This document shows, in pieces, positions 1 through 64,000 of a stretch of 64,000 nucleotides of DNA. Within the stretch, counting starts at the first letter, position 1; every line of letters starts with the position of its first letter. A model generated the notes under the pieces. That model did not search any database. It saw nothing but the letters and a program-made list of their open reading frames with translations, and was not told the origin of the DNA. This stretch comes from Aristolochia californica (taxonomy: Eukaryota > Streptophyta > Magnoliopsida > Piperales > Aristolochiaceae): contig JARWKL010000009.1 of assembly GCA_029961685.1 (NCBI GenBank), forward strand, positions 25,291,237 through 25,355,236, read 5' to 3'. A program made the position numbers and the translations under genes.

Positions 1-483
1 GCGATGCCTGAGTACAGAAAAGCTCTCGTCAGCTTTTCCGTATGCTCATTGCCTAGCAATACTCCCTATGCTTTTGCAGCTTTTGTGAAAATCCCTGGTT
101 ATATAGACCGAGTAAAATTAATGAAGCGTCGATTCTGAGGTAAAAGCTCGTGTTATGCTAAATCTCTAGTAGAAGGATTTGAAAATTTTGACAAAAAATG
201 CCACCATTATCTTGTCGTAGGGAAAAGGAGAGTTTTACTAGTGCTCTATGAACAGCTCTCTGCTCGAATACATTTGATAGTGAGCCAATGGGAAATGCAA
301 GCTTCAAGTCATCTGTTATTTCAATTGGGAAGACGAACATAGGATGGATGAGAAGAGCTAAAGAAAACACCCAAATAAGTACTAAGAGAGCGGAAAACAG
401 TTAGGCATTATGTTTCTGCTACTGAAATCTGAAAATATGGATGATTTAACAGTTCGCAGAGACGTGGAGGTATAAATTTCTGA
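1..483. other. left edge, no gene recognised
   Basis: No coding, RNA or repeat signature that I recognise. A 70-codon minus-strand open frame lies at 158-370, but it has no family resemblance or supporting context. This stretch would be the 3' flank, or further exons, of the small minus-strand ORF to its right. Confidence 0.3.
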
Positions 484-768
484 TCAAATAGGTAGGGTAG
501 GAGAGGACTGTGAATGAGGAACAGGAGCAGCCCCGTCCCCGGGGTTTGTGACAGGGACGGGACTTGCATACCCATAGTCTTCTTCATCAGAGAGAAAGGG
601 CACCAGCAGGAGCCTCTTTTGAGCCTCGGGAGTGCGTTCAGAGAGGGCAGAAGCATATGACGGCAGCAGGAATGAGGAGAGAAATGCGTCTGTGAGCTGT
701 AGAGAGGTAAGGATTACGATCATCATCATAATCGCGACGTTAGCCTTCCTCATTTTGAACGACTGCAA
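484..768 (-). CDS. small secreted-peptide candidate (94 codons), unassigned
   Basis: Function not recognised. The frame begins with a short basic stretch (FKMRKAN) followed by a hydrophobic run rich in M, I, V and L, ending near LTDAF. That is the layout of a signal peptide cleaved around residue 29. The mature part is short and has an acidic patch (SDEEDYGYA) followed by a Pro/Val/Asn-rich tail (PVPVTNPGDGAAPVPHS). Such tails occur in small secreted peptides and in the linkers of X8-domain cell-wall proteins, but no Cys-rich X8 domain follows. It could be a first exon rather than a complete gene. The start at 768 is the first ATG; an internal Met six codons on is equally good. There is no neighbour that informs its job. 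Confidence 0.35.
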   Translation of the reverse strand: MQSFKMRKANVAIMMMIVILTSLQLTDAFLSSFLLPSYASALSERTPEAQKRLLLVPFLSDEEDYGYASPVPVTNPGDGAAPVPHSQSSPTLPI

Positions 769-830
769 TCTGCAGTTGTACTCGAGCGAGACAAAGCTTC
801 CGTGGGTGTTCTGCTACTTCTGAGTCCATG

Positions 831-850
831 CAACGCAACGCAACGCAACG
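831..850. repeat. (CAACG)4 microsatellite
   Basis: Four perfect CAACG units just upstream of the small minus-strand ORF, inside its presumed 5' flank. Confidence 0.9.
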
Positions 851-3800
851 CCATGCCCGCAGCATGACTGGTCATTACTATGGCGTGGCGGCCAAAGTGT
901 AAAGAAGATCACTAACTATGATCAAGGAAATTTTTAAGGATTATATATTAATTGATGCTAATTCTACAATTTGTAGATCAAAGATGGCATAACGAAAATG
1001 CCCCTGACTCTTCATTATTCTAGTTTTCATAAATATTCCTATTCTACTTTTCTTTATCTAACCCAACCGTCTAAATACCTCGACTTAACCCAAGAGACAC
1101 TATGCTTCAGACTTTCCTGCCTAGGAGACATGAGAAGGGACAACATAAGAAAGGTATGCTTCAGTCCATCTCTTCTATTAGATCAATGGTTTAGTCTCTA
1201 TTATTTTGACGATAACAAAATGGATAGCTTGAAAATGTGTAACTAATAGTGTTATCAATGTACTTAAGATATATATGTTCCAACACAATTGACAAAAACT
1301 TAAGATAAAAGAATGATCGGAAACAAGACCTGAAGTAAAAACTCATTAAAGATTGTCATTGTGAAAAAAAAAACTTATATAAAGGAGACAAACAAAGATT
1401 TGAAAACTAGTTGTGTAAGTAGATATCTAACCAAATTCCGGTTCTCACGCACATGTATGTTATGGAGCACTAGGATATACATATTTTCAAACTGTAATCA
1501 AAATCATCATATATATGTTATAGAAAGGTTTTGGAATCATAACATAGGTTTTCGCCAAATATAAACTTAATTTGAAACTCTAATAACATGTTTTTGTATT
1601 ATATCAACCTTTGAGTTTAAGAAAAAAGAATTAGGCCACAAAACGTTTTCCAATTTTTTTAATTACATATGAATATTAAGAAAACTTAAAAAACCTTAGT
1701 CTTGACTTATATCAAGATTAGAACTTATTTTTGTATATTGGCAATATGCATAATTGATCATCCAATTAGCAGAATGATCAATTATACCAAAATTTACTAG
1801 GAAGGATTTATAAATCATGATCAATCATTCATTGTAAGATGATTGCTCATTGGAGGGGCATAACCTATCATCTATCGTAGTATGATAGATCATACAAAAC
1901 ATTGTAAAACCATTTTATAAAACATAATCGATCAATTGAAGTGGGATGATCAATCAACCTATTTTTCAACAGGCTATAAAGTACTTGATTAATGCTATGA
2001 TCGATTATTGGCCAAGAGGAACTCAAAAAATATAGCCATTACAAAAGGCATGATTGATCAATGAAAAGGTGTGATCAATCATCTATTTTTTATAACCTTT
2101 TATAAATAGTAAAAAATGGATATTATGGCTAGGAAAATTATAAATAAGCTCTCAAACTCGTAGAGTACAATAAAATGAGCTTATATTGGCACACCAAACC
2201 TTTGGAAAAATATTTTGTGATTTAAATTCTGATCTTACCCTTTTGAAAAGAAAAACTCCAAAATTTTCCAATTTCTCTTCACATTCTTGGCAATCATAAT
2301 TCCATCAAGCTCCATACATTACATTCAATGAGCTTAAAGATTTGAAAGTTTAGATTTGACTAGAAGAAATGTTACTTCTCTGAAAGAAAGGTGCAAGTTT
2401 TATTTTTATCTTTTGTAGTTTTACAAAACTCTGTAAGAAGTTTTCTAGTAACTTGTAAGTTAGAAAATTTGGGTTTTTTATAATTAAAAATTTAAATGTG
2501 CACGTATTAAAGATAATGCAAGTAATTAAAAATAAACATACACCACAAATAACCTCAAATATTTTTTATTGATGTTCCCCTATTGGTATTCACTACCAAG
2601 AACACGTGCTTGGGAAATTTCACTAATCTCAGTTCTATTAGCTGAAATTTTACATACAAATTTTTTGGGCACTCTTTTAAGTCACATGTATGCTCAAATA
2701 AATGATAAAAAAATAATCTCGTTTGAGATTGGCTAGATTATCACTCCAACAAGTCTTTCTATCTTGATTCAAAAGGTTCAAGATGAAGCTATCAAGAAAT
2801 GAATAAAAATACTAAAGAATAAAAAGCTTACACCTTTTTATAAACTTGGAGAGACAACCTTCTCCCTTTATTTGTCCAACCCTTCAACTTGATGCACAAT
2901 GAAGATGATTTGGAGCTTGACTAAATGAGTGCTCATGGAAGAATTGAGAGAAATTAGAATGGTTTTGCAAAATAAGGATTTCTATCTTTAAAAAATGGAC
3001 TTAGGAAGAATTTTCAATGATAATAGCTTTTAGATGAGTAGGTATGTTAATAAATGCCCATTAACTTCTTAAGATCATGTTTAGTGGGGTATTTATAAGT
3101 TCTCCAAGACAAACTTGTCATTATTTGATTGTATGGAAAAAGTTGACGTGACATGGATCGATCAATCAATCGTGTGTAATGACTATATGTTTGTAAAAAA
3201 ATGACTTATTGATCGATGATATGACCGATCAATATATTTCTATTAGGTCAAATAAATGAAGTTGATCGATCAATATCCAAGGATTGATCGATCAATCATT
3301 TTTCATACTAGTAGTGCAGTACATGTATGATCAATCAATGACTTGTCAATGATCGACCATGGTTTATGTCCAAAGTTGGCAAACTTTTTTATGATCAATC
3401 ATTTTGAAGAGGTTGGTTGATCATTCTTCATATTTTTACATTGTGTGGATATTGTTGATCAATTAGTTCACAAAGGATAATCGATCATGCTTCATAGCAG
3501 TTTGGTTGAGTTTTGATTGACCGATTAATCACCCTAATTGATCGATCATGCTTTATATTTGTAACCTATGCACTTCTGGTTGATCGATCATTGATAGATA
3601 CTGATTGATCTATTCAATGTCAAAGCTCTAAGTTTGTTTTCAAAGCATGATTAAAATTGATCTTAAGTGATTCTAACATGTTTAAAACATATGTATGCAT
3701 CGCTAAAACATGTGGATAATGCAATTTTGACCTAAAGCTCCAAAGATTTCCATTGTACCTCAAGTTTGAAGATTTGGGGTTGCTCGATTACATAGACTGA

Positions 3801-3869
3801 GTTTTGTGATTTTTTTCTAGACTACCAAAACTCTAATCTTTAATTATTTGCTTCTTCTTTCTAAGGGTG
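851..3869. other. AT-rich intergenic stretch
   Basis: No gene or element boundary found. Base composition is strongly AT-rich with many stops in all frames. The only structure I see is the repeated GATCGATCAA-like motif listed separately. Confidence 0.6.
1740..3625. repeat. dispersed GATCGATCAA-like palindromic motif cluster
   Basis: Variants of the near-palindrome TTGATCGATCAA recur irregularly. A loose set lies at about 1750-2090 and a dense set at about 3155-3620, for example near 3156, 3209, 3262, 3284, 3530, 3543 and 3580. The spacing is uneven (roughly 20-60 bp), so it is not a clean tandem array. It may be the degraded leader or LTR of an old element, or a binding-site cluster; the sequence does not decide. 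Confidence 0.6.
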
Positions 3870-4835
3870 TGTTATGGACTTAATAAGACTGAGTCATCTA
3901 CTTTACTTTTATTATTTATGTTGCTTTTAATTTCGAATTTTATTGATTTGTAATAAGACTTAAAGGTAGGGGTAGAATTGGGTTTAATAACCCTAACCTA
4001 TGTTGATGTTAATTACCCTATTTAAGGGGTAAGGATGGAGAAATAAAGCAAGTTCGGAATTAGCATAATCTAGGGTAATTTAGGTTCCTTCTAGGCTCTC
4101 TATTCTAGGGTTCTTGGTGTGAACTCTCTTGGGGGTTTGCTGCATCCATTGGGGAGTCTTTGAGGAGATCTTGGAAGGAAAAGGAAGAGGAATTACCTTT
4201 CTCTTTTGAGCTACAAGAGAGGTCATCTCTTTCACGAAAATTCTGGTTGCTGGATTGGTGTTGACGTCAAGAGGTATTTGGAGAAGGGTTGGCATGAGCT
4301 AACCAGGAAGGAGGACGAATTCTGGTTGCTGGATTGGTGTTGATGTCAAGAGGTATTTGTTAATCTTATTCCAAGCATTAAGATTAGATTTATGTTTCTC
4401 TTTTACGTAAGGAACCAGTGCTGCATAAAATTGGAAACCCTACCTTGACGTGAGCCATAAGAAAGGGGGTTCCATGTTGGGGCCTCAAGGAGCTTCCTTG
4501 ACTAGCTGGGTTCATTCATAATTAAGCAAAGGAAACTCCTTTTCAAGGGGAATGAATTCAGTAAAGGGAAAGGGGTTGTTCTTGAGTCATTACAACAAGT
4601 AAAACCCTCTTGTCTTGAATCATAAAAGAGGGGTTTCATATCTGAGTGCTTAAACAGTCCTTTAACTTGCTTGTTGCATCTATAATTGAGAAAAGGAAAA
4701 TCCTTTTCAATCCTAATGTGAAAGGAGAAGTATAAGAGAGTTATTTTCACAAAAACGTGATAAGAAACCCTCAAACAGTGCTGGATTCATATTCAACTCG
4801 CCGAGTTACTAGATCCATGGCTAGGGACCATAACA
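3870..4835 (+). mobile_element. solo chromovirus-type LTR S1 (TSD GGGTG)
   Basis: The LTR starts TGTTATGG and ends CCATAACA, and is flanked by perfect 5-bp duplications GGGTG (3865-3869 and 4836-4840). It is 966 bp long and shares its first ~360 bp and last ~115 bp with solo LTR S2 (14612-15389). It holds a TATTTAAG core-promoter-like site near 4018. A 41-bp direct repeat (4240-4280 and 4319-4359) is private to this copy. Its last codons read VTRSMAR, the same peptide that opens Gag in element G1, so this LTR family appears to encode the Gag N-terminus. Confidence 0.9.
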
Positions 4836-5411
4836 GGGTGCTTCTTCAAGATGACTTTGACACGGTAGTGAAACTTGAAGTTTTGGATAAGCTTTTGCCA
4901 GTTCTATGCATAGACCCTGATTTGTGTATTTCTTGAAGGAGTTGCATATGAAATGCTAGATTTTTTAATCTTAGATCAATTAAGTTTTGTTATCATCAAA
5001 ATCAATATGGCAGTCAATGCTCTATCAATAAAAAATTTAAGCTACTTTGCTATTTTTCTCTTCCTTTTCTTATTCCTTCATACCAAAAATCTTACCTGCT
5101 TGACTCTATAGGTTGTTATCCTTTGAAGTGATAGTTTGTTCCCAATATCTGGAGTGCTCATTTTGAAATGAGAATACTCTACCCTTTTAGACAATTTACC
5201 AACTTTATTACATATGTTGGTACTATGGAATCATACCACTATTTATGGCCATTATCCATGTAGGGTGATTTGGTGATAATCTTGGCATTGGGTCATTGCT
5301 TCCTTCTAACATAGATGATGCTTATCTAGAGCATAGAAATGTACAATTGATACTTGTAGGTTTTGAGTGGCATGTAATCACATACTTGTTCACATATCTT
5401 AGCATTGTTAT
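4836..5411. other. intergenic, nothing identified
   Basis: Right flank of solo LTR S1. No ORF, RNA or element ends recognised. Confidence 0.5.
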
Positions 5412-5832
5412 TGTTGGAAGACATCTCAAAGTGGCATTAAGGTAAATACCTTCCCCACATCAAAGAGATGGCACAGGGTGTAATTTAGTGTCCTTTTCAT
5501 AAGGATGACACAAGGGTTTAAATAGAGAAGATGACGTATGTCTACTTATGTCTTTTCCTTTTGAAAGCTTGTAGCCCTAAGGGCAATGTAGTCATTGTAA
5601 CCTTCCTTCATACACTATAAATAGAGACTCAAGGATGGGGTAGATAATTAAGTCTCCCCTTCTCAAATTCGTCCTAAAATATTTCTCTCAAAACCTCTCT
5701 TTCTCTCTCCATCTCCTTAGCCGTCCCTCTCTTCTCTTCTTTCTTCCTCTCCTTGTCTTGTTCTCTTCTTCTTCTTTCTCTCCTCTCTCACCCTCTTGGC
5801 TGAGTACCTATCATGGGATCTTAAATCAAACA
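5412..5832 (+). mobile_element. decayed copia 5' LTR
   Basis: Starts TGTTGGAAG and ends just before a degenerate initiator-Met primer-binding site (TGGAATAAGAACATT at 5833). It contains 'gtagccctaagggca' and 'actataaatagagac' blocks, which recur in the copia F LTRs (47504-47895 and 49755-50173). TATAAATAG is the likely core promoter. No matching 3' LTR is present nearby, so the element was truncated. Confidence 0.7.
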
Positions 5833-6449
5833 TGGAATAAGAACATTAGGTTTGGGATACTAAAATTATGATGCTGGTTAAACAAGTTTTTATCAACTCT
5901 ATCAATGAAAGTTGACATATTGATCAAGGTTCGGTTTTGAACCTCTTTATGCTCACAAAGATAAGTTCTTTCTTCTTTTCTTTTCCTTGAGATGAATGCT
6001 TCTGTATATCTTGAAAAGATGAAGGTTTATTAAGCATTTTTTTATCATAAAAGATTGAGTCACAACATCTTATATAGTAGCTTCAACTTGGTCAATATTG
6101 GTGTGTTTACTCCATGTTATCTTTGATTAAAGTGATCAATTTTTAGACTAATACAACTTGAGAATTTCTGGTTCTCTGTTTGATGAATGAAGCATTGTTA
6201 TTCCATTGATGGTTCCATAGTGTTTCATGATTGAAAGACTATATTTACATATGTTGAAGATTGAAGGTTGATATCATAATTCAACTGGTTTTTTTTTGTT
6301 GAACTCGTGAAGGTGCATTGGTGCAAAGAGTTTTTTTTTTTTTTTGAAAAACTACATGCTTTTCTCTCACTTTGGAAGGGATTCTGTCATTAAGATTTTC
6401 TCTTGATCCTCTTTCCAAAAAGATTAAAAATAAAAATGGGAAAGGAAAG
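5833..6449 (+). other. copia leader remnant, no ORF
   Basis: Sequence following the decayed LTR and its primer-binding site, resembling the long untranslated leaders of the copia elements elsewhere in the window. It contains a T17 run near 6331. No gag frame is recognisable before element G1 interrupts it. Confidence 0.45.
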
Positions 6450-6937
6450 TGTTATGGACTCTATAGCATCATGAGTTACCAATAGGCGTAGGAATTAATT
6501 AATGTGATTTTCAATTTTCATGTAATTGTCTTTGGTTTGGGTTGGTTTAGCATTTATTGGTTTGAATCATTGACCCAAGGGTAGGAATTAATTAATGTGA
6601 TTTTCAATTTTCATGTAATTGTCTTTGGTTTGGGTTGGTTTAGCATTTATTGGTTTGAACCATTGACCCAAGGGGTTTAAAGTGTTTTGGGCGTCCTCAA
6701 CCCTATTGAAGGGGACGGCTAGGGTAATGAGAAAGTAGCAATTGAGTCTACTCTAGCTTAGATTAAATTAGATAAATAGGTCACTAGCTCCTTCAAGCTC
6801 TGTCCCGTTTTTCCCCAATTCCTTTTCCGAAATTTTGTCTTCATCATTCCATCATTCTATATCAGTGTCAAGCAAGGTAATGGAAGGAAGAGAAGAGAGG
6901 AGGGTGACAAGATCCATGGCTCGTGAGGATCCTAACA
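6450..6937 (+). repeat. G1 5' LTR
   Basis: 488 bp, TGTTATGG to CCTAACA. Compared with the 395-bp 3' LTR it carries an extra ~93-bp tandem duplication (GGAATTAATTAATG unit beginning near 6490 and again near 6583), which accounts for the length difference. Core promoter candidate: the 'accctattgaagggg' block near 6702, which reads TATTTAAGGGG in the 3' LTR. Confidence 0.92.
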
Positions 6938-7850
6938 ACGTGGTATCAGATAGGTCCACCCTTGGTGATTCCTCTTCTCCAGAGGACATACGTCAAGTAC
7001 TTTTAGAACTTCAACAACGTTCCACTCTTCAAGGTGCTGAAATTTCTCACATCCATAATACATTACATATGCTGGAATCATCTCTCCAAACAGTCATCCG
7101 GAAACTTGTTGCAATTCAATCACCAACGCCACCACCAGCCACCAACTTTCAACCACAACCAGTACATCACCTACAATTCACGCCACCACCAAACTCACCA
7201 CTGCACCAACAACCTGTTCCCATGGCTACTCACGCACAAGGACCAACCACGATTCCAAGGTACTTTAAACTTAACTTTCCTACATATGATGGCTCTAAAG
7301 ATCCTTTACTTTGGTTCACGAAATGTGAACTATTTTTCTATCATCAACAAACGGTGGAAATGGACAAGGTTACATTGGCTGCCTACCACCTGCTCAATGA
7401 AGCGCTCATGTGGTTCCATCACTATTGAAATGTCCATTCCACTCAGGATTGGTTACACTTTAAACATGCTTGCCAGTTGAGGTTTGGACCTCCAGCTAGC
7501 AGCAACCCAGTGGGGGAATTGATCAACTTTAAATAGACAGGCACCTTAGAAGTGTACCAAAAAATGTTCCGAGAAAGGTTGGCCCGAGCCAGTGATTTTT
7601 TCCTCCTCACCTACATGTTCAGATTTTTAATGCTGGATTGACAGAGGCGGTTAGATTGGAAGTAGAATTACTTGGTCCGACAGATTTGGACTCAACAATG
7701 AATTATGCCAGAGCTGTGGACCACAAACAGAGAGTTCTAAAAGAATCTTTACACCGAAAACCATTTTGGAACAACAGAATATAGGGTACTGCATCTGGTC
7801 CACGTTTTGGGTCCTCTGCCCCTAACCGAGTAGATCAGTCTACCAGTGTG
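6880..7850 (+). pseudogene. gag: G1 gag (broken)
   Basis: Gag would form the particle that packages element RNA. The frame opens at ATG 6880, or at the better-context ATGGCT at 6916, both inside the 5' LTR, and runs through the LTR end and the PBS. Residues include VTRSMAR, a Pro/His-rich linker, then the retrotransposon-gag core (PRYFKLNFPTYDGS, near residue 135). The first stop is after codon 197 of the open frame (7429). Recognisable gag continues with further stops and a frameshift (GELINFK, VYQKMFRERLARASDF) to the zinc-knuckle region. It is a pseudogene. Confidence 0.85.
6941..6953 (+). promoter_or_regulatory. G1 primer-binding site (tRNA-iMet)
   Basis: TGGTATCAGATAG follows the LTR end after three bases (ACG) and matches the 3' end complement of plant initiator tRNA-Met (TGGTATCAGAGC). 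It is unusual in lying inside the open gag reading frame. Confidence 0.85.
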
Positions 7851-8465
7851 CCTCTCTACACTCTTCCACGTAAATTTTTGACTAAACAGGAAATGAAGGC
7901 TAGAAAGGCCAAGGGTCTATGTTTTAATTGTGACGAACAATTCCTTCCAGGACATACCTTTAAACGTTTATTCAGTATTGAACTTTTTGAAGAAGATTTA
8001 GAAGAACTTCCTGAAAATGAATTTGTTGAAGAGGTACAGCAAGAACCAGAGCTCTCCCTCCATGCCATGCATGGCCTGCGTAGTTCTAATACCATGCAGG
8101 TAAAGGCCAGGTTACACCACCTCATGCTACTTGCTTTAGTTGATTTGGGCAGCACACATAATTTTATCAGTGAACCAGCAACACAACAATTGGGATTAGA
8201 AATTCAATAGCAATGGGTTCTCTCGGTTTCAGTGGCCAATGGGGCTAAAATTGCAAGTGTGGGTTTATGTGCTAACACACCTTTCACCATTGAGGGACAT
8301 TCATTTCAGACGGACTTACTGGTCATTCCCTTGGCTGGATTTGATTTGGTGCTCGGGGTCAAATGGCTTCAGTTATTAGGCCCTATATTATGGGACTTTC
8401 AGGCTCGGACTATGACATTTACAGCACTACAGGGCCAGATTACATTACAAGGTATTGTGGCATAG
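7848..8465 (+). pseudogene. pol: G1 gag zinc knuckle and aspartic protease (broken)
   Basis: Two open pieces (7848-8210 and 8232-8465) separated by an in-frame stop. The first holds CFNCDEQFLPGHTFKRLF, a CCHC knuckle whose last Cys is replaced by Phe. It is followed by the protease core VDLGSTHNFIS, where the usual catalytic D-S-G reads D-L-G. The second piece carries the protease C-terminal part (GFDLVLGVKWLQ). Loss of both a zinc ligand and the active-site Ser argues for an inactive copy. Confidence 0.85.
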
Positions 8466-8599
8466 GTCCCTAATGCACTTCACACTTTACTACTTCAAAA
8501 CAATGGTGATGGTCAGTTAGCACCTTTACTTACAACATTTGCGGATTTATTTAATGACCCTACGGGTCTACCACCAGTGCGTCACTGCGATCATCACAT

Positions 8600-9365
8600 T
8601 CGTTTAAAATTGGGAACTGATCCAATAGTGGTGCGGTCTTATCGTTACCCACATATACAGAAAGATGAAATAGAACGATAGTGCATGAATATGCTCGCTC
8701 AAGGAGTGATCCAGCCCAGTCGATCTCCTTTCTCCTCACCAGTGTTACTAGTACGCAAAAAGGATAAATCATGGAGGTTTTGTGTTGACTATAGGCAACT
8801 CAACTTGCAGACAATTAACGACAAGTTCCCCATTCCAGTAGTGGATGAGTTGCTGAATGAGTTACATGGTGCTACAATTTTTACCAAGTTAGATTTGAAA
8901 TCAGGCTATCATCAAATAAGATTTCACCCGACAGATGTGGAGAAGACTGCGTTCCGCACACATCACGGTCATTTCCAGTTCCTCGTCATTCCCTTCGGTC
9001 TCTCCAACGCACTCTCCACCTTTCAGGCCCTCATGAATGAGGTATTTTCATTGCTTCTGCGCAACTATGTGTTAGTATTTTTTTATGACATTCTGGTCTA
9101 GAACAAAAATTGGGTAGAACATCTCCAACACCTCCATCAGGTATTTACCATTCTACGCTCTCATCATTTGGTTTTGAATAAATCCAAATGTTCTATGGGT
9201 ACATCTGAGGTGGCATATTTGGGCCATGTCATATCAACTGTGGGCGTGAAAGTTGACCAGAGCAAGATACAAGCAGTAACAGATTGGCCGATTCCCACCT
9301 TCATCACAGCATTAAGGGGATTTTTGGGCCTAAATTACAGAAAATTTATCCAATCTTATGGCTAG
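8600..9365 (+). pseudogene. pol: G1 reverse transcriptase (broken)
   Basis: Family blocks are in order: [59 protein letters not shown]. The catalytic box reads VFFYDIL, where chromovirus RTs have FFDDIL, so one of the two metal-binding aspartates is lost. A TAG follows directly (9099-9101). The frame resumes with the RT thumb (VAYLGHVIS, 9168-9365). The polymerase is therefore dead by both substitution and truncation. Confidence 0.88.
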
Positions 9366-10006
9366 ATAGCAGCACCACTCAACAACCTTCTCAAAAACAT
9401 GACTTCCACTGGTCTTCTTCAGCGGATCAGGCCTTTCAACTGTTTAAGGAGGCCTTAGCCTTAGCGCCAGTACTACAATTACCAGATTTTGAGGGAGACT
9501 TTGTGGTGGAATGTGATGCATCCGGGGGAGGTATAGGGGCAGTGTTACAACAATTGGGACACCCTATTGCTTATTTCAGCCATCAGTTGGGACACCACCA
9601 CCATAAGTTAACTGCATATGAGAAGGAATTGATTGGGTTAGCCAGGTTAGCCAAGACTGTCCAACATTGGCGACCTTATCTATGGGGACGACCATTTCTC
9701 ATTCGTATCGATCATTGCAGCCTCAAGTATCTTCTTGAACAACGCCTCACCACATCCCCACAACAGCATTGGTTAACTAAACTCATGGGCTTCGATTTTA
9801 CGGTTCACTATAAACCAGGTAGTTTGAATTTGTGGGTTGATGCTTTGTCACGTCAGGATATTTCAGCAACACAAGTTTATGCTATCAGTCATCCACATTC
9901 ACTTGTGCTAGATTCTATTCGTGAGGAAGTACATCAATATCCGGAACTCATGTCATTATATCAGGATATTCATCAGGGGACAGTAGCTCCTCATTGGACG
10001 ATTTAG
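9366..10006 (+). pseudogene. pol: G1 RNase H domain
   Basis: Open in a different frame from the RT, as part of a 240-codon frame from 9284. It contains FVVECDASGGGIGAVL (first catalytic Asp), AYEKELIGL (catalytic Glu), RIDHCSLKYL and the terminal WVDALSRQ with the last Asp. Compared with typical copies, the T-D-H motif reads I-D-H and one extra LAR insertion is present. The frame ends at a TAG near 10005. Confidence 0.85.
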
Positions 10007-11101
10007 GATCGTCTTATACTCTACAAAAACAAGATTTTTATGCATCATACGTCTCCACTTCTTCACACCATCTTGTCCTCAATCCATGATAGCACACATG
10101 AGGGTCGACAGAAAACATATTTCCGAATCAGTCGGGACTTTTACTGGAAGGGCATGAAGATGACAATTGCTGATTATGTAGCTGCTTGTCAGATTTGTCA
10201 ACGAAACAAGGCCGAATCTTTAAGTCCTGCCGACCTACTGCAACCTCTGCAACTACCGTCTCAAATTTTGTCCGACATTTCAATGGACTTCATTGTTGAC
10301 CTTCCCATTTCATCGGGTAAATCAATGCTATTCGTCATCGTTGATCGGTTTTCAAAATATGGTCACTTCATTGCTTTGGCGCATCCATATACTGCTGCTC
10401 AGGTCGCTCAATTATATATGGACAACATTGTCTGATTACACGGAATTCCCACATCCATTATCAGTGACAGGGATGCCATTTTTACCAGTATCTTTTGGAA
10501 GGAATTATTCAAATTACAGGGCACCCAATTGGCATTTTCATCTGCATATCATCCACAAACGGACGGACAAATAGAGCTCGTCAATCGCACGATTGAAATG
10601 TAACTTCGTTGTTTTGTGGGGGACACACCTAAATGGTGGGTGAAATGGCTTTCATGGGTAGAATTTTGCTATAACACATCTTACCACACAACACTGGGAA
10701 CTACTCCTTTCAGGGTAGTTTATGGCAGAGATCCACCTCGTCTGTTACCATATGAACCTGGGGCATCCAAAGTCGTCACTTTGGACCACGCGTTAGCTGA
10801 AAGAGATGCTATGCTCACTAAGGTACGTACTCAGCTGCAAGAGGCCCATCACTCTATGAAGCTCTATAATGATAAGAAGCACTGGGAGGTATCTTATTTC
10901 CCCGAAGACTACGTGTGGTTAAAGCTTCAGCACTACCGCCAGTTGTCCCTAACTACATCCAAGCGCCATAAGCTGTCTCAGAAATATTATGGTCCATTTC
11001 AGGCGTTGGACAAACTTGGGCCTGTGGCATACCGCTTGCAGCTACCAACGGAAGCAAAGATCCATAATGTATTTCTCGTCTCCCAATTGAAGCCATTCTA
11101 G
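10007..11101 (+). pseudogene. pol: G1 integrase (broken)
   Basis: Zinc-binding HHCC part: H of HDSTHEG, then CQICQRNKAE. Catalytic core: [27 protein letters not shown], and the 'HPQTDGQ' block before the catalytic Glu region. Stops interrupt after YMDNIV (10434) and before the RCFVGD piece. The C-terminal part ([13 protein letters not shown]...[11 protein letters not shown]...[10 protein letters not shown]) is open from 10616 to 11101. It would insert element cDNA with 5-bp TSDs. Inactive here. Confidence 0.87.
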
Positions 11102-11320
11102 GGTGACTCGCGCCTACTACACACTCCACTGCCGCCACTACATGAGGGCAGAGTCCTTTCTATTCCAGTTCAGGTTTTAAAAGCACGCCACATTCAGGGT
11201 GATTGGGAAATTTTCGTCCAGTGGTCAAATGCCGACCCCAGTGACACCACATGGGAGCCGTTATCAGCATTTCGACTCCTATATCCTTCCTTTGAGCTTG
11301 AGGACAAGCTCTTTCTCCAG
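11102..11320 (+). pseudogene. pol: G1 chromodomain and pol tail
   Basis: After a stop at 11099-11101 the frame still reads as a chromodomain: VLKARHIQGDWEIFVQWS, then TTWEPLSAFRLLYPSFELED. Chromodomains steer chromovirus integration to marked chromatin. The ending ELEDKLFLQ followed by a polypurine tract is repeated in G2 (15453-15510) and, in part, in the non-autonomous element N1 (40702-40745). Confidence 0.85.
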
Positions 11321-11322
11321 GA

Positions 11323-11346
11323 GGGGGGGGGGGGGGGGGGGGGGGG
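11323..11346 (+). repeat. G1 polypurine tract expanded to 24 G
   Basis: The sequence just before the 3' LTR is CCAGGAG followed by an uninterrupted G run, where related elements have only a short GGAGGGG-type tract. This is the primer site for plus-strand synthesis. Confidence 0.85.
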
Positions 11347-11349
11347 TGA

Positions 11350-11744
11350 TTTTATGGACTCTATAGCATCACGAGTTACCAACAGGCGTAGGAATTAATT
11401 AATGTGATTTTTAATTTTCATGTAATTGTCTTTGGTTTGGGTTGGTTTAGCATTTATTGGTTTGAACCATTGACCCAAGGGGTCTAAACTATTTTGGGCG
11501 TCCTCAACCCTATTTAAGGGGACGGTTAGGGTAATGAGAAAGTAGCAATTGAGTCTACTCTAGCTTAGATTAAATTAGATAAAGAGGTTGAGAGCTCCTT
11601 CAAGCTCTCTCCCATTTTTCCCCAATTCCTTTTCCAAAATTCTGTCTTCATCATTCCATCATTCTATATCAATGTCAAACAAGGTAATGGAAGGAAGAGA
11701 AGAGAGGAGGGTGACAAGATCCATGGCTCGTGAGGATCCTAACA
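11350..11744 (+). repeat. G1 3' LTR
   Basis: 395 bp; the start has decayed from TGTTATGG to TTTTATGG. It ends CCTAACA. The next bases ACG match the spacer between the 5' LTR and the PBS, so three bases of leader appear to follow the LTR before the TRIM begins. Confidence 0.88.
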
Positions 11745-11749
11745 ACGAC

Positions 11750-12072
11750 TGTTAGGGTCCTGGGTTAAGTACCTATGCCTTCTGCTCCTAACAGGCCGGT
11801 GTTTTGGGTAGTATTGGCTAGGTGCTTAACATTTGGTATCAGAGCTAGCGCTGCACCCTGACTTCGAATCCTGGCGCCCCCAAAACGGATGCGGGTGGTC
11901 ACGCGCCTGGACTGACCCGGGTTCGACCCAGCTCCGGTTCCTCTGTTGTGGTAGCCTCCGCGGTCGTCGGCTCGGGGAAGGGCAGGGTACTGTTACGGTC
12001 CTGGGTTAAGTACCTATGCCTTCCGCTCCTAATAGGCCGGTCTTTTAGGTAGTATTGGCTAGGTGCTTAACA
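11750..12072 (+). mobile_element. TRIM element T1 (323 bp)
   Basis: Two 82-bp direct repeats (11750-11831 and 11991-12072), each starting TGTTA-GGTCCTGGG and ending GGTGCTTAACA, flank a 159-bp interior. TGGTATCAGAGCT (11834-11846) is a good tRNA-iMet primer site. GGGGAAGGGCAGGG (from 11974) is the polypurine tract. There is no coding capacity. This is a terminal-repeat retrotransposon in miniature, copied by proteins of other elements. No TSD is seen around it (ACGAC vs AAAAG). Confidence 0.92.
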
Positions 12073-13673
12073 AAAAGGCTTGAATTACATGATTAGATGG
12101 CACATGACTTATAGGAGGAGAGTTCCTTCTTTAGAAGATTCACAAGATTGATTGAGCTATCTTGTTTTTTTCTATAATTTTACTTACCTTGATCTTCTCA
12201 TTGGAGAGTATCCCACATGAGAAAGTCTTAACAATTTTTTTTTTTAAGAAAAAAAGCAACAAACAACTAGAAGGAAAGGTTCCTTCTTGAAAGGATCTCC
12301 AAGATATTCGAGATTTTTTTCTTGGTATGATTACTGATTACCTCCCTTACTTATTCCCTTACCTAAAATAATTAAGGTTATTCAAGGATTGAGATTGATT
12401 TGTTGAAGTGGCACCTAAGACACTAAAGGAAGGCTTCCTATTTTATTTTTAGAAAGTGGTTGATTGAAGGAAGATCTTCCTTGATTTGATTTCTTTGTAA
12501 ATGTTCTTTTCCCAAGTGAAAAAGCATCACATGCCCTATCTATTTGTTGATCTCGGCCATCTTGCGCTTTCCTTCTTTAGTTCATGATTAATTGTTGCGA
12601 AGATTTCCTTGTTTTTTTTGGGATTTATCTTCCTCATTTCCCTAATTGGTTCCAACCCAAGCTGGTTAGCTCTTTCTTTCCAAGTTGGTTCCAACTCGAG
12701 TTGGCCTTGGTCTTCCCCTCTTGGGTTGGTTCATATTCTTTGTGGTTGTCTTAGGTGGTGTTAGTGAGTGTGCGGGTCTAGTGAAAGTGTAAGTGATTAC
12801 ACTGTCACTTGACCCGAACACATTAGTGAGCACACCGAAGGCGAGATCAAGTGGATGAACCTATTCATTCACTTGAACTCGTTCCTTAGTAAAGTGGTGA
12901 ATCGGGATTCCCAACGAAATCCTGGTTCATCCACTTTCCCTTACGTTGACGCTCCCTCCTGTCCTCCTGCACTTGGCCACCCTCGCGTCGTTATTAATTT
13001 ATACTACGTAAAAATCTATCGTATGTTATTAATAAAATACTATATTTATTGATTAATTATATTATTTATTTTATTACTATATTAAATTACTTATTTAAGA
13101 GTGATATTTAAAATATTGTTAAAGTAAGCATTTTTATTTATCTATTTTTTATAATTAATTAGTGCACTAGTTAATTTTCACACGTAATTATTGTATTAAT
13201 TTAGACTACACTACAATCTATCTTAATTTATTAATAAAATATCTTTTTTAATTAATTAGTATATTAATATATTTTAATACTACATTAAATTACTTAGTAG
13301 GATAGTAACCATGTTTGTTTAGGTTAATTGTCTATTTAGGTATATGATCTATTTACCAAGTAACTTATTCTCGTGTTTACACTATATTTTTTATTTTGGG
13401 CACTAACACAAGAAAGTGTTTTCCAATGCACTTTACATTTACCACACTAGAACTAACAAGTGATTCACTTTCACTTTCACTTACACTAGGTAATTCTCTT
13501 TTACTGTCACTTACACAAGGTAAGTTCACCACCTCCCACCTCCTCCTTATTGGCTTGATTCAAGGTGCTTCCATTATTCATATCATACAATTTTATTTTT
13601 TACAAGTCTTCTTTGGTGGTTACCTCTCGGGATTACAACTCTCTTCTAAGTAAAGTGTTTTGGTTTATCTCTA
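12073..13673 (+). other. probable copia leader, no ORF
   Basis: No coding frame. It ends at a copia gag start codon and contains the repeated 'aaggaaaggttccttcttgaa' theme that also occurs in the leader before the gag at 63358. I therefore take it as the long 5' leader of a truncated copia element. The (C/T)TTTCACTT repeats near 13460-13520 look like a short degenerate microsatellite. Confidence 0.45.
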
Positions 13674-13782
13674 ATGGCTGATGATCACATGGGCAGTAAG
13701 AGTGACCTTCTTAAGATTACCACTATACCCTTGAAAGGGTCACCTAATTACTTGAGCAGGTCATAGTCGGTTAAAAGGTTTC
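13674..13782 (+). pseudogene. gag: copia gag N-terminus, cut by G2 LTR
   Basis: Starts MADDHMGSKSDLLKIT and continues IPLKGSPNYLS, the same opening as the copia gag at 63358 (DLLKITIIPLKGLPNYFSWS). A TAG replaces the Trp/Gln region and the frame is cut at 13782 by the chromovirus G2 LTR. The rest of this element is not adjacent. Confidence 0.8.
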
Positions 13783-15452
13783 TATTACGGTCCCGGGTCA
13801 TGGATCGAGTAACACAATGTGGGATTTGTTAATCCAACACTGGTACTGAGTTGCTAGACTCGGTAAGGAGGATTAAAGATCCCTTCTTTGATTGATCTTC
13901 CTCACGTGATCAGTCAATCCTTTGATAACCCAATATAGTGCAAGAGATATAGATATGATGGAAGATATATTAACGTGGAAAGATCTGATAAAGGAATACC
14001 TTTTTTGGTTCACGGCAATCAGGGTTTTACCCCTAACTTTGCTGCTACTCGTGCTAGGGTTGAGGTCCTAGCTTAGGGGTAGCCCTTGGCTCACATTGGG
14101 AAGGTTTCTTCTCTGTTTCCGTCGTGACTCCAAGCTGGAAGGAGGTGCACCAGTCCTTCACGTGGAAGAACCAAAAAAACCTCTCCTTTTCTGCTCGTCA
14201 AGAGGGTTAGACCCCTTGCTTGCTGTTGACGCTGAGAAGGAGGGAAGACCCTCTCTTTGGGCTCCGAAAAGGGGCAGGAAGCTCCTCTTCGAGCTATGGA
14301 TGATGATGAAGGAAGACGGGTGGTAATGGTGGATGAAGGATATGTTGGGTTTTTGGAGTAAACCCTAAACTCGAGATCAAAAGGTGATCTCAGCCTGTTT
14401 ACACTAGGTTACTCTAAAATCTCAAGCTTGCCTTCTTTCATTCATTCTCTCCTTTAAATAGATCACGTCATGGAGTTTTAAGGTTATGGTTACAATAATT
14501 CCCATAATGCCCCTACGACCCTACCTATTACAATAATTAGAAATAACTCCTACTTAAAACTATATAAGAAATAAATCCTACTCAAAGTAATATAAGAAAT
14601 AAATCCTACTATGTTATGGACTTAATAACACTGAGTCATCTACTTTACTTTTATTATTTATGTTGCTTTTAATTTCGAATTTTATTGATTTGTAATAAGA
14701 CTAAAAGGTAGGGGTAGAATTGGGTTTTATAACCCTAACCTATGTTGATATTAATTACCCTATTTAAGGGGTAAGGATAGAGAAATAAAGCAAGTTCGGA
14801 ATTAGCATAATCTAGGGTAATTTAGGTTCTTTCTAGGCTCTCTATTCTAAGGTTCTTGGTGTGAACTCTCTTGGGGGTTTGCTGCATCCATTGGGGAGTC
14901 TTTGAGGAGATCTTGGAAGAAAAAGGAAAAGGAATCAGCCTTCTCTTCCATGCTGCAATAGTTATCCATCTCTTCCACGAACCAACAGTGAGGGAAAGAG
15001 GATTTGCGTGAGCCTTAGAGTCAAGAAAGGGATTTTCGAGTTGCTGAATTGAAGGAGGTCTTCAAGAGGTATTTTTATCTATCTTTTCAGAGTTTAGAAG
15101 AGCTAGAGACTGCCCTCTTTACATTTAGCATTGGTAGTTGCATGAATTCAGAAACCCTATTCATTGACGTGAGGAATAAAGTGGGGTTTCATAATTGGAT
15201 CCTTAAAACAGTTTCTTGATTGAATTGGTGCATATATAATTGAGAAAAGGAAACTCCTTTTCAATTAGAACGTGAAAGGAGAAGTATAAGAGAGTTCTTT
15301 TCACAAAAACGTGATAAGAAACCCTCAAACAGTGCTGGATTCATATTCAACTCGTCGAGTTACTAGATCCATGGCTAGGGACCATAACATACTAAGTGAG
15401 TTGTTGTTGCCTCCTTCGTTGTGTGACTCGATGTGCTATTGAGTCCACAACA
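13783..15452 (-). repeat. G2 3' LTR, split by solo LTR S2
   Basis: Begins on the minus strand TGTTGTGGACTCAATAGCAC at 15452 and ends CCCGGGACCGTAATA at 13783 (terminal CA mutated to TA). Net length after removing S2 and its TSD is about 887 bp, close to the 905 bp of S3, with which it aligns along its length. CTATTTAAAGG (minus strand, near 14455) is the core promoter candidate. Confidence 0.88.
14612..15389 (+). mobile_element. solo chromovirus-type LTR S2 (TSD TACTA)
   Basis: 778-bp LTR from TGTTATGG to CCATAACA, inserted in the G2 LTR. Perfect 5-bp duplications TACTA lie at 14607-14611 and 15390-15394. It is a sister of S1 and also ends with codons for VTRSMARDHN. Its insertion postdates G2. 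Confidence 0.93.
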
Positions 15453-16640
15453 TCTGCCTCCCCCTGGAGAAAGAGCTTGTCCTCAAACTCAAAAGCTGGG
15501 TAGACATGTTTGAAGATGTGCACACTTTCCCATGTTGCAGCGTCAGGGTCAGTGTCCGTCTACTGAACGAGAATCTCCCACTGGTCATTGGTCAGCCGAG
15601 CGCGTAACACTGCGGCAGGGGTAAGTATAACCTCTCCATTATCAACTGATGGTAGGAATGGAGTGGATGTACATGGCGCCCCGGAATGTGGCTTCAAGAG
15701 GGAGACATGAAACACATCATGAAGCTTGGCCGTGTCTGGCAATTTGAGTTGATAAGTGACTGGTCCCACACGCCGAAAAATGGGGAACGGCCCAAAAAAT
15801 CTGGGAGAGTGCTTATGTCGTGGAGGTCCCGCAAGAGACTGCTGGCGGTAGGGTTGGAGCCGTAGCCACACATAATCATCAACCTCAAAAGAGACATCAC
15901 GGTGGCCTTTGTCGTAGACATCTTTCATGCGAACATGGGTGTGTCGTAGTCGTTCTGTGATATTCTGTAGTAGCAGGTCACAGTTCATGAGTGCCTGATC
16001 AATTGCGTCCACGCGGGTGGACCCTGTGGTGTATGAGAGAAGACGAGGTGGATCCCGACCATATAGAACCCGAAAAGGAGTGGATTGCAAGGCGGAGTGG
16101 AACGAAGTGTTGTAAGAGTACTCGGCCCATGGAAGCCATTGAACCCATTGTCTCGGACGATCACCCACCAAGCACCGTAGATACATCTCGATAATATGGT
16201 TAACCACCTTAGTCTGCCCATCTGTCTGAGGATCATAGGCGGAGGAAAACTTCAATTTAGTCCCACTCAAGCGAAAGAGTTCTCGCCAAAAGGTGCTCGT
16301 GAAGACTGCATCTTGGTCACTCACAATCGATTCAGGGATGCCATGTAAGTGGACTATCTGTTCCAGGAAAGTCAGAGCAACCCGTGTTGTTGTATAAGGA
16401 TGATCCAACGGTATAAAATGTTCTTACTTTGATAATCTTTCAACCACCATGAAAAGTACGGATTTGCTTGAGGATAGAGGTAGGCCCTCCACAAAGTCCA
16501 TCAAAATGTCAGCCCAAACCTGCGTAGGAAGGGCCAGAGGCTAGAGAAGACCTGCTGGACTCAAGTGCTCGGCATTGTTGCACTGGCAGACCTGACAACC
16601 GCCTACATAAGTCACAATAGAGGGCTTTGTGGCTTGCTAG
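15453..16640 (-). pseudogene. pol: G2 integrase and chromodomain
   Basis: Zinc part HDSTHEG and CQVCQCNNAE, with stops. The catalytic core carries HGIPESIVSDQDAVF and DPQTDGQTKVVNH. A long open piece (15560-16408) runs through [11 protein letters not shown] to GPVTYQLKLP. The chromodomain reads AVLRARLTNDQWEILVQ, then a stop, then DAATWES and AFEFEDKLFLQ. The polypurine tract CTCCAGGGGGAGGC precedes the LTR. Fewer lesions than G1, but not translatable as one protein. Confidence 0.87.
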
Positions 16641-18213
16641 TAAAAATCAGCCTGAATTCTGTGCAATGTCTTATATATCCCCTCGTGTGTGCTGTCATGG
16701 TAGGCAGAGAGAATAGCTGGAATCAAGTCGGACGCAAGTGGAAGGAAAAGCCGTTGCTTGTAATAAATAAGTGAATCCTGGATGGACCACTTCGAATTCA
16801 TTGTCCCCTCCGAAATTTTACGATGCAGCTCCTGCAGCGCAGGGTTAGTGGCATGTGCATCTTTCACCAAGTCAAGGATGAGAAATCGCAGCTGGCTGAG
16901 TGAATAGACCGATTGCTGATCCTCAAAACACCGCGACAAGGCATATGCCGCCTTATTCAATCTCCTCGCATGATATTCCATCGAGAAGTCAAACCCCAAC
17001 AACTTACTGATCCAGTGTTGTTGCGGTGACGTCATCAAACATTGTTCCAGTAGGAATTTAATACTATAATGATCCGTACGTATGAGAAATGCCCGACCCC
17101 ATAGATAAGGCCGCCAATGTTGGACCGCCTTGGCCAACCCAATCAATTCCCACTCATAGGCTGCCAGCTTGTGATGTCGAACTTCCAACTGTTGGCTAAA
17201 ATACGCAATAGGATGACCTAGCTGCTATAAAACAGCCCCAATGCCCCCGCCTGAAGCGTCGCACTCCACCACAAATAATGCGTCAACGTTAGGAAGCTGT
17301 AATATTGGTGCAGTTACGAGAGAAGATTTGAGTGCCTCAAATGACTGGGTGGTCTCCTCATTTCATATAAAGGAATTTTTCTTGAGGAGATTGGTCAACG
17401 ATGCTGCCAATGGCCCATAGTTCTGAATAAATTTGCGGTAGTAGCCTGCAAGACCCAAAAACCCCCATAATGCAGAACAAGACTGTGGCTTCGGCCACTC
17501 ATGAATAACTGGATCTTCTCGGGATCAACCGTGACCCCCTCACGTGAGATAATGTGTCCCAGATAAGTGACATGTGAAGCCGCCAAAGAATACTTGGAAT
17601 GTTTTAAATAGAGCTGATGTGCTCGTAATAAGTCGAAAACAATCCTCAAGTGTTCCAAATGCTCCTCCACTGACTTGCTGTATATAAGAATATCATCGAA
17701 AAACACAAAAATAAAATTTTGAAGATAGGGGCTAAATACCTCGTTCATTAGAGCTTAAAAAGTGGAGGGTGCATTGGATAACCCGAACGTCATGCCGACG
17801 AACTCAAAGTAGCCATGATGTGTGCGGAACGCCATCTTCTCGATATCAGAGGGGTGCATCCGGACCTGATGGTATCCCGAACGGAGGTCAATTTTAGTAA
17901 ATAACCACGACCCATGTAACTCATCCAGGAACTCATCCACTATAGTAATCGAAAACTTGTCTTTCACTGTTTTAACTTTCAACTCCCGGTAATCCACGAA
18001 AAATCTCTATGTCCCATCATGTTTCTTCACAAGTAAGATGGGTGAAGAGAACAGGGAGCGATTGGGACTAATATGACCATGTTGCAACATATCCTGGCAC
18101 TGACACTCTATCTTTTCCTTCTGAAGGTGTGGGTAACGGTACGGTCGCACGGCTACCACCTCAGATCCTGGTTTCAGACAGATCATGTGGTCACAGTGCC
18201 TCAGGGGAGGCAA
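16641..18213 (-). pseudogene. pol: G2 reverse transcriptase and RNase H
   Basis: RT blocks: [54 protein letters not shown]. The intact catalytic FVFFDDILIYSKS is at about 17705-17740. A stop at ~17755 and a frameshift near 17480 break it. RNase H follows, with CDASGGGIGAVL, a stop before QLGHP, then AYEWELIGLA, IRTDHYSIKFL and YALSRC. The RT active site is preserved, unlike G1. Confidence 0.87.
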
Positions 18214-18986
18214 TCTCGAAGGCTCTGGGAAGAGGTCAGAGAATTCCTCAACAAAACCATCAATAGTACTATGAGGTCATTCCTTTGTTTGCATGGTGTG
18301 AATGCGGTGGGCCCTGTCCACCTGGTAGCCCTGTAAGAGCACCCGACTCCCGGCCAAAACAAAGCTCATGGTTAAAATCAAAAAGTCCCACAGAATGGGC
18401 CCCAACGTTCATAACCATTTAATGCCTAATACCATATCAAATCCAGCCAAGGGAATAGCAAAAAATTCAGCATTAAATGAAGTAGAGCCAATGGAAAAAG
18501 TTACCGCCTTAATGATCCCATAGCTAGGGACCTTCTCGCCATTGGCCACTGAGATGGTGGCTGTCGGATGAGGGTGTATTTGTAGCTGGAGGTGCTGTGC
18601 GGTTGTCAAACTCAAGAAATTGTGTGTACTCCCCGAGTCGACTAGTCCTACCAATTCCCGGTCGATGACATGAGCTTGAACTTGCATCGTTTTAGGCGAT
18701 TTATGCCTAGTAATAACATGCAAGGAGATCTCCGGTGGTTCCTCCTCGATAACATCCTCTGGCTCCTCTAGATCATCTGAATCTGCTGTCTCGAGCTAAA
18801 ACACTATTTGACATTGGTGCCCCACCCGATACTGCTCATCGCAGTTGTAGCACATATTTTTGGACCTCTGTTCTGCCATCTCCGCACTTGTTAATTTTTT
18901 GATAAAGTGCGGTGGGGGATTACTAGGGCGGGGAGCGGCTACAGGAGTTGTAGTCGGATTGTGTCGAGAGGGAGGTACTGCTAGAG
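18214..18986 (-). pseudogene. pol: G2 gag C-terminus and protease
   Basis: Zinc knuckle CYNCDEQYRVGHQC is intact (about 18812-18853). The protease core GLVDSGSTHNFLSL keeps the D-S-G triad, and GFDMVLGIKWL closes the domain. The reading is cut on its upstream side at 18986, where an LTR of another element begins, so about two thirds of gag is lost. Confidence 0.87.
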
Positions 18987-19382
18987 TGTTACGGTCCTGG
19001 ATCTGACACAAGGATTCTTTGGGAGGATCTGGGGTCTGCCACGGGTTACGGGTCTTCCAGGCATTACTGTCGGGATAGTAGGAAGGGGAAGACTAAAATG
19101 AAAGATCAAGCTTAAGGGAAGCTTGAAAACCTTAGAGCTCGTTGAGGAGAACTCTAAGCCTCATTACGCTAGATTTAACCTAATTCTTAATACTTCAATG
19201 CTTCCTTTTCTCATTACTCTTACCCCTTAAATAGGGTTCACCCTGTTAAGGTTTAATAAAATATTACAAAAATATCCCTATGAATAAAATATTCCAAAAA
19301 ATACCCCTATGACCTAAAACTGAAATAAAATAAAGTAAATTAAAGAAAACACTAAAATAATAATGTTATCGTGTGCATAACA
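18987..19382 (-). mobile_element. chromovirus-type LTR S4 joining two truncated elements
   Basis: 396 bp. On the plus strand it reads TGTTACGGTCC ... GCATAACA, so in minus orientation it is a TG...CA LTR with a TATTTAAGGGG promoter box. Left flank TAGAG and right flank GTTGA do not match. To its left gag of G2 is truncated and to its right copia C starts in mid-RT. The LTR therefore sits at a deletion or recombination joint rather than a clean insertion. Confidence 0.75.
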
Positions 19383-20833
19383 GTTGATGAATCAACCAAG
19401 TGGGAGTTGGCCATGAGGGATGAGATGGATTCACTGTTATCCAATCAGACATGGCAATTGACCGAGTTACTAAAAGGAAATAAGGCCTCGTAGAATAAAT
19501 GGGTTTACCAAATAAAAGACGAACATGATGGCAGAAAGCAGTACAAGGCAAGACTGGTTGTAAAGGGCTTTCAACAAAAAGAAGGCATTGACTACAATGA
19601 TATTTTCTCTCTAGTAGTGAATTGACTACTATTAGAACAATGCTTGGACTAGTGGCAAATGAAGACTTGCACGTAGAGCAGTTGGATGTAAAGACAATTT
19701 TTCTTCATGGTGATTTGGAGGAAGAAATTTATATGATGCAGCCACAGGGTTTCAAAGCACAAGGAAATGAGAAAATAGTGTGCAAACTTCAAAAGAGCTT
19801 GTATGGTCTTAAACAGGCTCCAAGATAGTGGTATAAGAAGCTTGACATCTTGGTGAGTATTATTGGTTTCTATAGGTGCCAAGTGGATCATTGTTGTTAT
19901 GTGAAGAACCTTGATGACTCTTACATCATTCTACTGCTATATGTTGATTACATGTTGATACCAGGTGCTTGCAAATAGAAATTAGATAAGTTGAAAAGGG
20001 TGTTGTCCAAGAAGTTTGCAATGAAGGTTTGGGTGCTGCAAAACAAATCCTTGGGATGAGGATTACTAGGGTGCTTGATATCTTGAAACTATCACAAGAA
20101 GAATATGTGAAGTAGGTACTGAGCAGATTCAACATGAATGATGCAAAACTAGTGAGTACTCCTTTGGCTATTCACTTTAGGCTATCTACGGAGCAGTCAC
20201 CTTCTACAGAGCAGAAGCGAGCATACATGGCCAATGTGTCTTATGCTTCTGCTATTGGTTGTCTCAAGTATGTTATGTGCACTAGACCAGACATAGCTCA
20301 TGCAGTGGAGTTGTGACCAGATATATGAGTAATCCGGGTAAACTACATTGGGAAGTAGTGAAGTGGATTCTCAAGTATTTGAGAGGCACTGTAGACTCAA
20401 CCTTATGTCTTATATAGCCAAACTTGGGATTACAAGGTTATGTAGATGGTGACATGGCTGGAGACATTGATGGCAAGAAGAGTACCACTAGATATGTATA
20501 CCCATTGGGTGATACAACTGTTAGTTGGGTCTCCAAGTTGTAGAAGATAGTTGATATTTCCACTACCGAGGCAAAATATGTCATCGTGACTGAAGCTAAC
20601 AAAGAGATGGTATGGTTGCAGTCTTTCATGGAAGAGTTATGTCTCAACAATGGGAAGAATGTGTTATATTTTGATAGTTAGAGTGCCATTCATTTAGCAA
20701 AGAACCTTGTTTATCATGCCAGAACAAAGCACATACAGGTGTATTATCACTTCTTTAGATCGGCTCTTGAGGATGGAGTATTAGCACATGAGAAGATTCA
20801 AGGGAGTCAGAATTCTGTTGATATGTTGACAAA
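19383..20833 (+). pseudogene. pol: copia C RT-RNase H (broken, 5'-truncated)
   Basis: Ty1/copia polymerase of a type distinct from copias A, B and D. RT blocks: YKARLVVKGFQQKEGIDY, QLDVKTIFLHGDLEEEIYM, KLQKSLYGLKQAPR. The Y-x-D-D box reads YVDY. RNase H: GDIDGKKSTTRYV, TEAKYV, ARTKHIQVYYHF, and the C-terminal VDMLT. Many stops. It continues after the copia D insertion as K-TITIENF at 30522. The start is lost at LTR S4. Confidence 0.88.
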
Positions 20834-20887
20834 CGTTGAATTTTTATTGAAATCTCATGCAAGATGAGAGCGGGAGAAGAAAAAAGA

Positions 20888-20931
<44 letters not shown>

Positions 20932-21289
20932 CAGGTAGAGAGGTGAGAAGAGAAAAAAGAAAAAATGAGTTTAGACTAGAGAGAGATTCTCACAATTTGA
21001 GAAGTGGAGAGCTTGATTGAACCCTTCAACCATGACCCCTATTTATACTATTTCATTTACATATTAAGAGATAAAATAGGATATCTAATATCCCTAATTA
21101 TATCAATCGTGATTATCCAAATCTACATAAATCAAGGGAAGATAAATTACATTAATCAAGGAAGATTGCCAAATCTTCCAACTCATGTGATAAGGATTCC
21201 AGCTTGTGTGATAACTCATCATACCACCTCACGTGATCATGGTGGGTCTCACCAACTCGTGTGATCATGGTGGATCCTACCTTGTAATA
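20834..21289 (-). repeat. copia D 3' LTR
   Basis: 456 bp on the minus strand, ending at 20834 where TGTTGAATTT has decayed to CGTTGAATTT. It includes a perfect (GA)n run of about 38 bp (from 20891), far longer than the same site in the 5' LTR near 29811. The polypurine tract AGCTTGAGGGGGAG lies at 21290-21303. Confidence 0.88.
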
Positions 21290-21299
21290 CTCCCCCTCA

Positions 21300-22520
21300 A
21301 GCTGAGGGTGAGAAAACATCGTAAATGCCCAACTTACTGTAGATGGTGGACAAGATCTTATGAGTGACTGGTTTGGTGAGAATGTCTGTAACATGCCCTT
21401 ATGAGGAGATATGTTAGAGAGATAATATGCCGGCTTGGAATTTCTCTCGTATGAAATGACAGTCTACCTCAATGTGCTTTGTTCTCTCATGGAATACCGG
21501 ACTTGAGGTGAAATGTATTGTCGCCTGATTATCGCAATGTAGATATGTAGGTGCTTCTTTATGGAATTTAAGCTCGGTGAGAAGGGATCTGATCCATAGA
21601 AGCTCACTAAATGTGTGTGCCATGGCTCTGTATTCTGCTTCTATAATAGACCTTGCAACTACATTCTGCTTCTTGCTTCTCCATGTAACCAAGTTCCCTC
21701 CAACCATTGTACAATATCCTGAAGTAGATTTTTTGTCATCCAGGGATCCAGCCCAGTCTGCATCTGAGAACCCTTCTATGTTGAAGTGACCATGGTTCTT
21801 ATAGAGGTACCCTCTTCCTAGAGCTCCTTTCAAATATCTCAATATTCTTTCTAGTGCATGCTAGTAAGTAAGTTGTGGTTTGTGCATGTATTGACTCACC
21901 ACACTTACTGCATATGATATATCCAGCCTTGTTACACAGAGATAAATGAGTTTCCCAACAAGTCTTTGATATTTTTCGATATCCACATCTTCTCCAGTGC
22001 CTACAAATAATTTTTGTATTGGAACCCAAAGGGGTTTCTACTGGTCTATACCCCATCATTCATGTCTCCTCCAGTAGATCAAGGACATACTTCCTTTGAG
22101 ATAGTATAATCTCATGTTTGGACTGTAGTACTTCAATTCCCAGAAAGTATTTTAAGTAGTCCAAAATCTTTAGTCTTGAATTCTTCACATAGTTTTCCTT
22201 GGTTTCTTGAATGTCCTCTAGATCACTACCGATTAAGACAATATCATCAACATATACTGCCAAAATCACTTTGCCTTTAGGTGTGTCTTTAAGAAATATG
22301 GAGTGATCTACAGAACATCTGTGATATGAGTGCTTGGCTAAATTTATCAAACCATGCACAAGGAGATTGTTTTAGATGAGGAGACTGTTTTAGACCATAA
22401 AGGGATTTCTTCAATCGACACACCGACTCCCCCTCAACCAAAAATCCAGGTGGTTGTTGCATATAATTTTCTTCCTTTATATCCCCATTGAGAAAAGTAT
22501 TTTTCACATCAAGCTGATAG
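21300..22520 (-). pseudogene. pol: copia D RT-RNase H
   Basis: Right to left: FLNGDIKEE, PPGFLVEGESVCRLKKSLYG with a small internal duplication (LKQSPHLKQSP), AVYVDDIVLIGSD with the intact catalytic YVDD, YFLGIEVLQSK, then RNase H GFSDADWAGSLDDKKSTSGY, EAEYRAMA, LHCDNQATIH, FHERTKHIEVDCHFIR. The RNase H piece (21414-21842) is fully open. Stops and frame changes separate it from RT. Confidence 0.88.
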
Positions 22521-24075
22521 ACCGACCAAGAAGAATTAGCAGTAAGAGATAATAAAATACGTTATGAGTTCATTTTGGCCAACGAAGAGAATGTTTCTAC
22601 ATAATCGTTCTCATAACACTGTGTATAGTCTTTAGCAATGAGGCAGGCCTTAAGCTGAGTAACTGACCCATCCAGATTGTGTTTAATAGTAAAGATCCAC
22701 TTATACACAACAAGTTTTTAATGTAATGGAAGAGGAACTAGATCCCATGTCTGATTCTCATAGAGTGCTTGCATTTCTTCGTCCATTGCCGCCTTCCACC
22801 CTGGATGTTTCAGAGCCTTCTGATAGGACTATGGGACTAAGATGGAGGAGATAGAAGCAAGAAATTGACAACATGAAGAGGATAAATGATGGTGAGATAC
22901 AAAATTGGATATGGGGTGAGAAGTAGAGGGCCTGGTGCAAGTTATGGGTTCTTTTCTTACGGCAATGGATCAAGTATCATATTGTGATCCAAAAGGAACA
23001 AGAGAAGATGGACTTACCTCGATGGAATCCGCAAAATCCATAGGTGAGGTTTCAGCCAACGCTTTAGAGGGTAGAACATTTTCCATAGCACAGAGCACAA
23101 CTGGTCGAGGAGAAGCTGGTGCAGAAGAGAGACCTGGAGGAGCATTGTCAGAGTAGTATGAAGAGTCTTCAAAAAATGTTACATCCCTGGACGCAAGTAA
23201 CCTTTGAAGAATGGGATTGTAGCAAATATAACCCTTCTCTGTGAGAGAGTATCCTAAGAAGATACACTTGACATATTTTTTTATCAAGTTTACTATATTG
23301 TGGAGACGTAATAGGAACAAAGCATTTACAGCTGAAGACTTTCAAGGGAAGCAAAAGGGATCACCATGTGGAAACAATAAGGAATGTGAGGATTTATGAC
23401 AACAGAAGAGGGTACCTTATTTATAAGAAAGCATGCGGCCAATAAAAGTATGGGACTTTTGTGGTATACAATAAGTTGCGACATACCTCAAGAAGGTGAT
23501 AGTTCTTCCGCTCTGCTACACCATTCTGTTGGGGGTGTAGGCAAAAGATGTTTGATGGATAATGTCATTCTCTTGAAAAAAATAGTCAAGATCTTCAGAA
23601 GTATATTCTTTGGCATTATCATACCTAAGTACTTTGATTTTCGGACCAAAATGTGTGACAACCATAGCATGAAAGGATTTAAGAATGGATGGTATTTCAT
23701 ATCGCTCTTTAAAAATAAATAGCCATGTGGTACAAGTAAAATCATTAATAAATGTAAAGAGAAATGTTTGAGATGCTCAAGGGTCCCCATACATCTGTGT
23801 GGATCAACAAAAAAGGAGCAATACTTTTAAGTTCTGGATGAGGTATGTGGTCCTTTGGTGTTTGCTTAGTTGACATACTTCACAATTTAAATTTGACATA
23901 TCCTTAAAGGTAGGAAAAAAAAGATGAAGAGATTGTGCGGATGGATGTCCCAACCGATTGTGCTATAGACTTGTCTCAGTTTCCTTGGTTGGGTCGGTAT
24001 TTATTTGAGGCACATCCAAGTAGTAGAGCCTCCCTTGTTCACGGCCTCCACCAATCACCTGCTTCATTGTAAGAT
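22521..24075 (-). pseudogene. pol: copia D integrase (3' part)
   Basis: From the right: gag-pre-integrase (GGGREQGRLYYLDVP), HHCC zinc region (RLGHPSAQSL ... CEVCQLSKHQ), core fragments, and the C-terminal piece with IFLGYSLTEKGYICYNP and RDVTFFEDSSYY (22970-23320). Multiple stops. The upstream part of pol is displaced to 26957 by element E. Confidence 0.82.
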
Positions 24076-24080
24076 CCTTG

Positions 24081-24313
24081 TTGATTTTCAGGACTCCATG
24101 AATTTATGTCATGGAGAAAAATGAGAGAGACACCATTGGGAGAAAATTGGAGGTTATGGACTTGATCCAAACCCTCCCCCATAAGGTACATTTATAGATA
24201 GCAAAACTACCAATATTATACGTATACCCTTCACCCTAAAAAGAGTGAAGAAAAGACAAGAAATGTATACTAATTACATTAGTGCCATGCTAATTACATC
24301 ATATATTCCAACA
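24081..24313 (-). repeat. element E 3' LTR
   Basis: On the plus strand begins TGTTGATTTTCAGGACTCC and ends ATTCCAACA. Next to it is the tract CCCCCCTCAAGCTGGG, which is the minus-strand polypurine primer. Confidence 0.88.
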
Positions 24314-25856
24314 CCCCCCTCAAGCTGGGCGGTAATGGCAATGATCCCAGCTTGAACCAAATAGCATAAATGTAATAATAATCTCCTCCATCACAGTGTC
24401 CCAAGGATAAGTAAGAAACTGGACACAAACTCTCAAAAAGTAAAAAGGGGTGATAAAACATAAGTTGAAACCAAACTCGAGGATTTCGAACAAATATAGT
24501 GAAAATAATCACTAAAGTGGGTAATGCTTGTCATTCGCAAGACGACGATAAAAGACCCACGGGTACCAATAAAAATTCTCAATGGACTTAAAACACCCAT
24601 ATGAATAAAAGGGACAACCAAAGCAGTGCTTCAAAAAGGGTTGGCTAGTAAGGGTAAGTGAGAGTCAAATAAAGGATGGTAGGAGAAAGATTGCCAAAGG
24701 GTAATGGGAACTAGGTAAAGAGAAAATACGATGCTAAGGCCACCATGTGATTTATTTTTCTAAGAAATTCAAATTTTGCATCAAAAGAACCAATGCCAAC
24801 AATAGTCAGCAAATAATGAACTCAAGGCAAGCAACCGAGGAGTTCTTCTTCAGAAATAATGTCTCAATCAAAGAGACATAATAGCATCAGCGGAAATGGG
24901 CCAATGCCCAAATAACATGCACCATACGTGCAATTGTGTAGTATCGGATAACCGGTAAATAATAGAAGTCCTTAAGAGTAATAAGGACTCATGAAATAGT
25001 CCACAGCGAGTACATCAGTAAATAAGGAAGTTGCACCAAATTTGGGTAATAATCCAAGATAATAATCCAGTCGGAGATAGAAAACCGAGTTGAACCGAGT
25101 TGAACCAAGTCCAATAATAGACCAATATAGCCGAGTATTGGAAGGAATAGGCATAGAACTCGGCACCCAAACACGTATATCGAGGCAAAAAATCTGAGTT
25201 AGTTTGACCTAGGCCGGGTTGACTCAGTCCAAGTTGACCCGAGTTAACTCAGCAGAAAAAGTGGCTTGACTTAAACACTGAATTGGCGCTTGATTAAGTC
25301 CATTTCCTAAGTTAGGAAAATCAAATTTTCCAACAATGTCTTCTTCCCATGGCGTCGAAAAACCAGAGATAGCGATGAACAGAGAAAATCCAGGCAGCTA
25401 ATCAAGCTTAAACCGAATTTACAGAGCAGAGCAATACGGCTTCCAAAATAAACTCCTCCCAATAAACATCAATAAAATCAATCCAGAAAGGAAGATAAAA
25501 AAATTCGGAAGCTCACGGATATGTATCTCAATATGAAAATCCAGTGGCAGTAGAAAAGAGTTTCTGAAATCTTCTGTTAACTAGCTTAACATTCCGAAAT
25601 TTTCTGTTAACCAGCTTAACAATAGAGATGACCAGCGAGGAGATTAATAGTAGATATTTGATGAACCAAGGATCACAGACCAGAATTTTTTTGGATGCCG
25701 GATTCAGAATCAGAACATGACAATGTCTTCGTCCAGAAACGGCAACCAAGCTAGCAGTATCAATCAGCCAGCGTCTTGGTGCTGTCGTCTTCGGCCTTCA
25801 AAAACGAAAACAAAGCCGAATTAATTTTCTAGATTGACGGTAGATTGATTCTTCAT

Positions 25857-26230
25857 CTATAAATGGAAATGCATCTCCTCTATTGGAATTTTCTTTGTCT
25901 CGGGCAGCAGGAAGATGATGAACAATGTCATAATTATAATCAAGCAAATGAAAAGGATGAAAATCCCATATCGGAGGTGATAGAGAGCAACGAAGAAACA
26001 CTGAGCAATCGCGGCTATGAAAAACATATTGGAGCAGACCACTATACTCTGCCCAATGGATCTGGTCTCCAGAGGGAAGATTTCACTGGGAACCAACCAC
26101 CCAAGAAGGGCCCATGACCACCCATAGGCAAGGCAGAACAAGCAAGTCATGATCACTAGCATGATGCCATCGGCTTTGGGGAGTATTTACCCGTAACAGT
26201 TTGTTACCAATGGAACCAGTAATAGAAAGA
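25857..26230 (-). pseudogene. captured hexose/H+ symporter (STP-type) fragment inside element E
   Basis: A 101-codon minus-strand frame (25857-26162) reads as the C-terminal third of a plant monosaccharide transporter of the MFS sugar-porter family. Signature blocks: WSWALLGWLVPSEIFPLE (family: SWGPLGWLVPSEIFPLE), IGQSIVVCSNM, and the end LPETKKIPIEEM (family PETKG(I/V)P-(I/V)EEM). A few codons of the loop before this helix, ending GKYSPKAD, extend it to about 26230. Full-length STPs have about 510-520 residues, so this is roughly one fifth. It sits between two LTRs of a non-autonomous element, so it is a captured fragment and not a resident gene. The usual short hydrophilic tail (W-R-x-HW) after EEM is missing. 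Confidence 0.85.
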
Positions 26231-26721
26231 TTGTGCCAACAACGGAACCAATAAGATTAAGAACTCACCACTAACAGCAGTAACTCGCCGGATTAAGATT
26301 CTGATTTGAGTGTGGAAAAGAAATAACTCGGACAACAGAATCAGCACCAACATGTTCTATACTTTTAGCAGAAAAACTTCCAACCAGTAACATTAAACTC
26401 CGATGAAGATAAGCATCATAACTTTCTAGAAACAATACTAAAGGTGGTGTTGATATAGTGCTGGATCAAACCAATGGGTTGGGATAGAGATGTATGTAAC
26501 AAAACCATGATCATCCACAAATCGATTATCCACCAAGCAGAATCTGATTCTGCTTTACAAACTCATTCACCGAGCAGCAGAAATATGAAACTCGGCAACA
26601 GAAAGTGACTTCCATTAATGACGAAACAAAACGGAAATATGAGCAAATAAAAAAATGATGGGGTTTTTTTCAGTCCTGAAAACCATAGATGTGAGTCCTG
26701 AAAATCAATGATCTAATACCA

Positions 26722-26956
26722 TGTTGATTTTCAGGACTCCATGAATTTAGTTCATGGAGAAAATTGAGAGAGACACCATTGGAAGAAAACTGGAGGTTAT
26801 GGACTTGATCCAAACCCTCTCCCATAAGGTATATTTATAGATATCCAATCTACCAATATTTCGAGTATACCCTTCACCATAATAAGAGTGAAGAAGAGAC
26901 AGGAAACTTAAACTAATTATATCAGTGCCACCCTAATTACATAATAAATTCCAACA
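26722..26956 (-). repeat. element E 5' LTR
   Basis: 235 bp. Directly followed (minus strand) by the initiator-Met primer site TGGTATTAGATCATT. Contains a TATTTATAGAT box as in the sister LTR. Confidence 0.88.
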
Positions 26957-26961
26957 ATCCT

Positions 26962-29177
26962 GAAACACACAGGAAGAGGGTGAGAAGGTAATTGAGCAAT
27001 TAAAATGTTGTTTTAGCTGACTAATAGATAAAAGATTCAAGGGAAAAGTAGGAACAAAAAGAATATCTATGATCGGAAGTGATGGTGTAATAGATGTGGA
27101 CCCTTTTTTGAGAACTTTAGTTTGGGAGCCGTCAGCTATGGTAACAAATTTATTCTAGAGAGAAGGAGAAACTGAGTGGAGTAGATTTTTTTTACCTGTA
27201 AGATGCTCGGAGGCCCCTGAGTCAATTATCCAAGGTGAAGAGGAGGAAGTGGTAGAGAGCATACCTGAAGCGGTGGTGACATCAGTAGTTGAGGAGGAAC
27301 TTGGAGGAGAGACCATTAGTGTTTTCATTTTCTTTAATAAGTCATACTCATCCTCGGTAAGGGTTTTCTTTTCAGTTGGTGGGGTAGACTAGTCCTCCTT
27401 TGTATCACTTACTGAGGCTTAATTAGCCTTAACCCAATCCAGTATGCCATGCATTTTAAAATACTGATCTGTACTATGGCCATATTTCCCACAATGAGTG
27501 CATTTCCGGCCGTCTATTATGACAAAGCCATTCCTTCCATCTCTTCCTTGTCCTCCTCTATAGTTTCTTCCACGGCCTCGATCACGGTCGGTTGATTTTC
27601 CCCTAGGCCCGATGTACATAGCGGAGAATACTACAGTAGGAGAAGGAGAAGAAGAGTCTGGAATGTGGAGTAATGTGGCACATACATCATCAAAGGTGGG
27701 AATAGCAGAGGCATTGAGGAGTTGACTTTTAGAAAATTTGAGATATGGCTTAATTTTTTCTAGGCAAATGGCAGTGGCTAAGGCTTCCTTCTACTTGTCT
27801 TCGACAAAGACATCGATGGAGGTAGGCTGAGCTAGCTTCCATTCTTGAAGAAGGCCTCTAAAATGAGCCAAATATTCATGGATATTTTCTCCTTGTTTAG
27901 TATTGAACATTCTTTGGAGGATATCATATGGCTTGTGTAAGTTGTCGGAGCTAGAGTACAACTTCGCACATTTCTCTCAATTTGTATTGGCGGTGTCGAG
28001 ATGTTGTGGACTCAATAGCACACCGAGTCACACAACAAAGGAGGCAACAACAACTCACTCAATAGGATTTATTTATTATATTACTTTGAGTAGGATTTAT
28101 TTCTTATATTACTTTGAGTAGGATTTATTTCTTATATTGTTTTAAGTAGGAGTCATTTCTAATTACTTTTATATGTAGGGGCATTATGGGAATTATAGTA
28201 ACCCTAACCATAAAACTCTATGATGTGATCTATTTAAAGGGAAAGAATGAATGAATGAGGCAAGCTTTGAGATTTTAGAATAACCTAGTTTAAACAGGCT
28301 GAGATCACCTCTTGATCTCGAGTTTAGGGTTTACTCCAAAAATCCAACGTATCCTTCACCCTCCAGTGCCATCCATCTTCATCCACCTTCATCCTCCATC
28401 ATCCATAGCTGGAAGAGGAGCTTCCTGCCCCTTTTTCGAGCCCAAAGAGAGGGTCTGCCCTCCTTCTCAGTGTCAACAGCCAGTAAGGGTTCTAACCCTC
28501 TTGACGAGCAGAAAAAGGAAGGGTTTTCTGGTTCTTCCACGTGAAGGTCTGGTGCATCTCTTCCTAGTTTAGAAGTATCACGGAAATCTAGCACCTACAT
28601 CCACCAAGGTGAGCCAAGAGCTACACATAAGCTAGGCCTTCAATCCTAGCATAAGTAACAACCAAACCTGGGTTGAAACCCAGGTTTCCATGAGCAACAA
28701 AAGGTATCTCTACCAGTCCTTTCTCCATGTGAATTAATTCAATTCTAGTTATAACTTTAGCACTAGAATGGATACATCAAAAGTGGAATTGATCACGTGT
28801 GGAAGATCAATCAAAGAAGGGAGCTTTAACCCTCCTTATCGAGTCCAGCAACTCAGTGCAAGTGCTGGAATCTCAAATCCCATGCTGTGTTACTCGATCC
28901 ATAACCTGAGAGATGAATAACATTGTTGGAGACAAGTTCTTTCTTGTTGTTGACGAGCCAACTAATTACCAATGAGTCATTTTTTAACCACTTAGCATAA
29001 GCAACATCTTTTTCATCAATGGGTGGCCCAAATTTTGGTGAGGTGACCAAGTAGGTCCCTTGTTATAAGGAATCGTCGAACCGATGGGGACTAGCTCATG
29101 AAATTTGATATCCCCTGCAAGGGTATGAGAGTAATCTTGAGAATATCATTCTTGTTACCCATGTATTCTTCAGCCAT
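26962..29177 (-). pseudogene. gag: copia D protease and gag, split by solo LTR S3
   Basis: Gag starts at ATG 29177 (MAEEYMGNKNDILKIT). It continues to 28912, is interrupted by S3, and resumes at 27996. A zinc knuckle CTHCGKYGHSTDQYF (last Cys to Tyr) lies at about 27470-27510, after an RGRGRNYRGGQGRDGR stretch. The protease core with WIIDSGASEHLTG lies near 27215-27245. Removing S3 restores the gag reading across the site (VDTANT). Stops are scattered through both parts. Confidence 0.83.
28002..28906 (+). mobile_element. solo chromovirus LTR S3 (TSD CGAGA/TGAGA)
   Basis: 905-bp LTR starting TGTTGTGGACTCAATAGCAC, in the gag of copia D. Flanks CGAGA (27997-28001) and TGAGA (28907-28911) differ at one base. 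It is the sister of the G2 3' LTR. The right end reads CCATAACC rather than the expected CA terminus, so it is slightly decayed or truncated. Confidence 0.87.
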
Positions 29178-29743
29178 AAAGGTAATCCAAAGGTAATAAT
29201 GTACTCAAATTTGATGTAGCCTAAGTAAGCGGCTTGGAGATTCAAGTGCAGCCAAGGCTAGCTCGGGTAGATGGGAGGAGAACCCGAGCTTATCAAGTCT
29301 ATAGGCAAGGAGGGAACCCTCTTGGGCCAGTCAACTTTCTGGCAAAAAATTTTTATAATTAATTCTCTCATCTTCATTGTATAGAATAGCAAAAATCAAT
29401 CAATAAGCATGACATCAAGTAAGGTAAGGTAGCAATTCTGAATTAGATCTTTCCAAGATCATTCCAAAAATATATTTGACTCTAGCTTGGGATAAAACTT
29501 CTTCTAATCCGAGATGCATAAATCTCAATAACTTCATACGAAGAAGACAACAATAAAATCATCTCTGAACCATCTTTTAAAGATCCAAAAACCAAGAGCA
29601 TGAAGGAATAAGAATAAGAATAAAAAACTTATCTCACAAGCTTCAATCTTGCTTCACAAAGGGCCTTCTGTGAGTAACATTGATCATAACTTCCAAGAGT
29701 GCTCTTTTGACGTGGGGATCCTAAATTTGATGCTTTGATACCA
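29178..29743 (-). other. copia D leader and primer-binding site
   Basis: Untranslated leader between the gag start and the 5' LTR. It begins next to the LTR with TGGTATCAAAGCATC (minus strand, 29729-29743), the tRNA-iMet primer site. No ORF. Confidence 0.75.
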
Positions 29744-30516
29744 TGTTGAATTTAGGACCTCATGATTGAAACTTCAAGCAAGATGAGAGTGGGAGAAGAA
29801 AAAGAGCAAAGAGAGAGAGAGTTCGGGTAGAGGAGAGAAGAGAAAAGAAAGAAAAGGAACTTAGGCTAGAGAGAGATTCTTCACGAGTTGAGAAGTGGAG
29901 AGCTTGATTGAACCCTTCAACCAAGACCCCTATTTAACTATTTCAATTTCATATTAAGAGATAAGATAGGATCCCTAATATCCCTAATTACATCAATCGT
30001 GATTATCCAAATCTACATAAATCAAGGAAGATAAATCGATTACAGTAATCAAGGAAGATTTTCAAATATTCCAACTTATGCGATAGGGATTTCAACCCGT
30101 GTGATGACTCATCGTGCCACCTCACATGATCATGGTGGGTCCCACTATCTTTGTTAAGTTGTGGAGCCTAATTAACTCCCTATGCTGAGTTGCCCTAATT
30201 TTCTCTTTATAATTGAGGGGCGCCGCTATTAGGTTTTTATCATCTTATACCGAGGAGCATCTCGAGTTGTAGCCTAAGAGGTTAGAGAGAAACACCTGTA
30301 ACTGTGCGCTTTCTCTTGTAAATTATTTCATCTTCATAGTAGATTATTGTAGCAGCTAAATCTCACCTTGAGGCCAACCTGTATAAATCTTGTTGTATTT
30401 TTTTGTGCTTGTTTTTCCTTTCTTTTGTGGTTATTATTATTGGTCTCGTTAGTTTGGAATTAGGGCATCTAATTCCTAAAAATCTCGTGTGATCATGTGG
30501 CTCACGCCTTGTAACA
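29744..30516 (-). repeat. copia D 5' LTR with nested solo LTR
   Basis: On the plus strand begins TGTTGAATTTAGGACC and ends CACGCCTTGTAACA. It is split by S5 (30151-30480); without S5 it is about 440 bp, close to the 456-bp 3' LTR. Confidence 0.85.
30151..30480 (+). mobile_element. solo copia-C-type LTR S5 (TSD TATCT/AATCT)
   Basis: Starts T-TGTTAAGTTGTGGAGCC and ends GGGCATCTAATTCCTAA. It matches the 3' LTR of copia C (about 30630-31055) and solo LTR S6 (32091-32318, opposite strand). Flanks TATCT (30146-30150) and AATCT (30481-30485) agree at four of five bases. Confidence 0.78.
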
Positions 30517-30521
30517 ACAAA

Positions 30522-31059
30522 GACTATTACAATTGAGAACTTCAATTGGACTCCTCTCTGAAGATATAGAACTTTTTTTGTCACTATAGAGGAGATATGG
30601 ATGATAGATTAGTCTCCAAGTAGGAGATTTTTAAGTTTTGGATAATAATTAATGCCTTACGCCATGGGGGTTGGAAGAGGGGCGAGGAGCCCCCACCAGA
30701 TCCATGATATATTGACTGTTATTTTATTAAGGGTAGTTTGGAGATTTCACACTTGTAATCCGGTTGCCTAATTTTCTCTTTATATTTGGGGTTGCCGTTG
30801 TTAGGGTTTTATCACCCGGAGTATGATCATTGAGGAGGATCATCAGTTGTGGCTGAGAGAGGTTATAGAAATGATTTCTTTTTGTAAACTATTTCATCTT
30901 CATAGTGATTACTGCAATGGTGAAAGATAGGACGTAGTCTCACCTTGAGGTAAACCTGTATAAATCTTGCATCTTTCTTCATGCTTATTTTTCTTCTTTT
31001 GCGTTTATTATTATTTCTCTCGTTAGTTTTGAATTAGGGCGTCGAATTCCTAATAAAGC
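30522..31059 (+). pseudogene. pol: copia C C-terminus and 3' LTR
   Basis: Continues copia C after the ACAAA duplication: TITIENFNW is the conserved C-terminal tail after DMLTK. 'ccaagtaggagat' (~30616) is the likely polypurine tract, and the LTR runs from about 30630 to about 31055 (ending GTCGAATTCCTAATA). It shares the 'tttctcttta' and 'gttagggttttatca' blocks with S5. Confidence 0.72.
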
Positions 31060-32860
31060 ATGCCCAACCAATAGAAAAGAAGACCATTACCGATGATGGG
31101 TATGACTTATTCCAATGAGGGCCTATCCTCCAAGTTCATCTTCCACTGCTGTTGCCACCACCACTTCATGTATGCTCTCTGCCACTTCCTCCTCTTCATC
31201 CTCGAGACCTCCGAGTATCTCACAGGTAACAAAGGTCTACTCCACTCCGCCTTTCCTTGTCTCTCAGATAAATTTGTTACCATTGTTGATGGATCCCAAA
31301 CTAAATTTCTCAGGAAAGGATCCACCTATGTTATGCTGTCACTTTCACTCAAAGATATTCTTTTTGTCCCTACCTTTCCCTTGAACCTTTTATCTGATAG
31401 TCAGCTCAATAAGTATTTTAATTACTCCATCACCTTCTAACCCACTTCCTGTGTGTTTAAGGATCTTACAATGAAGCACGTGATTGGTGGAGGCCGTGAA
31501 CAGGGGAGGCTCTACTACCTGGACTTGCCTCAAATAAATGCCTTCTCAACCATGCACATCAAGGTGAGTCAATGGTACAATCAGTTTGGATATCCATCCA
31601 CACAATTTTTTCATCTTCATTCCTACATTCAAAAATATTTAAAATTTAAATTGTGAAGTACGTCAACTAAGCAAACACCAGAGGACTACATACTCTCCTC
31701 GACCTGAAATTAAAGATGTTGCTCCTTTTACGTTGATTCACGCAGATGTATGGGGGGCCCATGAGAATCTCAAATATTTCCAAGTTTAAGTACTTTACTA
31801 CCTTCATTGATGATTTTACTCGTACCACATGGATATTTCTTTTTAAAGTGTGATCTAAAATTTCATTAATCTTTAAATCCTTTCATGCTAAGGTGGTCAC
31901 TCAATTCAATCAAAAAGTAAAAATACTTCGGTCTGATAATGCCAAAGAATATATCTCTAGTGACCTAGATTCCTTTAGTCAAGAAAAGGGCTTTATCCAT
32001 CAGATGCCTCGTGTCTACACCGCTCAACATAACGGTGTAGCAGAAGGTAAGAACCATCATCTTGTAGAGGTAGCTCGTGGATTATTATATTGTTAGGAAT
32101 TACACGCCCTAATTCAAAACTAACAAGAGCAATAACAATCACAGAGGAAGAAAAGAAAATAAACACGAAGAACACAAGATTTATATAGGTCCGCCTCAAG
32201 GTGAGACTACGTCCTATCTTCTATCGCTGCAGATATTCACTATGAAGAGGAAATAGTTTACAAGAGAAATCACATATGTGTAACATGTAAGGTGTTAATT
32301 AGGCTCTAAAATTTAACATATATACAATGGAAGTACCATACGTTTACTAGCCACATGCTATCCATAGTACGTGTTTTCTTATTAATAGGCTACCCTCTTC
32401 CATTCTCAGTCATAAATCCCTATATTCATTATTGTTTCCACATGGTGATTCTTTTTCACTTCCCTTGAAAGTCTTCTAGTGTACATGTTTTGCTCATGTT
32501 ACCTCACCACCGCGTAGTAAACTTGATCCAAAATCTGCCAAGTGTATCTTCTTAGGATACTCTCGCACGCAAAAGGGTTATGTTTGCTACAATTCTACTG
32601 TCCAAAGGTAATTTTTTTCTAGGGATGTTACTTTTTTTATGACTCTTCATACTACTAAGAAAATGCCCCACTAGATCTCTCCTCTGTACAAGTCTCTCCT
32701 CGCCTAGTTGTGCCCCATGCTACGAACATTATTCAACCCCCTAAAGCATTGGCCGACACCACACCCACGGAGTTTGGGGATCCCATCGAGGTAAATTCAT
32801 CTTCTCCTATTCATTTATGAACACAATATGATACTCCTATCGTCTTAAGAAAAGAACCCA
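31060..32860 (+). pseudogene. pol: copia A protease-integrase, left part
   Basis: Left half of an older plus-strand copia element. Protease-linked blocks: GNKGLLHSAFPCLSDKFVTI. Gag-pre-integrase: VIGGGREQGRLYYLDLP. Integrase core: KILRSDNAKEYISSDLDSF and QHNGVAEGKNHHLVEVARGLLY. The reading is cut by S6, then resumes EVPYVY ... FLINRLPSSILSHKS, IFLGYSRTQKGYVCYN. It ends at QYDTPIVLRKEP, where element M is inserted, and continues in frame at 46159 (KTYPRPSTSHP). The gag part is missing on the left. Confidence 0.85.
32091..32318 (-). mobile_element. solo copia-C-type LTR S6 (TSD TATAT)
   Basis: 228 bp; on the plus strand TGTTAGGAATTACACG ... AAATTTAACA. Perfect 5-bp duplications TATAT lie at 32086-32090 and 32319-32323. 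Removing it rejoins the copia A integrase in frame (ARGLLY-T-MEVPYVY). Confidence 0.92.
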
Positions 32861-32874
32861 ATTGTGTAGTTTGC

Positions 32875-33154
32875 GTGAGCCACTAGTGAAAGATTCTCTT
32901 CTTGGGAACATTTGTAAGATCCTTCAATGATGCTTGAAGATGAAGAGAAAGTCTGCTGGCCTCTAGAGGAAGCGGGTTCCAGCAAAGACTTCTGATTTTG
33001 AAATTGTATGCCGTTATTTTAATGCAAGCATTCTGAAAGAGATTCTTCAATGACTTCTGATCCCTTAAGAACCTTTTCATTGCCATGGGCAGGAAGAATC
33101 AAATCATCCTCAGATAGATCGTGCCAGACAAACCCATTCTTGTAGCTTTATTTA
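32875..33154 (-). pseudogene. captured SOSEKI (DUF966) fragment, C-terminal piece
   Basis: Continues the DUF966 reading from the piece at 45464-45606 across the copia B insertion: [21 protein letters not shown], then LKGSE, followed by a Ser-rich stretch (FSSSSSIIEG). The [15 protein letters not shown] block is diagnostic of plant SOSEKI/DUF966 proteins, which are polarly localised and polymerise through an N-terminal DIX-like domain. A TAA lies at the join (CK-stop-SYKNG), and several frames are needed, so it is a pseudogene fragment. Confidence 0.78.
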
Positions 33155-33751
33155 TGTTACAATGTGGGACCCACCATGGAGCATGAGCTGGTGGGACCCA
33201 CCATGAAGACGTGGGATACCAAGAAGAGTCCTCACCCAAGCGAGCACGAGTTAAGAAGATAAGAAGCACAAGCTACACTGAGTTAAGAAACTTGAAGATC
33301 AGGTGGGACCCACAAAGATGCCATGAACTGGTAATCTTATCAATATGAGCTGGAGGATCATGTGGGACCCACAAGGATAAGACCACAAGCTGGCCTCCTC
33401 CCTTATATTCATGTTATTGAAGAATATTTCTAGTTCAACTTATATTATACCTCTGGTAGATTGTGTTATCTTTTCATGATAGACTTATCTTAGAGAGTTA
33501 GAGTTGGAATGTAATTAGAAGATTGAAAGGTTAATTGTATAAGGACTCTATCACTTCCCATACTATAAATAGAGGTGTTTCAATTCATAATTAATCAAGG
33601 TACACATCTCCTTTTTGAGTAAATCTCTCTCTTTGCTTGGCATATATCTCTCTTTTCTTTTTTTCTTCTCTCTACCCAAGAGCTCTTCTTCCCTTTTCTT
33701 CTTTTTCTTTCTCCTTTCTCATACTTTGGAAAAGGGATCCTAAATTCAACA
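33155..33751 (+). repeat. copia B 5' LTR and PBS
   Basis: Starts TGTTACAATGTGGGACCC and ends TAAATTCAACA, followed by the tRNA-iMet primer site TGGTATCAAAACATT at 33752. TATAAATAGAGG near 33564 is the core promoter candidate. Confidence 0.9.
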
Positions 33752-34259
33752 TGGTATCAAAACATTAAATTTAGGATCCCTCGTCAAAAGGAATTCTCTA
33801 AATAAGATATGATCGACACTCAAAGAGGCTCTTTTGTGAAGAAAGATCACAAACTGTGAGACAAGTGCTTAATTTTTTTTTAACTTCATGTTACTGGTTT
33901 ACGAATTTAGAAGATGATTTAAAGATGAGTGTGTGAATGCTTTTCACCTTATGATATTGTGGATATGCATGCCTCTCCATCTACAAGAGGCTATCAAAAC
34001 AGTTTTGTCGCTTTGGAAATTTTGTTAACCAAGATCAATCCATGATCAAATTGATGGAATTTTTTTTCATGGGAACAAGAGTCCCTTGATATAGGAGATT
34101 GTTATTGAGTCTCTTTTGAGTGATATTAAAGGAAACAAATCAGAATAATAATTTAGCATCAATGCTAAAGTCTCCATACATTGAGTTGTTTGAAGAATAC
34201 TACTTGGTGTTATTGTTAGAAATATTTTTGAAGAGGAGCCTATCATAGGCGAAGAGAAT

Positions 34260-35141
34260 ATGAATATGAAAAGTGATATACTAAGAATTTCCGCTATAGC
34301 CTTAATGGGATATCAAAATTTATGAGTTGGTCCACATTGGTTCGGTGGTTTCTTATAACAAAAGACCTACTTGGTCACCTCACCACCCGAGGACCACCTA
34401 TTGATGAAGATGATATTTTTTATAAAAAATGGTTGAAAAATGATACATTGGTGATTAGTTGGCTAATCAACAACATGGAAGAACATGTCTCCAACAATGT
34501 CATTCATCTTGACACTGCTAAACAAATTTTGGAGACATGTGCTAAATTGCACTCTTGTCCTGATATTCGACATAGACCATATGATATTCTCCAAAGGATG
34601 TTGAATACTAAACAAGGAGAAAATATCCATGAGTACTTGGCCCGCTTTAGAGGCTTTCTTCAAGAGTGGAAGTTATCTCAGCCTTCAACCATATATATTT
34701 CTATCCAAGACAAGCCTAAGGAAGCCTTAATTACTGCTATTTGCCTTGCAAATATTAAACCCCATCTTGAGATTGCCAAGAGTCAGCTTCTAAGTGTTTC
34801 TACTGTCCCCAAGTTTGATGATGTATGTGCAACACTACTCCGTATTCCAGACACTTCTTCCTCCACTACTGAAGTAACATCCTCTATGTATTTAGATTAT
34901 AGAGAAACATCATCTGACTGAGGCCGAGGCTAAGGTAGAGGTTATAGAGGAGGTTGAGGAAGAGGTGGAAGGACAGGTGTCAGCAGAGCAGATGGGAAAG
35001 AATGTACTCATTGTAAGAAATTTGGGCATATTATAGATCAATGCTATTACAAGGATTACATGGCATGTAGTTACTGCGGACAATATGGTCATTATAAAGA
35101 AATATTCTATAAATTCAATGGACAATTAGAATTGACAAAGG
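34260..35141 (+). pseudogene. gag: copia B gag (broken)
   Basis: Start at ATG 34260 (MNMKSDILRIS), with a stop and frame change near 34318. A 199-codon open piece (34322-34921) follows: KKWLKNDTLVISWLINNMEEHV, NIHEYLARFRGFLQEWKL. After a stop come a Gly/Arg-rich stretch and two adjacent knuckle-like motifs: CTHCKKFGHIIDQC (intact CCHC) and CSYCGQYGHYKEIFY (last Cys lost). Two knuckles instead of one is unusual for this family in the window. Confidence 0.85.
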
Positions 35142-36960
35142 CTAATCAAGCCTTTGTAAGTAATACAAAAGAAGAAGAACCCACAAAATCAGTAGCACGA
35201 AAATTTTTTACTGATGAAGAGTATGAGTTATTTCAAAAAATGAAGACAATTTTGGGTTCTTCTCCTAGTTCCTCTGCAACTACTCCTGCTACTACTGCTT
35301 CAGGTATGCTATCTACCTCATCTTCATCCTGGATAATTGACTCAGGAGCCTTCGAGCATCTTACAGGTAACAAAAATTTATTACATTCTCTATCTCCGTG
35401 TCTTTCACACAAGTTGGTTACCATAGCTGATAGTTCTCAAACCAAAGTCCAAGGGAAATGATCCACTTCTGTCACACCATCACTTCTGCTCACTGGTATT
35501 CTTTTCATTCCTACTTTCCCTTTGAATCTATTATCTGTTAGTTAGTTGACAAAATATTTTAATTGCTCTATTACCTTCTCACCCACTTCATGTGTCTTTC
35601 AGGATCTTATAATGAAGTAGGTGATTGGTAGAGGCCATGAACAAGGGGGGCTTTACTACCAAGATATGCCAAAAATGAATATGGTTTCCACTACTGAAAA
35701 TGAGATAAGGTTATGGGACAATCGATTGGGACATCCATCTACACAGACTCTTCATTATATGTTTCCTTCTCTTAAAGTAAGGTCAGAATTTCATTGTGAG
35801 ATTTGTCAATTGCGTAAACATCAAAGGAGTACATACTCTCCTCGTCCAAAAGTCAAAAGTGTTACTCCATTTTCTTTAATTCATACTGATGTTTGGAGGC
35901 CCTTGAGTGTCTCAAACATTTCTCAAGAAAAATATTTTATTACATTTATTAATGATTTAACTCGCACAACTTGGTTGTTTGTATTTAAGGAGCATTCTAA
36001 TATACCATTTATTTTTAAGTCATTTCATGCTATGGCACTCACACAGTTTGGTCAGAAAATAAAAATACTCTGATCTGATAATGCCATAGAATACGTTTCC
36101 AAAGACCTTGACTCTTTTGTCAAGAAAATGGCATTATCCACCAAACATCATGTGTCTACACTCCTCATCAAAATGGTGTAGCCGAACGGGAAAATTGTCA
36201 TATTCTTGAGGTAGCTCGAGGTTTATTATATGTCATGAAAGTTCCATACTTTTATTGGCCTCATGCAGTCCTTATGGCTTGCTTTCTTATAAATCGTCTA
36301 CCATCTTCCATTCTTGGTAATAAATCTCCTTACTCTAGATTATTACCAAATGATGATCCATTTTCACTACCTTTGAAAGTCTTCGGTTGTCGATGCTTTG
36401 TTCATAATTCATTTCCTAGACACATCAAACTTGATCCTAAATCTATCAAGTGTATCTTCTTGGGATACTCTCGCACACAAAATGATTATGTTTGTTATAG
36501 TCACACTCTTCAACATTTATTTGTGTCCATGTATGTAATATTTTTTGAAGACTCCTCATTTTATTCTGATAGTGCTCCTCCTGGTCTTTCTTCAGTTCCA
36601 AGTTCCCCTCGAACGGTTGTGCCCCGTGTTATAGAGATTATTCAACCGCCAGAGCAAGTGGCCAACACCACACCTACCGAGTTAACAGATCCCACAAAGG
36701 TAAGTCCTTCATCCCCAGTTATTTTTGGCCCTCAATATGATACTCATCCTATTGCTGAAAGGAAAGCACCTAGATTATGCACTAGACCTTCTACTTCTCA
36801 TCTCTTTTCAAATTTTGTGTCTCATCATCGCCTCTCACCTCTATGTTGTCAGTTTCTTTCTTCTATTTCCTCCATATCTGTTCCACAATCCTATCAGGAG
36901 GTTGTACAACATCTAGGGTGGAAGACAGCAATGGATGAAGAAATGAAGGCACTTAATTAA
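35142..36960 (+). pseudogene. pol: copia B protease and integrase
   Basis: Protease core WIIDSGAFEHLTGN (Ser/Ala-Phe variant of DSGASEH). A stop follows after KVQGK. Gag-pre-integrase: IGRGHEQGGLYY. Zinc region: RLGHPSTQTLHY and CEICQLRKHQ. Core: HTDVW, FINDLTRTTW, SDNAIEYVSKD. C-terminal part: FLINRLPSSILGNKSPYSRL, IFLGYSRTQNDYVCYSH, FFEDSSFYSD. Then the linker to RT with LGWKTAMDEEMKAL. Stops occur at 35459, 36071 and in the core. Confidence 0.87.
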
Positions 36961-37598
36961 AATCAGACATGGTCACTGGTTCCTTTTCCAAAAGATAAAA
37001 AACACATTGGTTGCAAGAGGGTTTAAACTGTCAAACATAATCCGAATGGGTCAATAGCACAACTGAAGGCTCGACTGGTTGGTAAAGGTTATACTATATG
37101 TTATGGAATTGATTATGAAAAAAACGTTCTCTCCAGTGGCAAAAATGAACTCGGTACGTATATTATTATCTCTGGCAGCCAATTCATCATGGCCAATATA
37201 TCAACTTGATGTGAAAAATGCATTTCTGAATGGGGATATTAAAGAAGAAATTATATGCAACAACCACCTAGGTATGTAGTTGAGGGGGAGCCTGTATGTC
37301 GACTAAAAAAATATTTGTATGGTCTCAAGCAGTCCCCCTAAGGCATGGTTAGAGAAATTTAGTTAAACCCTGGCTTTTACAAATACTATGGAGATCACTC
37401 AGTATTTATTGAAAACACACCGAGAGGTATGGTGATTTTGGTTGTATATATTGATGATGTCATTTTAACAGGTAATGATTCCGAGGACATCCAAAAAACA
37501 AAGGAAAAATGTGTGCTGAATTCAGGACCAAGGATCTTGGACTTCTCAAATATTTTTTTTGGTATTGAAGTATTACAATCCAGATATGGGATTGTGCT
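36961..37598 (+). pseudogene. pol: copia B reverse transcriptase (cut by N0)
   Basis: FSPVAKMNSVRILLSLAA, QLDVKNAFLNGDIKEE, then frame changes around 37260-37380. The catalytic YIDDVILTGND is intact (about 37447-37479), followed by FFGIEVLQSRYGIVL, where element N0 enters at 37599 after GTGCT. Confidence 0.87.
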
Positions 37599-38030
37599 TG
37601 TTGGAAGATAAGCTCAAGCCCACATGACCAAGGAAGGCCCACATATCTAAGATTATTATAATATGGGCCACACGACCAAGGAAGGCCCACAAGATGGGCC
37701 CAAACCCATAAGAAGTAGGACCCACAATGATTACTATGAGCTGGCATCCTTATCACATCAGTTGGAAGATCAAGAAGGACTCACAAAAGTATCTTATCTT
37801 ATGGTAAAGTCAAAGAAGAGTTTAAGTTTTAGTTATGTTTGTCTTTTATCTATATTGAGTTATTTAATTATGTTGGGACTTATCTTTAAGTGTTAGAGTT
37901 TGGGTGTAATTGGGACAATGGTAGTTTTATTATAATTAGACTCTACTACCTTCCTCTATTATAAATAGAGGCTCATGTACTCTGATCACAACAAGTCAAT
38001 GAAGTATTTATCTTTTACATAAATTCAACA
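37599..38030 (+). repeat. N0 5' LTR
   Basis: 432 bp, TGTTGGAAGATAAGCTC to ACATAAATTCAACA. It is nearly the same as the 3' copy beginning at 40011 (first base pair changed: TATTGG). Related LTRs lie at 57517-57856, 58061-58490 and 58874-59322. TATAAATAGAGGCTC near 37959 is the promoter candidate. Confidence 0.9.
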
Positions 38031-38269
38031 TGGTATCAGAGCAGGTTCTTTGAGTTGACTTGGTCAACTCACGGAGGTAATGTGATCCTTTTCTCTAAAC
38101 CCTAAACCCTAAGTCTAGGATCGTAGTTATTTTTTCTGTCCCTATACCTGTAGATTTCTTTGCATTTTTTACCTCTATAAGGAGTTTTTCATATTGAAAA
38201 TTATATAATGACATAAATATATTTGATTCTTCTTTCCAAAGAAAAATTATTTGTTCCAATCGAAGTTAT

Positions 38270-38655
38270 CTGCAGAGAGATGTTGATATTTGAATGAGCG
38301 AAGGTAATATTTCAAAAAGGTTCCAGTAGTAGCAGCAATCTTAAGATTCTGAGATATTTTTTGCTACCAAGAACTAGACTTTATATGGATAAATATATAT
38401 CAAAAGAAATATCTTTAAGTCTATTCTTTTACCTATTCAACCAATGTTTTATCTGAGTTATATACAAAGAGAAATCGATATTTGAAGTAGAAAAGGTCAG
38501 ATTGAAAAATTGGTTCGAGTGGCAGCACAAAGTCTCAACTTCCGAAGTATTTTATGCTTTCAAGAAAGAGACTTTATATGGAGAATTATATATCAAAAGA
38601 AATATACGTAAGTCTATTTTCTTACCTATTCAACCAATTCTCGGTATGATTTTTT
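38270..38655 (+). repeat. imperfect ~195-bp tandem duplication in N0
   Basis: Blocks such as 'actttatatgga', 'atatatcaaaagaaatat' and 'ttacctattcaaccaat' occur in the same order at about 38270-38450 and again at about 38470-38655. No coding function is apparent. Confidence 0.75.
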
Positions 38656-39422
38656 TAAAAGGAGATATTGTTCTTGAAAGAGTCGATGGTCATTCTGGAA
38701 AAAAAAGGAGAAACAGTACTTAGTTCGGCCAGATGACAGAGACCAAAATCTATCAGATTATTTATCTTCTGATAATTATATTTTATGAAGAGAAGTTATA
38801 ATTGGATGAAATTTATTTAATTTTACTTTCATAATGAGAAAATTTCATGTTCATCTGATCTATATTTAAAGAAATATTCTCATTGGAAGAATCAAAGGTC
38901 ATGCTTGTATTCTGCTACATTGAAAATCCTAATTTAAGCTTATTGTTTTGTGTCACTTTTTGAGTTGATATGTCAGGAAAATATCTCACTTCTCCCTGGT
39001 TTGGGGGCTTATTTATACATCTCTGTTATTTGGGCCTATTGCTACATCTATGATATTTGGTTCAAGCTGGGATCACTGCCATTACCTCCCAGCTTGAGGG
39101 GGAGAAGTAGAAGAAGTACAAGAAAGAGGTATTTTATTTCATATGTTGTGAATAAGTTTATGTGACAAAATATTCAAGAAAGAGGGAGCAAAAAAGATGA
39201 AGCTTGTGCATCTAAGAAGAAATTTTTATATCGGATTATTTCGTGGGTTCTTTTACGCAGTTTATTATTTGGTTCATGTTATATGTGTTGGAAGATGGTC
39301 GTGTTATATGTGTTGGAAGATGGTCGTGTTATATACAGTTGCTACTATTATGTCTCTTTGGGGACATTATTATTGAAGAAGAGGTGGCCTCATATCATCA
39401 TTTATTTTACCCCGTAAAAAAA

Positions 39423-39640
39423 TATCACGGTTGAGAAATCATGACGGAGGATGCCCTATCAAAAAATATCACGGTTGGGAAACCATGATGGGCCCTCTCA
39501 AAAAATATATATATATCACGGTTGGGAAACCATGACGAAGGATGCCCTGTCAAAAAATATCACGGTTGGGAAACTATAATAGGCCCTGTCATAAAATATC
39601 ACAATTGGGAAACCATGATGGAGTAACTTATTATTACATC
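39423..39640 (+). repeat. five-unit minisatellite in N0
   Basis: Five imperfect units of ~39-51 bp built on AATATCACGGTTGGGAAACC followed by ATGA-GG. Units alternate between a 'gatgcccta/tgtc' and a 'gggccct-tc' ending. One unit contains a (TA)n expansion. Confidence 0.85.
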
Positions 39641-39651
39641 TATGTTATTCT

Positions 39652-39671
39652 CCCCCCCCCCCCCCCCCCCC
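39652..39671. repeat. poly-C run (20 C)
   Basis: Uninterrupted C run in the 3' noncoding part of N0, at the position equivalent to the 38-C run in element P (62189-62226). Both are followed by the 'gagagtcg(t/a)tgtc(t/a)tgtggagggacac' block. Confidence 0.9.
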
Positions 39672-40010
39672 TGTAATGGCTTTTATGACTCCTATCACTT
39701 GAGAGTCGTTGTCTTGTGGAGGGACACGATGGTGGACACTTCAGAGCAATGCCGATAAACACACTACCAATAGAAGACAGAGTGTGCCCTACATCCAACA
39801 CTAGGACTGGAGTATGAAGCAATGGCTTAGCCGGCTACGAGTAATTTTTACTCTCACTTATATTATGCCAACAGGACTTTATGGAAGGACACAATAGCGT
39901 GAGGGGGAATGTTGGAAGATGAAGGCATATTGGAAGATGTGTCATTTTATACATCATTTGCAGCAAGTTGGGAGTTCATGTTGTTCTCTCACCTCCAGCT
40001 TGAGGGGGAG

Positions 40011-40392
40011 TATTGGAAGATAAGCTCAAGCCCACACGACCTAGGAAGGCCCACATATCTAAGATTATTATAAGATGGGCCACACGACCAAGGAAGACCC
40101 ACAAGATGGGCCCAAGCCCATAAGAAGTAGGACCCACAATTATTACCATGAGCTTGCATCCTTATCACATCAGTTGGAAGATCAAGAAGGACTCGCAAAA
40201 GTATTTTATCTCATGGTCATGTCAAAGAAGAGTTTTAGTTTGAGTTATGTTTGTCTTTTATCTATATTGAGTTATTTAATTATTTTAGGACTTATCTTTA
40301 AGTGTTAGAGTTTGAGTGTAATTGGAACAAGGGTAGTTTTATTGTAATTGGACTCTACTACCTTCCTCTATTATAAATAGAGGGTCATGTAC
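40011..40392 (+). repeat. N0 3' LTR, left part
   Basis: Follows the tract AGCTTGAGGGGGAG (39998-40010). It is interrupted by N1 after TCATGTAC and completed at 44039-44093. Confidence 0.9.
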
Positions 40393-40701
40393 TGTTACGC
40401 CCCAGATCTAACACACGATGAAGACGATGAATAGGGAGGATTGTTCTGATGTTTTGAGCCTTCGAAGGGAGCTCAACCCTGGACCTCAAAGGGAGAATCC
40501 GACCTAGACCTCAGAGGGGAGAATCTGACCTGATTACAACTAATTAATTCAATGCTTACCTTCTCATTCATCTTACGCCCTTATATAGGGAATTAGGGAA
40601 AACATGCCAAAGGCCATAAGTTCTACAAATTACAAATAAACCCCTAATAATTACAAATAAACCCCAATCTATCCTCTCTAGATGTTATGGAGTCCATAAC
40701 A
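40393..40701 (-). repeat. N1 3' LTR
   Basis: 309 bp. In element sense it starts with the 19-bp near-perfect palindrome TGTTATGGACTCCATAACA and ends GGGGCGTAACA. A CTATATAAGGG promoter box (minus strand, near 40590) is present. Confidence 0.93.
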
Positions 40702-40750
40702 TCACTCCCCTCCTAGAGAACGAGCTTGTCCTCAAGCTCGAATGTAGGTC
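40702..40750 (-). other. N1 polypurine tract and pol-tail remnant
   Basis: Minus strand reads TTCGAGCTTGAGGACAAGCT then CGTTCTCTAGGAGGGGAGTGA, then the LTR. The first part encodes FELEDKLVL and a stop, the tail that ends pol in G1 (FELEDKLFLQ) and G2 (FEDKLFLQ). The second part is the plus-strand primer. Confidence 0.82.
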
Positions 40751-40864
40751 TACTTGCCCGTGCCGATGTCTAGATCCCTGCATGCCCAGTGTCAACCGCG
40801 AGATTGGAGGCAATCCTCTGGACTACAAAACTAGAGCATCAAACCAGAGGAGCAAAAATTCACT

Positions 40865-43135
40865 CTAGAAAATGAACTCTGAACTGCATAAACGGTCAAG
40901 CTTGTCAGGGGGCAAATTGATCTTTGATTTTCTGAGGACGTGGTGAACGCCCTCAACACTAATGAAACCTCCTTCACCACTTTGATCTTGTGCATCAAAC
41001 GCCCTCCAGAGTAGAGATTCCCGCTGCTCCAATTCATTTTCATCGTGCACGGAGAGATGCAGGGCCAACAACACCGTATAGTGGGATTCACGGCCAACAA
41101 CCCAGAGGTGCCACCTGGGGCATTTCAGGAGCTGCCCAACCTTGCAGAATTTCAGAGAGTCCAACAGACTAAGGAATCCAACCTCCATACTTGTTGGTAT
41201 TCCATTCAGAGACATGCCAACTCCTAGATCCATACGGCTATCAAACACATTTGGAACACCTCGACCACAGAGCAGTAGGTTCACAATTTCCTGGGAAGCA
41301 GATAGAAGAAACAGCAGTGCCCCCCAAACGACTTTGGAAATGAGAAGCACAGATTTAAGGGGATGAAATGTCTCTATTCTCAGAGTGACAACATTCACTA
41401 GTAACACTTTCTGTAAGTATGAAGCTGAGTCAATTTGAAAACCGGCCAAGTTTGTAACCTGTGTCTCAAGTGCTGCCTCTCCTGCCCTGTTAATCTTTGT
41501 TGCAGGTAGTGCAGGATAAAATTTTATGGGAGTTGCAGCAACATGTGCAAAAGAACCTATCCGACCTTTCTTCTTCCTTGCCTGTGCAGGAATGCTTCCA
41601 AGCTCACTTGCTGCACAATGGCTATAACCAGCCACCTTGAACTGTACTCCTTCGAGCCACTTGCAAACTGGTAAAGATGCGTCCCCCAAATGTTCAACAT
41701 ATTGAGTCTGCCGGATCCATGTTGGCTTTAGAATCATGCAAACCTTTTCAAGAACCAGGATGACAGTTTTAGCATCATCTGCATGCATCCACAGGAAGAA
41801 AAGTGGCATTATGTCCACTCCCAATAGAAACTCACAACGGATGTTTTCCGCCAACCCACCTTCTGGACAGCTATACAATGTGTCGGATAATTCTCGGAAG
41901 GCCCTTGCTGAAGACGCCAGTCTAGCACAACAAAGGCAGAAGTCCCTTATTTCACTGTGGAGCAAGCTGTCAATGTTTTCAGCAATCAATGAGGAGTCTT
42001 GCTGGGGGAAGAGAGATTCTAGCACTGATTGACGTGGAAAATTTGGACTTTCTGGCACATTGATACTGGTCTTTGAAAGGGATTTTGTTACTAGATCATC
42101 TAGAGAGAAATTGAAAACCTCATTTCGCCAGTGGTGCATCTCATCACGGGTCAAGATCGCATGAACCTTAGTGCGATAGCCACCTATGTCAGGTCCAAAC
42201 ATAAGGCTGTATGGAGGCTCTCCACCAAAGTTCTTTTGATCCACATCCCTGCTTAACAACTGCCGGTAGGCAGCACAATCCAGCTGCTGCTCGTGGTTGA
42301 CAAAAATTTGAACATCACCACTGCTGTTCCCATAAAGAAAATGTTTTGGAACATGTGATTGAACACACTGCCCTGCTTGAGTGGCTTGCAAAACACACGT
42401 CAACAACTGATCTCTGGGTAGTCGCACATGATCAACCCTCAGGATACCATTATCCATGGTATTGTAAGCTTCATTTCCAAATTGTCTCCTCTTATCACCA
42501 ATTGTACTACCTGGAAGAGGGGATTGAATTTCCAAACTTTGTAGTTGCACAAGAAAACCATTCACTCCATGCTCTTGTCCATCGCCGAGTAGCTGAGCAT
42601 AGAGAATAGCTTGTGTGGAAACTTTACCCAAGCCACTGTGCTCATCAACAAAGAAATAGACCCTTCCCCAAAAAAACTTGAGCATCACAAAAAGCACAAA
42701 TAAATACAGGACAAGCACACTGGTCTCAGCAGTTGAAAAAATACAGAGCTTCACATTCTCACGTGGACAACGAATAGACGCACTGGTGGTGTGCGCAGCA
42801 GCAGAACAACCAAGCCACCAAAAATATTTCAGAGGTCCCCAAAAAAGAAATTTAATGGAGCCCGACATCCTCCCAAAAATTTGATCTCGACTTGCATAGA
42901 CCCAAGCCGAAATTCCTGCATTTGGGCATTGGTTCGTGGCTTCCAGAAACAGAGAGCATTCGTTCCCGATTTCCGAGCAGCGTTGCTGCTGCCCAGCACC
43001 CTGGAGGCACTTCAACCGCATGGAACCACAGATTTGAACTAAAAATAGATGGCGTTTCAAACTCTTACCCAAAAATTCATTGGATATGGTTCCCCGTTGG
43101 GTTTCTGAGGGCAAGATCGAGGCTGAGAATGACAT
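40865..43135 (-). CDS. chimeric ORF of captured host-gene fragments in N1 (756 codons)
   Basis: One uninterrupted minus-strand frame from ATG 43135 (a TTG at 43147 would extend it by four codons; an in-frame TAG lies upstream). Counting from the TTG: residues ~170-275 are peroxisomal acyl-CoA oxidase (GLGKVSTQAILYAQLL, HGVNGFLVQLQSLE, YNTMDNGILRVDHVRLPRDQ). Residues ~277-346 are calreticulin (HEQQLDCAAYRQLLS, DVDQKNFGGEPPYSLMFGPD). Residues ~620-760 look like a plant MINDY-type deubiquitinase with an EF-hand-like stretch (ESHYTVLLALHLSVHDENEL, AFDAQDQSGEGGFISVEG). Residues 1-169 (including a hydrophobic run at ~132-165) and 347-619 are unassigned. The pieces carry no visible introns, suggesting capture from spliced RNA. 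The MINDY reading continues past the final TAG. No single enzyme could be complete; the product, if any, is unknown. Confidence 0.8.
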   Translation of the reverse strand: MSFSASILPSETQRGTISNEFLGKSLKRHLFLVQICGSMRLKCLQGAGQQQRCSEIGNECSLFLEATNQCPNAGISAWVYASRDQIFGRMSGSIKFLFWGPLKYFWWLGCSAAAHTTSASIRCPRENVKLCIFSTAETSVLVLYLFVLFVMLKFFWGRVYFFVDEHSGLGKVSTQAILYAQLLGDGQEHGVNGFLVQLQSLEIQSPLPGSTIGDKRRQFGNEAYNTMDNGILRVDHVRLPRDQLLTCVLQATQAGQCVQSHVPKHFLYGNSSGDVQIFVNHEQQLDCAAYRQLLSRDVDQKNFGGEPPYSLMFGPDIGGYRTKVHAILTRDEMHHWRNEVFNFSLDDLVTKSLSKTSINVPESPNFPRQSVLESLFPQQDSSLIAENIDSLLHSEIRDFCLCCARLASSARAFRELSDTLYSCPEGGLAENIRCEFLLGVDIMPLFFLWMHADDAKTVILVLEKVCMILKPTWIRQTQYVEHLGDASLPVCKWLEGVQFKVAGYSHCAASELGSIPAQARKKKGRIGSFAHVAATPIKFYPALPATKINRAGEAALETQVTNLAGFQIDSASYLQKVLLVNVVTLRIETFHPLKSVLLISKVVWGALLFLLSASQEIVNLLLCGRGVPNVFDSRMDLGVGMSLNGIPTSMEVGFLSLLDSLKFCKVGQLLKCPRWHLWVVGRESHYTVLLALHLSVHDENELEQRESLLWRAFDAQDQSGEGGFISVEGVHHVLRKSKINLPPDKLDRLCSSEFIF

Positions 43136-43145
43136 TCCGGAAGCC

Positions 43146-43728
43146 AAATACTACCCAAAAGACCGGCCTGTTAGGAGCGGAAGATATAGGTACTCAACCC
43201 AGGACCATAACTGCCTAGCCCATACTAGGGTCGTGTTATGGGCCAGCCCATACCAATCCATAACACCACACCCCCCATCGCGAGCCAACGACCACGGCGG
43301 CACACCGACACTGACCCGACCCAAGGATTACACGAGGACCTATCAGTATTCACGCCTTTGTGCGCTTAATCCAGCCTATGCGCCCACCGAGATTTGAACT
43401 CGCGACCGAGCACTAGCTCTGATACCAAATGTTAAGCACCTAGCCAATACTACCCAAAAGACCGGCCTGTTAGGAGCGGAAGATATAGGTACTCAACCCA
43501 GGACCATAACTGCCTAGCCCATACTAGGGTCGTGTTATGGGCCAGCCCATACCAATCCATAACACCACACCCCCCATCGCGAGCCAACGACCACGGCGGC
43601 ACACCGACACTGACCCGACCCAAGGATTACACGAGGACCTATCAGTATTCACGCCTTTGTGCGCTTAATCCAGCCTATGCGCCCACCGAGATTTGAACTC
43701 GCGACCGAGCACTAGCTCTGATACCAAG
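43146..43728 (-). repeat. two identical 299-bp tandem TRIM-like units in N1
   Basis: The interval from about 43146 repeats at an offset of exactly 299 bp with no difference that I can find. In element sense each unit has a primer site TTGGTATCAGAGCTAG, a T-arm-like hairpin (CGAG-TTCAAAT-CTCG), a G-rich tract ATGGGGGGTGTGG, and a short LTR (the complete one is 43430-43564, 135 bp, TGTTATGG ... CTTAACA). The LTR's inner part matches the 82-bp LTR of TRIM T1 (11750-12072). The first unit lies directly against the N1 5' LTR, so N1 uses the TRIM's primer site. Confidence 0.9.
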
Positions 43729-43729
43729 A

Positions 43730-44038
43730 TGTTACGCCCCAGATCTAACACACGATGAAGACGATGAATAGGGAGGATTGTTCTGATGTTTTGAGCCTTC
43801 GAAGGGAGCTCAACCCTGGACCTCAAAGGGAGAATCCGACCTAGACCTCAGAGGGGAGAATCTGACCTGATTACAACTAATTAATTCAATGCTTACCTTC
43901 TCATTCATCTTACGCCCTTATATAGGGAATTAGGGAAAACATGCCAAAGGCCATAAGTTCTACAAATTACAAATAAACCCCTAATAATTACAAATAAACC
44001 CCAATCTATCCTCTCTAGATGTTATGGAGTCCATAACA
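43730..44038 (-). repeat. N1 5' LTR
   Basis: 309 bp, identical by eye to the left copy. On the minus strand its end CGTAACA is followed by TC and then TTGGTATCAGAGC, the initiator-Met primer site (minus strand, about 43715-43727). Confidence 0.93.
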
Positions 44039-44093
44039 TGTACACTGATTACAACAAGTCAATGAATTATTTATCTTTTCCATAAATTCAACA
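44039..44093 (+). repeat. N0 3' LTR, right part
   Basis: Begins with the second TGTAC copy and ends CATAAATTCAACA, followed by the second GTGCT of N0. Confidence 0.9.
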
Positions 44094-44098
44094 GTGCT

Positions 44099-44886
44099 AT
44101 GTCAAAGGAAGTACACCCTTGATCTACTAGAGGAGACAAGAATGAAGGGACGCAAACCAGCAGACACTACTATGGACTCAAATACAAAATTATGTGGAGG
44201 TACTAGAGAAGATGTATATATTGGGAAATATCAAAGACTAGTTGGAAGACTTATTTATCGATGTGTAACAAGGCCGGATATATCATATGCAGTAAGTGTG
44301 GTAAGTCAATACTTGCACAAGCCACAACTTAGTCATTGGAAAGCACTTGAAAGGATACTACGATATCAAAAAGGAGTTCCAGGAAGAGGGTTTCTCTATA
44401 AAAACCATGGTCACTTCAACATCGAAGGATTCTCAGATGACAAAAAATCTACTTCAGGATTTTGTACAATGGTTGGAGGGAATTTGGTTACATGGAAAAA
44501 CAAGAAGAAAAATGTAGTAGCACGGTCTAGTGTCGGAGGAGAATACAGAGCCATGGCACACACTGTTAGTGAACTACTAAGGATAAGATCTCTTCTCACT
44601 GAATTGAGATTCTACAAAGAAGCTACGATGGATCTATATTGTGATAATCAAGCAGTGATACACATTACATCAAATCCAGTCTTCCATGAAAGAACAAAGC
44701 ATATTGAAGTGGACTACCATTTTATACGAGAAAATTTCCAAGCAGGCTTTTAATCTCTAAGTCATATATCATCAAAAATTCAAGTTGTAGATATTCTCAC
44801 CAAGCCAGTCACTCACAAGATTATGTTTACCATCTGCAACAAGTTGGGCATTTATGATGTTTTCTCAACCCTACCTCTAGGGGGAG
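44099..44886 (+). pseudogene. pol: copia B RT end and RNase H
   Basis: Resumes the copia B frame after N0: CQRKYTLDLLEETRMKG, YQRLVGRLIYRCVTRPDISYAV. RNase H follows, with GFSDDKKSTSGFC, YRAMAHTVSELL, LYCDNQAVIH, HERTKHIEVDYHFIRE. The usual DADWAGSLDDKK reads DDKK, a deletion that removes the first catalytic Asp context. The frame is open from 44094 to 44753, then a stop and the tail VDILTKPV. Polypurine tract: CTCTAGGGGGAG, just before the 3' LTR. Confidence 0.88.
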
Positions 44887-45463
44887 TGTTACAATGTGGG
44901 ACCCACCATGGTGCACCAGCTAGTGGGACCCACCTTGAGGACGTGGGATACCAAGAAGAGTCCTTACCCAAGCTAGCACGAGTTAGGAATATAAGAAGCA
45001 CAAGCTAAACTGAGTTAGAAGACTTGAAGATCAAGTGGGACCCACAAAGATACCACGAGTTGGTAATCTTATCAATATGAGCTGGAGGATTATGTAGAAC
45101 CCACAAGGATAAGGCCACGAGCTAGCCTCCTCCCTTATTATTCAAATTATTGAAGAAGAGTTCTAGTTCAACTTATATTAGACCTCTAGTAGATTGTGTT
45201 ATCTTTTCATGATAGAATTATCTTAGAGAGTTAGAGTTGGAATGTAATTAGGAGATTGAGTGGTTAATTGTATAAGGACTCTATTACTTCCTCTACTATA
45301 AATAGATGTGTTTTAATTCAGAATTAATCAAGTTACACATCTCCTTCTTGACTAAATTTCTCTCTCTTTGCTTGGCGCACCCTAGAGCTCTTCTTCCCTT
45401 TTCTTATTTTTCTTTCTCCTTTCTCTTGCTCAGAATATTAGAAAAGGGATCCTAAATTCAACA
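44887..45463 (+). repeat. copia B 3' LTR
   Basis: 577 bp, TGTTACAATGTGGGACCC to CCTAAATTCAACA. It matches the 5' LTR with scattered differences and is followed by the second ATTTA. Confidence 0.9.
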
Positions 45464-45606
45464 ATTTACAAGACCAGCAATACATGGTAGGCATGACTTT
45501 TCCATGGAGAACATTGAGACGATGAATCACATCTTTCAAGTAGAGACCTCCAAGGGAGGAGAGAGGGACTCCAATAAAATGAGGATGCTCAAGATGGCGA
45601 TGCAAA
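45464..45606 (-). pseudogene. captured SOSEKI (DUF966) fragment, N-terminal piece
   Basis: Minus strand reads HLEHPHFIGVPLSSLGGLYL, then KDVIHRLNVLHGKVMPTMYC, matching the core of plant SOSEKI/DUF966 proteins (LEHPHF-EVPLSS--GLYL-DVI-RLN-LRGKGM). The fragment starts next to the element M leader and continues on the other side of copia B (32875-33154). A further ~30 codons toward 45650 resemble the family weakly. It is part of retrotransposon M, not a resident gene. Confidence 0.78.
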
Positions 45607-45757
45607 GGGAGAACTTAGAAATAGTCAAATGTGTGTACAACTAGCACATGACAAAAAAAAAAAATTAAGCAATAATATGAGCAAAGAAAAAAATTATGGG
45701 TTTTTTGAATCCTGAAAAACCATAGATGTGGTCCTGAAAATCAATGCTCTAATTCCA

Positions 45758-46153
45758 TGTTGATTTTCAAGACTCCATGGATTTAACTCATGGAGAAAAA
45801 GGAGAGATGACATGTTGGGAAAAAATAGGGGGAAGAAAGAGGTTATGGACGTATGTCCTAACCCTCTCCCTGAGGCTCAATTTATAGATGAATATAATTA
45901 TTATATTACAATAGTACCCCTAAAACTTAAACTATTTACATGAATGTCATCCTTATGAGATGATTCTTTATTTACCATCATGCCATCACTATGTGGTCCT
46001 ATGGGCCGTCTCCTTGGTCTTGGGCTTGAGCCCATCTTCCACCTCTCTTGGATGTCTGGGCCTTCCTTGGTTTTATGGGTTTGAGCCCATCTTCCATACA
46101 CTTGGATGTGTCGGCCTTCCTTGGTCGTGTGGGCTTGGGCCCATCTTCTAACA
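45758..46153 (-). repeat. element M 5' LTR
   Basis: 396 bp. On the plus strand it begins TGTTGATTTTCAAGACTCC, like element E's LTR, and ends GGGCCCATCTTCTAACA. The primer site is degenerate (TGGAATTAGAGCATT, minus strand). Confidence 0.85.
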
Positions 46154-46158
46154 ACCCA

Positions 46159-47503
46159 AAACTTACCCTAGGCCCTCTACTTCTCACCCCATATCCAATT
46201 TTGTGCCTCACCATCGTTTACCTTCTTTATGTTGTCAATTTCATGCATCTATCTCCTCCATATCTGTCCCGTAGTCCTATCACGAGGCTTTGAAACATCT
46301 AGGGTGGAGAGCGGCAATGGACGAAGAAATGTGGCACTGTATGAGAATCAAACACAGGTTATAGTTCCTCTTCCTTCAGGCAAGAAACCCATTGATTGTA
46401 AGATATATATGGTTAAACATAATCTTGATGGCTCAGTTGTTCACCTTAAGTCATGCCTCATTGCCAAACTCAATGATATGGGATTGATTATGAATAAATT
46501 TTTTCTCTTATGGCCAAATTGAACTCGGTACATATCTTATTATCCCTTGTTACTAATTCTTCCTGGTCGGTCTATCAGCTTGATGTGAAGAATGTTTTCC
46601 TCAATGGGGATATAAAAAAAAGATATTTATATGCAACAACCACTTGGATTTGAGGGTGTTGGTATGTTGATTGAAAAAAAAATCCATCTATGTTGAAAAT
46701 TTAGCCAAGCACCGATACAGGCCGGATTTCACCGATGTTTCATAGATCACTCTATGTTTCTTAAAGACACCCAAAGGGAAAGTACTTCTAGCCATCTATG
46801 TTGATGATATTATCTTAGTCGAGAGTGATTTCGAGGGCATTCAAAAAACCGAAGAAAAGATATGTGAAGAGTTCAAGACAAAAGATCTTGTACTTAAATA
46901 CTTTCTAGGTATTGAGGTGCTACAATCCAAGCATGGGATTATAATATCTCAGAGGGTGACCTTGATCTATTGGAGAAGATAGGAATGATAGGATGTAGAC
47001 CAGCAAAAACTCCAATGGATTCAAATACAAAATTATCTGCAGGCACTAGTGAAGATGTGGATATCGAGAAATAACAAAGACTTGTAGGAAAACTCGTTTA
47101 TCTCTATGTAACAAGGTTGGATATTTCATATGCAGTAAGTGTGGTAAGTCAATACATGCACAAATCACAATTTAATCATTAACAAGCACTAGAAATAATA
47201 TTGTGATACTTGAAAGGAGCTTCATGAAGAAGGCTTCTCTATAAGAACTATGGTCACTTCAACATAAAAGGGTTCTCAGATGTAGATTAGACCAGATCCC
47301 CAGATGACAAAAAATCTACTTTGAGATATTGTACAATGGTTGGAGGAAACTTGGTTACATGGAGAAACAAGAAGCAGAATGTAGTTGCAAGCTCCAGTGC
47401 AAAAGTAGAATACAAGGTCATGGCACACAAAATTAGTGAGCTTCTATGGATTTGGTCCCTTTTCACTAAACATGGATTCTCAACTCAAATTTGGTCTTCC
47501 ATC
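46159..47503 (+). pseudogene. pol: copia A RT-RNase H, right part
   Basis: Continues copia A in frame after M: KTYPRPSTSHPISNFVPHHR, SYHEALKHLGWRAAMDEEM, QLDVKNVFLNGDIK, YVDDIILVESD, YFLGIEVLQSKHGII, and RNase H DDKKSTLRYCTMVGGNLVTW. It then stops matching at FSTQIWSS where the LTR of copia F begins. Multiple stops and frameshifts. No 3' LTR of its own was found. Confidence 0.85.
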
Positions 47504-50173
47504 TGTTGGAAGATGGGCTCAAGCCCACAATCTCAAGGCTAGAAGCCCACACGTCAAAGGAATGGCAAAGTGGTTATTTATGGTATGTTCCATAAGGATG
47601 GCATGAAGATGTAAATATATTATCTTAGTATGTATTTTAATCTATAGAGTTGTAACCCTAAGGGCTTTGTAATACTATAAATAAGAGCACTGGCTAAGAG
47701 GTAATGAATTCAAGCCTTTTCCTCTCTTTGGAAAAACGTCCAGCCACCCTCTCTTCTCCCTTGACGTATTTCTCTCCTTCCCTTAATCCAAACTCTCCTC
47801 TCTAACGTCCTTCTCCTTTCTCCCTCTTCTCTCTCTTCTCTCCTTCTTCTTCCACGTTAACCTAGAGTCATTCTCATGGGGTCCTAACTTCAACATGGTC
47901 TCAGAGCTTGGAGGTTAGGATCCTTATTCAAGTAGTTATGTCATCCATTCAAGAAGTTGTGTATAGAAGAATGAGTTCTACCATGAAGAGATTGGTAAAA
48001 TCTTTTTTTTTTTTTTTTTGTATATTCTCTCTTTACGTTTTCAATTTTTTTTCTCTCTTCTTGAATTCTTGATTCATGTCAAGGCAAGATAATCTTCATA
48101 AACATTGTGAAGATCTATTTTGTATGACTAAAAGAATATTGTTGTCTTGATCTTCTTGTAGCAAAATTACATGATTGATCAACGGTTGTTTTTTTCGGTT
48201 TGTTAGTTGGATTCAGTTACCTTTATGTAACGGGAATCACATTTTGTTGATATGGGATTCCAGCATATGTTGTTGTCAATTCTATAATCTAATGTTACTC
48301 ATGAGAGTGTGTTATGTTGTTAGATGCCCGTTTGATGAAATTCCAGCACTCATTTATCCCTATTATTTTTTGCATTTGAACTTCAGAAATTGAATCCTTT
48401 TTTGTGTTGAAGTATTCCCATGAGTTGGAATTTATTTTGCCAAGAAATTGCTCTCGGTTTGCCAAGAAAGGCCTTGTCTAAAGTTTCTCTCGGTTTTGTG
48501 GTTGAGTTTGGATTAAGGATAAGAGTTGCATCTATTATCTTCTCTATATTTTTTTGATAAATATAAGAGAAGTTGAATTGTGGCTGATTCTTGTTATCAC
48601 TTGACAAAAACACCAATTTTTCCATGATTTGGTGCTTATTCTAGTGAAAATATTCTCTACTTAGTTTTGGTGGCTAATTTGGTCTACGGGTGCTTCAAAT
48701 TACGTTGTGTAATTGTTATTTGAGCCCCTTTGACAATTGACCTTTCTAGTTGATTTGTGTAAACATGGAGAGTGGACATATAAGTAATAAGAGTGACATA
48801 CTCCGAATTCCTAAAATTCCACTAAGAGGTCTTTCCAATTACCTCAACTGGTCATAATCCGTACGGAGGGTTCTCATTACTCGTGATCTTCTCAGTCATG
48901 TTATCAAAATCCCTCCTTTGATTGATGAAGAAGATAAAGTCTACCGTAAATGGGTCAAAAATGACAACATGGTTATCAGTTGGCTTATTAATAGCATGGA
49001 AGAGCATGTCACTAACAATGTGCTCCACTTGGAAACTTCCAAGGATATTTGGGACACTTGTGCTAAGTTCTATTCTAGTACCACCTCCTTGCAAAGAGTA
49101 TATGATATTTTTCAAAGTATGTTGGCTAGCAAACAAGGAGATAATATTCATGAGTTTCTGGCCCAGTTTCGTGGCCTTCTCCAAGAATGGAAAATTGCTC
49201 AACCATACTCTACCGACATTGATGTCCAAAAAAAATAGCGTGAGGCCTTGGCAGTGGCTATTTGCCTTACCAATATTAAGTCATATCTAAAGGTGGCTAA
49301 GACTCAGCTTCTTAGTTCCTCTGCCCTTCCCTCTTTTGATGACATCAGTGCTACGTTGTTACAGATTCCTGATCCATCTCCTCCTTCTCCGATTGATGCT
49401 CCATCAACTATGTTCGCTAGTAATCGGGGTACCCCGTCCCTTTTTGAGGACACAGTAGAAATACAAGAGGAGGCCGCAATAAAAGTGGTCGAACAGGTCC
49501 GACCCATTCCCGCATTGAGCCTCAATTGTGCACTTACTGTGGTGGTCAAAACCACCTTGTGGATTCATGCTATTGAGGTGGATTGCCACTTTATATAAGA
49601 CAAATTCCAAGCCAGCATATTATCTTTCAGACATATTTCTTCACAATGACAAGTTGCAGACATCCTCACAAAACCAGTCCCTCAAAAAATCTTGTCCACC
49701 ATTGGAACAAGTTGGGTATCTACGATGTTTTCTCACCCTCAGTTTGAAGGGGAGTGTTAGAAGATGGGCTCAAGCCCACACAAGTATGGAGAAAGCCCAC
49801 ACATCCAAGAGGGGTGGCATGATTGTAAATAAGGTGTCATTCCATAGGGATGGCACAAGGGTGTAATTAGTCAAGGGCAACATGTCTACTTATGTCTTTT
49901 CTCAGGTAAAGTTTGTAGCCCTAAGGGCATCATAGGCATTGTAAATTCTTCCCAAAAACTATAAATAGAGACCCTTGGTTAGAGGTAGAGCATCAAGCTC
50001 TCTCCTCTTCTCACAATTCGTGGCAGACTCTCTCCCTTAGCCTAAAGGCTTTCTCTCCTTTTCTTTCTTCTCTCTTCTCTACCCAAGCTCTTTCTTTGCT
50101 CTCCTCTCTTCTTCTTCCTTTCTCCCTCTCTTATTTTGCTTGAGATTCTAAGCATGGGGTCCTAAATTTAACA
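47504..50173 (+). mobile_element. copia F: gag-only deletion derivative
   Basis: 5' LTR 47504-47895 (392 bp), PBS TGGTCTCAGAGCTTGG, leader with a T18 run (48003-48020), gag 48765 to about 49573. Then the frame jumps directly to the RNase H C-terminus (IEVDCHFI ... VADILTKPV). Polypurine tract GTTTGAAGGGGAG; 3' LTR 49755-50173 (419 bp). Protease, integrase, RT and most of RNase H are deleted. Flanks CCATC and ATTAG do not match. Confidence 0.88.
48765..49754 (+). pseudogene. gag: copia F gag fused to RNase H tail
   Basis: Starts MESGHISNKSDILRIPKIPL, stop after LNWS, then an open gag core (KVYRKWVKNDNMVISWLINSMEEHV, NIHEFLAQFRGLLQEWKIA), and a TAG after DVQKK. The knuckle begins CTYCGGQNHLVDSCY (frame-shifted) and joins within a few bases to EVDCHFI of RNase H near 49573. 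The deletion thus removed about 3 kb of pol. Confidence 0.85.
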
Positions 50174-51480
50174 ATTAGGAATTTGAGTGTATGTTATCAT
50201 CAATATCTTAAGCCATACCTAGACACTTCTAGATTATTCCTATAAGTTGGTGCCCACTCTGGAGAATTTTAGTGAACAATTATATCTATTGTTGAGTTGG
50301 CACCAACTTTGATACCTTTCCTAAATAGTTTTGATATGCTTGACTAACTCCTCTTGCTACAACATTCTCTTGGGGCTTTTCACCCATGGATGAGTTGGTG
50401 TATGCTCCTCTAGTATATTTTTTAACTCCTTACCCCTCCATATCAAACATCACTTTCTAGACCCTTTTTTAATAGTTTTGCCCCTCCTTAGCACCACTTG
50501 TCTCCACCTCCTCATGGGTCTTCAGCTCTACCTTGGGTCTTATTGGATATAAATAACCCTTTAAAACTTCTAGATTATTACTCGATCCTACTAGGTTCAG
50601 GTTGGAGTTTAATTCTTTTATTATTTCGTCTAACTCTCATGGCCAACAGGGACTCTCTCTAGGTACATTAATTGGGGTTCATAATATAAATCCTTTGTAG
50701 ATCTAGGCTTGTGTAGCCTACTACTATTGTTGTAAGTCCCTTAGAGGGAAATTGTTGTAAATGGCTTTTGAGGCCATTTACTAGTAAGTATCGTTTGGCT
50801 TTTCATAGTAGATTCAACTTCAAAGTGTAGGAACACTTTGGGAGTGGATGTAGAAACTTTAAGTTTAAACCTATTCATACTTGTTTGGTTTAAACCTATA
50901 GAGTATAAACAACTAATTGTGTTAAGTTGTACAAATACTCCAAGGTAGGGATTTAGAAGAATGAGACTCGGTTACCTATAGAGCTAATAGTTGTGAAATT
51001 TGCCAAAATTTCCTCTAAGTCATTCCCAAGTGCCTCAAAGGTCAAAATTCTTCGACTTTGTTTACTCGTGAGGAATTAAGTAGTAGTAAGTTTATTGCTG
51101 AAAATCCGTGGTTTGTATTTTCTATTACATTTTTCTTTTCTTTCTACTTTGTAATAGGTTGACGGGTCCTTTGTGGAGGTTCAGTGTTAGCCTTTGGTGA
51201 CTGAGACAAATAGGGGGCAAAAGTTGTACAGCTCTTATATAATTAGATTAGACCAAGGTTGGGTGACACATGTGAAAGTTCTCGTGCATCCCTTCCAAAG
51301 TCAAATTGTTAATCTAGGTTCTAGCCAAACAACACAATTGTCCAAATTGCCAATTGATGGAAAACCAAGATCAATTGATAATCCACTTATGGGATTCCCA
51401 TGCTTATAGAGAATTATTCAACAAAACAACTGTCCAATTGCCAATTGATGGAAAACCCATGATAAATTGTTAATCTACTA
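50174..51480. other. intergenic, nothing identified
   Basis: No element ends and no convincing coding sequence. A 71-codon plus-strand frame at 51194-51409 has no recognisable motif. The missing last exon of the MFSD12-like gene was looked for here and not found. Confidence 0.5.
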
Positions 51481-51489
51481 ATGGGATTC

Positions 51490-51835
51490 CCACACTGTTA
51501 ATATACCCAAGATAACTATTCTGCTTCTCGGGCCATAGCTGCCAATGAACCCTATAAAAGAGGTAAGGGATACAAATGAACTTTCACTAACTGTGATCAA
51601 CTGGAGCACAAGATATTTACGCCAACAAGGGCTCAAGTAAAGAATGGGATTCAATATACCCAAGATAACTATTCTGCTTCTAGGGCCATAGCTGCCAATG
51701 AACCCTATAAAAGAGGTTTTTATAAGGGATAAGGGGAGGCAGTTGGCCAGTAAATTGAACAAATGAACTTTCTGTGCTCAACTAGAGCACAAGATATTTA
51801 CGCCAACAAGGGCTCAAGTAAAGAATGTGAGCTTA
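51490..51835. repeat. ~170-bp imperfect tandem duplication
   Basis: The stretch from ATATACCCAAGATAACTATT (51491) to 'ctcaagtaaagaatg' (51652) recurs from 51656 to 51830 with a ~35-bp insertion and a few substitutions. The second copy runs into an open plus-strand frame. Confidence 0.88.
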
Positions 51836-51978
51836 TTGTTCGGAGGTCCATGGTGTATGTAACAGCCACACTGAGAATGGCACATGATGCTGGAACTAGA
51901 CCCAGCCCATACCGATTAACAGATGAGCAACTTCCCATGGCATTACAAGTTACCAGACTTGGTGAAGAACCTGTATAA
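51763..51978 (+). CDS. unassigned 71-codon ORF, possible exon
   Basis: Function not recognised. The part after the tandem duplication reads like ordinary protein (ECELIVRRSMVYVTATLRMA, then RLTDEQLPMALQVTRLGEEP) with balanced composition, unlike the low-complexity frames around it. It could be an exon or pseudo-exon of a host gene. It is convergent with the MFSD12-like gene 130 bp away. No splice context is clear. Confidence 0.3.
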   Translation: MNFLCSTRAQDIYANKGSSKECELIVRRSMVYVTATLRMAHDAGTRPSPYRLTDEQLPMALQVTRLGEEPV

Positions 51979-52109
51979 GAAACAAAATTGCATCAATTCG
52001 AAAACTCTTCTCTTTCTCGCTCTGTCCCTCCTCACATATTCAAACATAATTTGACTTTTAAAATTTTATGCGAGCATCAATAGCAAACAAAAAAATATTT
52101 TATACTCAC

Positions 52110-55100
52110 TTTGATAAGATTCAAGAACAAAAAGAACAAAGCCACATGAGATTTTGTCCAGGCAACTAAGTGATGCATATACAAACGCAGATCCATGGAG
52201 ATCTTCCCCTACCAAGACACTTTGCATGCCGACTCCTGTCACCTGTTTCACAACAGATTCCCTATAAATCACCAGTTCAAATGAAGAAAAAAACTTTGCC
52301 AGCACAGTAATTGTTCTGTTTCTTTGGGACGCATACACCTAGAAGTAAGATTTCGGGTTCATAAAAAATAGTTTGAGAAATAAAATTCCCAATATAAAAG
52401 CAGCTAAGGAGGAAAATTAAGGAAACTTGTCCATCTGGAAGAAAACAAAGAAAGGCTCATGCTCTTACAAGACAATATAAACTTGAAATTTTTTGAACCT
52501 GCAAACCAACCCCCCCCCCCCCCCCCCCCCACCAACCAAAACATTTGGCCGTTGAGCAATTTTATTCTAGCCCTGTTATTCTTGAGGTTTCTTTTCCTTA
52601 AAATTGTATCCCATTTGTGCTACTGAATGGATAGTTTACATCACAAAATAAATTAACGATTCCATGCAAAAAATAAAATAAAATAAATTACAAAATCTGA
52701 GAGTGCTTTTAGCATACCATCATCAAAGCATTGGCTACACCAATGCTTATTGATAAAAGATACATTAGAGAGCTCAAATCACTTGACAGAAAAAGGATTC
52801 CTGCACCAGAAAATGCCCACAAGGTTGCCCCGACAGTAAACAAGGCCTTAAGACGTTGCCCACTCCATTTCATCTCCTGTGATGAAAGTAAAATGTGCTA
52901 ACAGTGAGTGAATGAGTGAGTGAATGATTGAATTAGTGAGAGAGAGAGAGAGAGGGACCTGTAAAATAATAGACACTACAAAGCTGCAAATGTAGATAAT
53001 AGCAGGCACCTGTGTTAAGTCAGCATACAAGGTCAATTTACTGTCCACATTTTCCAGAAACCAGAAATTGATGACAACTTAGGCAGCTGAGCAAGTTTGT
53101 TTACAAGGAAGGAATATTTACCACGGCCTTGGAAGACTGAGACATATGTAGATCATTGATTACATAAAATGTAAGAAGTGCCTGTACCAGAGACAGAAAA
53201 TTTATAATAACTTTCTCTATGGTTGGAGAAATACATTAAGGAAAGCAGAAGGACACTGACCTGCGAAACATTTGCCACAATGCGGATCAGCATATAAACA
53301 AGAGCAACTTGATAGTATAGAACCTTTTTGAACCAGAAGATGCATGAAATCCTTTTATGGCTTTTGAAGGGGATATGCTGCTTCCAGCTACAGGTAAAGG
53401 AGTGCTAATGTAAATTCTTAAGTGATCCATTAAATAGCAACATAGAATTGAATTCTTGGAAAATAAAAAAGCAAAAGAACCTATACCATACCTTGGTTCT
53501 TTGGTTCCAAGAAGAAATATGCCCACAAAGCAGCAACCAAAAAAAATTGACACGTATGCAATCCAGCGGTACTGATTGATAAAAAGGGAGTTTAGTTGAA
53601 GAGAAAAGGCTCTAGAAAGTACTATTCATCATAGAAAGTTGTTCACTGCAAAGATGTGCCATAATATTGCTTTAACAACACATCTTGGAAGCACCAAAGA
53701 TGGGGTTTCTAATTCGAGTGCTGGTTGGATGTGCCAAATCAAAGATGAATCATTCTGCAGAATGAACCCACTATGACAGTTCAACCTGTGTCTAGATGGT
53801 CATAATCATGATTCTCCAAGTGGAATAATTGTTTGCATATATAGCAGTAGGTACAGGATTTGGAGACCTATGGTGCTACAGCACAGGTTGCATCTGGCAG
53901 TAGAGAACTCTCAACCTATTATCCCAGGCCGTACATATCGCATTTATTTGTAAAAAAAACCATCACAGAAAACCTATTTCATTAGTCGTGATCAAATAAA
54001 ACTTTTGTAACTAATCAAAAAGGTGTCAGGGTCCCAGAAATTCTGTACTACCAAGAAAACATACACATTTAGCACAGTATTCACATGAAACCTAACAAGT
54101 ACTAATCCACTGAATTTCTCTTAAAATTTTCAAACCTGATTTTCAATGTCAATTGATGTTCTGGGACTGTATACGCTGAAAATGGTAAAAGCAATGGCAT
54201 ACAGGCTGAGATTGGCCACCTTAAAGAGCAACACAGAGCTGGTCATAATCTTGGCTGATAGACAACCATATACAGAAAAATGAATAAGATTGAGAGGGTA
54301 AGCTCACCATGGAAAAAGCATTTCGACAGCTGGCAAGTACAATTCTGCTTGTTGGGTTTAAAGTTATACAGTTCACCATTGACCTTCATTAAGAGAAAAA
54401 ATACAGATCAAGCACTATGAATGGATGGTGACAGTTAGATGGAACATCAAATGAAATATCTCAAAGTAGGAGAGTGTATATACATATGTGAAACCTGTGT
54501 TGCAGCCCAACCCACATTGAAAATTGCTGCAAAGAAGCAGTATCCAATTGTTTGCAATGCAGCTGATTGAGCTCTGAAGATTTTACAAGGCAGGCAACCA
54601 CCAAAAACAGAAGAAAAAGATATTGCAACTAGAACTGATCCTCCGCCATGCCAAAATTTGAAATGCCCAAACCTATCTAGCTGGCAAGCAAGAGGATAAT
54701 TTTAGAGATGGACCTATAGAAACTTAGTTGATAAAAAAATTGTCAAAGAACTGTCTAATACACAAATGAAGAATTCACATATTATCTTTCATTCACAAAA
54801 ATCCACATTCTCCTATTTTGGTGGCAGAGTACTAATAAAACACTTTTGGATATGTCCAATTGGAAATTGTTAAAACATTCAGACTAAAACACACTATTTG
54901 CTTGCTGCATCTTGATTCAAGTTTGAATAGCTTATCTTTCTAAGACTATGTAATAGAAGGTTCACAAACCAGTTCACCAGCAAAGATGGTAGCAAATGCG
55001 TCAGCAATCTGGCCTGAAAGCATAACTGTAGCAGCATCCCTGATAAATGGCCAATTAGTACTATTGCAAAAACAATAACAAAAAATAAATAAATAAATAA

Positions 55101-55458
55101 AAATCACAGGAAAGAATGAGTTAACCACTTTTGAGCTGAAATGTGGGCAAAGATTCTAATAGTCTTATGCCAAGTCCTCTCGATACCAGAGACTTCTCAG
55201 AGATCATCTACAAGGATAAAGAAGATGGCCTACAGCACGGAACTATTTTTCTTTTTTTTACAGTACACATTAGTTACAATAAACTTACCGTGGGGTTAAT
55301 CCAATCTCTGTCAAGAACAGTAAGAGATAGGTAAACCAACAAGCAGAAGTGATGTCGTTGAGCATGTGGCCAACACCATAGAAGAAAACGGAGCATCTGC
55401 CAAGGGGCTTAGCAGATGATCTTTCAACTTCTGCAACATCTCCAATCTCCTCGATCAT
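52110..55458 (-). CDS. MFSD12-like major facilitator transporter, 11 exons, 3' end missing
   Basis: Membrane transporter of the major facilitator superfamily, like plant relatives of MFSD12; substrate unknown. Exons (high to low): 55289-55458, 54970-55039, 54484-54680, 54308-54383, 54136-54219, 53492-53571, 53261-53387, 53122-53181, 52959-53009, 52718-52876, 52110-52242. All introns are GT-AG and the frame stays open through about 402 codons. Start at 55458 (MIEEIGDVAEVE). Family blocks: FYGVGHMLNDITSACWFTYL, VMLSGQIADAFATIFAGEL, FNVGWAATQ, VNCITLNPTSR, RNAFSMVANLSLYAIAF, WFKKVLYYQVALVYML, VPAIIYICSFVVSIILQ, SVLVGEDLHGSAFVYASLS, LDKISCG-VL-VLESYQ. Exon 11 ends in a good donor (GTGAGT), so one more exon with the last helix is expected, but I see none before 50174. 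Exon 7's acceptor at 53387 was chosen because the alternative (53404) breaks the frame. Confidence 0.87.
52510..52530. repeat. poly-C run (21 C) in intron
   Basis: Uninterrupted C run in the last intron (between exons 10 and 11) of the MFSD12-like gene. Confidence 0.9.
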
Positions 55459-56890
55459 GGTGAAAATAGTATACGAATGCACTAAGGTCTTACTAATTGC
55501 CCCTAATCATGGAAGCCCTCAGCTGAGGCGAATCTGAGAGAGAAGGTATAATCAGTCGAGAGCAACAGAAAGAGAATGTGTAAAATTATGATTCCATTTG
55601 ATGTTGAACAGAAGAAGCTGAGAAGTTCCTAAGAGTGAAGAAACTGTTGAAAGCGTGCGAAATTACACCCAAGTGGCTTATACGGCCAAAACATAGAAAA
55701 ATCTGTAAGGCAAACTTTGAACTAACCGAGACACGATATCACGCGACCCAGAAAATCCGATCTTAAAGCAAAATTCAACAGAGGCGGCTTCTTTATGTAA
55801 TCGAACGCACTTTCCCCATCTGTAGCAATTTAGAAACATAAAGCAGAAGTATCAAATGACAATTGAGGTAACAACCATGATCACCCACAAAAGCAGATAT
55901 TAACCGAAACCATCCCCTTAGAGTATCGCCCAAAGAGAGAAAAAGCCACACTAAACAACCTATCTTGCTTTAACTTTCCGGTACAGATATTAACCGAAAG
56001 CACACTTGCACCACAATTAATAGACGGCAAACAAGACTTACGTACAGACGAAGAAAGAAAAGAGGATTCGAAATTTGGAGGTGGAACCCAGTGGACATTT
56101 CAGTCCTCACCGAAAGCTGGAAACATAGCAGGCGAGGGCAGGTATCCTCCCCCTGGCCGACTGAAAAGGAAAGGAAAGGGCCAAGAGAGGAAGATGGAAG
56201 AGAAGAGCAGGAAAACGGGAAGAGAGCAAAGGAAGCTGCCAATCTTCTTGGTTTGTCCGTGTTCGCGCTCGGCTCCTGGACGGTTATTTTTAACCATACG
56301 GACCCCCTCAACAACAATAAATACTCAAGAAAAGAATAGAGAAGGAAGTCGAAGAAAATCAAAAATCCCACAGGAGTCATCGTTATCGTGTACAAGTTGG
56401 GCGCCCCAAACCAAAATAGTCAATTGTCCCGCCAACGAAAAATCCCAAGCGGCCAACCGATCCTGTAAGATAAGTACAACCGCGGTGTGACGCCATTTTT
56501 TCCTGGAGAGGAGTTCCCTTTGGCCAACGCATTTAGGTAAAACTTTAGTTGGAGAGTAAAAAATATTGACTAGATCAAACCAATATGCATCTGTCATATT
56601 TTCTTATATGAGTGTTTTCTACACGTTACTTGCTCTCCATCAATCGTTTTGATGACTTTAGTAGTACCTCAAATCTAATCAAAGACATCTACCTTCCCAA
56701 CAATAATTCAAATATAAGACATTTGTGTCCAGATAGTTTTGTCTTGACCCGGAAGTTTCAACTATTGGATTTAGATCAATTCCATGTAATAAAGAAAATG
56801 TGAAAAGTGTCATTATGTGATATTTTGTGTTAGAATTGTTCTTTCAAAATTAAAGTTTTAATTTAAGAGTTTCGAAGAATAAGTTTCAAT
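55459..56890 (-). promoter_or_regulatory. upstream region of the MFSD12-like gene
   Basis: 5' untranslated and promoter region by position. It contains a locally GC-richer block at 56100-56300, where unsupported frames are open on both strands. No TATA box or UTR intron could be fixed with confidence. Confidence 0.4.
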
Positions 56891-57260
56891 GATATTTACC
56901 GGTTCAGACCAATTCAAGTCGGTTCACTTCTAGTTTAGTGATGCTTTCTACCGGTCCACCTGCTACAATTTTGGTTGAATCATTCTCTTATGGTTTTTGG
57001 TTCAGGTCTAGTTCATATATTTTTTACCATTGTGTTCATTTTAATACCTTGTTCAAGAGTTTTTCTTTGGTTCAATGATGGTTCAAATGACTCATAATTC
57101 GTTCATCAAGTTTAGTATTAGTTCACACTATTTCCTTGGTTCATGATTTTACTACCTGGTTTAGTATTATTTAATCCGATTCAAAGCATTTTTATTTGAT
57201 TCAATTTGATTTTGATTAGTTCAATGGTCTTTTGACTAATAATAGAAAGACAAGATATAA
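56890..57260. repeat. GGTTCA/GATTCA-rich degenerate tract
   Basis: Variants of (T/C)GGTTCA or (A/G)TTCA recur about every 15-30 bp (for example 56901, 56919, 56962, 56998, 57070, 57081, 57138). There is no clean unit. It may be a decayed minisatellite. Confidence 0.5.
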
Positions 57261-57516
57261 TATGTTTCGGATTCCATCACTAGAATAGAATTGAATCCGA
57301 TTCAAAGATTTGGAAGTTACCAGCTTTAGTTTCATCAACTTTTGTACAATGTTTGATATTCCTTTATGTATGTATTATAGTTTTTATTATAACTTGTTCC
57401 AAAGTGAAAAAAAAAATATAACTATGTGAATTTTGGGAGAAGAAAAATAATTTATTGAATTATAGTAATTTGAGTACACTAGACCTTTGAATATACATAG
57501 AATCATAATGAAATTT

Positions 57517-57856
57517 TTTGAATTTTTTTGAAAAGAGAAATATTTCATTAACTTGATTTAATTTGAGTATAATGAGCTATCTATTTATAATAGAAGAAAC
57601 TAGTAGAATCCAATTACAATTAAACTACTTTTGCCTCAGTTACACCCAAAGTTAAACAGTAAAAGATAAATCCAGGAACAATTGAACTACTGAACATAAA
57701 TAGAAGACTAATAAAACTAAAATACCTTTTTACTGAGGCTCTTCTATGAGACCTCCTCTTGTGAGACTCATGTAAGACTCCACCTTCATAATCTAATTTT
57801 ATGAGATTTCTTACTGTGAGAGTCATGTAAGACTCTTCCATATCTGCTCTTCAACA
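57517..57856 (-). mobile_element. decayed N0-type LTR
   Basis: Reverse complement of the N0 LTR family: AAAAGAGAAATATTTCATTAA at the left and CTCTTCAACA at the right, followed by a polypurine tract complement CTCCCCTTCAAGTTGG. About 210 bp of internal remnant separates it from the next LTR. Confidence 0.78.
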
Positions 57857-58060
57857 CTCCCCTTCAAGTTGGAGTTTATAACTTCAACTTGCAATTACAA
57901 TGATCAATGGTTTTCAATCTTAGTCTTCAATCTTCATTGGCTAAAAAATTTTCATAGATGTTAAATCTTCGTCATCTATTCTCCCCTTTTCTCGAATATT
58001 TTGCTCACATAAAAATCTAGCTTGTAATGAAATGGATTCTTGGTCTTCAATCTTAGTTTT

Positions 58061-58490
58061 TGTTGAATTTATGGAAAAGAGAAATACTTCATTGACTTAT
58101 TATAATCAGAGTACATGCACCTCTATTTATAATAGAGGAAAGTTGTAGAGTCCAATTACAATTAAACTACCTTTGTCCCAATTACACCCAAACTCTATCA
58201 TTTAAAGATAAGTCCTAGCATAATTAAATAGCTCAATATAAATAGAAGACTAACATGACTAAAACACCTTTAAACTAAAACTCTTCGACGAGACCTACTT
58301 CCATAATAATTTTGGTTTTGTAAGACTTCTTATTGTGTAAGACTTCTCATGCTACCTCATGTGATCATGGTGGGTCCCACCAGCTCGTGATCATGGTGGG
58401 TCCATATCTTATGGGTTTGGGCCCATCTTCTAACACAATTGGATTTGTAAGTCTTCCTTGGTCATGTGGGCTTGGGCCCATCTTCCAACA
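58061..58490 (-). repeat. N0-type LTR, left arm
   Basis: On the plus strand TGTTGAATTTATGGAAAAGAG ... GGGCCCATCTTCCAACA, then the polypurine complement TTCCCCTTCAAGCTGGGGGG. Confidence 0.9.
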
Positions 58491-58873
58491 TTCCCCTTCA
58501 AGCTGGGGGGTGAGAGAACATCATTAACTCCCAACTTGCTATAAATGATGTATAGGATCTTCTCGTATAAAATGGCAGTTTTCCATATCTTCCAACACTC
58601 CACCTCACGCTAGTGCTCTCTTCCATGAGGCCCAACTGGCATAAGATAAGTGAGAGTAAAATCACTCTAAGCCGTATGGAGCGATGTCATACGACGTGGA
58701 GTGATTTCACTCTCACTTATCTTATGCCATCTGGGTCTCATGGAAGAGAACACCAGTGTAAGGGGGAGTGTTGGAAGATATGGAGGATTACCATTTTATA
58801 CAAGAAGATCCTATACATCATTGCAGTAAGTTGGGAGTTTATGATGTTCTCTCACCTCCAGCTTGAGGGGGAA

Positions 58874-59322
58874 TGTTGGAAGATGGGGCCAAACCCACAC
58901 GACCAAGGAAAACCCACATATCCAACTGTGTTGGAAGATGGGCCCAAGCTCATAAGATATGGACCCACCATGATCACATGAGTTGGTGGGACCCACCATG
59001 ATCACGTGAGGTGGCATTATGAGTCTTGCACAATAAGAAGTTATACACAAGAAGAAATCTTACAGTGCCACAATTATTATGGAAGGATGTCTCATAGAAG
59101 AGTTTCAATTTAAAGGTGTTTTAGTCATGTTAGTCATCTATTTATATTAGGTTATTTAATTATGTTAGGACTTATCTTTAAGTGTTAGAGTTTGGTTGTA
59201 ATTGGGACAAAGGTAGTTTGATTTTAATTAGACTCTACTACCTTCCTCATTTATAAATAGAGGTTCATGTACTCTGATTACAATAAGTCAATAAAGTATT
59301 TTTCTTTTCCATAAATTCAATA
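58874..59322 (+). repeat. N0-type LTR, right arm
   Basis: TGTTGGAAGATGGGGCC ... CCATAAATTCAATA, preceded by AGCTTGAGGGGGAA. TATAAATAGAGG near 59251 is the promoter candidate. Confidence 0.9.
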
Positions 59323-59706
59323 GTAGTAATTGTAAACTTCCTTCCACAACTATAAATAGAGGCTCAAACCATGGGGTAGATCACTAAGTCTCCCCTCTTC
59401 TCTCTCAAATTCGTCCTTGGAATTGTCTCCTCTCCCAAGCTCTCTCTCTCCATTTCTCTAGCCAAGTTCTCTTTTCATTCTCTCTTCTCCTTTCTCTTCC
59501 TCCTTTTCTTCGTCTACTCTTTCACTACCTTGGTCAAGGACCTTGTCAAGAGATCCTAAATTTAACATGGTATCCGAACAGTGGATTTAGGATCCCCACA
59601 TCAAGATGAAAATTTGAAAAATCAAGCTTCACGTAGACTTCTTCTTGTTGATGAAAAATCTAGAAAATGGTTTATGATAGTTTTCTCGTCTAATCTGAAT
59701 GAGAAG
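59323..59706 (+). mobile_element. copia LTR 3' part, PBS and leader fragment
   Basis: Contains 'actataaatagaggctc' and 'ctcaaattcgtcc' blocks shared with the decayed LTR at 5412-5832. It ends TTTAACA at 59567, followed by the primer site TGGTATCCGAACAG. The first half of the LTR is missing and the element is cut by the LTR at 59707. Confidence 0.78.
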
Positions 59707-62187
59707 TGTTGGAAGATGGGCCCAAGCCTATAAGACCAATGAAGGCCCACACATCCAAGAGATGTGGAAGATGGGCCCAAGCCCCACAAATCAAGGAGAA
59801 GGCCCATAGGCCCACATCGTGATGGCAGGATAGTAAATAAAGAGTCATCTCATAGAGATGACATTGATGTAATTAGTTGAAGTTCCAAGGGCAAAATTAT
59901 AATATTGAAGTTTGTTTAATCTATAAATTGAACTTGGGGGGAGGGTTAGGACATCAAGTCCATAATCGCTTCTTCTTCCTATTTTTTCCCCACGAGTCCC
60001 TCTATCCTTTTTCTCCATGAGCTAAATCCGTGGAGTTCTTAAAATCAACATGGTATCAGAGCATTGATTTTCAGGATTCGTAGTATGGTGTTCATGATTC
60101 AAGAAAATCATTAATTTTATTTTCTCGTATTGATGTTTCATTTTTCATCATTGGTGGAACTTCGTTTTCATTTTTTATATTGTTGCTCATTTTGACCCGT
60201 AATATTTCAGGAACAGTGACGAGCCACTGAGTCCTGCCATCTGTTTTTTTTTCGCCTACATTCTCCGCCATGTCCAGATAATATATCATCCCTCTAACCT
60301 AAAGAAAGAATGGCTTCACAAGAGGTTGGTTTCATCCAGAAATGGGGTAAAAGTTCAGGAACGACTGTAGTTAGCTGAGGTTGGTTTCATCGTCGCTGCA
60401 TAGAAGCTCATGTCGCTGCCATTGTTTGACTTTTGACGGTAATCGGAGTATCAAGCTCCTCCACACTACTCCCAGCTCCAACAAGCTTCAAGTTGCTGCC
60501 TTCAGTTCCTTCGCTAAACATAGTATCACCACCATTGCTCATTCATTGCTCGATGTCTGAAGAGGAGTTTATGTTCCTCCATAGAGGACACATTCCCATT
60601 TCTAGTTCCATAGTATCTTCATCAAGTTGAGGACTGGAACATTGCTGTTTTTTATTTTTATCCGAGAGTCTCATTCGCTGGACTTTCCATACCGAGAAAC
60701 AGATACTCCCTTTAATCTCGTATTGATCTGTTTGCTGGAAGTCTTCGACATTGCTTCATAACCCGATCCTGCTTCATAATTTTTGCTGCTAAATTGATGG
60801 CATTACGTACCGGTGTTGTTTGGAAAGTTGGCGATTACATCTGATTTCTTCTACTCAATTATTCTGCTTTGATTCCGCTCAGCTTCTTGTTGTCATCTCG
60901 TATCTTTTTTCTATGGTATAATTTCCTCATACAGCAAGTCATATACTGGAAGATTGCTAGACAAAGGTTGCCCTGGCCTTATCTACTATCATCCAACTGC
61001 AAGTCAACGATAATTAGCTCACCACAGAACCACGACTAAGACGGATTGGTGCTGAAGCATAAGCTACTGATTTGTTGATTTGTTTCCAGAAACTTATCTT
61101 GATCTTACTACTGATTTTCCAAAAAATCGACCGATCGGCATTTAATCTGCCAGAAAGAGGTCTTTGTTTTTGCTCATTGGGAGATGAAATAAAGTTTCCT
61201 TCACCGTTGCTACGTATTACTAGAACTCTGAGACTTTATTTTTGGATTCAAAGGCAAACAATCTGATCATCTATCTTATTTATGGAAATCTTATCTTTGT
61301 TATTTCTGGAAGTTTATCTTTGGTATCTTATCATCCAGCTGGTGGCAGGCTCCAACCTCGATTTCCATTAAAAGTTGAAAACTAGTTTGGAAAAGATCAA
61401 CTATCTATTCTAGCTCTGTTGCTCATCTCGCTCTACTCTGCAATCACCAAGCACCACTTTGTGAGTACGAAGACACTGCTTTCGTTCTGTCGAGGTTTTG
61501 TTTTTGCTCAGCCAGACACTGCTGGCAGACAGAAGTTCTCTCTTTTGTAGCTTAGCTCTGTTCGAAAGCTCAGGGAAGACATGAATAAATTACATTGTCA
61601 ATTTAGGTGCTGCAACAATTTTAATCGATCGAGCGACCCGAATGGGTCTGTTATGTTCCGCGTGGTTAACCCAGTAGGTGGGCGCCAGACTCAATCTGTT
61701 CCGTTGGGGTTAACCCAGTGGGTTGGGCCAACTCGGACCTAGGCAACCCAGTCCAGGTCAACTCGGGTCCGGGTCAACCTGACTCAGCCCACTTGTTTTC
61801 TGCCTTAGTTATACGAGTCTGGGTCCCAAGTTTTATACATATTTCTTCCGCGACTCGACAATATTGGTCAGATATTTGATTCGGTGTGACTTGATTCTTT
61901 TTCTCTAGCTGGATTATTATTTTGAAGTATTGGCATTCCTAGATAAACATATTATTTGATATACAAACTCACAACAGATTATTTTATGGGTCATCTTAAA
62001 GGATTATTTGGTACATGTTAATGGGCCTAAGTCCATTTAAGCTATTGCTATTGTGTCTCTTGGGGATGAGACATTATTATTGAAAAATTACTTCTCAATT
62101 GCTGATTTTTATCAACATTGGCTATACTGATGATGAAGAAAGCCAAGTTGGCCCCAAAATATTATTTTTCGGGTAACTACCTGGAAC

Positions 62188-62229
<42 letters not shown>

Positions 62230-62514
62230 CCCTTAATTGGTATTTATTACTCCTGCCATTTGAGAGTCGATGTCATGTGGAGGGACACAGTGATAGAGGA
62301 GTTTTATTACACTTCTAAGCACTACATATAGACCCACTACCTACAGAAGATAGGAGTGTGCCCTACATCCAACATGAGTTATGACTGGAGTATGGAGCGA
62401 TGTCATACGATTTGGAGTGATTTTACTCTCACTTATCTTATGCCAGTTGAGCCTCATGGAAGAGAGCACCAACGTGAAGGAGAGTGTTGGAAGATATGGA
62501 GGATTGCAATTATA
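59707..62514 (+). mobile_element. non-autonomous element P (3'-truncated)
   Basis: 5' LTR 59707-60050 (TGTTGGAAGATGGGCCC to AAAATCAACA), then PBS TGGTATCAGAGCATTG. The interior has no gag-pol. It shares blocks with element E (GTCAACTCGGGTC stretch near 61765 and the ATTTTCAGGA opening) and with N0 (62229-62500, the 'gagagtcgatgtc' and 'gtatggagcgatgtcatacga' blocks). It breaks off at ~62514, before any 3' LTR. Short frames at 60433-60630 and 61072-61266 are not recognised. Confidence 0.82.
62189..62226. repeat. poly-C run (38 C)
   Basis: Longest homopolymer in the window, followed by TCCCCC. It occupies the equivalent site of the 20-C run in N0 (39652-39671). Confidence 0.92.
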
Positions 62515-63357
62515 CTCTTGTTTCTTCCCAAAAGAGCTCGAAAAAAGACTGTTTGAGAGGGTACAGAGGAGAATTTATTTTTATAAGGTTTTTGGTCTTT
62601 GCAATATTTTTGGGTCTTTCATTAACTATCTTATCCTCTTTGGAAACTTACCTAAAAGATTTGTGAAAAAGAGCAAAAAAAGGGGCCAAAGAAAGCGTGT
62701 TTTATCATCCAAAGTTGGCGCATAATTAGAGAAGGAAAATTTCCTTCTTGAAGCCAACCGAGAGTTACCTTTTTAAGAAAATAAAGTATCACTAGTTTGG
62801 TTGGTTTGGAGCTTTTATTTATTAAAAGATTCAGTGGAATTAGTTTCTTAATCAGTTTAAGGAAATAAGAAAAAGAGATTTGATATTTTTCACTTGCTAG
62901 GTGGTGCATTTCGTAAAGAAGGCAAGTTTCCCTCTTTGAAAGATTTGATTTGATTTGAGATCTGGATTCTGATTTGATTCAAGTTTAATTCCATATCTAA
63001 TTTGATTTGAGATAATCTCCTAATTAAGAAAGATTGTAATCCTCTCTAATTGGCATGAGCAATACGAGATTAGTCTTCCATTCCTATTTTAAGTACTTAT
63101 TTAAAACAGGATAGTAAGTTACCTATTCTCTCTCGGTTGAAGATCCTCTCCAATCCGATTTTGAGTTTATGTGTGATAAAGGTATGAAATCTACCTTCTA
63201 TGCGACCACTTAGACTTCTCTTTGATAGAAGATTTATTTGAGTTCAAGTTTATCCTCTCTTCTCAAATTGGTTCATATATTTGCCTCAGTTTGCTTCCCA
63301 AGCTACTTGTTGGATTGCAATATTGCATCGTAAGAAGTTGCTTACTTGTTGATTATA
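62515..63357 (+). other. copia G leader, no ORF
   Basis: Noncoding run up to the gag start codon at 63358. It carries the 'aaggaaaatttccttcttgaa' theme found in the leader at 12073-13673. No LTR is visible, so the 5' end was replaced at the P joint. Confidence 0.5.
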
Positions 63358-64000
63358 ATGGTTGAGGACTATATGGAAAGAAAGAGGGATCTTCTTAAAA
63401 TCACCATCATACCCTTGAAAGGGTTACCTAATTATTTTAGCTGGTCACAATCACTTAGGAGGTTTCTCATTATTCGAGACATTTTAGATCACGTAACCAA
63501 ACCAGCTCCAACAATTGATGAAGAAAATAGTTTTGATGTGAAATGGCTCAAGAATAACACCTTAGTCATTAGTTGACTTATTAAGCATGTGGCCTACAAT
63601 GTAGTTCACCTTGAAACTGCAAAACAAATTTGGGACACTTGTGTTAAGTTATACTCTAGTATGGAAAACTTACAGAAGTTGTATGATGTTTCCAAACCAT
63701 GTTTAATACAAAACAAGAGGACAATCTACATGAATACTTGGCTCGATTTAGAGGACCGATTCAAGAGTGCAAGATTTCTCAGCCCTACTTCACTGACATA
63801 TCAGTTCAAGAAAAACAGTGGTAAGCCTTAGCAACTGCTATTTGTTTGTCAAACATCAAGCCATTTCTTGAAGCGGCTAAGGCTCAAGTTCTCAGCTCCT
63901 TCGCACTTCCATCATTTGATGACATAAGTGAAACATTACTTTAGATACTAGATCTGTCCTCCACCTGTTATACTAAAGTATAATCTGCTATGTACTCAGG
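63358..64000 (+). pseudogene. gag: copia G gag, runs off the window
   Basis: MVEDYMERKRDLLKITIIPL, FSWSQSLRRFLIIRDILDHV, DVKWLKNNTLVIS, then a TGA. It reopens with VVHLETAKQIWDTCVKLYSS and shifts frame after about 63700 (the remaining gag core is readable in other frames to 63930). It belongs to the same family as the gag of copias A, B, D and F. Broken, and truncated by the window end. Confidence 0.85.

Follow-up and report, generated by a model that had tools for sequence, protein, structure and literature searches.

The element at positions 40393–44038 of the window (the whole stretch analysed, 64 kb of Aristolochia californica DNA), here called N1, very probably belongs to a non-autonomous, Ty3-related and Bs1-like family that is moved in trans and recombines by jumps of the reverse transcriptase. 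N1 lies on the minus strand, with its 5′ end in element sense at 44038. The original prediction had described LTRs with no visible difference, a TGTAC target site duplication (TSD), a primer binding site (PBS), a polypurine tract (PPT) and one ATG-initiated frame; pairwise comparison found the LTRs identical at 309 of 309 positions, and every other part was located as follows.

40388–40392, no strand: left copy of the TSD TGTAC, from the LTR/TSD comparison
40393–40701, minus: 3′ LTR in element sense, 309 bp, identical to 43730–44038
40705–40716, minus: PPT CTAGGAGGGGAG, in a stretch that matches Ty3-type elements at their 3′ internal end
40865–43135, minus: mosaic frame of 756 codons, followed by its stop, from the ORF list
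43715–43727, minus: PBS TTGGTATCAGAGC, read from the sequence, which we take to be of the initiator-Met type
43730–44038, minus: 5′ LTR in element sense, 309 bp, with TATATA at element position 115
44039–44043, no strand: right copy of the TSD TGTAC, from the LTR/TSD comparison

TGTAC flanks N1 on both sides and is present as a single copy at the unfilled target site, which we found in the window's paralogous copia-like repeats (37976–37980, 58111–58115 and 59268–59272). LTR pair, TSD, PBS and PPT are all present, as in LTR retrotransposons. No gag-pol was detected in N1, and a Pfam search of the 756-codon frame (761 codons from stop to stop) returned MINDY and calreticulin only. Helitrons insert without a TSD, and Pack-MULEs carry long terminal inverted repeats and a 9-bp TSD; both identities were ruled out by the LTR pair and the 5-bp TSD of N1, the inverted repeats found being 14–25 nt. 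By its structural features, N1 is a non-autonomous LTR retrotransposon.

Its frame joins sense-strand segments of at least four donors, namely acyl-CoA oxidase, calreticulin, an At2g39910-type gene and MINDY-3.

40871–41470, minus: MINDY-3/4 deubiquitinase segment, residues 556–755 (Pfam E 3.3e-21; nearest protein P0002)
41471–41686, minus: segment 5, residues 484–555, its first part common to N1 and the protein P0001; no donor found
41687–42103, minus: At2g39910-type gene, two joined pieces, residues 345–444 and 442–483, by sequence similarity
42122–42316, minus: calreticulin segment, residues 274–338 (Pfam E 1.7e-6, and a PDB match)
42323–42637, minus: acyl-CoA oxidase 1 (ACX) segment, residues 167–271 (E 2e-35 to tomato ACX1A)
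42686–43135, minus: residues 1–150, the first part being family backbone, 82–84% to the AIG1-phosphofructokinase-enolase type described below; no donor found

The original prediction had named at least three host genes and missed the At2g39910-type one. Its acyl-CoA oxidase and calreticulin pieces were recovered, and its MINDY assignment was right as to family but too short, the similarity extending beyond the proposed 40865–41290 to 41470. The MINDY segment is without 28 residues that are present in P0002 and still encoded by old copies of the family, and about 187 donor residues are skipped between the two At2g39910-type pieces. Protein searches found no donor for residues 1–150 and 484–555, and Pfam gave nothing meaningful for segment 5 or for the N-terminal stretch read in its three sense frames. 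An origin of the whole frame from a single gene was rejected, as no one gene found spans it and the donors match segment by segment. The proposal that an LTR element captured several host genes in the manner of Bs1 is thus supported, one frame holding pieces of at least four donors.

A search for other N1 copies was run, and we examined 22 with N1-type cargo (some in part) and 4 with an AIG1-phosphofructokinase-enolase cargo. Subfamily A comprises 11 copies including the window copy, with LTRs 98–100% identical to those of N1, except for the truncated LTR of L010 at 95%; exact 5-bp TSDs flank 9 of the 11, that of L013 agreeing at 4 of 5 bases and that of L010 being unreadable. The AIG1-type cargo, found in L019, L020, L021 and L026 (Pfam run on L019 and L021), lies between 5′ and 3′ ends related to those of N1. 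Both cargoes are joined in P0001, an annotated protein known as a gene model only: residues 1–242 match N1-type copies, and residues 243–583 match L021 at 82%. A third mosaic combines MINDY and enolase pieces with further cargo; the element that carries it is nested in L018.

Could the host genes have been fused first in a chimeric host gene, which an element then captured once? The oldest copies already show the same order of pieces (L049; L050 covers the 3′ part only), and P0001 is annotated as a protein, both of which would fit such an origin. However, the two cargoes between related ends, P0001 and the mosaic nested in L018 require exchanges among elements, and no other protein with this fusion occurs among the matches listed (best 120 of 461; 2 of 2; 84 of 84). 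We consider a chimeric host gene quite unlikely as the source, and favour a family of recombining elements.

A probable relation of this family to Ty3-type elements shows at its 3′ end and LTR start. The PPT region of N1 matches positions 11285–11326 of the window at 37 of 42 bases, and the 3′ end of N1 is 86% identical over 79 nt (the last 47 internal and the first 32 of the LTR) to that of a Ty3-type element nested in L023; inside the LTR that element is weakly similar to N1, at 69% across 157 columns. An open gag-pol frame of 1453 codons is present in a Ty3-type element that shares the 3′ end. None of the elements examined was an autonomous element sharing the entire N1 LTR, and none of the papers listed in the literature searches describes the N1 family.

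The 5′ part of N1 consists of sequence of another kind.

43137–43153, minus: junction, where the TRIM leader meets the family backbone; at the switch the TRIM and L014 have TGGCT in common, and N1 has one extra T
43147–43727, minus: tandem TRIM leader, two 282-bp units with a 299-bp period, TRIM LTR of about 135 bp (43430–43564), PBS present twice

The sibling copy L014 equals N1 over positions 1–324 and 893–3646 with one mismatch, and the leader alone differs. Sibling copies carry a frame of 945 codons, of which the 756 codons of N1 are a form shortened because the leader was replaced by the tandem TRIM. The leader has the very short LTRs and the own PBS of a TRIM, and its unit has at least 80 matches in the genome, the window's own included (40 of 502 candidates scored), which, judged from match positions only, form both standalone and tandem copies. 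The window copy arose by recent recombination, and the simplest reading is that a template jump joined the TRIM leader to it during reverse transcription. Alternatively, a TRIM may have inserted into an N1 copy and been reshaped by deletion or gene conversion with no template switch. This would be consistent with the lone and tandem TRIM units elsewhere; however, the PBS that both sequences have marks one side of the switch and their common TGGCT the other, N1 has kept its LTRs and TSD intact, and the remainder of N1 is L014 but for one base, so that we regard insertion as improbable and retain the jump.

The copy is young, but the original prediction of a very recent origin was not supported for the mosaic. 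Divergence in the cargo amounts to about 0.1 changes per site, whereas the two N1 LTRs show 0 in 309, and the same mosaic is present in copies that are about 10% diverged. Between the MINDY part of N1 and its closest A. californica protein there are 43 differences in 200 residues, whereas that protein and its A. fimbriata counterpart differ at 19 of 200. A very recent capture was rejected on these grounds and on the ACX comparison. Old copies retain blocks that are absent from N1 and encode donor residues: 84 nt of MINDY in L049 and L050, and 57 nt of the At2g39910-type gene in L049. As judged by divergence, the N1 copy is young and the mosaic is old. Two other sources of the gaps were dismissed. 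Spliced-out introns were not indicated, as no GT-AG or GC-AG was found at the checked deletions of at least 20 nt; and exon skipping does not explain the 28-residue MINDY gap, since P0009 and P0111 lack another stretch and L049 and L050 still hold the 84 nt.

Is the frame kept open by selection? Replacements in the N1 family appear largely to disregard donor conservation: the AUC was 0.54 for MINDY, against 0.76–0.89 in 5 real pairs, and 0.52 for ACX between N1 and P0001, against 0.86–0.93 in 3 real pairs; for the N1 ACX against the family consensus it was 0.63, between random and real pairs. On deep branches the changes look neutral, with nonsynonymous plus stop to synonymous counts of 83:33 (fixed between A and B), 24:8 (A branch), 18:3 (AB/C) and 14:5 (ABC/E); AIG1-type copies gave 79:29 in the same comparison. 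Of the 61 changes private to single copies of subfamily A (5 near gaps left out), 31 are synonymous where about 27% would be expected (p 6e-5), which differs from 40 of 163 in subfamily B (Fisher p 3e-4), and changes common to part of subfamily B stand at 14:11 (p 0.04). Plain neutrality fails to account for the private A changes and the partly shared B changes. Methylation-driven mutation was rejected as the cause of the excess in subfamily A, the context-aware expectation being 17.5 against 31 seen.

A putative protein encoded by the mosaic and held open by selection, as argued for maize Bs1, would fit these two departures. It would also fit the frame being open in 6 of the 22 N1-type copies, all 6 young, the losses from old copies to N1 of 84, 57 and 3 nt, and the 10 of 14 indels of at least 20 nt inside family frames that are multiples of three (p 0.004). 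Against it stand the deep branches and the AIG1-type copies, small indels of 1, 2, 7 and 10 nt across the two cargo types, and the 10 ATGs that precede the frame after the LTR in the window copy. Moreover, four copies with a common frameshift have spread nonetheless, and thus the whole frame is unnecessary for movement; the synonymous bias recurs downstream of that frameshift (6 of 9). Shared stop codons, at codons 243 (L045, L046), 337 (L044, L045) and 476 (L022, L042), were dropped as further evidence of spread with a broken frame: a stop at codon 181 occurs in L015 and L044, which belong to different subfamilies, so sites can mutate twice and the argument rests on the frameshift instead. 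An RNA-surveillance filter favouring long frames was also considered, without direct support. Selection on a protein is an unlikely explanation, and signs of frame keeping remain as hints.

What is the mechanism of mosaic assembly? The LTR start and 3′ end of the family appear related to Ty3-type elements, and sense-strand host coding pieces stand in place of any detectable gag-pol. N1 RNA may be packaged and copied by the proteins of an autonomous element, probably of Ty3 type, whose reverse transcriptase would jump between co-packaged RNAs. Host mRNAs would have come first, joined before the oldest copies examined were inserted. Later jumps to other family members may have produced the different cargoes between related ends and the protein that joins them, and the most recent, to a tandem TRIM, would connect the recombinant with its near-identical sibling and the TRIM sequence found elsewhere. 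A single jump during minus-strand synthesis, from mosaic RNA to TRIM RNA at TGGCT, with normal PBS-mediated strand transfer afterwards, would give exactly the structure in the window. In its drift the captured protein sequence has largely escaped the constraint on its donors. The frame survives in the youngest lineage, and transposition does not require its full length. A stronger version, a working exon-shuffling system in which a Ty3-type reverse transcriptase recombines host, TRIM and family RNAs, swaps multi-gene cassettes between related ends and tends to keep one frame, with a putative subfamily A protein under selection, we put forward as rather doubtful.

Few cases, Bs1 foremost among them, show how LTR elements pick up and fuse host mRNAs. 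Here a very recent switch can be followed in one genome through its product, the sibling copy and the matching TRIM; the same genome has old copies encoding donor stretches later lost in frame, a second cargo with related ends around it, and a protein in which the two cargoes are joined. Sequence alone can thereby go far in checking the template-switch model, the order of capture and frame keeping, and the family shows how such elements can assemble mosaic genes from differing gene combinations and exchanged parts.

Non-autonomous LTR elements such as those of the LARD type have LTRs, a PBS and a PPT without gag-pol. N1 resembles them in these features and in its presumed movement in trans, but much of its internal region is host coding sequence. 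Host gene fragments inside LTR elements, as in N1, have been surveyed in maize, where 425 elements with at least 189 captures are reported and, under the conditions of that survey, none combining fragments of two or more genes (PMC2774510), and in rice and sorghum (PMC3726574). TRIMs with exon pieces of several genes, such as GmaRetroS15 of soybean, and tandemly arrayed TRIMs have been described (PMC4717578); N1 shares the pieces of several genes and, in its leader, the tandem structure, but is 3.6 kb long, with the TRIM as leader only and a long mosaic frame. Bs1 of maize is presented as an LTR element containing parts of three host genes and a hybrid frame, a capture termed transduction (PMC13317346). 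N1 too is an LTR element with several host-gene segments in a hybrid frame with a putative product. Unlike Bs1, the N1 family draws a single cargo from at least four donors, with eight represented across the elements examined; it has differing cargo between related ends and a swapped TRIM leader, and its deep branches lend no support to selection on the protein.

The window copy, N1, is a non-autonomous LTR element on the minus strand. Its predicted architecture was recovered: the two LTRs are identical at 309/309 positions, the TSD TGTAC was found on both flanks, both a PBS and a polypurine tract (PPT) were located between the LTRs, and one ATG-initiated frame of 756 codons was found.

Features of N1 in the window
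44038 (5') to 40393 (3'), minus strand: element
43715-43727, minus strand: PBS
43135-40865, minus strand: 756-codon ATG frame
40705-40716, minus strand: PPT

The insertion target is a copia-like repeat, and three paralogous copia-like repeats within the window carry this target insert-free and in single copy. The remaining two sense frames of N1 contain 3-15 stops per segment, except in segment 5 (residues 484-555), where they contain 2 and 3.

Donor matches in the N1 frame
Residues 167-271, minus strand: acyl-CoA oxidase 1 (ACX), E 2e-35
Residues 274-338, minus strand: calreticulin
Residues 345-483, minus strand: At2g39910-type protein in two pieces, matching the A. californica protein P0121
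Residues 556-755, minus strand: MINDY-3

Thus, the acyl-CoA oxidase, calreticulin and MINDY-type deubiquitinase of the original prediction are all present, and its minimum of three host genes rises to four identified donors with the additional At2g39910-type gene. All four lie in sense orientation and in one common reading frame, and no captured piece covers its whole donor: about 187 donor residues are missing between the two At2g39910-type pieces and 28 from the MINDY-3 part, and the MINDY piece spans profile positions 190-291 of 344. A search for donors of residues 1-150 and 484-555 found none.

A genome search for other N1 copies had also been proposed, and it led us to examine 21 more. 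Across 659.6 Mb in 521 contigs, the LTR query gave at least 44 matches (40 of 1957 candidates scored) and the MINDY-segment query at least 42 (40 of 64 scored), with 18 further MINDY-query places beyond the copies examined. The examined set of 22 copies with N1-type cargo comprises subfamily A (n = 11: the window copy and L009-L018), B (L022, L023, L025, L041, L042), C (L043-L046) and E (L049, L050); L041-L046, L049 and L050 were examined over part of their length. The 756-codon frame is open in six copies (window, L009, L010, L011, L012 and L014), and 16/22 carry stops or frameshifts within the part examined. An exact 5-bp TSD is readable in 9/11 subfamily-A copies; the TSD of L013 matches at 4/5 bases and that of L010 is unreadable. 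At L024:397-1163, two family LTRs lie about 200 bp apart with a 3'-end piece between them, a strongly shortened derivative.

How old is the mosaic? The N1 MINDY piece differs from its nearest protein, P0002 of A. californica, at 43/200 residues; P0002 differs from P0003 of the same species at 14 residues and from P0004 of A. fimbriata at 19. Replacements in the N1 piece are near-random with respect to MINDY conservation (AUC 0.54; 0.565, permutation p 0.105, at sites invariant in three Aristolochia MINDY proteins), 18/95 near-invariant sites are changed, and scaled as neutral the replacements correspond to about 0.107 changes per site. For ACX, the AUC is 0.52 between N1 and P0001, an annotated protein, and 0.63 between N1 and the family consensus, as against 0.86-0.93 for real pairs. 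N1 and P0001 have in common 23 residues that differ from the ACX consensus over 98 columns, 13 of which are absent from 82 ACX proteins, none of them from Aristolochia. Divergence is about 10% in the old copies L049 and L050. An 84-nt stretch of MINDY that N1 lacks is present in both, and L049 keeps a further 57 nt of At2g39910 plus 3 nt; translation of the 84- and 57-nt blocks gives the donor residues. The insertion is therefore young, but the mosaic is old. The very recent origin originally predicted is not supported for the mosaic.

The family has probably also exchanged its cargo. L019, L020, L021 and L026 carry AIG1, phosphofructokinase and enolase pieces (Pfam was run on L021 and L019) on a 5' backbone common to both types (L022 versus L021, 90.6% over 1436 columns), and their 3' end is related to that of the N1 type (82% over 467 columns). 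P0001, known as an annotated protein alone, joins both cargoes: residues 1-242 match N1-type copies, residues 243-583 match L021 at 82%, and N1 residues 295-419 are lacking. Its enolase end (residues 528-583) presumably resembles enolase in another reading frame. L018 harbours a nested element whose LTRs are different and which combines PPR repeats with an enolase and a MINDY piece, bringing the identified donors over all elements to eight (ACX, calreticulin, At2g39910 type, MINDY-3, AIG1, phosphofructokinase, enolase and PPR). This nested element (L018:4052-7630; 435-bp LTRs, TSD GATTG) is a third cargo arrangement.

The leader of N1 has a separate history. N1 and L014 are equal save one mismatch at positions 1-324 and 893-3646, and otherwise differ only in the leader between 324 and 893, which in N1 consists of two TRIM units (unit 299 bp, TRIM LTR about 135 bp). 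In L009, L010, L011, L012 and L014, the frame from the first ATG starts upstream of that of N1 and has 945 codons. The TRIM unit recurs at many other sites of the genome, with at least 80 matches counting that of the window (40 of 502 candidates scored) which, judged from match positions, show LTR-internal-LTR and tandem arrangements. The leader switch points are the PBS and TGGCT, both common to TRIM and L014-type sequence. Judged from its sequence, the window copy is a recombinant of an L014-like copy and a tandem TRIM. We infer a single jump onto TRIM RNA during minus-strand synthesis which, followed by ordinary PBS transfer, would yield the N1 leader. Match positions also indicate a tandem array of at least four such units at G000:C111:10262293-10263614, and a related TRIM-like element with terminal repeats of about 82 bp (94% alike) lies at window 11748-12072, directly after a Ty3-type element.

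What moves N1? The 3' internal end of N1 resembles that of this Ty3-type element (window 6450-11747) at 37/42 bases, and together with the LTR start it resembles a Ty3-type element nested in L023 (86% over 79 nt). The latter (L023:3178-8290, TSD GAATG) has 375-bp LTRs that differ at one position and an open frame of 1453 codons encoding gag, protease, RT, RNase H and integrase, making it a plausible candidate helper. In the Ty3-type element at window 6450-11747, the gag frame apparently starts within the LTR and a 24-G run lies at the PPT.

Selection on the mosaic protein could have kept the frame open. Losses from the old copies to N1 are of 84, 57 and 3 nt, and 10/14 indels of at least 20 nt inside family frames are multiples of three (330, 93, 81, 297, 105, 141, 189, 84, 57 and 159, against 122, 115, 29 and 20; p 0.004). 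Counts of nonsynonymous and synonymous changes among the copies point both ways. Leaving out five changes near gaps, 31/61 private changes in subfamily A are synonymous (p 6e-5; z 3.9 with methylation context), and changes common to part of subfamily B stand at 14:11 nonsynonymous plus stop to synonymous (p 0.04). In contrast, fixed A/B differences (83:33), branches A (24:8), AB/C (18:3) and ABC/E (14:5) and the AIG1-type copies (79:29) are close to neutral expectation, and internal changes pooled without the B class stand at 97:41 (p 0.16). Favouring selection, MINDY and ACX stayed stop-free together in a simple simulation with a chance of 0.02-0.03. Ascertainment applies, N1 having been picked for its long frame. 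Against selection, L013, L016, L017 and L018 have a one-base insertion at codon 599 in common and spread regardless, and the synonymous bias persists downstream of this frameshift (6/9). Constraint on the mosaic protein is thus unproven, and since four spread copies have a broken frame, we conclude from these sequences that movement of the family does not need the whole frame.

No report of the N1 family appears among the papers listed in our literature searches. Non-autonomous LTR elements have been shown to move in Arabidopsis (PMC8704663). A survey of maize LTR elements found, with the criteria it applied, none holding more than one captured gene (PMC2774510). Two TRIMs with exons from more than two genes are described, as are tandem TRIMs (PMC4717578), and template switching is described for Veju and BARE elements in the same review that reports segments of three genes in Bs1 (PMC13317346).
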